The position numbers and the translations under genes are program-made. From Pseudomonadota bacterium (GTDB lineage Bacteria > Pseudomonadota > Gammaproteobacteria > Pseudomonadales > Azotimanducaceae), in assembly GCA_022571415.1 (NCBI GenBank), contig JACZXW010000016.1, positions 1 to 37,016 on the forward strand: a stretch of 37,016 bases of DNA, given 5' to 3'. How positions within the stretch are numbered: position 1 is the first letter of the stretch; each line of letters begins with the position of its first letter. The notes under the pieces were generated by a model, which ran no database searches, was not told the DNA's origin, and saw only the letters and a list, made by a program, of their open reading frames with translations. Shown piece after piece: positions 1-37,016 of this stretch.

Positions 1-540
1 GAACAAGCGAGAAGGGGAGTTCAAATCGTTTCTACGGTCGCGGATGCTTCGTTTTTTATGTCAACAGGCCGATTGTACAAGGGAGCTACGCCACAGAGTT
101 TTGCCAGGGATAAGCTGGGGTACAAAGTACGTGAAGGTCGAGAAATTACAATCGGGGGTATGCCTGCATACATCGGTATAGCCGACCGGGCAGATTCGCC
201 TTTTGGCCCGCGACCGGTTCGTTTTGCGATCATATTCGACCCGCGTAAACGTCTTGCCTATATCCTCCAGGGTTCAGGCAAACACGACCTTCGGAATATC
301 GCAAATGATAGAGATTTTATCGCAACCATATTCAGCTTTGATCGCATGAATCGCGATGATTTCAAGATTGCCAAAGCGCCCAGGGTGCAGGTTGTTCGCG
401 CCGAGGAAGGTACCACCATGGAAGCGCTGGCTGCTCAATCGCCCATTACCAATTATGCACTGGACAAACTTCGCGTCATCAACGGGCTGTATCCCGACGG
501 GCAACCTGAACCGGGTCAGCTAATCAAGATTATTGACTGA
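1..540 (+). CDS. M48-family zinc metalloprotease, C-terminal part (partial)
   Basis: The reading frame is open from the first base, so the N-terminus and the HExxH zinc site lie outside the window. The visible 179 residues match the C-terminal portion of large exported M48 peptidases (BepA/LoiP-like Zn-dependent proteases). They contain a region ending in FIATIFSF, then a short LysM-like tail with EEGTTMEALAAQSPITNYA and a final LRVINGLYP...PGQLIKIID. In this family the tail is thought to help binding near the cell wall. ATG at 58 is an internal Met, not the start. The next gene is on the opposite strand and ends 7 bases away, so the two converge. The assignment rests only on the tail, because the catalytic motif cannot be checked here. 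Confidence 0.7.
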   Translation, partial: EQARRGVQIVSTVADASFFMSTGRLYKGATPQSFARDKLGYKVREGREITIGGMPAYIGIADRADSPFGPRPVRFAIIFDPRKRLAYILQGSGKHDLRNIANDRDFIATIFSFDRMNRDDFKIAKAPRVQVVRAEEGTTMEALAAQSPITNYALDKLRVINGLYPDGQPEPGQLIKIID

Positions 541-547
541 AACATAT

Positions 548-1480
548 TCAAAGACCGGTAATTTTAGCGAGCTGCTCGAGGGAGGCTATCTGGCTATCGT
601 TGCTGACACCCGGGATTCTTCCTCTTGCAATCAGGTAATTTAATCCGAGAGTTTCCTCGTATTCCGATATTTTATCGCTGACATAGTTGATATCTCCGAC
701 AATAGCCCAATCGTCCACATTGGTTGCTTGTTTCCGCATTCGATGGGCAGCTTCCTTTTTCAGATTTTCCCGAACAGCCGAAACTAATTGTTTGTGTTCA
801 CTGATAAACAGGGTACGCATAACGGGCGTGGTGTCTATTTCACTATGACCGGCACGTTCTGAATGTTCCTTGTGCAGAGAATAATTTTCCTGAAGCGACG
901 CCATGGTTTCGACAGGAGATGCAATATAGGGTAATCCAAGTGTTCCCGCCTGCTTGATTGCCAGTGGTCCAAAGGCCGCAACCCAGATCGGGGGGTGAGG
1001 TTTTTGCACCGGCAATGGTGCCAGGTATACAGGCGTTCCATCGCCATCTTCTGCCACCGGTTTGCCCTGCCAGGCTGCAATCATTATTTCCAGGTTTGCC
1101 TTGAAGCGTTTCCGTTTGTCCTTAATGGGAACATCGAAGACGGTGTACATGGTGTCCTGAAATCCACGACCCACACCCAGTATGACCCTGCCGTTCGATA
1201 GGCGATCGAGAACTGCAACTTCCTCCGCTGCCTGGATAGGATGCCGGATAGGAAGGAGGTATGAGGTTGAACCCAATCTGATTTTACTGGTACGAGCGGA
1301 GACAGCTGCCAGTAGCATCAGAGGTGAGGGGATCGAGGTATCCCCGCCAAAGTGGCTCTCTGGTAACCAGAAAGAATCGAATCCAATTTTCTCGGCGATT
1401 TCTCCCTGTCCTGCCAGTTCGGCAGCTACTCCACCGGTACCGAACATCCAAGCGGTTACCGCGACTTTTGTCTTTGCCAT
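548..1480 (-). CDS. LLM-class flavin-dependent oxidoreductase (luciferase-like)
   Basis: A complete 310-residue member of the bacterial luciferase-like monooxygenase superfamily, a TIM-barrel that uses reduced FMN or F420. Family hallmarks are visible: an N-terminal strand leading to EKIGFDSFWLPESHF, the segment PSPLMLLAAVSARTSKIRLG, the RHPIQAAEEVAVLDRLSNGR motif and GVGRGFQ. Substrate cannot be read from the sequence. Subgroups act on alkanes, aldehydes, alkanesulfonates or F420-linked substrates. It starts 55 bases from the divergently oriented thiolase-like gene, so the two may share a control region. ATG at 1480 is the natural start because the barrel's first strand follows at once; no strong ribosome binding site is visible. 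Confidence 0.85.
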   Translation of the reverse strand: MAKTKVAVTAWMFGTGGVAAELAGQGEIAEKIGFDSFWLPESHFGGDTSIPSPLMLLAAVSARTSKIRLGSTSYLLPIRHPIQAAEEVAVLDRLSNGRVILGVGRGFQDTMYTVFDVPIKDKRKRFKANLEIMIAAWQGKPVAEDGDGTPVYLAPLPVQKPHPPIWVAAFGPLAIKQAGTLGLPYIASPVETMASLQENYSLHKEHSERAGHSEIDTTPVMRTLFISEHKQLVSAVRENLKKEAAHRMRKQATNVDDWAIVGDINYVSDKISEYEETLGLNYLIARGRIPGVSNDSQIASLEQLAKITGL

Positions 1481-1535
1481 ACACTAAGCAGAACATAAAT
1501 AGGCTCGCCTGAAAACAACTGTTGTCTGTGGCAGA

Positions 1536-3032
1536 ATGCCAACAGGCAAAAATTTTGGAGCGCAGTATTTGAATCCAAATACACCGGTCATAATCGGCGT
1601 TTCCCAGTTGCAGCAACGAACGACGGATCCCCAGTTCAGTGATGAACCAGTCGATATGATGATCAATGCTGTCAGGGCTGCGGCGGCCGACGCCGGGAAC
1701 GAAAAGATGCTGGGCGGCATTGAGTCGGTCCGAGTGATACGCGGCTTGTGGCGCTACCAGCAACCGGCCGGATATGTCGCCCAGCAGATTGGATCACCGG
1801 GTGCTGAAACCTTTGGCACACCGTTCGGAGGCAATTCGGTACAGGCGGTGGTGAATTTAACGGCAGGGGAGATTCTTGAAGGGAAGAAGTCCCTGGTCGT
1901 CATCACCGGAGCTGAAAACGGCAACACCCTGGTCAAGGCGAAAAAAGCCGGGATTAAACTCTCCTACAAGGACACTCCCGGTGCCTATGATCGGATGCTG
2001 GCTAAGGAAGAACCCATGGCCAGTGAAGCTGAGATGGCTCGAGGCATCCGGACGGCGATCCAGGTATATCCCATCATTGAAAATGCGATCCGTTATCAGG
2101 CTGGAGAATCCATTGATCAGCATCTGATCCGAATATCGGAGTTGTGGGCCGGCTTCAGCCGTGTTGCGGTGAATAATCCTGGCGCGTGGATTCGTGAACC
2201 CGTGGATGCAAAAACCATTCGCACCGTTTCGGCAAAAAATAGAATGGTGAGTTTCCCGTATCCCAAGCTGATGAATTCAAACAATGCCGTGGACATGGCG
2301 TCTGCATTGATCATGTGCAGTGTGGAAAAAGCGAAGTCCCTGCAGATTCCCAGTTCCAAGTGGGTTTATCCATGGTGTGGCACCGATGCGCATGATCATT
2401 ATCTGCTGTCGGCAAGGGATAACCTCTACTCGTCTCCAGCCATTCGCCTGGCTGGCAGAAGAGCCATGGAGCTGGTGAATCTGACTGGCCCCGATCTGGA
2501 TTATGTTGATGTCTATAGCTGCTTCCCGTCCGCCGTGCAGGTAGCAGCAAGCGAACTGGGGCTGTCTCAGGAAAAACCGCTGACGGTTACAGGCGGTCTG
2601 ACTTTTGGCGGTGGGCCACTTAACAATTATGTGATGCACAGCATTGCAAGAATGGTTGAGCTCAATCGGGAAAACCCCGGTAAGGTAGGGATGATTACTG
2701 CCAATGGCGGTTACCTGACAAAACACGCTTTCGGTATCTATTGTGCAGAGCCGCCTGAGAAGGATTACCAGCATGCTGACCTGCAGGCCGAAGTCGATGC
2801 GACGCCTTCGAGGCAGTGGTTGGTGGATTATGACGGTGAAGTCGTCATTGAGTCCTATACAGTGATGTACGGTCCCGATGGCGCCATGACGGGACATATC
2901 GCTTGCCTCACCGCTGAAGGCAAGCGTACCTGGGCGAATACAGAGGATCAGGAGCTTGCCGGAGAGATGACCCAATCTGAATTTTGTGGTCGAAGGGCCC
3001 GGATTAACGGGGCGGGTGTGCTGAGCATCTGA
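1536..3032 (+). CDS. thiolase-like protein type 1 (TLP1), acetyl-CoA acetyltransferase-like
   Basis: 498 residues with a thiolase fold. Conserved stretches include NTPVIIGVSQ at the N-terminus, VVNLTAGEILEGKKS, GGLTFGGGPLNNYV and NGGYLTKHAFG. The position that normally carries the nucleophilic cysteine (CxSG in classical thiolases) reads FGGNSVQA here, with no cysteine. The last 80 or so residues (from about 415, around VDYDGEVVIESYTVMYG) resemble the added C-terminal domain of mycobacterial thiolase-like protein 1. Both points argue for a TLP1-type CoA-binding protein rather than a normal degradative thiolase; its reaction is unknown to me. The start is either ATG 1536 or a TTG at 1569 preceded by TTTGGAG. 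The deacetylase follows 8 bases later, a probable operon. Confidence 0.8.
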   Translation: MPTGKNFGAQYLNPNTPVIIGVSQLQQRTTDPQFSDEPVDMMINAVRAAAADAGNEKMLGGIESVRVIRGLWRYQQPAGYVAQQIGSPGAETFGTPFGGNSVQAVVNLTAGEILEGKKSLVVITGAENGNTLVKAKKAGIKLSYKDTPGAYDRMLAKEEPMASEAEMARGIRTAIQVYPIIENAIRYQAGESIDQHLIRISELWAGFSRVAVNNPGAWIREPVDAKTIRTVSAKNRMVSFPYPKLMNSNNAVDMASALIMCSVEKAKSLQIPSSKWVYPWCGTDAHDHYLLSARDNLYSSPAIRLAGRRAMELVNLTGPDLDYVDVYSCFPSAVQVAASELGLSQEKPLTVTGGLTFGGGPLNNYVMHSIARMVELNRENPGKVGMITANGGYLTKHAFGIYCAEPPEKDYQHADLQAEVDATPSRQWLVDYDGEVVIESYTVMYGPDGAMTGHIACLTAEGKRTWANTEDQELAGEMTQSEFCGRRARINGAGVLSI

Positions 3033-3040
3033 TAAAGACC

Positions 3041-3916
3041 ATGAATGCGTTCCTAAAAAAGATGGGATATTCGGAGGACGACCGGGTCCTCATTACACAT
3101 ATCGATGATATGGGATTCTGCCATGCGGCCAATATGGCAGCGTTCGAATGCCTGGATTCGAACGCTGCCAGCTGTGGTTCAGTCATTGTCAATGCTCCGT
3201 GGTTTCTGGAGACCGCAGAAATCTGCAGACACGGCCCACAATATGACATCGGTGTGCACCTGACGCTCACCTGTGAATACCCGGTTTTTCGCTGGCCAGC
3301 ACTCAGTTCGAGAGATTCGGATTCGGGGCTGGTGGATGCACAGGGATACCTCTGGCACACGCGGGAAGATGCCATACGGCACGTAAAAGAAGACGCGGCG
3401 GAAGCGGAGATGCGCCAACAAATTGACCGGGCACTCGAGGCTGGTATTGATGTCACGCACATTGATACCCATATGGGTTCAGTCGTGCACCCAAAATTTT
3501 TACGCATCTATCTGAAACTGGCGGATGAGTATGGCGTGCCGGCGTTCCTTCCCAACATTACCCGGCAGCGGCTGGAACAATTGAAGGAAGATGAGTTGGC
3601 GAACGAATATCTTGATGTGCTTGAAAAAGTCGACTCAGATACGGTTCCGACACTCGATGAAATCATCATTGATACCCTGATAGATCTTGACGACAAGAAA
3701 GCTTTCTACCGCGATCTGATCGATGGCATCAAGCCAGGTCTGACTCATCTGTTATTCCATCCGGCGAAACAGGGTGATGAACTCAACGCAATCGCCGACA
3801 CCTACGCCTCAAGAAATGCAGACTATGTGGCATTCAGTGATCCTGAGTTAAAAGCATATATAGACAAGGCGGGGATCAAGCATATCGGCTACCGGGAATT
3901 GAGATCCCACCTTTAA
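3041..3916 (+). CDS. ChbG/YdjC-family carbohydrate deacetylase
   Basis: 291 residues with the YdjC/ChbG deacetylase fold. The metal-site motifs are visible: LITHIDDMGF near residue 20-29, DIGVHLTLT around 69-77 and DVTHIDTHMG around 137-146. Characterised members remove acetyl groups from chito-oligosaccharides or related sugars using a divalent metal. In this lineage close relatives are usually just called polysaccharide deacetylases and sit beside lipid or aromatic catabolism genes, so the substrate is open. It follows the thiolase-like gene by 8 bases and is likely translated from the same message. The protein has no signal peptide and should be cytoplasmic. Confidence 0.85.
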   Translation: MNAFLKKMGYSEDDRVLITHIDDMGFCHAANMAAFECLDSNAASCGSVIVNAPWFLETAEICRHGPQYDIGVHLTLTCEYPVFRWPALSSRDSDSGLVDAQGYLWHTREDAIRHVKEDAAEAEMRQQIDRALEAGIDVTHIDTHMGSVVHPKFLRIYLKLADEYGVPAFLPNITRQRLEQLKEDELANEYLDVLEKVDSDTVPTLDEIIIDTLIDLDDKKAFYRDLIDGIKPGLTHLLFHPAKQGDELNAIADTYASRNADYVAFSDPELKAYIDKAGIKHIGYRELRSHL

Positions 3917-3925
3917 GTAGGCCCC

Positions 3926-4077
3926 ATGAAAGTCTGTTTCGTTTTCCTGTTTTTTCACTATCGGTGCTGGTTTCTGCCGCCGGAATTGTTATGCGCCCGG
4001 TGATGGTGGGCGGGCAGCCCATGACACAAGGAGAGAAGCCTGCGGCGAATCCAAAGGCTTTTTATCGCATCCCTTGA
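3926..4077 (+). pseudogene. possible small secreted peptide gene with a one-base frameshift
   Basis: ATG at 3926 opens a very hydrophobic start (MKVCFVFLFF). The frame runs into a T6 tract at 3950-3955 and then reads out of register to an early stop near 4003. If one T is added in the tract, the reading becomes a signal-peptide-like core (SLSVLVSAAG) followed by a polar tail rich in Pro and Gly, ending at TGA 4075-4077, about 50 residues. I do not recognise the product. The change may be a sequencing error, a true mutation or a phase-variable tract. The signal is short, and chance is a real alternative. Confidence 0.25.
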
Positions 4078-4131
4078 TGGCCATCGTAACCGTATCGTTT
4101 GCGGATCCGTGAGAAAGAATCGAGCGCTCTG

Positions 4132-5529
4132 TTACACCCTGCGAACCCTGAAAATTCTGCCCTTGATTTTATCCTGTACCAGCTTGCGCATCGCGGATTT
4201 CGCAACGCTCTGATCCACTGCGACATAGGTCCATTGATCAAATACCTGGATCTTCCCGACCTGCTTGCCTGTAATCCCGTTTTCTCCGGTCAGCGCCCCG
4301 AGTATGTCGCCGGGTCTCACTTTTTGCTTTTTACCTCCATCAATTTGCAGTGTGGTCATCGCGGCGACTTCAGGCTGCGAAGCAACGTGAACCGGGGAAG
4401 GCAAGGTTTTCTTTTCGATCAAATCACCAAAGTGATCTTCCAGCAGAGCGACCTTGTAACCATCGTTTTCAGTGTAGAGAGATATTGCCAGACCTGATTT
4501 TCCCGCGCGACCGGTGCGACCAATTCTGTGGGTGTGAACGTTCGGGTCCTGGCCCAATTGATAGTTTATGACAAGATCAAGATCGATGATATCCAGACCA
4601 CGGGCAGCAACATCTGTGGCCACCAGGATCGACAAGCTTTTATTGGCGAACTTGATTAAGGTTCGATCCCTGTCACGCTGCTCGAGATCTCCATGCAGAG
4701 CCATGACACTAAAGCCTTTTTTTCCTAAAGCATCGGACACAGATTGCGTCTGCACTTTCGTATTACAAAAGATCAGGGTGGATCGCGATGAATACTGGGC
4801 CAGGAGTGTGCACAGTGTTTCAATTCGTCTTTTTTTACTGTCAACCTTGTAGAAGTGTTGGGTAATACTGAGTCGGTCCACATTCTCGGCCACTTTCACC
4901 GTCACCGGGTCTCTCATGATGTCGGCTGATATAGACCTGATCTTGTCAGGAAATGTCGCGCTGAACAGTAACGTCTGACGGTTTCGGGGTACCTTTTTAA
5001 CGATCGCTTGCAGTACATCCTGAAAACCCATGTCCAGCATCCTGTCTGCCTCATCCAGGACGAGGCTAGTCAAATGATCAAGGGACAACAGGTTTTTCCG
5101 GAGGAGGTCATTAATTCGACCCGGTGTGCCCACAACAATGTGAGCACCGTGTTGCAAAGACCCAATCTGTGGGCCGAGAGGTACGCCGCCGCAGAGTGTC
5201 AGCACCTTGATGTTGTGAATTGCTCGTCCAAGCCTGCGGATTTCTGTTGCCACCTGGTCAGCCAATTCCCGCGTCGGGCAAAGGACGAGCGATTGTATGC
5301 GAAACTGTTTGACCTTCAGCCTGGAGAGCAGACCCAGCCCAAACGCCGCGGTTTTACCCGAGCCCGTTTTGGCATGACCGATCACATCCCTGCCCGACAA
5401 GATGTGAGGCAGACTTTCTGCCTGAATAGGCGTCATGGTTTTGTAGTTCAATGTGCCGAGGTTGGTTAAAAGATCGGCGGACAGGGACAAAGATGAAAAA
5501 GACAATGATGATAAGGGGACCTGGCTCAA
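4132..5529 (-). CDS. dbpA: ATP-dependent RNA helicase DbpA
   Basis: 465 residues, the usual size for DbpA. The DEAD-box core is complete: Q-motif region with MTPIQAESLP, motif I AKTGSGKTAAFG, PTRELADQ, DEADRMLD, SAT, DLEQRDRDRTL, ATDVAARGLDI and HRIGRTGRAG. The C-terminal 70 residues (DGGKKQKVRPGDILGALTG onward) form the DbpA-specific RRM that binds hairpin 92 of 23S rRNA and directs the helicase to 50S subunit assembly. The first codon appears to be TTG at 5529; no in-frame ATG or GTG lies between it and the conserved core. A good promoter-like pair sits about 50 bases upstream. The coding strand is opposite to the preceding deacetylase. Confidence 0.95.
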   Translation of the reverse strand: MSQVPLSSLSFSSLSLSADLLTNLGTLNYKTMTPIQAESLPHILSGRDVIGHAKTGSGKTAAFGLGLLSRLKVKQFRIQSLVLCPTRELADQVATEIRRLGRAIHNIKVLTLCGGVPLGPQIGSLQHGAHIVVGTPGRINDLLRKNLLSLDHLTSLVLDEADRMLDMGFQDVLQAIVKKVPRNRQTLLFSATFPDKIRSISADIMRDPVTVKVAENVDRLSITQHFYKVDSKKRRIETLCTLLAQYSSRSTLIFCNTKVQTQSVSDALGKKGFSVMALHGDLEQRDRDRTLIKFANKSLSILVATDVAARGLDIIDLDLVINYQLGQDPNVHTHRIGRTGRAGKSGLAISLYTENDGYKVALLEDHFGDLIEKKTLPSPVHVASQPEVAAMTTLQIDGGKKQKVRPGDILGALTGENGITGKQVGKIQVFDQWTYVAVDQSVAKSAMRKLVQDKIKGRIFRVRRV

Positions 5530-5577
5530 TGTTTTACGCCCACTCGCAATGACAGCAACAATCCGGATAGAGGCCGT

Positions 5578-5605
5578 ATCTTACAGCCAGATAAACATTT
5601 GTTAA
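5578..5605 (-). promoter_or_regulatory. candidate sigma-70 promoter of dbpA
   Basis: Read on the minus strand, TTAACA (5605-5600) is followed after 16 bases by TAAGAT (5583-5578). Both hexamers are close to consensus, and the site lies about 50 bases upstream of the TTG start of dbpA. The expected message would have a leader of roughly 40 bases. Confidence 0.45.
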
Positions 5606-5730
5606 GGAATTTCACAGTGAGGCAGTGCATGTCTGAATCCTGAGCAGAGGTTCCCGGCATCAGTGGCCGGATGCTCAAGACCAGACAGGTCCAGCGGATA
5701 TACAAGGCGGCTGTGGTCAATCTGATGCGG

Positions 5731-6561
5731 CTAGAAAGGTTTGTCACCAGCCAGGCTGATACGGTACAACAGTCGTTTCTGTCCTTGGTAGTCATTGAGC
5801 GGGTAGTGCTGGCAGGCGCGGTTATCCCAGAAGGCGAGGCTGCCTGCCTGCCACTGGAAGCGACAGCAGTGCTCCGGTTGTGATTGAACAGTAAACAGGT
5901 AGTCGAGAAGACCTTCGCTTTCGCCGCGGGTCATCCCGCTGAATCGAGTCGTGTGAGCAGGATTGACGTAGAGTAATTTTTTTGAAGTTTCCGGGTGAGT
6001 GCGGACGACGGGATGAATCGCCCTGAGTTTTTTTTGCACAGAGTCCCCCAGGCGATGAATTCTGCTCTGCGTGATCAAGTATTTATCAGCGTCGTTTACT
6101 GCGCTAAGGGTGGAGAGGAAGCTTTGCATACCCTTTGTGAGTTGCTGATATGCCAGGTACATGTTAGCGAACAATGTATCTCCGCCTGACTCAGGAATTT
6201 CCGCGGCATAGAGCATTGCCCCCATTGAGGGTGACTCGAGGTAGGCTGTATCAGAATGCCATACGCCGCCGAAATTCTCTGCTTCGCCGGGGAGTTTAAG
6301 AACTTCTATTATTTCCGGAAATCCATCGAGCCCGTTGACAAACGGGTAGGGTACGGGCTTACCAAATTGAATTGCCGCTTGCTGCAACTGACTGGATGTG
6401 AGTGATTGATCTCTGAAAAAAACCACAAGGAAAAGTATCAACGCCTCATGGATTTCATCGATGACATCGGTTAAGAGGGTATTCGCGAGGTCGACCCCAG
6501 TGATCTCGGCACCGATGTTCGGAGACAGCGGTTTAACTTTGATATGGATGAAATTTTTCAT
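5731..6561 (-). CDS. TauD/TfdA-family Fe(II)/2-oxoglutarate dioxygenase
   Basis: 276 residues, normal for the TauD/TfdA family. The iron ligands are clear: H102 and D104 in WHSDTAY and the distal H252 in RACQHYPLNDYQG. R263 or R267 in KRLLYRIS is expected to hold 2-oxoglutarate. Family members hydroxylate taurine, 2,4-D, sulfate esters or other small acids, releasing CO2 and succinate; the substrate here cannot be told. It lies 30 bases downstream of the MerC-domain gene on the same strand and is probably cotranscribed. ATG 6561 gives the usual N-terminal segment leading to GAEITGVDL. Confidence 0.9.
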   Translation of the reverse strand: MKNFIHIKVKPLSPNIGAEITGVDLANTLLTDVIDEIHEALILFLVVFFRDQSLTSSQLQQAAIQFGKPVPYPFVNGLDGFPEIIEVLKLPGEAENFGGVWHSDTAYLESPSMGAMLYAAEIPESGGDTLFANMYLAYQQLTKGMQSFLSTLSAVNDADKYLITQSRIHRLGDSVQKKLRAIHPVVRTHPETSKKLLYVNPAHTTRFSGMTRGESEGLLDYLFTVQSQPEHCCRFQWQAGSLAFWDNRACQHYPLNDYQGQKRLLYRISLAGDKPF

Positions 6562-6591
6562 TGGGCTGTGTGCTTGTGCCCGATAATTGCA

Positions 6592-7011
6592 TCACGAGTC
6601 GTGTTGGCAGTCTTGTTTACGGCAACATCGGTAGTTTTGGATATGTGCCGATGCCAGGATCAGGCCACCAATTGTAGTGGCAATTCGTTCACCCAGAAAA
6701 CCGAAAAGTTCGTGCCCTATGACGGCCGTTATCGTCAGGGTCAGTAACCCGACTGCGCCCAGTGTGATTGTAGTGCCGTCTTTGTGCTTGTGGCAGCCCA
6801 CCGTCAGGGCAATAAGGCTGGTGGGTAAAATCAAACCGAGCATGATCAGGTGAAAATACTGTTCGTCCAGGAGACTGCCCTGGACGATCGGAAACAAGGT
6901 CACCAACATGGGTAAGACCAGGCAATGCGCCATGCAGGTGCCAGACAGGAAGACAGCGACACTGTCCAGGTTTCTGGTTTTTGACGCTTCGATAAGTATG
7001 GGGTCACTCAT
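6592..7011 (-). CDS. MerC-domain inner-membrane protein
   Basis: 139 residues with four predicted membrane segments (about 17-40, 50-70, 80-100 and 105-125). C26 and C30 (GTCMAHC) lie in the first segment and a Cys/His-rich tail follows (HIQNYRCCRKQDCQHDS). MerC proteins of mercury operons carry Hg(II) across the inner membrane through paired cysteines. Chromosomal MerC-domain proteins without merA or merR, as here, may handle other metals. The tail with three cysteines and histidines suggests metal binding. It heads a two-gene unit with the dioxygenase and is divergent from the DUF47-PiT pair. An inverted repeat lies in the shared region. Confidence 0.8.
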   Translation of the reverse strand: MSDPILIEASKTRNLDSVAVFLSGTCMAHCLVLPMLVTLFPIVQGSLLDEQYFHLIMLGLILPTSLIALTVGCHKHKDGTTITLGAVGLLTLTITAVIGHELFGFLGERIATTIGGLILASAHIQNYRCCRKQDCQHDS

Positions 7012-7063
7012 AGGGGCGCCATTTATACCACAACCTGTGCGGGAGTCCTACCCGGAAGTAACT

Positions 7064-7081
7064 TTTCCCAGTTTTGGGAAA
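7064..7081. repeat. perfect inverted repeat between divergent genes
   Basis: TTTCCCA (7064-7070) and TGGGAAA (7075-7081) are perfectly complementary arms separated by GTTT. The site lies in the roughly 135-base region between the divergent MerC-domain gene and the DUF47-PiT pair and ends 28 bases before a TATAAT box. It is a candidate operator; the protein that would bind it is unknown. Confidence 0.35.
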
Positions 7082-7109
7082 TTTAGGTTTTAACCGCCGG
7101 AAACTTCCT

Positions 7110-7115
7110 TATAAT
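7110..7115 (+). promoter_or_regulatory. candidate -10 box of the DUF47-PiT operon
   Basis: A perfect TATAAT hexamer at 7110-7115, with only a weak -35 match 16-18 bases upstream (TTTTAA/GTTTTA). Because this hexamer overlaps the ATG at 7114, that ATG is unlikely to be the translation start. The message would begin near 7121, which supports a start at 7147 or 7162. Confidence 0.4.
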
Positions 7116-7146
7116 GCCCCGCAATATCCAGCGGATAGGTTATAAA

Positions 7147-7827
7147 ATGCCCCGCAAACCGATGTTCACAAGATTATTTGGCCGCTCACCCATTGCGCCT
7201 CTACAGGATCATATGAAGATCTCCGCAGAGTGTGCCAGGCAGCTGCCATCATATTTTGAATCTGTATTTGCCGATGATTGGAAAGCGGCACATATCAAGA
7301 ACGATAAGATTTGCGCGCTGGAAGAAGAAGCGGACAGGATGAAACGCCGGATTCGCGCCAATTTGCCCAGGGGTTTGTTTCTCCCTGTTTCCCGGTCGGA
7401 TCTGCTGGAACTTTTGCAGATGCAAGACCGAATTCCCAATCGTGCCAAAGACATCGCCGGTATTGTTCTTGGCAGGCGGATGTCTATACCTGAGGAAGTC
7501 CGCTCCCTGTTGGCGGACTTCCTGGAAGTCTCTGTTTCGGCGACTTCCTTTGCCTTAAAAGTACTCGATGAACTGGACGAGTTGGTGGAGTCCGGGTTCA
7601 GCGGACAGGAAATAGACCTGATCGAAAAAATGCTCGTTAATTTAGGTGATGTTGAGCATGAATCGGACGTAAAACAAGTAGAAGTCAGGAGCAAGCTGTT
7701 GTCCATTGAGAGAGATCTCAATCCGGTGGATGTGATGTTTATGTACAGGATTGTCGACTGGATCGGTGACCTGGCAGATGACTCGCAAACCGTTGGAAAC
7801 AGAATGTTGTACCTGATTGCACGTTAA
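7147..7827 (+). CDS. DUF47 / PhoU-like protein (TIGR00153 family), PiT accessory protein
   Basis: About 226 residues from ATG 7147. The family is an all-helical PhoU-like fold that pairs with PiT phosphate transporters and is thought to bind metal and modulate uptake. Family features are FTRLFGRSPIAPLQDHM at the N-terminus and EEADRMKRRIRANLPRGLFLPVSR in the middle. The homologous N-terminus begins near MFTRLF, so starts at 7147 or 7162 fit better than 7114, which overlaps the -10 box. An 11-base repeat of ATGCCCCGCAA surrounds the first two ATGs. The PiT gene follows 33 bases later, a classic operon pair. Confidence 0.88.
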   Translation: MPRKPMFTRLFGRSPIAPLQDHMKISAECARQLPSYFESVFADDWKAAHIKNDKICALEEEADRMKRRIRANLPRGLFLPVSRSDLLELLQMQDRIPNRAKDIAGIVLGRRMSIPEEVRSLLADFLEVSVSATSFALKVLDELDELVESGFSGQEIDLIEKMLVNLGDVEHESDVKQVEVRSKLLSIERDLNPVDVMFMYRIVDWIGDLADDSQTVGNRMLYLIAR

Positions 7828-7860
7828 TAGTAAGGCTTATTAGACAGGGTAAGGGCTCTT

Positions 7861-9129
7861 ATGGGTGTGATTGAAGACTACGGCAGTACGTTGTTACTGT
7901 TAGCAATAATCTTTGGTTTTTTCATGGCCTGGGGAGTCGGTGCGAACGATGTAGCCAATGCCATGGGTACCTCTGTTGGCGCAAAAGCCATCACCGTAAA
8001 ACAGGCGATAATAATTGCCGTGATATTTGAATTCGCCGGTGCATACCTTGCAGGCGGCGAGGTGACCGCTACAATTCGCAAGGGAATTATTGATCCGGAG
8101 TTATTGGGCGATCAACCTGAACTGCTTGTGTACGGGATGATGTCAGCGTTGCTGGCTGCAGGTATCTGGCTCTTCATTGCTACTACGTTTGGATGGCCAG
8201 TTTCCACCACCCATAGCATTGTAGGTGCCATTGTTGGATTTGCCGCTGTGGGTATATCAGTCGACGCAGTCAACTGGCTCAAGGTCGGAGAGATCGTTTC
8301 CAGTTGGGTCATTTCTCCCATCCTTGCAGGAACAATGTCATTCCTGTTGTACCAGAGTGTGCGCAAATTCATTTTTGACACTAAAGACCCGTTTATATCG
8401 GCCAAGCGTTATGTCCCCATATACATATTCATGGTTGGCTTTATCATTTCCCTGGTAACGATGGTCAAGGGTTTGAAGCATGTGGGTCTGAACCTTTCCT
8501 TTCCACAGGCGCTGATGTATTCGTTTGGTGCTGCGCTTGTTATTACTGCTTTGGGTGTCGTTGCCATCAGCCGGATTCGTCGTGTCGTGCACTCGGCCCA
8601 TCAGGACCTGATCAGCGTGGAGCGAATATTTGGTGTACTCATGGTATTCACCGCCTGTTCCATGGCATTTGCCCACGGCTCAAATGATGTCGCGAACGCC
8701 ATTGGACCACTTGCAGCGGTGCACAGTATCTTGTCCAGTGGCGGAAAAGTTGCACAGGAAGCGGCGATGCCCAATTGGTTATTGCTCCTTGGGGGAGGAG
8801 GTATCGTGGCTGGGTTAACACTTTATGGGTATCGCGTTATGCGAACGATTGGCACGCATATTACGGAATTGACACCGAGCAGCGGGTTCGCTGCGGAACT
8901 GGCTGCGGCGACAACCGTTGTATTTGCCTCAGCGTTCAGCCTGCCTGTATCAACGACTCATACGTTGGTTGGCGGTGTTTTGGGCGTCGGTCTGGCAAGA
9001 GGATTGTCGGCATTAAATCTACGGGTCGTGGCGACTATTTTTGTTTCCTGGATGGTGACCTTGCCAGCTGGTGCACTTCTTTCCATCATATTCTTTTTTA
9101 TGTTCAAGGCGATTTTTGGAACAGGCTGA
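7861..9129 (+). CDS. PiT-family inorganic phosphate transporter
   Basis: 422 residues, strongly hydrophobic, with the two inverted PHO4 signatures: GANDVANAMGTSVGAKAIT near residue 28-46 in the first half and AHGSNDVANAIGPLAA near residue 270-285 in the second. Each half carries a further PVSTTHS/PVSTTHT motif. These proteins import metal-phosphate complexes with protons or sodium ions across the inner membrane. The length and two-repeat layout are normal. It is directly downstream of the DUF47 gene. No Pho-box was recognised upstream, so low-affinity constitutive uptake is plausible but not shown. Confidence 0.95.
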   Translation: MGVIEDYGSTLLLLAIIFGFFMAWGVGANDVANAMGTSVGAKAITVKQAIIIAVIFEFAGAYLAGGEVTATIRKGIIDPELLGDQPELLVYGMMSALLAAGIWLFIATTFGWPVSTTHSIVGAIVGFAAVGISVDAVNWLKVGEIVSSWVISPILAGTMSFLLYQSVRKFIFDTKDPFISAKRYVPIYIFMVGFIISLVTMVKGLKHVGLNLSFPQALMYSFGAALVITALGVVAISRIRRVVHSAHQDLISVERIFGVLMVFTACSMAFAHGSNDVANAIGPLAAVHSILSSGGKVAQEAAMPNWLLLLGGGGIVAGLTLYGYRVMRTIGTHITELTPSSGFAAELAAATTVVFASAFSLPVSTTHTLVGGVLGVGLARGLSALNLRVVATIFVSWMVTLPAGALLSIIFFFMFKAIFGTG

Positions 9130-9243
9130 GATTGATACTGGGCGGAAAGTATTTGCTGTTTCCATATTTGCTGGACATGTAGTTGAGCAAGTCGAATACT
9201 GAAGTTAACAGATGGTAATAAATGTCTAATCCTCAATGGAAAC

Positions 9244-9801
9244 ATGATTATGTCCAAGCCGGTTAAACCCTGGGTGCGCAAGAGCATGCGGCAGATAGCA
9301 GATTGCCGTGTGTTAAGGGTCCATGAGGCGACTTCTGTTTCCCCCGAGAGCGGGAAAGAACATAAATTCTATGTGATGGAAACAGCGGATTGGGTAAATG
9401 TGGTGCCCGTCACAGCCGCGAATGAACTGGTGTGCATCCGGCAGTTTCGTCATGGCAGTGAAGAGATCACCTTGGAAATACCTGGTGGCATCGTTGACCC
9501 AGGGGAAGAAGCGGCGGAATCGGCCGCGCGGGAGTGCCTTGAAGAAACAGGCTATGAAACTGACGAATTGATTTCTCTTGGTGTGCTCATCCCAAACCCG
9601 GCCATTTTCACCAACAAGTTGTATACCTTCGTTGCCCCCAATGCGAAGTTGGTTAAAGATGTTAGCAATACACCAACCGAACATACCGAGGTGCAACTCA
9701 TCCCCATGGAACAGGTTGCTGATTTACTGGTCGCTGGAGAGATTGATCATGCACTGGTGACTGCTACATTGTGGCGGATGTTGTATTTCCTGAAGCGGTA
9801 A
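9244..9801 (+). CDS. Nudix hydrolase, ADP-ribose/ADP-sugar pyrophosphatase type
   Basis: 185 residues. The Nudix box is complete at about residues 82-104: GIVDPGEEAAESAARECLEE and TG, fitting G-x5-E-x7-REUxEExGU. The preceding QFRHGSEEITLEIPGG is typical of ADP-sugar pyrophosphatases, and PNPAIFTNKLYTF is a further family segment. The expected reaction splits a nucleoside diphosphate sugar into a sugar phosphate and AMP with magnesium. Start is ATG 9244, or ATG 9250 two codons later, after a GGAAA ribosome-binding site. The next gene begins at or just before its stop codon. Confidence 0.88.
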   Translation: MIMSKPVKPWVRKSMRQIADCRVLRVHEATSVSPESGKEHKFYVMETADWVNVVPVTAANELVCIRQFRHGSEEITLEIPGGIVDPGEEAAESAARECLEETGYETDELISLGVLIPNPAIFTNKLYTFVAPNAKLVKDVSNTPTEHTEVQLIPMEQVADLLVAGEIDHALVTATLWRMLYFLKR

Positions 9802-9812
9802 TTTGCAGCTCA

Positions 9813-11321
9813 GTGGCCGAGAAGCAAGAGAAAATTGCCATCGCAGGCGCTGGTATATGCGGCCTGGTGACTGCTCTCGCTGTGGCCGATCGCGGTTATG
9901 AAATCACTATTTTTGAACGGGATATTCCTCCGCCGGATGGCGATGCGGATGAAGCGTTTTTCCAATGGCAGCGAAAGGGTGCGGCGCAATTCAGGCACCC
10001 ACACGCCTTCCTCGGGTTGATGTGCAATCTGCTGCAGGAAAATTATCCTAAGCTGTTGGACGAATTTTATGAGGCCGGAGCCAGGCGAATAGATTTTGTG
10101 GATATGCTGGGACCTCACCTCAGGGCCAGTTATAAGCCTGAACCCGCAGATGAAAAATTGTGGCTACTCAGCTGCAGAAGAGCAACCATTGAAACCGTGT
10201 TAAGGCGACATGTTGAAAAACTACCGAATGTCAAAATCTTGAGCCGATGCACCATTACCGGATTGTTGGCGGATGAAGTGGATGAACTCATTTATGTTCG
10301 AGGCGTAAGATGTAGATACAAAGGATCAGAAGCGGAATCAGACTTCGAATTTGAGTCGGATCTGGTTATTGATGCCAGCGGCAGAACTTCCAGATTCCCC
10401 TATTGGCTTGGTCAGTACGGGGCAGACATCAGGGAAGAGAAATATGATGCCGAGATTGTTTACTACACCCGGCACTTTGCGCTTAATGCGGGTCAACAAG
10501 AACCCCCCAGGGATGAAAAACGTGGTGCTGGTGATCTCGGCTATCTGAAGTATGGGGTCTTTCCGGGGGACAACGGTCACTTTGCGATCATTATCTGCTT
10601 GCCCCTGGGTGAAAAGCAGCTCAGGGTCGCCGTCCGGGATGGAGAATCCTTTCTAAAAATATGTGAGCAGATACCGGGCCTGGAGCGTTGGATAGATCCC
10701 AAGCGGAGCCATCCTACAACCCAGCCGTTTGGGATAGGTGATATTCAATCTCAATGGCGATACTTTGTTAATGAAGGCAGGCCAGTTGCCTGCAATTTTT
10801 TTGCCGTCGGTGATGTGGCGGTAAGGACCAATCCTCTTTACGGACGGGGTTGCAGTACAGGTATACTACATGCCCATATTCTCGCAGATGTACTGGCAGA
10901 AACCTCTGATCCCGTGACTCGTGCTTTGTGGTTTGAACAAAGAACCGAGGAACAATTGCGCCCCATATTCAAAACAAGCCTGCGTGAAGATAGAAGCGGC
11001 ATCAAACGGGCTGCCGCGGTAATAGAAGGCAGGGTACTGGATCAGGCTGATTCCCTGAAGAATTGGATTAGATTAGCTTTTAGAGACGCAATCAGTGCCG
11101 CTGCGCGAGAAGATATTCGGGTTATCCGGGGTGCTATGAAAACCTTTAACCTGCTGGAGACGCCGGGAAAGTTTCTGAAAGACTGGAACATCCGGATGAT
11201 AATTCTCAGATATCTCCTCAAGGGCAGAAAGAAAAATGCAGCCAGACGACTGGTATCCGGACCAGGGCGAATCGAGTTACACCAAGCATTGGGTTTGGCG
11301 GCGGACGTATCGAGCCGTTGA
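9813..11321 (+). CDS. FAD-dependent monooxygenase-like oxidoreductase
   Basis: About 502 residues. An FAD-binding Rossmann motif GAGICG lies at residues 12-17 followed by EITIFERD. SCRRATIETVLRRHVEK and the DLVIDASGRTSRFPYW (DG-like) and FFAVGDVAVRTNPLYGRG (GD) motifs match group A flavin monooxygenases and their relatives (UbiH, halogenase and geranylgeranyl reductase types). The halogenase WxWxIP motif is not seen. GTG 9813 starts 11 bases after the Nudix stop and immediately precedes the Rossmann strand. The in-frame ATG at 9771 would overlap the Nudix gene by 31 bases and add an unlikely leader. Substrate unknown. Confidence 0.8.
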   Translation: MAEKQEKIAIAGAGICGLVTALAVADRGYEITIFERDIPPPDGDADEAFFQWQRKGAAQFRHPHAFLGLMCNLLQENYPKLLDEFYEAGARRIDFVDMLGPHLRASYKPEPADEKLWLLSCRRATIETVLRRHVEKLPNVKILSRCTITGLLADEVDELIYVRGVRCRYKGSEAESDFEFESDLVIDASGRTSRFPYWLGQYGADIREEKYDAEIVYYTRHFALNAGQQEPPRDEKRGAGDLGYLKYGVFPGDNGHFAIIICLPLGEKQLRVAVRDGESFLKICEQIPGLERWIDPKRSHPTTQPFGIGDIQSQWRYFVNEGRPVACNFFAVGDVAVRTNPLYGRGCSTGILHAHILADVLAETSDPVTRALWFEQRTEEQLRPIFKTSLREDRSGIKRAAAVIEGRVLDQADSLKNWIRLAFRDAISAAAREDIRVIRGAMKTFNLLETPGKFLKDWNIRMIILRYLLKGRKKNAARRLVSGPGRIELHQALGLAADVSSR

Positions 11322-11337
11322 GCGGGTACGCCTGGTC

Positions 11338-11919
11338 CTACAGGAGTCGAGTGGCGATGGGTTTTGCCTGCAGTGTAAGCTGGTGCCTGCGCATAAAAAT
11401 TTCCCGGGCTTCCGCTGGAAACTGTCTCGATTCCTGCCAGACTGACAGGTCCTGATACCAGGTAATCAGTAACATCTTGCCTTGCGCCGATTCCCGATTC
11501 TGTTCGGCAAAGAGGCACTGCACTTCAGTGTCAAATCCTTCTTCAAAGGTGAGCCAGGCTTTCGCAGAGAGTTCTGCTATTTCTTCGACGTCCTTGTTCA
11601 TGACATCAAACCAGCGAAAGACGTAAATGCCTTCACGGGTTCGCCGGGTATGATCAGTGGGCCTTATGGTCGGGACCAGGTCTATACATTCTTTTACCTG
11701 AAATTCGCCATCAATATTTCGCTGGCTGACAGAGCGCTGGGAACTCATCACCAGGTAAAGTTCATTGCTCGCTAGACCGAATAGCCCTTGAAACACACCA
11801 TATTCGAGCATGTCGTCTTTCTCAAGATCCGGGATCAGGGTACCGCGTACGTATTCGAGTAATTTATTCAGACCTGGATTGTTCGGGTCCTTAAGCAGGC
11901 TGACCTGATAAATTTGCAT
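11338..11919 (-). CDS. NIPSNAP-like protein
   Basis: 193 residues from ATG 11919 (MQIYQVSLL); a GTG ten codons upstream is possible but would add an unconserved leader. The second half, with GKMLLITWYQDLSVWQESRQ followed by EAREIFMRRHQLT, resembles NIPSNAP proteins. These have ferredoxin-like dimeric alpha/beta barrels, usually as two repeats, and the first half here could be a second copy. Function in bacteria is unclear. It converges with the upstream FAD enzyme, their stops lying 16 bases apart, and is followed (on the minus strand) by no close gene. I do not see a signal peptide. Confidence 0.55.
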   Translation of the reverse strand: MQIYQVSLLKDPNNPGLNKLLEYVRGTLIPDLEKDDMLEYGVFQGLFGLASNELYLVMSSQRSVSQRNIDGEFQVKECIDLVPTIRPTDHTRRTREGIYVFRWFDVMNKDVEEIAELSAKAWLTFEEGFDTEVQCLFAEQNRESAQGKMLLITWYQDLSVWQESRQFPAEAREIFMRRHQLTLQAKPIATRLL

Positions 11920-11962
11920 GATGGTTGAGTGCGATAGAGGGTGTAGCACAACTCTATCTTAG

Positions 11963-12838
11963 TTAGCGTGGCAAGGAAATTTGTCCTTCAATTCCATGGG
12001 TATGGACATCGCCACTTCCTTTGGCAATGATCATCAAGCTTCCGGAAACATTCACAATATTTACCGAACCGGAACCATCGCTGCCGATGAGGACCTCGCC
12101 TTTTATATCACGGATCTTTATTCCGCCGGAACCATCACTGCCAATTTCGACGTTCGATTGCACATCCTGGATCTTAATATCACCGCTGCCATCACGTTCG
12201 ATAATAACCTCGCCGGTGACAGTTTCGATGTCGATATCACCTGAACTGTCCCTGGGTATGCGGACTGATCCGGTCACATTACGGACTTCGATATCCCCGG
12301 AACTGTCGACGATTTCGAGATCTCCCAGTAGATCCCGGATCTTCATGTTTCCTGAAGAATCTCGTATTTCCAGAGAAGTTTTATTTTGATCGATTCGAAT
12401 ATGGCCGGAACTGTCATCAATCCGGCTCACAGATACACCATGAATGAAGATGTCTCCACTGCTGTCTTTCACTTTCGTTTGAAGATCAAACGGTATGCGC
12501 AGATCAATGTCCATATGAGCATAGGCGGCGCCAAAGTCGTGATCCTCATACGGAATGATAACGGTGAGTTCCAGGATATTGTTATTTCTTTCTATATCAA
12601 GTGTCAGGTATGGAAGCCATTCTTCCTCATCGGTACATGCTCGGCCAGTAAAATTGACCTTGTCAGCGGCTCCGGGTTGAATATCAAGATACCCGGCGAG
12701 GGCGTTTACCCTTAGTTCTGATATCCCTTCGGTGGAAATTTCTTCATGAATGGTTTTGCTCACGCGGCAAGAGCCAGCAAAGACCGGTGCCGATGCCATG
12801 ATGCCTAACAGTACTGCAGAGATGATAAGGTTTTGCAT
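11963..12838 (-). CDS. secreted repeat protein with DUF4097-like beta-helix
   Basis: 291 residues from ATG 12838, chosen because GGAG lies 9 bases upstream; an ATG at 12853 adds five residues and has no such site. Residues 1-21 form a signal peptide ending ASAPVFA. The second half has nine tandem repeats starting with DSSG, DGSG or KGSG, spaced 17-19 residues apart, each a short turn plus an alternating hydrophobic strand (for example SSGDIEVRNVTGSV). This is the pattern of a right-handed beta-helix (DUF4097/DUF2807-type) exported to the periplasm or surface. No enzymatic residues are visible. A Bax-like gene lies upstream on the same strand. Confidence 0.7.
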   Translation of the reverse strand: MQNLIISAVLLGIMASAPVFAGSCRVSKTIHEEISTEGISELRVNALAGYLDIQPGAADKVNFTGRACTDEEEWLPYLTLDIERNNNILELTVIIPYEDHDFGAAYAHMDIDLRIPFDLQTKVKDSSGDIFIHGVSVSRIDDSSGHIRIDQNKTSLEIRDSSGNMKIRDLLGDLEIVDSSGDIEVRNVTGSVRIPRDSSGDIDIETVTGEVIIERDGSGDIKIQDVQSNVEIGSDGSGGIKIRDIKGEVLIGSDGSGSVNIVNVSGSLMIIAKGSGDVHTHGIEGQISLPR

Positions 12839-12961
12839 GTTTTTATTCTCCATACGAATACCATTAGACGTTTCCCGGGGCCCAGGGGTTTAAATCATTA
12901 TGACAGTGCTTCGGATGGATTCCAGGTACAGCCGATAAAGTTGGCTGCTTCCTGGCGAAGA

Positions 12962-13738
12962 CTAGGTGGGCAGGGCGTTGGAAGCCAGGGTGTATTCGTG
13001 GAGTTTGTTGACGCGAATCATTTGTTTGATTTCACGGACGTAATCTTCACCGCGTTCCGAGTAGCGGTGCAATCCATCGGTCAATTGCAGGCCCATAAAA
13101 TGATTCTGCAAGAGCCTTTGCTCCGAGCGAATCATTCGCAGCTCGCGGTAAGCCTTGTGGGTATTGATGTTGTGCATGTAGGCAATGATACCCTGCTGCA
13201 CTGAATTGTAACTGGCGACTTCATGAGCCATACCCTCGTCCCTGGAGCTGGGTTTAAGGCCGCAGCCCCTGCTAAAACACCAGAGTCCAAAGTAGTTATT
13301 TGCCTCGATGGCGAATCTGGATGTTCCCCATCCTGATTCATTGGCTGACTGTGCCAGAACGAGAGAGGCGGGTAATATGTCAACGCGTTCCAGGAGCTGA
13401 TTCATCAGGAGCGTATCAACTTTGAATGGCGCTTTCATGCGATACCGCTTTAACAGCCGACTCAGGTACTGGAGTTCCCCCCTCTGTAACACCAGACCTG
13501 CCTCTAATTTACCGGACAGGGTGATCAGTCTTGTGCGTTGATTGCGAATCTTGGCGTTAACTTCACGAATTCGCGGTAGCATGAATTCGAAGAACACCCG
13601 TTTTTTCAGCCGTACATCCCGGTAGGCAGAAAAGTCAGGGACTCTCTCATTCCGGGGTTGAGATACAGCGGTGGGGTTTTCCTCGGCAGGAACTTCGATG
13701 GTTAAAAGCAGAAGTAATGTGATCGGGAACCATTTCAT
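12962..13738 (-). CDS. Bax-like exported glucosaminidase
   Basis: 258 residues from ATG 13738; a GTG six codons upstream is possible. The first 18 residues from MKWFPITLLLLLTIEVPA are a signal peptide. The second half has the GH73-type glucosaminidase core: LAQSANESGWGTSRFA with the catalytic Glu (E134 of this start), NNYFGLWCF, and YNSVQQGIIAYMHNIN. Relatives such as E. coli Bax cleave the N-acetylglucosamine linkages of peptidoglycan. GH73 enzymes usually follow a wall-binding domain; here a helical N-terminal segment (about 45-110) takes that place. The gene ends 123 bases before the beta-helix gene on the same strand. Confidence 0.85.
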   Translation of the reverse strand: MKWFPITLLLLLTIEVPAEENPTAVSQPRNERVPDFSAYRDVRLKKRVFFEFMLPRIREVNAKIRNQRTRLITLSGKLEAGLVLQRGELQYLSRLLKRYRMKAPFKVDTLLMNQLLERVDILPASLVLAQSANESGWGTSRFAIEANNYFGLWCFSRGCGLKPSSRDEGMAHEVASYNSVQQGIIAYMHNINTHKAYRELRMIRSEQRLLQNHFMGLQLTDGLHRYSERGEDYVREIKQMIRVNKLHEYTLASNALPT

Positions 13739-13972
13739 TGCTATGATGCACCGCACAATATGGAGATACGTCCATTATATTCATTATTTCTTCATTATCA
13801 ACCCTGATCGCCCTCGTCGGCTCGTCGTCCCTGGTGTATTCGGCTGATGAATAACCCGATGCGGGAGTCCATGAGCCGGCGAAATAGCGGCAGAAGACCC
13901 GACAGATGAGGTTTGAAGAAGCTTTGACGCTGCGCTGGAGCCGAATGTTGATTTGAGGTTGATACTGGAGGC

Positions 13973-14824
13973 TCAGCCTGACACTGGCAGGGGTCGCAAC
14001 CGGACCCAACCAGATTCAATGTCCGTCAGCCCGGTTTCATAGCCGTCTTCGCCTGGCATCACAATCACCCGTGTACCGGGCAGGACTCGAGCCAGTTCAT
14101 CAACCTGATTTGCCGATGCAGATTCGATCACCTGAGCGGCAGAATCAAACAATGCCAGGTTTTTTACCATCCTCAATGTCGGACTCATCAGTACCATTTC
14201 ATCGTTTTCTGCCCGGCGTAGTATTTCCTTTGGCGAAAACCATTTTGAATGGACGAGCTCGCCGTCATCGTGAATTGGTGTTTGCTTATCAGGTACGCAC
14301 GCGACAAAGAATCGAGCGTCGAACCGGCGAGGTGGACCTGGGGGCGTGATCCATCTCGCGATGTAGTGGATCTCACCGGCGTCCATGATCAGATTTTCGT
14401 CTTTGATAATCTCGATGAAATTTCTGTTCGAATCGTTGATATCATCCCGATGTTGCTGAAATCTTTTTTTGACATCGGGGCTGGAAAGGTCCAGTGGCTC
14501 CAGCGTGTCCTTTTTCAGGGCGAGGAGGATTCCCGCTTCTTCAAAAGCTTCCCTGATGGCAGCGATATAGTAAGCGAGGCCACCGGCGTCTATTCCCATC
14601 AGCTTGCTGGCTTGCGCATCACTTCGATGAATACTGATTGCCTGAAATTCGGCAGAATTATCGGTGGCGTCGACGGAGCCGCCAGGAAAGACCCACATGC
14701 CACCGGCGAATATAGTATTGGCATGTCGCTCCATCATGAAGAGTTGCAGGTCCGGCCTGTCATCGATGAGCATCACCGTGGCGGCTGGCCGGATTTGAAC
14801 CTGCTCTGGGTCGTAATCGTTCAT
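13973..14824 (-). CDS. NUDT19-like Nudix hydrolase
   Basis: 283 residues from ATG 14824. The Nudix box is split by a long insert: GGMWVFPGGSVD, then about 45 residues, then AAIREAFEEAGILLA. This layout is typical of the NUDT19/RP2-like family, whose mammalian members hydrolyse CoA and acyl-CoA to 4'-phosphopantetheine species and 3',5'-ADP. The C-terminal half with ITPPGPPRRFDARFFVA fits that family. The open frame extends upstream to 15058 but would cover the divergent gene at 14897 and has no conserved content, so the shorter start is preferred. Bacterial substrate is unproven. Confidence 0.82.
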   Translation of the reverse strand: MNDYDPEQVQIRPAATVMLIDDRPDLQLFMMERHANTIFAGGMWVFPGGSVDATDNSAEFQAISIHRSDAQASKLMGIDAGGLAYYIAAIREAFEEAGILLALKKDTLEPLDLSSPDVKKRFQQHRDDINDSNRNFIEIIKDENLIMDAGEIHYIARWITPPGPPRRFDARFFVACVPDKQTPIHDDGELVHSKWFSPKEILRRAENDEMVLMSPTLRMVKNLALFDSAAQVIESASANQVDELARVLPGTRVIVMPGEDGYETGLTDIESGWVRLRPLPVSG

Positions 14825-14896
14825 GCGAGTGAAGCTAACATAGATGCAATTTCGCCGTAAACATGCAAAATAGTCGGCATCAGGCAGGAGAATAGT

Positions 14897-15370
14897 GTGA
14901 AACGAGGTGCGGTCATCATTGCGGCGATTGTATTGTCCTTTCATGTGTTTGCAGAAAGTGAAATTGTGCTGAAGGATGGAAGCCGAATCCGTGGGGAAGT
15001 CCTGTCCATGCAGAATGGGTTGTACCGGATCCGCACAGAATCGATGGGTACGATTCAACTTCGTAGCAGGGAGATCCTGAGCATCACTAGTCTCGGCGTT
15101 TCGGTCCCTGGTGATTCCCCTGGGACGGATACTGCAGCGTCGTCTCAGACAGCGGTTGACTCGATCAAATCAAGTATTGTGAACAGCCCGGGTGTGATGA
15201 GCACCATCATGGCGCTGCAGAATGATCCGCAGATGAAAGCCATTCTGGCAGATCCGGAAATCATGCGGGCGGTGCAGAACCTTGACCTGCAGGCGCTGGG
15301 CAATCATCCGAAGATCAAGGCATTGATGAACAATCCCAAAATCAAACGTATTCACGGCATTGTGAATTGA
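14897..15370 (+). CDS. exported protein with STI1-like C-terminal region
   Basis: 157 residues from GTG 14897, with GGAG six bases upstream. Residues 1-19 are a signal peptide (MKRGAVIIAAIVLSFHVFA). Residues 22-65 form a small beta-rich unit (LKDGSRIRGEVLSMQNGLYRI), like the Sm-like modules of exported bacterial proteins. A Ser/Thr/Asp linker follows, then residues 100-150 with paired short helices and repeated DP/HP/NP turns: NDPQMKAILADPEIM, NHPKIKALMNNPKI. That pattern resembles STI1/DP2 domains of eukaryotic co-chaperones, and periplasmic forms with a signal peptide are known in proteobacteria. No enzyme motif. Convergent with uvrA, about 40 bases from its stop. Confidence 0.65.
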   Translation: MKRGAVIIAAIVLSFHVFAESEIVLKDGSRIRGEVLSMQNGLYRIRTESMGTIQLRSREILSITSLGVSVPGDSPGTDTAASSQTAVDSIKSSIVNSPGVMSTIMALQNDPQMKAILADPEIMRAVQNLDLQALGNHPKIKALMNNPKIKRIHGIVN

Positions 15371-15410
15371 ATGTAATCGGGTTTTATCCGAAGATTTTCT
15401 GGTTTGTGGC

Positions 15411-18245
15411 CTAATGTCGGGCAAGAAGTGATTTAAGGTAGCGGCCGGTATCTGATTTCCTGATCTTCATCACCTGCTCCGGCCGTCCTTCAGCAATAAT
15501 TTTTCCGCCTTCAGGTCCGCCACCGGGTCCGAGATCAATAATCCAGTCTGCAGTTTTGATGACATCAAGATTGTGTTCGATGACAACAACAGTATTTCCA
15601 GCGTCAACGAGTCGATTCAGCACGACGAGCAACTTGCGTACATCATCAAAATGCAGTCCTGTCGTCGGTTCATCCAGGATATAAAAGGTCTTGCCCGTCG
15701 CGATTTTGGACAGCTCCTTGGCTAACTTTATTCGTTGCGCTTCGCCTCCAGAGAGCGTTGATGAAGGCTGGCCAAGATGCAGATAGTCCAGGCCAACATC
15801 GACCAGTAACTGCAACTTGACGCGAATTTTCGGATGCTCAGAGAAATGCTCAACTGCTTCGGCGACGGTCAGGGACAGGATGTCTGCAATGGATTTGTTC
15901 TTGTATCTGACCTCGAGTGTAGCTTCGTTAAATCGACTGCCTTCACAGTCTTCACACTTGACGAATACGTCAGCGAGAAAGTGCATCTCAATTTTCCGAA
16001 CGCCATCGCCCTGGCAGGTTTCACATCTCCCGCCTTTGACATTGAATGAAAATCGTCCGGGTTTATAGCCTCGCATTCGAGAGCCAGGCAGCATGGAATA
16101 GAATTTTCGAATCTCATCAAAAACCTTGATGTAGGTGACGGGATTACTTCGAGGCGTCCTGCCAATTGGACGCTGGTCAATGGCGACCACCTTGTCCAGC
16201 TGTTCAAGACCTTTGATCTGTTCATGGGCGCCGATACGTTTGGTGGAACGGCTGAATTGCCTGGCCAGTGCAGGATGCAGAATATCGTTTACCAGGGAAG
16301 ACTTTCCGGCCCCGGAAACTCCGGTCACGGCAATCATTATTCCCAGTGGGAATTCAACATCCAGTTTTCTCAGATTGTTGGCATTTGCGCCGAAAACCTT
16401 GATTACGCCAGTTGGTTTGCGTCGCCTGGAGGAGAATTCTATTCTCTTTTTACCCGACAGGTAGCTCCCGGTTATCGAGTCTTTATTTTTCTCAAGACTT
16501 TTTGGTGTGCCTGCATGCACGATGTGACCGCCACGGATACCTGCTCCCGGGCCGAAGTCGATGACGTAGTCAGCCTTGCGGATGGTTTCCTCGTCATGCT
16601 CTACCACAACGACAGTGTTACCGATATCACGCATTCTTAGAAGCGTGCGCAGCAGTTTTTCGTTGTCTCGCTGATGTAATCCAATGCTGGGTTCATCAAG
16701 AATATAAATGACGCCCGACAATTCCGAACCCACCTGACTGGCAAGGCGAATGCGTTGGGATTCGCCGCCAGACAGGGAAGGACCCGGTCGATCCAGGGAC
16801 AGATAAGCGAGGCCAACAGAATTGAGAAAATTAAGACGGTTGCAGATTTCCTTCAACACTTCAGCTGCGATTTCACCGGCTACGCCTGGAAGTTCAAGAT
16901 TCCGGAAGAAGTCGTGGGTTTCATCGATTGTCCAGCTGGATACATCGACGATAGTCTGATCGGCGACCCGGACCGCAGCGCTTTCAGCACGCAGTCGAAC
17001 ACCGCCGCAGGTAGTGCAGGGGGTATTAGCCAAAAACTGGGAATACCAGCGCTTCATGCCTTCCGAGCGGGTATTGCGAAATCGGCGCATTAACCGATTC
17101 ATCAATCCTTCATAACGCGAATTGCTCGTTCCGTGGCTACCCCAGTTGATTTTGTATCTGATGTCCCCGGTGCCCGCCATAATTTTGTGTTGTTGTGCTT
17201 TGCTTAGTTTTCTCCAGGGGATATCCAATGGAATCTTCAGGTATTTGAATACCTGGCGGTGGAAGGTTGCGCCCATCGAATTTTTATCCTCATCAATCTT
17301 ACCAACGGGTCTCAATGCCCCTTCGCGCAGGGTCAGATCCCTGTTCGGTATCAGCAGATCCGGATCGAATGCCATCTGGGTACCCAGCCCGTTGCAGTCG
17401 TGGCACATACCCTGCGGACTGTTGAATGAAAATGACTGTGGAGTCAATTGTGGAAAGGAAATATTGCAATGGCTGCAGGAAAGGTGTTCGGAGTAGATCT
17501 GATCGCCAGCGCCCTCTATATTGGCGATGAGCACTCCGTCTCCCAGGGCGAGCGCCTGTTCCACGGATTCGGTCAAACGTTCCGAGATATCCTTTTTCAT
17601 TACCAACCGGTCGATGACGGCTTCGACGTTGTGCTTCTTACGTTTATCCAGCGCTTCAATTTCCTCGCTACGAACGATTACCCCATCGACGCGCAGGCGG
17701 ACGAAGCCCTGGGCACGGGCATCTGCAAGCAGGTCGCGATGCTCCCCCTTGCGATTGACCAGTAGCGGCACCAGCAGCATCAGCCTGGTTCCCATGGGAT
17801 GGGACATGAGCTCACGAGTAATATTCTGCGCCGATTGTCCCTGCACTTTGCGACCGCATTGGTGGCAAAACTGTTCACCGACTCTAGCGAACAGGACGCG
17901 TAAATAATCCGAGACTTCGGTAATGGTGCCGACGGTAGAGCGGGGATTGCGGCTGGTGGTTTTCTGTTCTATTGAGATGGTAGGAGAAAGTCCGCGGATG
18001 GTGTCGTACTTGGGCTTCTCCATTTGCCCCAGAAATTGCCGGGCATAGGTGGAAAGGGATTCCACATAACGTCTCTGACCTTCCGCATATAGCGTGTCAA
18101 ATGCCAGTGAAGACTTACCCGAACCGGATACTCCGGTCAGTACGACCAGCTTGCGTTTCGGGATTTTAACTTCGATGGATTTGAGATTATGCTCGCGTGC
18201 ACCACGAATCAGGATGTGGTCCAGTTCTTCTGAGGCTTTTTTCAT
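15411..18245 (-). CDS. uvrA: excinuclease ABC subunit A (UvrA)
   Basis: 944 residues, the standard UvrA length. It is the DNA-damage sensor of nucleotide excision repair and works as a dimer with UvrB. Two ABC ATPase halves are complete: Walker [10 protein letters not shown] at residues 38-46 and GVSGAGKSS near 645, and two signature motifs ([14 protein letters not shown] and [14 protein letters not shown]), each followed by a Walker B with [10 protein letters not shown] or [10 protein letters not shown]. Zinc-binding CxxC pairs occur in CHQCGRK, CSHCN, CHDCNG, CTTCGG and CETCQG/CEDCEG. ATG 18245 follows AAGAAGTAA. A LexA half-site is visible upstream. Confidence 0.98.
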
Positions 18246-18285
18246 TTACTTCTTAAGATTATTTTTCAGATCTGTGATTTGATTC

Positions 18286-18301
18286 GCATGTAACTATACA
18301 G
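18286..18301 (-). promoter_or_regulatory. possible degenerate LexA/SOS box of uvrA
   Basis: On the minus strand CTGTATAG begins at 18301 and is followed by TTACATGC, where a full SOS box would have CTGT-N8-ACAG. Only one half is good. The position (about 41 bases upstream of the uvrA start) and the overlapping TATAGT -10-like hexamer fit a LexA-controlled promoter, but the second half-site is poor. Confidence 0.2.
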
Positions 18302-18304
18302 TTT

Positions 18305-19231
18305 TTAAGGGAGGTTCGACTCTTCCAGGCGAGCAAATCGTTTCAGTTGCAGCAGAAACTTCAACGTGAGCTCGACTTTTATCTCGGTTTCAACCACCGC
18401 CCAGGTACCAGGATAATCACCACCCCACGACCAACGGGGTATCCAGCAACCTTCGTCAGATTGCTGATTGATCTGGTATTCAAAGTTAGTTTCGAGTGAA
18501 TCGCTGAAGAAACTCGCAAAAACCGAATCCGGGTGTTCGACCAGTCCAATGGGAGTGAGCCCGTACTCTTCCCAGTCACGCTGTTCGATTTTTACCAATT
18601 GAAATGCCTGCTCCAGTAAAGATGGAAGCATGGCGTCCCGGTAGTTTTCACCGAGAAATTCGCAATGATACAGTCGCGAGTAGCACAGGAGCTCATGCAT
18701 CTCCAGTTCGTGGCATGCGATATGCTCAAGTGCTCTTTCCAGCAACGAATTGACGGTGTCATTGGCAAGGCCAGTGTCATGGCGTAGCAGGCACCCCAGT
18801 ATTTCTGCGCCCGGGTTGGCAAGAAATTTGTCGGTGCAGGCCCACTTGCTGTTGAATCGCCACCAGGGCGCGTGCGGAGCGTCGTTGCATTGGTCATTAA
18901 CATTTGACCAGTTGTTGAACTGATATTGTTGCTCCAGGTAATCCATTGCCTTTCTCAGGGTCTGATTTTCCGATTCGATATCAGCCTCTCCCATAATCTG
19001 GAGGGCGACAGTCGTGCCGATTACCGATGAGTTCCTGGTGCGCAGGTCCTGTTCGAGTCCACCGCCGAATCCACCATCTTCGTTCTGATATTCCTGTAAC
19101 GCATTTAGTACTTGATTCGCATTTCCCGCTTCGAAGTGGAATGCAAAACGCTGACGTTGTAGATTGTTGGCGTTATCATGAATAAAATTCGCTGCCCGTT
19201 TCCGGGCAGCAGCTGGCAGCTGGCTCGCCAT
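18305..19231 (-). CDS. alpha/alpha-toroid (terpenoid-cyclase-fold) protein of unknown function
   Basis: 308 residues from ATG 19231, chosen because AAGGAA lies about 9 bases upstream; two more ATGs at 19237 and 19261 are in frame. The sequence is all helical with the squalene-hopene-cyclase-like QW-type motif NEDGGFGGGLEQDLR near residues 44-58, then paired helices and a tail with GCWIPRWSWGGDYPG. It is too short for a terpene cyclase and lacks the DxDD or DxDDTA motifs, so it is likely a toroid relative such as a prenyltransferase-fold protein with a binding role. It is divergent from the WYL regulator (97 bases apart). Confidence 0.65.
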   Translation of the reverse strand: MASQLPAAARKRAANFIHDNANNLQRQRFAFHFEAGNANQVLNALQEYQNEDGGFGGGLEQDLRTRNSSVIGTTVALQIMGEADIESENQTLRKAMDYLEQQYQFNNWSNVNDQCNDAPHAPWWRFNSKWACTDKFLANPGAEILGCLLRHDTGLANDTVNSLLERALEHIACHELEMHELLCYSRLYHCEFLGENYRDAMLPSLLEQAFQLVKIEQRDWEEYGLTPIGLVEHPDSVFASFFSDSLETNFEYQINQQSDEGCWIPRWSWGGDYPGTWAVVETEIKVELTLKFLLQLKRFARLEESNLP

Positions 19232-19276
19232 GGTCATATTTCCTTTAGGACTGCCTGTCATTATAGATAACCCATG

Positions 19277-19294
19277 CTGACAGCCTTATGTCAG
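19277..19294. promoter_or_regulatory. palindrome between the toroid protein and WYL regulator genes
   Basis: CTGACA (19277-19282) and TGTCAG (19289-19294) form a perfect inverted repeat with six bases between. It is centred 42 bases before the regulator's GTG and 54 bases before the toroid gene start. This is where a divergent-pair operator would be expected, so autoregulation by the WYL protein is a natural hypothesis. Confidence 0.4.
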
Positions 19295-19327
19295 GAGTGT
19301 TGATAAAATTGCGGATTAGGTATCACA

Positions 19328-20005
19328 GTGCGCCGAGCAGATAGATTATTTCAACTTATGTTGTTGCTACAGGAGGGTAATGTGCGTACTGCACGGTATC
19401 TGGGGGAGAAGCTCGAAGTCTCTGACAGAACCATCTATCGGGATATCAGTGATCTGATGGGTTCGGGTATTCCTATCGACGGCGAGGCGGGGGTAGGCTA
19501 CCTGTTGCGGGACGAATATCGACTGCCACCGTTGATGTTTAACAGCGACGAATTAAAAGCGCTGGCTCTGGGTGCGCAAATGGTGCGGGCCTGGGCGGAC
19601 AAGAAACTCGCGGCCACGACCGCAACTGCGATTCGCAAGATTGAATCTGTTCTGCCTTCGAACCTCAAAGAGGAAATTAAGCTGAATACGATCAGAGTGC
19701 CGGGTTTTCGACTGTCGGAGTTGCTGAGCAACAATCTTGAAATGGTGCGAGTTGCGTCAGACCAGTGTAGAAAGCTGGATGTGTGTTACCGGTCCATAAA
19801 AGGTGAATATACCAGGAGGACCATCTGGCCACACATCTTGTACTTCTGGGGTAATAAATGGACAGTAGGTGCCTGGTGTGAATTGCGGGAAGCTTTTCGT
19901 TCCTTTCGCGTGGACTTGATGACCGAGGTGGTCAACAGTGAGGAAACTTTCGAAGCAGTGCCCGGCAGGAACCTGCAGGCCTATATTGACTATCAGGCGG
20001 AATAA
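19328..20005 (+). CDS. YafY-type transcriptional regulator, HTH plus WYL-like domain
   Basis: 225 residues. Residues 1-58 are a DeoR-like winged helix: RADRLFQLMLLLQEG, then YLGEKLEVSDRTIYRDISDLMG, then the wing GIPIDGEAGVGYLL. The remainder includes the WYL-type region around RTIWPHILYFWGNKWTVGAWCELR that binds a ligand or nucleic acid. Proteins of this type repress or activate neighbouring genes in response to small molecules or damage. GTG 19328 is the natural start, since the helix begins at once. The gene is divergent from the toroid protein and 12 bases upstream of the CinA-N-like gene. Confidence 0.85.
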   Translation: MRRADRLFQLMLLLQEGNVRTARYLGEKLEVSDRTIYRDISDLMGSGIPIDGEAGVGYLLRDEYRLPPLMFNSDELKALALGAQMVRAWADKKLAATTATAIRKIESVLPSNLKEEIKLNTIRVPGFRLSELLSNNLEMVRVASDQCRKLDVCYRSIKGEYTRRTIWPHILYFWGNKWTVGAWCELREAFRSFRVDLMTEVVNSEETFEAVPGRNLQAYIDYQAE

Positions 20006-20017
20006 AGGGAGAAATCG

Positions 20018-20764
20018 ATGGCTAAAGCGGTAACCGCGTGTCTGATCATTATTGGCAATGAAATACTGTCCGGCAGAACCCAGGATACAAACCTTGCTTA
20101 TCTGGCGAAAGAGCTCAATGAGCTTGGTGTGCGGATGGTGGAGGCGCGGGTAATCCCTGATGTGGAGAAAACGATAGTCGATACGGTCAATGAGTGCCGT
20201 TTTAAATTTGACTATGTATTCACCACGGGCGGTATCGGGCCAACCCACGATGACATTACCGCTGATTGTATTGCCCTTGCTTTTGACACCGAACTGGAAA
20301 TGCATCCTGATGTGGTTGAACTCATCAAACGCAGGGAAGCCCCGCCTGAAGTGATGGAGACGAGATTGCGCATGGCAAGGATTCCCAGGGGAGCGACCTT
20401 GATTGAAAACCCGACGGGAGGGCCACCGGGATTCCAGCTGGACAATGTGTTTGTCATGGCGGGCGTTCCCATGGTGATGCAGGCCATGGCGGGCACACTC
20501 GATAAGGAACGAATTCCTGGCGGTGACCCGGTGCGATCAAGATCAATCGGTGCCTATTTAAGTGAAGGCAAGGTGGCGGTCAGTCTGCGTGTGATTGCCG
20601 AAGAACATCCGGAGGTGGATTTGGGCTCCTATCCTTTCTATCGCCAGGATGGCTACGGCACCAGCCTCGTCATGCGCGGCACTGACGAGGCTGAACTCGA
20701 TGAGATGCTGGAGAAGGTACGGCAGATGATCATCGATTTTGGGGCGGAACCGTTTACGGATTAG
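20018..20764 (+). CDS. CinA-N / MoaB-MogA-like molybdopterin-binding domain protein
   Basis: 248 residues. The MoCF-binding signature TTGGIGPTHDDITADCIALAF lies near residues 68-88, and the IIIGNEILSGRTQDTN N-terminus is the standard CinA-N opening. There is no C-terminal CinA amidohydrolase (PncC) domain. Stand-alone proteins of this type are usually called competence/damage-inducible or molybdopterin-binding domain proteins. Reported activities in related proteins include ADP-ribose and NAD-related pyrophosphatase action. GAGAAATCG precedes ATG 20018. It may be cotranscribed with the WYL regulator. Confidence 0.85.
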   Translation: MAKAVTACLIIIGNEILSGRTQDTNLAYLAKELNELGVRMVEARVIPDVEKTIVDTVNECRFKFDYVFTTGGIGPTHDDITADCIALAFDTELEMHPDVVELIKRREAPPEVMETRLRMARIPRGATLIENPTGGPPGFQLDNVFVMAGVPMVMQAMAGTLDKERIPGGDPVRSRSIGAYLSEGKVAVSLRVIAEEHPEVDLGSYPFYRQDGYGTSLVMRGTDEAELDEMLEKVRQMIIDFGAEPFTD

Positions 20765-20899
20765 TTGCGTCATTTTCAACAGAATACGATTCAGAATAAA
20801 CTGACCACCTGATCGTTTGTCCATCGAAAAAAAATTTGCAATGAGCGCGCGTGATAAACGTGCCTGTACATAAATGAGTAAAGCAACAGGGGTCAAAGA

Positions 20900-21181
20900 A
20901 TGGACTGGAAAGTATTCATAACAATATTTGCAGCAGTGTTTATTGCTGAATTAGGAGATAAAACACAAATAGCGACCATGCTTTTTGCCTCTGACAAGGA
21001 TATAAGTAAGTTGCTCGTGTTCGCTGCTGCCAGTGCTGCGTTAGTTGTTGCATCTGCAATCGGGGTCCTGGCCGGTAGCGTTTTGTCTGCCTATATCAGC
21101 GAAAAAATGCTGTCATACGTTGCGGGCACCGGATTTATGCTGATTGGCGCTTATACCCTGTACCAGGCCCAGACATCCTGA
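20900..21181 (+). CDS. half-size TMEM165/GDT1 (UPF0016) transporter subunit
   Basis: 93 residues with three membrane helices and the family motif AELGDKTQIATM at residues 16-27. UPF0016 proteins export Mn2+ or Ca2+; most are about 190-210 residues with two copies of the motif. This one carries a single copy, like the one-domain members that must pair as a dimer or with a second half. No second half lies nearby. The acidic and basic residues of the motif are intact. Start ATG 20900 follows GGGGTCAAAGA. The PfkB fusion gene begins 6 bases after its stop, so the two are likely cotranscribed. Confidence 0.8.
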   Translation: MDWKVFITIFAAVFIAELGDKTQIATMLFASDKDISKLLVFAAASAALVVASAIGVLAGSVLSAYISEKMLSYVAGTGFMLIGAYTLYQAQTS

Positions 21182-21187
21182 GCACCC

Positions 21188-23017
21188 ATGACAAATAAAG
21201 AAGCGAGAAAAAAAGCGGACGACGGTAGCCTGATGAATATTTCTGTTCTAATCATTGGTTCGCCTTCACTGGATCATCTGGTCGTTAACGGTGATTCGCA
21301 TCACGTAGCAGGTGGGGCCGGTCTTTACACTGCTTTGGCTGCCGCTCGCGCCGGTGCGATAGTGACGATTTTTGCACCACGACCGGAACCAATGCCGGAA
21401 CAACTGCTTTTTGTAGAGAGAGTCATGACATGGATAGGTCCGGTAATTGGACCTGAGGAGGTACCCAGGTTCCACATCATACAGAGCCCGACAGGCTCAC
21501 ACTATGAAAACGCTTTTTTTGGTGCCGAAGAAGATCTTGAACCTGCCCAGCTGCCCGACGATCTGGCCGCGTTTGACCTGATTCATGTCGTGCCCTTGGG
21601 TGGCGCTACGCAACAGCTGTCTTTTCTTCACGCCTGCAGGGCTCGAGGCGCAAAACTTTTGTCTGCGGGCACAGCGCACATGATCATTGAGGAAGATCCC
21701 GACAGGGTTGTGGCTGTCCGGGCGGTTTCTGATCTGTTTTTTATGAACCATGTCGAATCGGCGCTACTCGACAAATTACCAGGCAATAACAGGACGCCTC
21801 CTGGAAGGACAACCTTTATCACGCTGGGAGAGAATGGCGCTGTGATTCAACAGGGTGAGTATGAGACTCAGATTCACGCGCCTGAGACCGACAATCTGGA
21901 TCCGACAGGCGCCGGTGATACATTCTGCGGCGCGACACTCTCGGGTATCGCTGCCGGGCAGCATCCTGTCATGGCGGCCATCTCTGGATCACGTATGGCC
22001 TCTAGTATGATTACCGGGATCGGACCCTCGAACCTTGTAACTAAAATCCAGGATTCACCGCTGGATGATGATCATCTGCCGGTCAACCAGGCCCGGATAG
22101 AAAAAATTGCAGAACTGATTTCGACAGTCAAGGAAGCCGAACCGTTTCCATTTGTTGGAATTTCCCTGCCACGACAAAATCACCCCAGGGCCCTGGATTT
22201 CTTTTTTGTTACAACCCTGCAGCAGTTCAGTTTCTGGAGCCAAAAAAATAATCAATATGATCAACCGCTCATACAGACCATAGATGGACAGGTGCTAAAA
22301 GGTGCTTTTTATCTCTTTCATGCTTATCTGAAGCGATTGGAGCAGGATCCGGATTTTTTCTCCCCGGAGAGACAGGCATCGCAGATGCCTGGTGACATGT
22401 TGGAACTGTTTCGCGCCGATGACGGATCCGATGTGATGCCAGCCGTTCAGCTGCACCTGGAAATGGCACACAGTTATGGTAACACCATGCTCGCCCTGAA
22501 CTGGTCGCCGGAGTCCATTGTAAAGACCGCTATAGGTTCAAGGTATCCGCTGGCCACATTTCTAAAAATGCTGGATCAGGTCGGAGGTTACAGGGAGGAT
22601 CCGTTGCGCAAGAAGAGCGCCTTGCTGGCGCTCATTTTGGCGCAAAGACCGGAGAAGTTCTTTGCTTTTGGCGCCAATGAATCTCTGCCGCCAGTGGTTG
22701 ACTATCATTGCATGCGTGCCAGCCTGAGACTGGGCCTGGTGGATATCGTTGATGCGGATCTGAAAATCAAATTGGAAAACCGGCAGCTGATCAGCCCGGA
22801 AGATGAATGGCTGGTCCGACATGCGGTCTATACGGCGATGGAGCAGCTGCCGGGATTGTCAGGTCGCACTATGGGTGCTGTGGATTGGTTTTTCTTTATG
22901 TCGAGAAGCCGATGCCCGGAAATGACCGAACCCGATTGCGACGCCTGCATCGCCAATTCAGTTTGTGCACACAAAAAAAACCTGTTTCAGCCGGTAATTC
23001 GTACTTCTTTCTATTAG
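21188..23017 (+). CDS. PfkB-family kinase fused to a Qng1-like (DUF2419) glycosylase domain
   Basis: 609 residues. Residues 17-290 are a PfkB/ribokinase unit: GGAG at 42-45, a TLGENGAV strand and DPTGAGDTF at 238-246 with the catalytic base D244. Residues 320-609 match queuosine-5'-monophosphate N-glycosylase (Qng1) along their length: FFFVTTLQQFSFW at 338-350, a GDMLELFR-type helix, VVDY with D505 and DWFFF with D566, ending in RTSFY. These Asp positions correspond by eye to conserved Asp of the family. An inserted C576-x7-C584-x2-C587-x5-C593 resembles an HhH-GPD iron-sulfur loop. The fused layout suggests nucleoside phosphorylation and then glycosidic cleavage. ATG 21188 has no clear ribosome-binding site; ATG 21233 is an alternative that still begins before the kinase core. 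Confidence 0.8.
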   Translation: MTNKEARKKADDGSLMNISVLIIGSPSLDHLVVNGDSHHVAGGAGLYTALAAARAGAIVTIFAPRPEPMPEQLLFVERVMTWIGPVIGPEEVPRFHIIQSPTGSHYENAFFGAEEDLEPAQLPDDLAAFDLIHVVPLGGATQQLSFLHACRARGAKLLSAGTAHMIIEEDPDRVVAVRAVSDLFFMNHVESALLDKLPGNNRTPPGRTTFITLGENGAVIQQGEYETQIHAPETDNLDPTGAGDTFCGATLSGIAAGQHPVMAAISGSRMASSMITGIGPSNLVTKIQDSPLDDDHLPVNQARIEKIAELISTVKEAEPFPFVGISLPRQNHPRALDFFFVTTLQQFSFWSQKNNQYDQPLIQTIDGQVLKGAFYLFHAYLKRLEQDPDFFSPERQASQMPGDMLELFRADDGSDVMPAVQLHLEMAHSYGNTMLALNWSPESIVKTAIGSRYPLATFLKMLDQVGGYREDPLRKKSALLALILAQRPEKFFAFGANESLPPVVDYHCMRASLRLGLVDIVDADLKIKLENRQLISPEDEWLVRHAVYTAMEQLPGLSGRTMGAVDWFFFMSRSRCPEMTEPDCDACIANSVCAHKKNLFQPVIRTSFY

Positions 23018-23222
23018 CCGGGCCGGGGAAACGTCTGACTAAGGTCGGTATGGGGCACCATTATTTCCGTCATAACTGCGTCAGAGTCCTACTCAAAAAT
23101 TTGTTAACTCAACGCGTGTTATCAAATTTTCTGCGTGCGCCTCTTCCTTTCCTTGAAGAACAGTGCTGACGAAAATACCCTCTTAATCAGACGTTCCCTA
23201 GTTCAGAGGTGAACGAAAAAAT

Positions 23223-24095
23223 CTACTCCGAAGGTACAATGTGAACTGCTCGATCATCAGGGATGATTTCCTGCAGCCCTTTATATATGGACTCGGAAAA
23301 GCGTCTCCCTCCAACACTCGCGGAATAACCGCCATCAACGACGAGTATGTGACCGGTGATGTAACTTCCCGCATCTGAAGCCAACAAAAGCAGCGGACCT
23401 GCGAGCTCATCGACATCACCTATCCTGCCCATGGCCGTTGCGTCCTTCACATAATCTGTATAGCCATCGACATTAAAGAATGGATCAGTCATCTCGCTGG
23501 GGAAGTAGCCGGGTGCCAGAGCGTTAACGCGGATACCCCGGTCTGCCCAGCTGCAGGCGAGATTTCGAGACAGATTGTTGACTGCCGCTTTAGTTGTCTG
23601 ATACGCAACGGGATTGTCGCATGCTCCAGCCAATCCCAGCATAGATGAGATGTTAATGATTGAGCCGCCTTTACCATCAGCCAGCATTCGAGCGCCTGCT
23701 TCCCTACAGCAGTACCAGACGCCCAGCAGATTGACCCCCACAGTTGCCTCAAAGATATCGTTAGTTACCTTCTCCGGGACGCTTCCGGCGTCTAAAGTGA
23801 CGCCTGCATTGTTAACAACAATATCCAGGCGTCCGAATTCACCCCAGGCCTGCGTCATGGCTGCCTCGACCTGGGCTGCATCGGTGACATCGCATTTGAT
23901 TGGGATGGCCACGCCACCCGAGGTCGTAATTTCATCTGCCAATCTAGTGAGATTTTCGAATCTCCTGGCTGTGATAGCGACCTTTGCACCGGCTTCGGCT
24001 AAAACCCTGGCGAAAAACGCACCAAGTCCTGATGATGCGCCCGTGACGAGTGCACTTTTGCCTTCCAAACTAAGGCGATTCGCATGAGATTGCAT
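23223..24095 (-). CDS. SDR-family NAD(P)-dependent oxidoreductase
   Basis: 290 residues, slightly longer than a classical SDR. Cofactor motif TGASSGLG at 18-25, NNAG at 95-98, catalytic S150/S151, Y165 and K169 (YQTTK) are all present, and a PGYFPSEM segment follows. About 30 extra residues after the common end (VVDGGYSASVGG) are unusual and end in a conserved-looking tail. The protein likely reduces a ketone or oxidises an alcohol of a lipid-derived substrate. AAGGAAACAAC precedes ATG 24095. Convergent with the PfkB fusion gene, about 200 bases apart, with no clear terminator seen. Confidence 0.9.
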   Translation of the reverse strand: MQSHANRLSLEGKSALVTGASSGLGAFFARVLAEAGAKVAITARRFENLTRLADEITTSGGVAIPIKCDVTDAAQVEAAMTQAWGEFGRLDIVVNNAGVTLDAGSVPEKVTNDIFEATVGVNLLGVWYCCREAGARMLADGKGGSIINISSMLGLAGACDNPVAYQTTKAAVNNLSRNLACSWADRGIRVNALAPGYFPSEMTDPFFNVDGYTDYVKDATAMGRIGDVDELAGPLLLLASDAGSYITGHILVVDGGYSASVGGRRFSESIYKGLQEIIPDDRAVHIVPSE

Positions 24096-24680
24096 GTTGT
24101 TTCCTTATTTTTTATGTGGGGTTGAGGGGATAGCTGTTCATGATAACTATATTACTCTGGATGTGTCGTCAGTTTGAAAGTTAACCATCGTTCACCTCCC
24201 GCCGGTGCAGCTATGGGCATGGAGACCGGCACTCCGGATTTTTGAGCGAACACTAAATGCCGAAGCGATCAATTTACCGGAGCCGTCATCCTTGATTTCA
24301 GATAACCGGCCTTTTCGATCAAACGCTACGCCTGCTTTTGCCCCTGTAGATTTCAGAGATCTGACGGGCTGCATAGACAATTTTGACCTGGTCAGACTTC
24401 TATTCCATTTTAATTGAGTCGCAGGTCACATTGGGTATTGCGAGCCCCATGGTGTTGCACCACCATGGGGGGCGGAACTTCTTGGTAAATACCGGGTGAA
24501 CCTCGCCCAAAAGGCTCCGGCGTGCCATCAACGCTGCGTTTGCTTTGATATGAGCCTGGAACCCGTTGTGTTTACTCTGGCATTGAAAATAAAAAGTTGG
24601 AGCCTGCTGCTTAGCAGATGATAATTGAACATGATTCGAGTTATCACGAACACAAGTAAAGGATAAATTCGAAATTTGCT
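24096..24680. other. 585-base region without a convincing gene
   Basis: Two short open frames on opposite strands (near 24192-24417) show no start signal or recognised domain. A perfect hairpin lies at 24445-24470. From 24510 on, the DNA turns AT-rich and presumably carries the promoter of the TPR gene at 24681. Short stems such as CTGCT-GCTT-AGCAG near 24605 are visible. No tRNA was recognised. Confidence 0.6.
24445..24470. repeat. perfect 10-bp hairpin CCCCATGGTG/CACCATGGGG
   Basis: Arms CCCCATGGTG (24445-24454) and CACCATGGGG (24461-24470) are perfectly complementary with a six-base loop TTGCAC. No T-run follows on either side, so a classical terminator is not supported. It could be a repeat-family element or an RNA structure in the leader region of a neighbouring gene. 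Confidence 0.6.
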
Positions 24681-25823
24681 ATGCCCAGATCAATGGTCCT
24701 TCTCATTGCCGTACTATCCAGCGTGGGTTGTATTCCCCACCGGGTGAACTATAGCTATGGTTACCAGGAAGAGGTGGCTTTGCTCCGTCGTGTTCTCGGG
24801 AATGAACCGGAGACTGCGATTGATATACTTTCCCTGTCACCGGAAATCCGGGACCTGCTTGATGCGAAAATCGATTCCGATTGGAATGCTAGTCGTAAAC
24901 TCAAGAAACTTCGCGAACTGCTGTTTAGCCAAGACGAGCTAAACATTCACTATGACGCAACTAACACGCTGACCGCAATGGAAACCTTCAAACAGCGGTC
25001 GGGTAACTGCCTGTCAATGACGACATTGTTCGTTGCCGCGGCAAGGTATGTTGGTCTGGACGCGAAGTACCAGACAGTCGCCGTTGATCCGATCTGGGAT
25101 TATCAAGGTAACACCATGATCCGTTACGAACATATTGTGGCGACGGGCCGTATGGCCGGAGGAGGGTCGTATGTCATGGATTTTCTGCCGGAATTTATTA
25201 TCGGCGATATGCGAACTAAGCTGATATCAGACAAGGAAGCACTGGCACTCTACTTTAACAATCTGGGTGCCGAGGGCGTAATGGATGGCAGGATTGATGA
25301 TGCTATTTTGAATCTTCGGCATGCAATAAAATTACGGCCCGAATTTTCAGGCGCCTGGAATAATATGGGTGCTGCTATGCGCCGTGCAGGAGAGGATGAG
25401 TTGGCGGAGTTCAGCTACCATCGAGCGATACGCCAGAACTTCAGAAACGATTCTGCGCTGAGCAATCTGGCGACCCTTTACAAACATCAGGGTCAGGCGA
25501 TGAAAGCAGAGTACTTCCAGGGGCGCGTGGATCGTTATCGCTCGCGAAATCCTTATTATCACTATTTCCGCGCTCAACTTTCATTCCAGCGTGGCGACTA
25601 TCGCGACGCCCGAAACTCCCTTAAGAAGTCTATCCGCCTGAAACGAGATGATCCGGATTTTTATGTGGCCCTGGCCCGGATTCATAAACACCTGGGTGAA
25701 GAAGAAGAGAGGGTCGAAATGCTTGCCCGGGCAGACAAATACCGGAGAGGAATTCTGCGAGCGCCAGAGCGGCGAATGAATCACCGTTTCTGGCCAACGG
25801 TGATTATCAATGTCAATCCGTAG
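24681..25823 (+). CDS. putative lipoprotein with transglutaminase-like core and TPR repeats
   Basis: 380 residues. The N-terminus has a signal sequence with a lipobox-like SSVGC (C17), giving a possible outer-membrane or periplasmic anchor, though the -3 position is Ser rather than Leu. Residues 100-170 carry a papain-like transglutaminase triad: C110 in RSGNCLSMTTLFVAAARYVGLDA, H151 in RYEHIVA and D167 in YVMDFLPEF. Residues about 195-360 hold at least four TPR helices (NNLGAEGVMDGR, GAWNNMGAAMRRAG, SNLATLYKHQGQ, FRAQLSFQRGDY). No catalytic function is known to me for this arrangement. GAGGAAATTTGC-like DNA precedes ATG 24681. Confidence 0.75.
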   Translation: MPRSMVLLIAVLSSVGCIPHRVNYSYGYQEEVALLRRVLGNEPETAIDILSLSPEIRDLLDAKIDSDWNASRKLKKLRELLFSQDELNIHYDATNTLTAMETFKQRSGNCLSMTTLFVAAARYVGLDAKYQTVAVDPIWDYQGNTMIRYEHIVATGRMAGGGSYVMDFLPEFIIGDMRTKLISDKEALALYFNNLGAEGVMDGRIDDAILNLRHAIKLRPEFSGAWNNMGAAMRRAGEDELAEFSYHRAIRQNFRNDSALSNLATLYKHQGQAMKAEYFQGRVDRYRSRNPYYHYFRAQLSFQRGDYRDARNSLKKSIRLKRDDPDFYVALARIHKHLGEEEERVEMLARADKYRRGILRAPERRMNHRFWPTVIINVNP

Positions 25824-25845
25824 TTTCGGTGCGTGGTTATCTGCT

Positions 25846-27087
25846 TCAGGCCAAGACGTTCTTGACGTCCAGTTGTAACGGTATTCTGTTCGGGGCGAGG
25901 AAACTGATCGGGACGGTTGTGTCGAAGTCACTGGATTCACCCGTAATTTCCTTTGCCAGCATTGCGCCGATTGCCGGTGCCAGCTTGAAGCCGTGGCCGC
26001 TAAAGCCATTGGCAACATAGAATCCGGTAATCTCTGATTCACCGACAATGGGATGTACATCGTCCCGATTCACGGTGTACAAACCGCAGTAACCGGTGAC
26101 ACTGCCCTGATAAGGCAAGGATGGGATGCGGTGGTGCAGTGCATGAAGTTTTGCCTGTTTGAAATCGTCATCAATCAATCGATTGAAATCGCTGGGATTA
26201 TCGACTACTTCCTGTTCGTCTTCCTCAAGGGTTGATCCAAGTACAATTTGCTGGCCTCGATTCTGCAGTCGAAAGTAAATACCGCCTACTATATCGCAAC
26301 ATACTGGAAGGTCGCCGATCAACTCTACCGGGCGATCAAGATGTAGGATTTGAATTCGTGTGGGTTTAAGTGACCATGGCAGTGCCAATCCCAACTGTTG
26401 AAACACCTCATTGCACCAGGGACCTGTGGCATTGATTACACAGGGTGCTTCGATTACCGATCCATTATCCAGCTGAATTCCTCTTGTCCTGCCACCAGCG
26501 GTCAGGACTTTTTGTACCTGTGAGCGAAATCGCACATCGACTTTTTTCCCGAGCAGCGCTCTGCGCAGGTCTTCCAGTGCGTTAACGGGATCAAAGTAAC
26601 CACCGTCGACTTCATATAGATAGGATGTCCCATCGTTGCAGTCGTGGGCTTCACCGCATTTAGTATCTGGAGGCAAGCTGCAAGGGTTCAACGCAGGGAA
26701 TCGACTTTTAATATCGGTGGCATCGAGTATGTTTGTTCGTATCCCTGCCTTCTCAAGCCGCTTGCTCTCTTTGTTCGCCCAGCCATTACTGCCATCGACT
26801 AGCCACAGCACGCCATCCTTCTGGAATTGCGCCAGGGGTTGATCTGTACCGATAAAGTGGGGCCAGTGCCGATAGGCATGGATTCCGTCCCTGGCAAGGT
26901 TGACCATTTCATCGTAAGAATATCGATGTCGGCATACTGCTGAGGAAGCGCCGGTCGAACCCTCGCCCAGGCTTATGCCTTGCTCGACAACCACAATGGA
27001 AAGCAAACTCCGTTTTCTTATTTGCCATGCCGTGCAAAGGCCGATGATTCCTGCGCCAATAACAACGACATCTGCCTGCGATTTCAC
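25846..27087 (-). CDS. DAO-family FAD-dependent oxidase (sarcosine/glycine/amino-acid oxidase-like)
   Basis: 413 residues. GAGIIG at residues 11-16 binds FAD, with GEGSTGASSAVCRHRYS near 42-58, a motif typical of sarcosine and dimethylglycine oxidase-type flavoproteins. The C-terminal GFYVANGFSGHGFKLAPAIG is a standard closing motif. Substrates of the family are N-methyl amino acids, D-amino acids and similar amines. It starts at GTG 27087 with GGAG eight bases upstream. The nearest neighbour on the other side is the divergent P450 gene; the stop lies 22 bases from the end of the convergent TPR gene. Confidence 0.88.
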   Translation of the reverse strand: MKSQADVVVIGAGIIGLCTAWQIRKRSLLSIVVVEQGISLGEGSTGASSAVCRHRYSYDEMVNLARDGIHAYRHWPHFIGTDQPLAQFQKDGVLWLVDGSNGWANKESKRLEKAGIRTNILDATDIKSRFPALNPCSLPPDTKCGEAHDCNDGTSYLYEVDGGYFDPVNALEDLRRALLGKKVDVRFRSQVQKVLTAGGRTRGIQLDNGSVIEAPCVINATGPWCNEVFQQLGLALPWSLKPTRIQILHLDRPVELIGDLPVCCDIVGGIYFRLQNRGQQIVLGSTLEEDEQEVVDNPSDFNRLIDDDFKQAKLHALHHRIPSLPYQGSVTGYCGLYTVNRDDVHPIVGESEITGFYVANGFSGHGFKLAPAIGAMLAKEITGESSDFDTTVPISFLAPNRIPLQLDVKNVLA

Positions 27088-27202
27088 CCTGGATACTCCG
27101 ACCTGGTCAGGAGGAGGACAGTTTACTCAATTACCTGGCAGGAGCCAGCCTGGCGAGCACAAGCCCGGGAATCGTCTTCCGGTTTGATCGGGTTTACAAT
27201 CC

Positions 27203-27232
27203 GCCAGGGTATTGATGCCTGGCTTGTTTTTA
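27203..27232 (+). terminator. terminator-like hairpin in the P450 leader
   Basis: GCCAGG (27203-27208) pairs with CCTGGC (27218-27223), loop nine bases, and is followed by TTGTTTTTA. It has the shape of a rho-independent terminator on the plus strand, but no plus-strand gene ends just upstream. It could attenuate a leader transcript for the P450 gene about 95 bases downstream. Confidence 0.35.
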
Positions 27233-27323
27233 GTGATGATCACGATAGTGACTCATAAGTTGATTGGCGGTTTTGGCGACGCGATCGAGTTTATTGAACA
27301 GTAATAAAAAAGAGGTGATCAAG

Positions 27324-28604
27324 GTGCCAGAATTTCCATTTCCGGAAGAAGACATAATTGCCACCGAATACTATGGCAAACACAGCCATCCACACGAGAT
27401 TTTCAAGTGGCTGAGAGCGAATGACCCTCTCAGGTATTTCTCGCCTGAAGGTTTCGCACCTTTTTGGGCGGCAACTACCCATGATGATATTGTCGAAATC
27501 GAAAAGCAGCCCGCTATTTTCAGGAGCGCTATTCGCACTCAGATTCTTCCTGATCGCCTGCTTGAAGCAGCGCAGAAGCAATCTGAATCGTTGGGGCGAA
27601 ATTCAGAAGAACCACTTTTTCGAAGTCTGGTGAATATGGACCCGCCGGATCACAAACCGTTTCGACAATTGGTCATGCCATGGTTCAGATCCAGTATTCT
27701 GAATCGCCTGGAGGCGAGGCTGGAACAGATCACCAGGGATATCCTCGATGAAATGATGGGCGATGGTAGCGAGAAGGAGTGTGATTTTGTTCAGGATGTG
27801 GCGGTGTGGGGTCCGCTGCGCCTGATTTGTGAAATCCTCGGTGTCCCGCAGAAAGATGAACAGTTGCTGCTCAAACTCACCAACGAAATATTCGCCGGTG
27901 AAGACGCCGAGATGAACCGATCCAAACAGGACTCTTCCGGGCTCATGAGCAGTATCATGGACCTGATTACCTACTTTACAGAGATAACTGCCAGTCGCCG
28001 GGCTAATCCCACCGACGATTTGTGCAGCTACATAGCGAACGGCAAGATAGATGGTGAATATCTGGCTGATGCGGATTTATTTGGTTACTACATTATTGTT
28101 GTTACCGCAGGTCATGAAACGACCCGTACTGCGATGTCGGGCGGATTGAAGGCGTTACTCGATTTCCCTGAGCAGATGCAGAAACTCATCGATAATCCTG
28201 ATCTTATGAAATTGGGTACGGAAGAGATGATTCGATGGACAGTCCCGGTTACGCAGTTTTGTCGGGTCGCCAGCGAAGACTATAAAATAAGGGACAAGAC
28301 CATCAGGGCAGGTGATTCTGTCGGTCTCTTTTACGCTTCAGCCTGCCGGGATGAGACGTATTTTCCCGACGGAGATGAGTTCATCGTTACTCGGCAACCG
28401 AACAAGCATCTGGCTTTCGGTACCGGCCCCCACCTTTGTCTGGGTACTGTCCTGGCGAGAATGGAGATGCGGATATTCTTCAAGCAACTACTACCGCGAA
28501 TTGTGAAGATGGAGATGACTGGAGATGTGAACTATTTGCAGGCAAGCTTCGTTCATGGCATCAAGCATTTGCCAATCCGTTACCAACTCAGACCCGCGGA
28601 GTGA
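27324..28604 (+). CDS. cytochrome P450
   Basis: 426 residues from GTG 27324, selected because AGAGG lies eight bases upstream. GTG 27315 is a second possibility, and a frame open from TTG 27264 adds residues without homology. The I-helix reads AGHETTR (residues about 262-268), EEMIRW follows as the ExxR motif, and the heme loop FGTGPHLCLG has the axial C372. It belongs to the bacterial soluble P450s, which take electrons from ferredoxin and a reductase (none seen here). Family members hydroxylate fatty acids, terpenes and steroids. It is followed by a GIY-YIG-like gene 9 bases later. Confidence 0.9.
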   Translation: MPEFPFPEEDIIATEYYGKHSHPHEIFKWLRANDPLRYFSPEGFAPFWAATTHDDIVEIEKQPAIFRSAIRTQILPDRLLEAAQKQSESLGRNSEEPLFRSLVNMDPPDHKPFRQLVMPWFRSSILNRLEARLEQITRDILDEMMGDGSEKECDFVQDVAVWGPLRLICEILGVPQKDEQLLLKLTNEIFAGEDAEMNRSKQDSSGLMSSIMDLITYFTEITASRRANPTDDLCSYIANGKIDGEYLADADLFGYYIIVVTAGHETTRTAMSGGLKALLDFPEQMQKLIDNPDLMKLGTEEMIRWTVPVTQFCRVASEDYKIRDKTIRAGDSVGLFYASACRDETYFPDGDEFIVTRQPNKHLAFGTGPHLCLGTVLARMEMRIFFKQLLPRIVKMEMTGDVNYLQASFVHGIKHLPIRYQLRPAE

Positions 28605-28613
28605 ACTGAACAG

Positions 28614-28946
28614 ATGTCGATTCGACTGGACAAACCATGGATTCCCCTGACCAGTGAAGACCTCAAACAGGTCAAAGGGCAGCTTGGCGTCTACCAATTG
28701 GGGTCGGAGAAAGACGGAGTCACTTATATTGGGTGCGCTGACGCTCGCACACTGTTTGGTCTAAAAGGAGAACTGCAATCACATGTTGATGCAGGTGCAG
28801 AAGTTTTTTTCCGAATCGAAGTGACTTCTGCTTACCAGACCCGGTACAGGGAACTGTTGATGGTCCATTTTGCTGAGCACCAGTGTTATCCCCGGGATAA
28901 TAAAGAATCTGAATTGCCGAGGCTCGGCAGACTTTCACCAGGCTAG
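28614..28946 (+). CDS. small protein with GIY-YIG-like core
   Basis: 110 residues. GVYQLG at 25-30 and YIG at 38-40 match the signature of GIY-YIG nucleases, and E80 in RYRELLMVHF could be the metal-binding Glu. Related small stand-alone domains are annotated as DUF7508 in some archaea and bacteria. A clear catalytic Arg is not certain. It lies 9 bases after the P450 and before the acyl-CoA dehydrogenase, an unusual setting for a nuclease. Confidence 0.5.
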   Translation: MSIRLDKPWIPLTSEDLKQVKGQLGVYQLGSEKDGVTYIGCADARTLFGLKGELQSHVDAGAEVFFRIEVTSAYQTRYRELLMVHFAEHQCYPRDNKESELPRLGRLSPG

Positions 28947-29037
28947 TTCCTGTCCAGAAATTGATCCTTTACAATCACGAACGGAGGGATTAGCCCTTTG
29001 ATGCTTGAACCTCGACAAGAACCACATAGGAATCATT

Positions 29038-30204
29038 ATGAACCTACAACTTAACGACGAGCAGAAGTTAATCGTTGCCATGGTACGCAGGTTTGTACGT
29101 GATGAGATCCTGCCGCTGGAAATGAATCTGGATCCTGATGCCGATGCCCTCTTGCCGGAAGACCAGGAGCGACTGGTAGGCATGGTTAAGGAAATGGGAT
29201 TGTTCGGCCTGGACATCCCGGAGGAATTTGGCGGGCCGGGTCTGGACATGGTGACGAAAACGCTCATTGCCATTGAGATGGCGCAGCATCGAGCCGGCCT
29301 TTATTGTCCTTGTTATGGCGTATTCGGCGGTGCCGGACTGGCACAGCTTTATGAAGCCACCGATGAGCAGAAGGAACGCTATCTCTATCCCACATTGAGG
29401 GGTGAAAAGAGAGGTTTCTTTGGCTTGACGGAACCGTCGGGTGGATCAGATCCGGCCCGTGCCATTCAAACCAGAGCAAAGAAAGAAGGTGATGATTGGG
29501 TAATCAACGGTACAAAGATATTTATTTCCGGGGCGGATGTCGCTGACTTTGGTCTGGTGTTTGCCAGGACGTCTCCGGACAAAGGTCGTAATGGCGTGAC
29601 CTGCTTCATCGTGGATACGGACACTCCAGGTTTTCATGTGCGTCGAGTTATACACACCTTGCGCTCAGCTCATTATGCCACTGAATTACAGTTTGTAGAT
29701 ATGCGTATCCCGCATACCAACATTCTGGGTGAGGTGAACAAGGGTTTTGCCATTGCTAACGACCGCCTGTCCAGACAGCGGATCCCTTATTCCGCCGGAT
29801 GCATTGGCGTTGCAGTCAAGGCGCATGAATTGGCGGTAGAATATTCAAAGATAAGAGAAACCTTCGGCGCGCCCTTGTCTTCTCGTCAGTCTATTCAATG
29901 GATGCTGGTTGACAATGAAATTGATATAAAACAGTCCAGATGGATGACACTTGAAGCGGCAGACAAGGCGGATCGAGGTGAATCCTTTCGCAAGGAAGCC
30001 GCCATGGCGAAGTTAGTGGCATCGGAAGCTGCCAGTCGGGTGGTGGATCGCTGCATGCAGATCCACGGTGGCTATGGCGTGTCCAAGGATTTTCCGTTCG
30101 AACGCTGGTTTCGGGAGATGCGTATCCGGCGTATTGGAGAAGGACCGAGTGAAGTACAAAGACACATTATTGCCCGGGATATTCTCGGTAGCAGCTTGAG
30201 ATAA
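29038..30204 (+). CDS. acyl-CoA dehydrogenase-family protein
   Basis: 388 residues from ATG 29038, with AGGA about seven bases upstream; TTG 29005 is in frame but poorly placed. The FAD/substrate motif GLTEPSGGSDPARAIQTRAKK and the C-terminal QIHGGYGVSKDFPFERWFREMRIRRIGEGPSEVQRHIIARDIL are typical. The protein introduces a trans-2 double bond into acyl-CoAs using FAD. The catalytic base would be E near the GEGPSE segment. It is within a few hundred bases of the P450 and MBL genes on the same strand. Confidence 0.92.
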   Translation: MNLQLNDEQKLIVAMVRRFVRDEILPLEMNLDPDADALLPEDQERLVGMVKEMGLFGLDIPEEFGGPGLDMVTKTLIAIEMAQHRAGLYCPCYGVFGGAGLAQLYEATDEQKERYLYPTLRGEKRGFFGLTEPSGGSDPARAIQTRAKKEGDDWVINGTKIFISGADVADFGLVFARTSPDKGRNGVTCFIVDTDTPGFHVRRVIHTLRSAHYATELQFVDMRIPHTNILGEVNKGFAIANDRLSRQRIPYSAGCIGVAVKAHELAVEYSKIRETFGAPLSSRQSIQWMLVDNEIDIKQSRWMTLEAADKADRGESFRKEAAMAKLVASEAASRVVDRCMQIHGGYGVSKDFPFERWFREMRIRRIGEGPSEVQRHIIARDILGSSLR

Positions 30205-30268
30205 TTACTTCTCTGGAATTCGATGAGTTGGCGATGCGCCTGTACGAATCGATAAATTAGTACAGCTG

Positions 30269-30285
30269 GTTATTCGGCAAATAAC
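30269..30285. promoter_or_regulatory. short inverted repeat upstream of the MBL gene
   Basis: GTTATT (30269-30274) and AATAAC (30280-30285) are perfect arms with a CGGCA spacer. The site lies 30 bases before the MBL start and precedes an AAAGGAA ribosome-binding site. Candidate operator or small RNA stem. Confidence 0.25.
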
Positions 30286-30315
30286 AATAATCAACTTTCA
30301 AAAAGGAATATTTAA

Positions 30316-31272
30316 ATGGACAGAATCCTCTTGACTATTGCACTGATACTATTCACACCATTGAGCTTCGGTCACGATGCCCCGGCCATACCTGACCCGG
30401 TTGGACTCGATCAGCTTTTACAGGCATTTGGTTGGGACATGGAGACCACAGAGATCACCGTGCAGAGCATTAACGATAATTTCCATGTGTTGTTTGGCCT
30501 GGGTGGGAACATCGCGGTCAGTGTGGGTGATGATGGAGTGCTGATCGTCGATGATCAGTTTCCCCAGCTCATGCCGAAGATTAAGTCAGCGATTAAGAAC
30601 TTAGGTGGCAAGCAAGTGGATTTCGCCATTAATACTCACTGGCATTTTGACCATGCCGAAGGCAACATTTCTCTTGGTCCAGAGGGGACCTGGCTGGTTT
30701 CCCAGGCGAATTCGCGGCAAATGATGCAGCAGGATCACATTATTAACCTTGTTTCTCTAGCCTATGAACAAAAAGCCTATCCGGAGAGTGCATGGCCGGA
30801 CATTACCTACGACGACACCATGCAGTTTCACTTTAATGGAGAGCAAATTGACCTGATGCACTTTGGCCCCGCTCACACGACTGGCGATACCGCCATCGTC
30901 TTTCGAAAATCCAATGCTGTGCATCTTGGGGACGTATACAACAATTCCGGCTACCCATTTATCGATGCGGGAAACGGTGGAACCCTCGATGGTGTAATCG
31001 AGTTTTGTTCCGCAACGCTCAAAGCCATTGATGAAAATACGGTGGTAATTCCAGGGCATGGGCCCCTTGCAAACTACGAGGATCTGGTTGAATACGTCGA
31101 TATGTTAACGACTATACGAAATCGCATGATGGTACTGATTGAAAAAGGCGCAACATTGGAAGAAGTTTATGCTGCCAAAGTAACCAGCGAATGGGACGAA
31201 AAGAATGGCAACAATACCGGGTTTATCAACCGGGCGTATATGAGCCTGACTCATCGAGTCGTGGATCGTTAA
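30316..31272 (+). CDS. secreted metallo-beta-lactamase-fold hydrolase
   Basis: 318 residues with an N-terminal signal peptide (residues 1-19, cleaved near SFG). The zinc motif THWHFDHAEG places H108, H110, D112 and H113; H181 in GPAHTTGD and H in VIPGHGP complete the site. The family covers beta-lactamases, lactonases, sulfatases and phosphodiesterases; the signal peptide means it acts in the periplasm. AAGGAATATTTAA precedes ATG 30316. It stands just upstream of the GST-sulfatase operon. Confidence 0.88.
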   Translation: MDRILLTIALILFTPLSFGHDAPAIPDPVGLDQLLQAFGWDMETTEITVQSINDNFHVLFGLGGNIAVSVGDDGVLIVDDQFPQLMPKIKSAIKNLGGKQVDFAINTHWHFDHAEGNISLGPEGTWLVSQANSRQMMQQDHIINLVSLAYEQKAYPESAWPDITYDDTMQFHFNGEQIDLMHFGPAHTTGDTAIVFRKSNAVHLGDVYNNSGYPFIDAGNGGTLDGVIEFCSATLKAIDENTVVIPGHGPLANYEDLVEYVDMLTTIRNRMMVLIEKGATLEEVYAAKVTSEWDEKNGNNTGFINRAYMSLTHRVVDR

Positions 31273-31319
31273 TTTATGCTGTGGGTGGGATCTTACATCA
31301 CGATATGAGGGGTGGTGTG

Positions 31320-31349
31320 TTGGTTTAATCTAATCGTGGTCACTATTGT
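31320..31349 (+). promoter_or_regulatory. candidate promoter of the GST-sulfatase-dehalogenase run
   Basis: TTGGTT (31320-31325) and TATTGT (31344-31349) are separated by 18 bases. They lie about 30 bases before the strong AAAGGAG ribosome-binding site of the GST gene at 31380. No other promoter is apparent in the tight run that follows. Confidence 0.35.
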
Positions 31350-31379
31350 TATGACCTCATCATCTAAAGGAGTAGTGAT

Positions 31380-32411
31380 ATGAGCTTACCTGTACCGCTT
31401 AAATTCAAAGGTGCGCCTGGGTCACCCTATACTCGTAAAATGCTGGCGCTGCTGCGTTACCGGCGGATTCCTTATGAATTGCTAATCGGTGATCAGGCTG
31501 CGGAGTCTTCCTTGCCAAACCCGAAAGTTAACCTGCTGCCGACGTTTTATTTGCCTAATGATAAGGGTGACATAGAGGCTGTAGTCGATTCAACGCCGTT
31601 GATTCGAAGGTTCGAAGCCGCCTTTGACGGACGGCGTACCATACCCGGTGATCCGGTGATGGCGTTTATCAATTACCTTCTCGAAGACTATGGTGATGAA
31701 TGGCTGACCAAGGCGATGTTTCACTATCGCTGGTACTACGAAGCAGATATTGAGATGGCGGGGAAGATTTTACCGCGTTGGAGAAATCTTAACGCCACGG
31801 ATGAAAGCCTGATACAGATGAGCAGGTTTATCTGCGATCGCCAGATTTCAAGACTGCATGTGGTCGGGTCCAACGACGTTACGGCACCGGTGATCGAAGA
31901 TAGTTATCGGCGGTTTCTTAAGATAATGGACGCTGTGATTGAGAAGCAGACGTTTCTGATGGGGCGCAGGCCAGGGTCTGCAGATTTTGCGGTCTATGCG
32001 CAGCTGACGCAGCTGGTTAAATTCGATCCGACACCTGCTGCTATTTGTATGAGCGAAGCGCCGCGCGTCACCGCATGGGTTGATGTGGTTGATGATCTTT
32101 CAGGGCTCAGGGTGGAGGATGAAGGTTTCCTGGCGAGAGATGTGGCGAAGCCGGTTCTGGGCGAGCTGTTAACCGAAATCGGTCGTGTATACGTCCCGGC
32201 ATTATTGGCCAACGCAAAAGCGTTAATGTCCGGTAAGGACAAAATGGAAACTGTGATCGACGGCCGAGCTTGGGCACAGCCGACTTTCCCCTACCAGGGA
32301 AAATGCCTGCAGTGGATTCGCAAGGAATACAAAACCCTGTCTGATGAGGACCGCGCCTGGGTCGACACGATCCTGGAAGGGACGGGTTGTGAACTACTAT
32401 TTGAGGATTAA
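31380..32411 (+). CDS. glutathione S-transferase-family protein
   Basis: 343 residues, longer than the usual 200-230. Residues 1-95 form a thioredoxin-like domain with the GAPGSPYTRKMLALLRYRRIPYELL opening; the Ser/Tyr around residues 15-17 may be the glutathione-activating residue. A helical C-terminal domain follows, and roughly 90 extra residues close the protein. Substrate and activity are unknown. AAGGAG lies 8 bases before ATG 31380. The next gene starts 3 bases after its stop, marking the start of a tight operon. Confidence 0.8.
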   Translation: MSLPVPLKFKGAPGSPYTRKMLALLRYRRIPYELLIGDQAAESSLPNPKVNLLPTFYLPNDKGDIEAVVDSTPLIRRFEAAFDGRRTIPGDPVMAFINYLLEDYGDEWLTKAMFHYRWYYEADIEMAGKILPRWRNLNATDESLIQMSRFICDRQISRLHVVGSNDVTAPVIEDSYRRFLKIMDAVIEKQTFLMGRRPGSADFAVYAQLTQLVKFDPTPAAICMSEAPRVTAWVDVVDDLSGLRVEDEGFLARDVAKPVLGELLTEIGRVYVPALLANAKALMSGKDKMETVIDGRAWAQPTFPYQGKCLQWIRKEYKTLSDEDRAWVDTILEGTGCELLFED

Positions 32412-32414
32412 GCA

Positions 32415-32807
32415 ATGAAGAAAAATATATTAAGGGTGGTTTCCACGTTCCCTGGTTTCCTGATGGGCATAAACGGTATTGGCTGGCTCGTTCAGCCGGA
32501 AGAGACCGCAAAGGGGCTCGGCATGCCGCTATTGGATGGTATTGGCCGAAGTACACAAATAGGGGACTTTGGTGCATTCTTCCTGGGAGTTACTATCCTG
32601 GTGTTTGTCGGTGCAATTCGGGCCCAGGGGCATTGGTTATATTCAGCAGCGTTGTTTCTTGGCGCTGCAGCAGTGATACGCGTGTTTGCAGCCCTGGTTC
32701 ATGATGCCGGAATGGCGACGGAATTCATCATCGCTGAGATAGTAATGACCATCTGGCTCGTTGTGTGCGCATACCTGATGGACAAATCTGATTCATCGAA
32801 CGCCTGA
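32415..32807 (+). CDS. small four-helix membrane protein (DUF4345-like)
   Basis: 130 residues with four predicted membrane segments (about 7-25, 50-70, 75-93 and 103-122). FPGFLMGINGIGWLVQPEETAKGLGMPLL resembles the DUF4345-type opening. No catalytic motif. It separates the GST from the sulfatase pair with 3- and 4-base gaps, and probably works at the inner membrane beside them. Confidence 0.6.
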   Translation: MKKNILRVVSTFPGFLMGINGIGWLVQPEETAKGLGMPLLDGIGRSTQIGDFGAFFLGVTILVFVGAIRAQGHWLYSAALFLGAAAVIRVFAALVHDAGMATEFIIAEIVMTIWLVVCAYLMDKSDSSNA

Positions 32808-32811
32808 TACC

Positions 32812-34614
32812 GTGAGGTTGCGTCTTCCGCTGATGGCAGCGGTTTTCTTCAATGGTCTCATCTTACTGTCGGATTCTGCCCTGTCCGCGGATGAGCGACC
32901 CAACATCCTGCTGCTATTGGCGGATGATCTGGGATTCAGTGATCTAGGCAGCTACGGCAGTGAAATAAATACGCCTAACTTGGATGAACTGGCTCGAAGG
33001 GGGGTCAGATTCTCCAACTACCATACCGCCGCCAGTTGTGCGCCAACCCGGGCAATGCTGATGAGTGGAGTCGACAGTCATCGCGCCGGGGTGGCCAATA
33101 TGCCGGAGTCCATACCATCGGATCAGAGAGGTCATGCCGGTTACGAGGGAACGCTCAGTCGGAATGTTGTCACCGTGGCGACGCGTCTTCGTGATGCCGG
33201 TTATCACACCTATATGACTGGCAAATGGCACCTGGGCAAAACACCTGAGCTCCTGCCAAGCGCTCGCGGCTTCGAGAGAACCCTTGCCATGGCGGATACC
33301 GGGGCAGATAACTGGGAACAAAAACCCTATCTGCCGATTTACTCAAAGGCCAGTTGGTATGAAGACGGCGTGGAAACAATATTGCCGGATGATTTTTATT
33401 CTTCAGCTTTCTTTATCGATAAAACCATCGAATACATTGATAGCAACATCGCGGATGGCAGGCCATTTTTTGCCTATGTTGCCTTTCAAGCTGTACACAT
33501 ACCGGTACAGGCACCACGGGAATATACGGAAAAATATCTTGGTCAGTATGATGCTGGCTGGACTGAGTTAAGGAAACGAAGGTATGAGGGGGCGATATCT
33601 GCCGGCGTCGTGAAAGATGGAATTGAAATGTTGGAAATTTCGACGACAGAGGATTGGTCATCGCTGACTGAAGAGCAAAAACGGTACGAATCGAAACGTA
33701 TGGCAGTGTACGCCGGCATGATTGATGCCATGGACTTTCATATTGGACGGTTAGTGACTTATCTGAAGGCTGCGGGCGAGTATGAAAAAACGATCTTCAT
33801 CTTTGTCTCTGATAATGGTGCGGAACCGACCGATGTCCTGGATACGGCACAACCCCTGGTTAACCTATTCTTCCGTGTTTGGATGACGGCTAATAATTAC
33901 AATACAGATTACGAAACACTCGGAGAAAAGGGCAGCTACTCGCTTATCGGGCCCAGTTTTGCCAGTTCTGCCGTTTCTCCTTATTCCTGGTACAAATTCT
34001 TCTCGGGCGAAGGAGGGATGCGCGTACCTCTGTTGATTGCAGGAACGGGTTCACCCGACGCAGGAGGTGTAGTTGACGCGTTTACCTGGGTCACCGACAT
34101 CGTTCCGACTATTCTGGCGTTAGCGGGAGTCAAGCATTCTCGGGGTGATTATCGGGGCAGGCCCGTGGAGCAGCTGACGGGTCGCAGCCTTTTGCCTCTT
34201 CTCGATGGATCGTCGGCAAACGTATACGCCGATGATGAGCCCATCGGTTATGAATTGGGTGGCAATGGAGCCCTGTTCAAGGGTGCCTACAAGATCAGCA
34301 AAAATCGAGGGCCTATTGGCGATGGCGAATGGCATCTCTATCAGTTGATTGATGATCCGGGTGAAGCGAGGGATTTGCGGGAAATCGAACCTGAAATATT
34401 CCGAACGATGATGCAGGATTATGAACGTTATATTCGGGAAAATGAGGTACTGCCAGTTGCCAGCGACTATGACCAGCGTAAGCAGGTTATTCTATACGGA
34501 CTGAAGAAACGCCTTGGCGGAGCAATTACTTTCTTCGCGGGTTTCCTGGTGTTGCTGGCGTTACTTATCATCTGGCGACGAACCCGAGCCGGCGCAAAGA
34601 CCTCCAGCAGGTGA
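32812..34614 (+). CDS. sulfatase, membrane-anchored
   Basis: 600 residues from GTG 32812. Residues 1-26 form a signal peptide. LADDLGFSDLGSYG holds metal-binding Asp residues, and C76-A-P-T-R80 is the sulfatase motif whose Cys becomes formylglycine. GKWHLGKTPE and VSDNGAEP are further family motifs. Residues about 575-592 form a C-terminal membrane helix followed by a basic RRTRAG tail. It should hydrolyse sulfate esters in the periplasm. No formylglycine-generating enzyme is present in the window. The next sulfatase begins 4 bases later. Confidence 0.92.
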   Translation: MRLRLPLMAAVFFNGLILLSDSALSADERPNILLLLADDLGFSDLGSYGSEINTPNLDELARRGVRFSNYHTAASCAPTRAMLMSGVDSHRAGVANMPESIPSDQRGHAGYEGTLSRNVVTVATRLRDAGYHTYMTGKWHLGKTPELLPSARGFERTLAMADTGADNWEQKPYLPIYSKASWYEDGVETILPDDFYSSAFFIDKTIEYIDSNIADGRPFFAYVAFQAVHIPVQAPREYTEKYLGQYDAGWTELRKRRYEGAISAGVVKDGIEMLEISTTEDWSSLTEEQKRYESKRMAVYAGMIDAMDFHIGRLVTYLKAAGEYEKTIFIFVSDNGAEPTDVLDTAQPLVNLFFRVWMTANNYNTDYETLGEKGSYSLIGPSFASSAVSPYSWYKFFSGEGGMRVPLLIAGTGSPDAGGVVDAFTWVTDIVPTILALAGVKHSRGDYRGRPVEQLTGRSLLPLLDGSSANVYADDEPIGYELGGNGALFKGAYKISKNRGPIGDGEWHLYQLIDDPGEARDLREIEPEIFRTMMQDYERYIRENEVLPVASDYDQRKQVILYGLKKRLGGAITFFAGFLVLLALLIIWRRTRAGAKTSSR

Positions 34615-34618
34615 GAGA

Positions 34619-36268
34619 ATGAATAAATGGATTGTATCGATAGTTCTCGTTACCCTGCTGGGCGGACTGGCTTACCAGTATCGCGTTGAGCTGATGCTTC
34701 AAGGTATTGGCCTGTTGGTTGATTACAGAAACCCGATTTCGCCGCATCGTGAAGTAGATTGGGGTGATGCAGAATTGCCCGATAATGAAAAGCGGATGCC
34801 GAATATTGTTCTCATACTTGCCGATGACCTTGGTTTCAATGACATCACCGTAAATGGCGGCGGCGTTGCAGGCGGCACGGTTCCGACGCCGAACATCGAT
34901 TCCATTGCCCGCGACGGTGTAATGTTTACCAACGGTTATGCCGCCAACGCGACCTGCGCCCCGTCAAGGGCTGCACTAATGTCCGGCAAGTATCCAACCC
35001 GGTTTGGCTTTGAGTTTACACCGACGCCGAATGGCATGCTGCCGATGATTGCGATGATGAGCGAGCCTGTTGAGGGCAGGCCCCATCTGGTTACTCATTT
35101 TGATGAGCAACAAGACGATGCGATGCCATACGAGGAGATGGGTTTACCCACCGAAGAAATAACATTGGCGGAAACCCTGAAGAAAGCGGGCTATTACACA
35201 GCGCATATTGGCAAGTGGCACCTGGGTCGCAGTCATGGGATGTCTGCCATAGACCAGGGGTTCGATGACAGTCTGTTAATGGCGAGTGGTCTCTATATGA
35301 AGGAAGATGACCCGCGAGTGGTTAATTCAAAGCAGGATTTTGACCCTATCGATCGTTTTTTATGGAAAGCCTTGCGATTTGCCGCCAGTTTTAACAACGG
35401 TGACTGGTTTGAACCTGGTGGTTATCTTACGGATTACTACACTGAGGAAGCGCTCAAGGTCATAGAGAAGAACCGTGACCGTCCTTTCTTTTTGTATCTC
35501 GCCCATTGGGCACCGCATACGCCACTACAAGCCAGCAAGGAAGATTACGATTCATTGAACCATATAAAAAATCATCGCCTGCGCGTTTATGCTGCAATGA
35601 TCCGGGCGCTGGACCGTGGTGTGGGTCAGGTGCTTGATGCGCTGGAAAAACACGGCATTGCTGATAACACGTTAGTAATCTTCACCTCTGACAACGGCGG
35701 TGCGGGTTACATCGGCCTGCCGCAAGTAAACCAACCTTATCGCGGATGGAAAATGAGTTTCTTCGAGGGTGGTCTCCATGTACCTTATTTCATGAAATGG
35801 CCTGACAGGATTGCAGCAGGGTCCGTGTTTGAAGCACCCGTACACCATTTTGATATATTCGCCTCGGCAGCAGCAGCTGGTGGTGCAGATACCAGCGAAC
35901 TGGGTTTGGATGGAGTCGACCTGATTCCCTACACTACTGGTGAAATGGATGATCAAATACCTCACGAACGATTATTTTGGAGAAGCGGTCATTACCAGAC
36001 GGTGTTAGCAGGCGGTTGGAAAATGCAACGGGCGGATCGACCGGACAAGGTTAGGTTACATCACCTGCTTAAGGATCCCACGGAACAACATAATGTCGCT
36101 GAAGAAAACCCGGAACAGGTAGCCAAGATGCTGGCAATGCTAGATGAACACAATGCGACGCAAGTCGAATCGAGATGGCCGGCCATGATCGAAGGCGTTA
36201 TCCCAATTGACAGAACTTCCTCTGATGCGTACGAGGAAGGTGAAGAGTACATTTACTGGCCTAATTAA
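34619..36268 (+). CDS. second sulfatase, N-terminally anchored
   Basis: 549 residues from ATG 34619, chosen because the gene then starts 4 bases after the preceding stop; an open frame from 34514 would overlap the first sulfatase by 100 bases. A signal-anchor segment (IVSIVLVTLLGGLAY) is followed by LADDLGFND and C113-A-P-S-R117, the formylglycine motif. HIGKWHLGRS and FTSDNGGAG are present. It differs from the first sulfatase in length and middle sequence, so the pair is not a recent duplicate. Confidence 0.92.
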   Translation: MNKWIVSIVLVTLLGGLAYQYRVELMLQGIGLLVDYRNPISPHREVDWGDAELPDNEKRMPNIVLILADDLGFNDITVNGGGVAGGTVPTPNIDSIARDGVMFTNGYAANATCAPSRAALMSGKYPTRFGFEFTPTPNGMLPMIAMMSEPVEGRPHLVTHFDEQQDDAMPYEEMGLPTEEITLAETLKKAGYYTAHIGKWHLGRSHGMSAIDQGFDDSLLMASGLYMKEDDPRVVNSKQDFDPIDRFLWKALRFAASFNNGDWFEPGGYLTDYYTEEALKVIEKNRDRPFFLYLAHWAPHTPLQASKEDYDSLNHIKNHRLRVYAAMIRALDRGVGQVLDALEKHGIADNTLVIFTSDNGGAGYIGLPQVNQPYRGWKMSFFEGGLHVPYFMKWPDRIAAGSVFEAPVHHFDIFASAAAAGGADTSELGLDGVDLIPYTTGEMDDQIPHERLFWRSGHYQTVLAGGWKMQRADRPDKVRLHHLLKDPTEQHNVAEENPEQVAKMLAMLDEHNATQVESRWPAMIEGVIPIDRTSSDAYEEGEEYIYWPN

Positions 36269-36295
36269 TATTGCGCCAACCGGCGGGAGCCCCAT

Positions 36296-37016
36296 ATGAA
36301 AACCATTAGAACAGCCGATGATCGATTTTCCGATTTAGCAGACTATCCGTTCTCACCGAACTACATCAATGTGGACGATACTGAAGGTGGTCAATTGCGA
36401 ATTCATTACGTGGATGAAGGTAATGGTGAGTTGATTTTATGTCTTCACGGACAACCGACCTGGTCTTACCTGTATCGCAAAATGATTCCTATCTTTGTAG
36501 AAGCTGGCTATCGTGTCATCGCGCCAGACCTGGTCGGATTTGGAAAATCCGACAAGCCCACCGAACGTGACGACTATACCTATGCCAATCATGTGCACTG
36601 GTTAAACGGTTTTATTAAGGAACTGGATCTGACCGACATCACCATGGTCTGCCAGGATTGGGGAGGGTTGATTGGTTTGCGTGTGTTAACTGAAAATCTC
36701 GAACGTTTTTCCAGAGTGGTGGCTGCCAATACGGGACTGCCCGATGCCAAAAATATCCCCGATGAAATGGCGCCGGCGATGCATGCCATGTATGAATCGA
36801 TCCCGGCATTACCCCCTGCTGAAATGGGTGCCAAGCTGAGGGAAAATAAAAACGGCGCGGGATTTATGTATTGGATCAAATACTGCGCAGAGTATCCGGA
36901 CATGGTGGTGAGCGAAGTTGTCAGTCTCAGTGCCCTGGGTGGTACGCTCACAGATGAACAGAAACGTGCCTATGACGCGCCGTTTCCGTCAGATGAATAC
37001 ATGCAAGGTGCGCGGC
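36296..37016 (+). CDS. haloalkane dehalogenase, N-terminal part (partial)
   Basis: The first 240 residues are in the window; the gene runs off the end. GGGAG precedes ATG 36296. It is an alpha/beta hydrolase of the haloalkane dehalogenase I type: HGQPTWSYLYR at about 51-61 includes the oxyanion-hole segment, and the nucleophile elbow CQDWGGLIG has D121 followed by a halide-stabilising W122. The acid and the catalytic His lie outside. The enzyme splits carbon-halogen bonds with water. It follows the sulfatase by 27 bases. Confidence 0.85.
   Translation, partial: MKTIRTADDRFSDLADYPFSPNYINVDDTEGGQLRIHYVDEGNGELILCLHGQPTWSYLYRKMIPIFVEAGYRVIAPDLVGFGKSDKPTERDDYTYANHVHWLNGFIKELDLTDITMVCQDWGGLIGLRVLTENLERFSRVVAANTGLPDAKNIPDEMAPAMHAMYESIPALPPAEMGAKLRENKNGAGFMYWIKYCAEYPDMVVSEVVSLSALGGTLTDEQKRAYDAPFPSDEYMQGAR

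Follow-up and report, generated by a model that had tools for sequence, protein, structure and literature searches.

A reading frame for a kinase and a Qng1-like domain

The window is the whole 37,016-nucleotide stretch of DNA analyzed here. An uninterrupted frame of 609 codons occupies exactly positions 21188-23017 of its forward strand and encodes one 609-aa protein, as the original prediction had placed it. The opposite strand of the same interval contains many stops in the same register. Homology to the relatives starts at residues 14-20, and four of these proteins (L002-L005) have a methionine aligned with Met16; translation may therefore begin at the ATG at 21233 rather than at 21188. 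The features of the locus are listed by position, strand and content.

20900-21181 (+): GDT1-family gene, 93 aa, PF01169 match of 72.6 bits; ends 6 bases upstream of the fusion
21188-23017 (+): gene for the kinase-Qng1 fusion protein (609 aa), which may start at ATG 21233 instead
21233-22042 (+): PfkB-family kinase domain (PF00294), about residues 16-285; nearest solved sequences are nucleoside kinases
21746-21757 (+): N187-x-x-E190; both named residues invariant in all 10 members of the family
21899-21919 (+): DPTGAGD, residues 238-244; invariant in 10 of 10 members
22151-23014 (+): Q_salvage/Qng1-like (DUF2419) domain, residues 322-609; PF10343 above cut-off, with Foldseek and VIA matches
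22205-22237 (+): FVTTLQQFSFW, residues 340-350; matches FVTDTLNFSFW of human QNG1 in the alignment to 7ugk
22589-22612 (+): YREDPLRK, residues 468-475; K475 aligns with K199 of S. thermophilus Qng1
22700-22705 (+): D505-Y506; D505 aligns with D231 of S. thermophilus Qng1, both residues invariant
22880-22888 (+): V565-D566-W567; counterpart of VDW in the alignment with S. thermophilus Qng1, its first two residues invariant
22913-22966 (+): C576-x7-C584-x2-C587-x5-C593 loop; conserved in 10 of 10 members, proposed [4Fe-4S] site

The N-terminal half belongs to the PfkB family, as predicted. PF00294 matches with 53.5 bits against a cut-off of 25.8, with its best stretch at residues 179-282, and two motifs are invariant in the family: DPTGAGD (D238-D244), the anion-hole/catalytic-base motif of PfkB kinases with its GAGD, and the N187 and E190 of NxxE, the metal-site motif. 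An hmmsearch with the aligned kinase domain against the PDB found 3kd6 (E 5.8e-15) and then 2c49 (E 1e-13) as the best matches, which are titled nucleoside kinases and come from Chlorobium tepidum and Methanocaldococcus jannaschii. Seven solved sequences match at E up to 1e-8, and the other five are named ribokinase or sugar kinase. Among these five are 3ry7 and 3h49 (ribokinase), 4e3a (sugar kinase), and 3b1n, whose group also contains 3b1q, an entry titled as a nucleoside kinase with inosine. Ribokinases are close in fold too (Foldseek), and an NCBIfam scan of the fusion returned 18 families, almost all of them kinases of sugars or nucleosides and every one far below its cut-off. Judged by its nearest relatives, the kinase half likely, though not provenly, prefers a nucleoside over a sugar.

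The original prediction had the C-terminal half resemble Qng1/DUF2419 along almost its full length. A Pfam scan of the whole protein places PF10343 (Q_salvage) at residues 328-439 with 28.6 bits against a cut-off of 25. This match covers positions 3-112 of the 285-position profile in the window protein; in L031, the relative that diverges most, it extends over positions 4-238. When four full C-terminal halves, the window's among them, were scanned by themselves, they scored 30.6-40 bits. A profile of the C-terminal half finds human QNG1 (7ugk, E 8.6e-7) as its best PDB match, and Qng1 of S. thermophilus is not among its matches at E up to 10. A whole-protein phmmer search of the PDB returned no Qng1, human or S. 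thermophilus, at E up to 1. The last 139 residues align weakly with two Qng1 sequences in hhalign (probability 5.6%, E 0.0068), and identity to solved Qng1 is low, at 16-18%.

The likeness over nearly the full length was found by fold. An AlphaFold model of residues 301-609 has middling confidence (mean pLDDT 67.5, pTM 0.57) and matches Qng1 crystal structures best. Its top 11 Foldseek matches in the PDB are all Qng1 (E 2.9e-6 to 1.7e-5, TM about 0.5, rmsd 6.6-7.5), and VIA gives Z = 15.0-15.3 against Qng1 structures with an rmsd of 6.0-6.3 over 251-261 residues. VIA ranks AGOG and endonuclease III after these, at Z = 9.2. The predicted model supports the C-terminal half as a Qng1 relative over nearly its whole length.

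All the motifs named in the prediction are present, namely FVTTLQQFSFW, LFRADDG (407-413), D505-Y506, D566-W567 and RTSFY (605-609). Residues F340, T342-L344, Q346, F347, F349, W350, L407, F408, D411, G413, D505, Y506, D566, R605, T606 and Y609 are invariant across the ten family members, and position 567 is Trp in five of the ten. Within YREDPLRK, Y468 and D471-K475 are invariant in 10 of 10, E470 is kept in nine and R469 in seven; human QNG1 has YR before its lysine, and this YR is kept in 7 of the 10 fusion members. The PDB holds entries titled as K199C and D231N mutants of the queuine salvage enzyme DUF2419, the latter crystallized with queuosine-5'-monophosphate; passages of PMC11592518 give the organism as S. 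thermophilus. The mutated K199 and D231 mark two functional residues of Qng1. A MAFFT alignment places K475 and D505 of the fusion at these positions, and both are invariant in 10 of 10 members.

Distribution, ancestry and neighborhoods of the fusion

Nine further copies of the fusion, 46-61% identical to the window protein over both halves, occur in Neomarinimicrobiota and in two genomes labelled Flavobacteriales. A first genome scan found four relatives. L002 and L003, from two Neomarinimicrobiota MAGs, are 61% identical to the window protein; L004 and L005, from genomes labelled Flavobacteriales/Flavobacteriaceae, are 57-58% identical to it and 98% identical to each other. PF10343 was sought in 992 genomes of three phyla and matched 1 of 398 in the host's phylum (the host itself), 7 of 199 in that of L002 and 1 of 395 in that of L005. 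Four of these nine matches were in carriers known beforehand (the host, G000, and G058, G059 and G061) and five were new. All nine sit in open frames of 597-635 aa. The ten distinct members, window included, align over both halves with a mean column identity of 68%. The fusion is a real, conserved family in which two covalently linked domains are kept together across phyla.

The C-terminal half has no match in any of 57 relatives of the host, from genus to order, and 40 of these match the kinase part only. PF10343 is likewise absent from the 397 other genomes of the host's phylum. A midpoint-rooted tree of the family's ten proteins puts the window protein together with L002-L005 (support 100/99). 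This grouping and the absence from the host's relatives suggest that the host may have gained the fusion through transfer. Neither 72,556 plasmid records nor 50,697 phage records contained a match to the fusion. In viral contigs, searches with the protein and the C-terminal alignment yielded no confirmed fusion among the stretches with the exact pattern, which were the ones tested. PADLOC gave no match at E up to 0.01, and PHROGs gave one unnamed family that matches the kinase part only. A phage, plasmid or defense gene was rejected on the negative plasmid, phage, viral and PADLOC searches.

No neighboring gene is common to all carriers, and neighborhoods differ between lineages. L040, L041 and L042 have seven genes in common, of which the first is mutL in L041, and miaA is common to L041 and L042. 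Among 30 neighbor proteins scanned with Pfam (8 in the window, 22 in carriers), no known queuosine gene was found. Several individual neighbors were recorded. A 130-aa gene (L039:6487-6879) ends directly before the fusion start in the most divergent carrier and has a weak DUF6884 match below the cut-off; its matches in PADLOC and PHROGs are weak too. In two carriers the fusion is followed by a PF20603 'bacterial hydrolase' gene, at L041:9036-9988, where it lies behind a DUF1801 gene, and at L043:1973-2545. In the genome labelled Flavobacteriaceae, a gene for an Mrr-type restriction endonuclease (L005:4446-5360) is found upstream of the fusion.

Proposed function and weighing of alternatives

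Qng1 releases queuine, a vitamin-like base. It has the 5'-monophosphate as its primary substrate according to passages of PMC12301720 and PMC11592518, yet the pathway also accepts queuosine as the nucleoside, for which a kinase would be needed (PMC4425180, a review). The same review describes a kinase converting queuosine to the 5'-monophosphate as postulated, inferred from mammalian cell work and claimed, decades ago, in mammalian cell extracts. Queuosine phosphorylation is drawn with dashed arrows as 'possible' in Figure 1 of PMC11130926.

In the proposed mechanism, the N-terminal PfkB domain would use ATP to phosphorylate the 5'-OH of a ribonucleoside. The C-terminal Qng1-like domain would then hydrolyze the N-glycosidic bond of the resulting 5'-monophosphate to release the free base and ribose-5-phosphate. 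The protein very probably combines a kinase and a glycosidase that act in sequence on some nucleoside. The likeliest nucleoside would be queuosine itself or a 7-deazaguanosine very close to it, for example epoxyqueuosine, and we put the probability of a bifunctional nucleoside-processing enzyme with queuosine or a near derivative as substrate at about 0.5. To return to tRNA in carriers with a preQ1-type TGT, the base would first have to become preQ1; the purpose of the enzyme may instead be to recover ribose and dispose of the base.

TGT, QueA, QueC and transporter genes bear on the fate of the base. TGT and QueA were not found in the host assembly (completeness 93.91%), which breaks beside their expected locus. 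Host secD lies at base 95 of contig G000:C109, which begins 94 bases before the gene, and in the same-genus genome G004 yajC, tgt and queA lie on the corresponding side of secD. The contig break can explain the absence of both tgt and queA in the host. Absence of a host TGT was therefore set aside as evidence against salvage. In G006, a member of the same family that likewise gave no TGT match, secD is at position 178 of the contig; G002, a genome of the host's genus without TGT, has no full secD match. Contigs of two assemblies from one family (G000:C109 and G006:C95) thus both start just before secD, where tgt-queA is expected. The host has QueC and a QPTR-family transporter gene; the prediction had asked whether a TGT and a transporter gene occur elsewhere in the genome.

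The nine other carriers have TGT (9/9), QueA (8/9), QPTR (7/9) and full-length QueC (1/9), and the 16 non-carriers from the phylum of L002 have TGT (16), QueA (16), QPTR (9) and QueC (6); weak partial matches to QueC do not enter these counts, whether at E 1e-3 to 1e-8 or, as a second copy in three controls, near 1e-20. QueC was discarded as a marker of salvage dependence, with 1 of 9 carriers against 6 of 16 controls showing no clear difference. In each of the nine other carriers TGT has retained D-[EQV]-C and GGL[AS]VGE, the preQ1-type pocket, and the GG[LS][AS]G pocket of the queuine type, sought as a test of direct queuine salvage, is present in none of them. According to passages of a Bartonella paper, GG[LS][AS]G is the typical form in TGTs that use queuine, but queuine at elevated concentration is still accepted by a GGLAVG TGT (PMC11570991). 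With TGTs of the preQ1 type, queuine could be reused only after conversion to preQ1 or by a tolerant TGT, and would otherwise go unused. From their gene content the carriers look like preQ1 users, most of them perhaps supplied from an outside source, and direct re-use of queuine by them is doubtful.

A separate observation concerns the CxCxxC cysteines of TGT, presumably its zinc site. They are missing in 5 of the 9 other carriers (L059, L062, L067, L068 and L069, the TGT genes of G061, G060, G574, G058 and G059) and present in the first-listed TGT of all 16 non-carriers of the L002 phylum; the counts are not independent, as some carriers are close relatives.

The original prediction had asked whether the protein is a one-protein route from queuosine to queuine. 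It is partly supported, by the domains, the fold, the Lys/Asp pair, the kinship to nucleoside kinases and the retention of the fusion, with the activity and the queuosine substrate as predictions; its salvage part is weakened by the preQ1-type TGT (9/9) and QueA (8/9) of the carriers. The same gene content, which does not look like that of queuine users, is consistent with the same two-step chemistry on another modified or damaged nucleoside, in a catabolic or house-cleaning route like that of PsuK/PsuG. PsuKG is a precedent for such a protein, and the low identity to solved Qng1 and the extra four-cysteine loop point the same way. Several Qng1 features persist in the fusion, however, namely FVT..FSFW, the Lys/Asp pair, V-D and R-T..Y at the C terminus, and this retention would suggest a similar pocket. 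We regard another substrate as quite possible.

Queuosine or a near derivative as substrate leaves room for indirect salvage as a special case, in which queuine released by the fusion would be converted to preQ1 by a QueL-like step and used by an ordinary TGT. Eight of the nine other carriers lack full-length QueC yet have TGT (9/9), QueA (8/9) and QPTR (7/9); the majority may thus rely on a precursor from outside, and QueL provides such a route elsewhere according to passages of PMC11130926 and PMC11570991. Full-length QueC is also missing in 10 of the 16 non-carriers, however, and the window's host has QueC. Indirect salvage is rather unlikely on this balance.

The four-cysteine loop raises a different reading of the C-terminal half. 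E. coli Nth C187-x6-C194-x2-C197-x5-C203 aligns with the loop of the fusion and differs by one residue of spacing. The four Nth cysteines hold a [4Fe-4S] cluster. The pattern occurred in 0 of 20,000 shuffles of the fusion protein, having been picked after it was seen, and VDYH around D505 in the family resembles VDTH of Nth as judged by eye. The loop is missing from the solved Qng1 sequences of S. thermophilus and human. We propose from the cysteine spacing that this is a [4Fe-4S] loop of the endonuclease III type, with zinc as a possible occupant. The cysteine spacing of the loop, one residue off that of Nth, and AGOG and endonuclease III as the next best folds, would also fit a nucleic-acid glycosylase of the endonuclease III type with an iron-sulfur cluster, the kinase acting separately. 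The far higher Z of the Qng1 structures, the PF10343 match above its cut-off and the lack of any DNA-glycosylase Pfam family at E up to 10 in the six fragments scanned make this reading improbable.

The weakest alternative, an assembly or binning artefact in which the gene or its contig is foreign to the host, would account for the absence of the fusion from the 57 relatives and 397 other genomes of the phylum but is highly improbable, because the frame is intact and its product is 46-61% identical to nine other fusions, and because GC (0.515), third-position GC (0.53) and codon usage lie within the range of 17 other contig genes, unlike the carriers' regions (0.31-0.43 GC). For the same compositional reasons the fusion looks settled in the host genome.

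The preferred reading, a bifunctional enzyme for queuosine or a near derivative, bears on a gap in the literature. 'Queuosine kinase' does not occur in the PMC literature searched, and no gene named for such a kinase was found there. The pair 'queuosine' and 'nucleoside kinase' returned only a review of antitumor and antiviral nucleosides, and 'queuosine' with 'PfkB' returned nothing on such a fusion by title among the matches listed. 'Qng1' with kinase and fusion gave nothing on the subject by title or start of abstract, although key Qng1 papers outside that search may mention it. For an iron-sulfur Qng1, none of the 8 papers listed of 2,353 matches in the same literature mentions Qng1. As a conserved protein, the fusion of kinase and Qng1 offers a direct candidate for the queuosine kinase, and the question can be tested with one purified protein. 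If the loop holds a cluster, it would bear on the relation of a metabolite glycosidase to DNA-repair glycosylases. The full combination, a bacterial queuosine kinase in one polypeptide with an iron-sulfur Qng1 that links the Qng1 family to endonuclease III-type glycosylases, is offered tentatively.

Comparison with known systems

The closest system is Qng1/QNG1 (DUF2419, PF10343), the queuosine-5'-monophosphate N-glycosidase. The window protein has in common with it the fold, the Lys/Asp pair, FVT..FSFW, V-D and the C-terminal R-T..Y. It differs in being fused behind a kinase, in the four-cysteine insertion before the C terminus and in an identity of 16-18% to solved members. The HhH-GPD DNA glycosylases endonuclease III and MutY are a distant fold match (Z about 7-9) that shares the C-x6/7-C-x2-C-x5-C loop, whereas the window protein has Qng1-type sequence features and no DNA-glycosylase Pfam family. 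QueK/QueL of Clostridioides difficile is alike in outcome, since the fusion would likewise free queuine from queuosine. QueK belongs to an unrelated family and hydrolyzes the nucleoside itself (passages of PMC11130926 and PMC11570991).

The nearest parallel in logic is pseudouridine breakdown. Passages of PMC9247573 describe PsuK as making pseudouridine 5'-phosphate and PsuG as cleaving it, and place both in one polypeptide in metazoa, amoebozoa and fungi. In PsuK/PsuG and PsuKG, as would be the case for the fusion, a PfkB kinase generates a 5'-nucleotide and a linked glycosidase converts it to base and ribose-5-phosphate (PMC9247573, same passages). The glycosidase of the window protein is a Qng1 relative by Pfam, and its kinase is N-terminal, where that of PsuKG is C-terminal.
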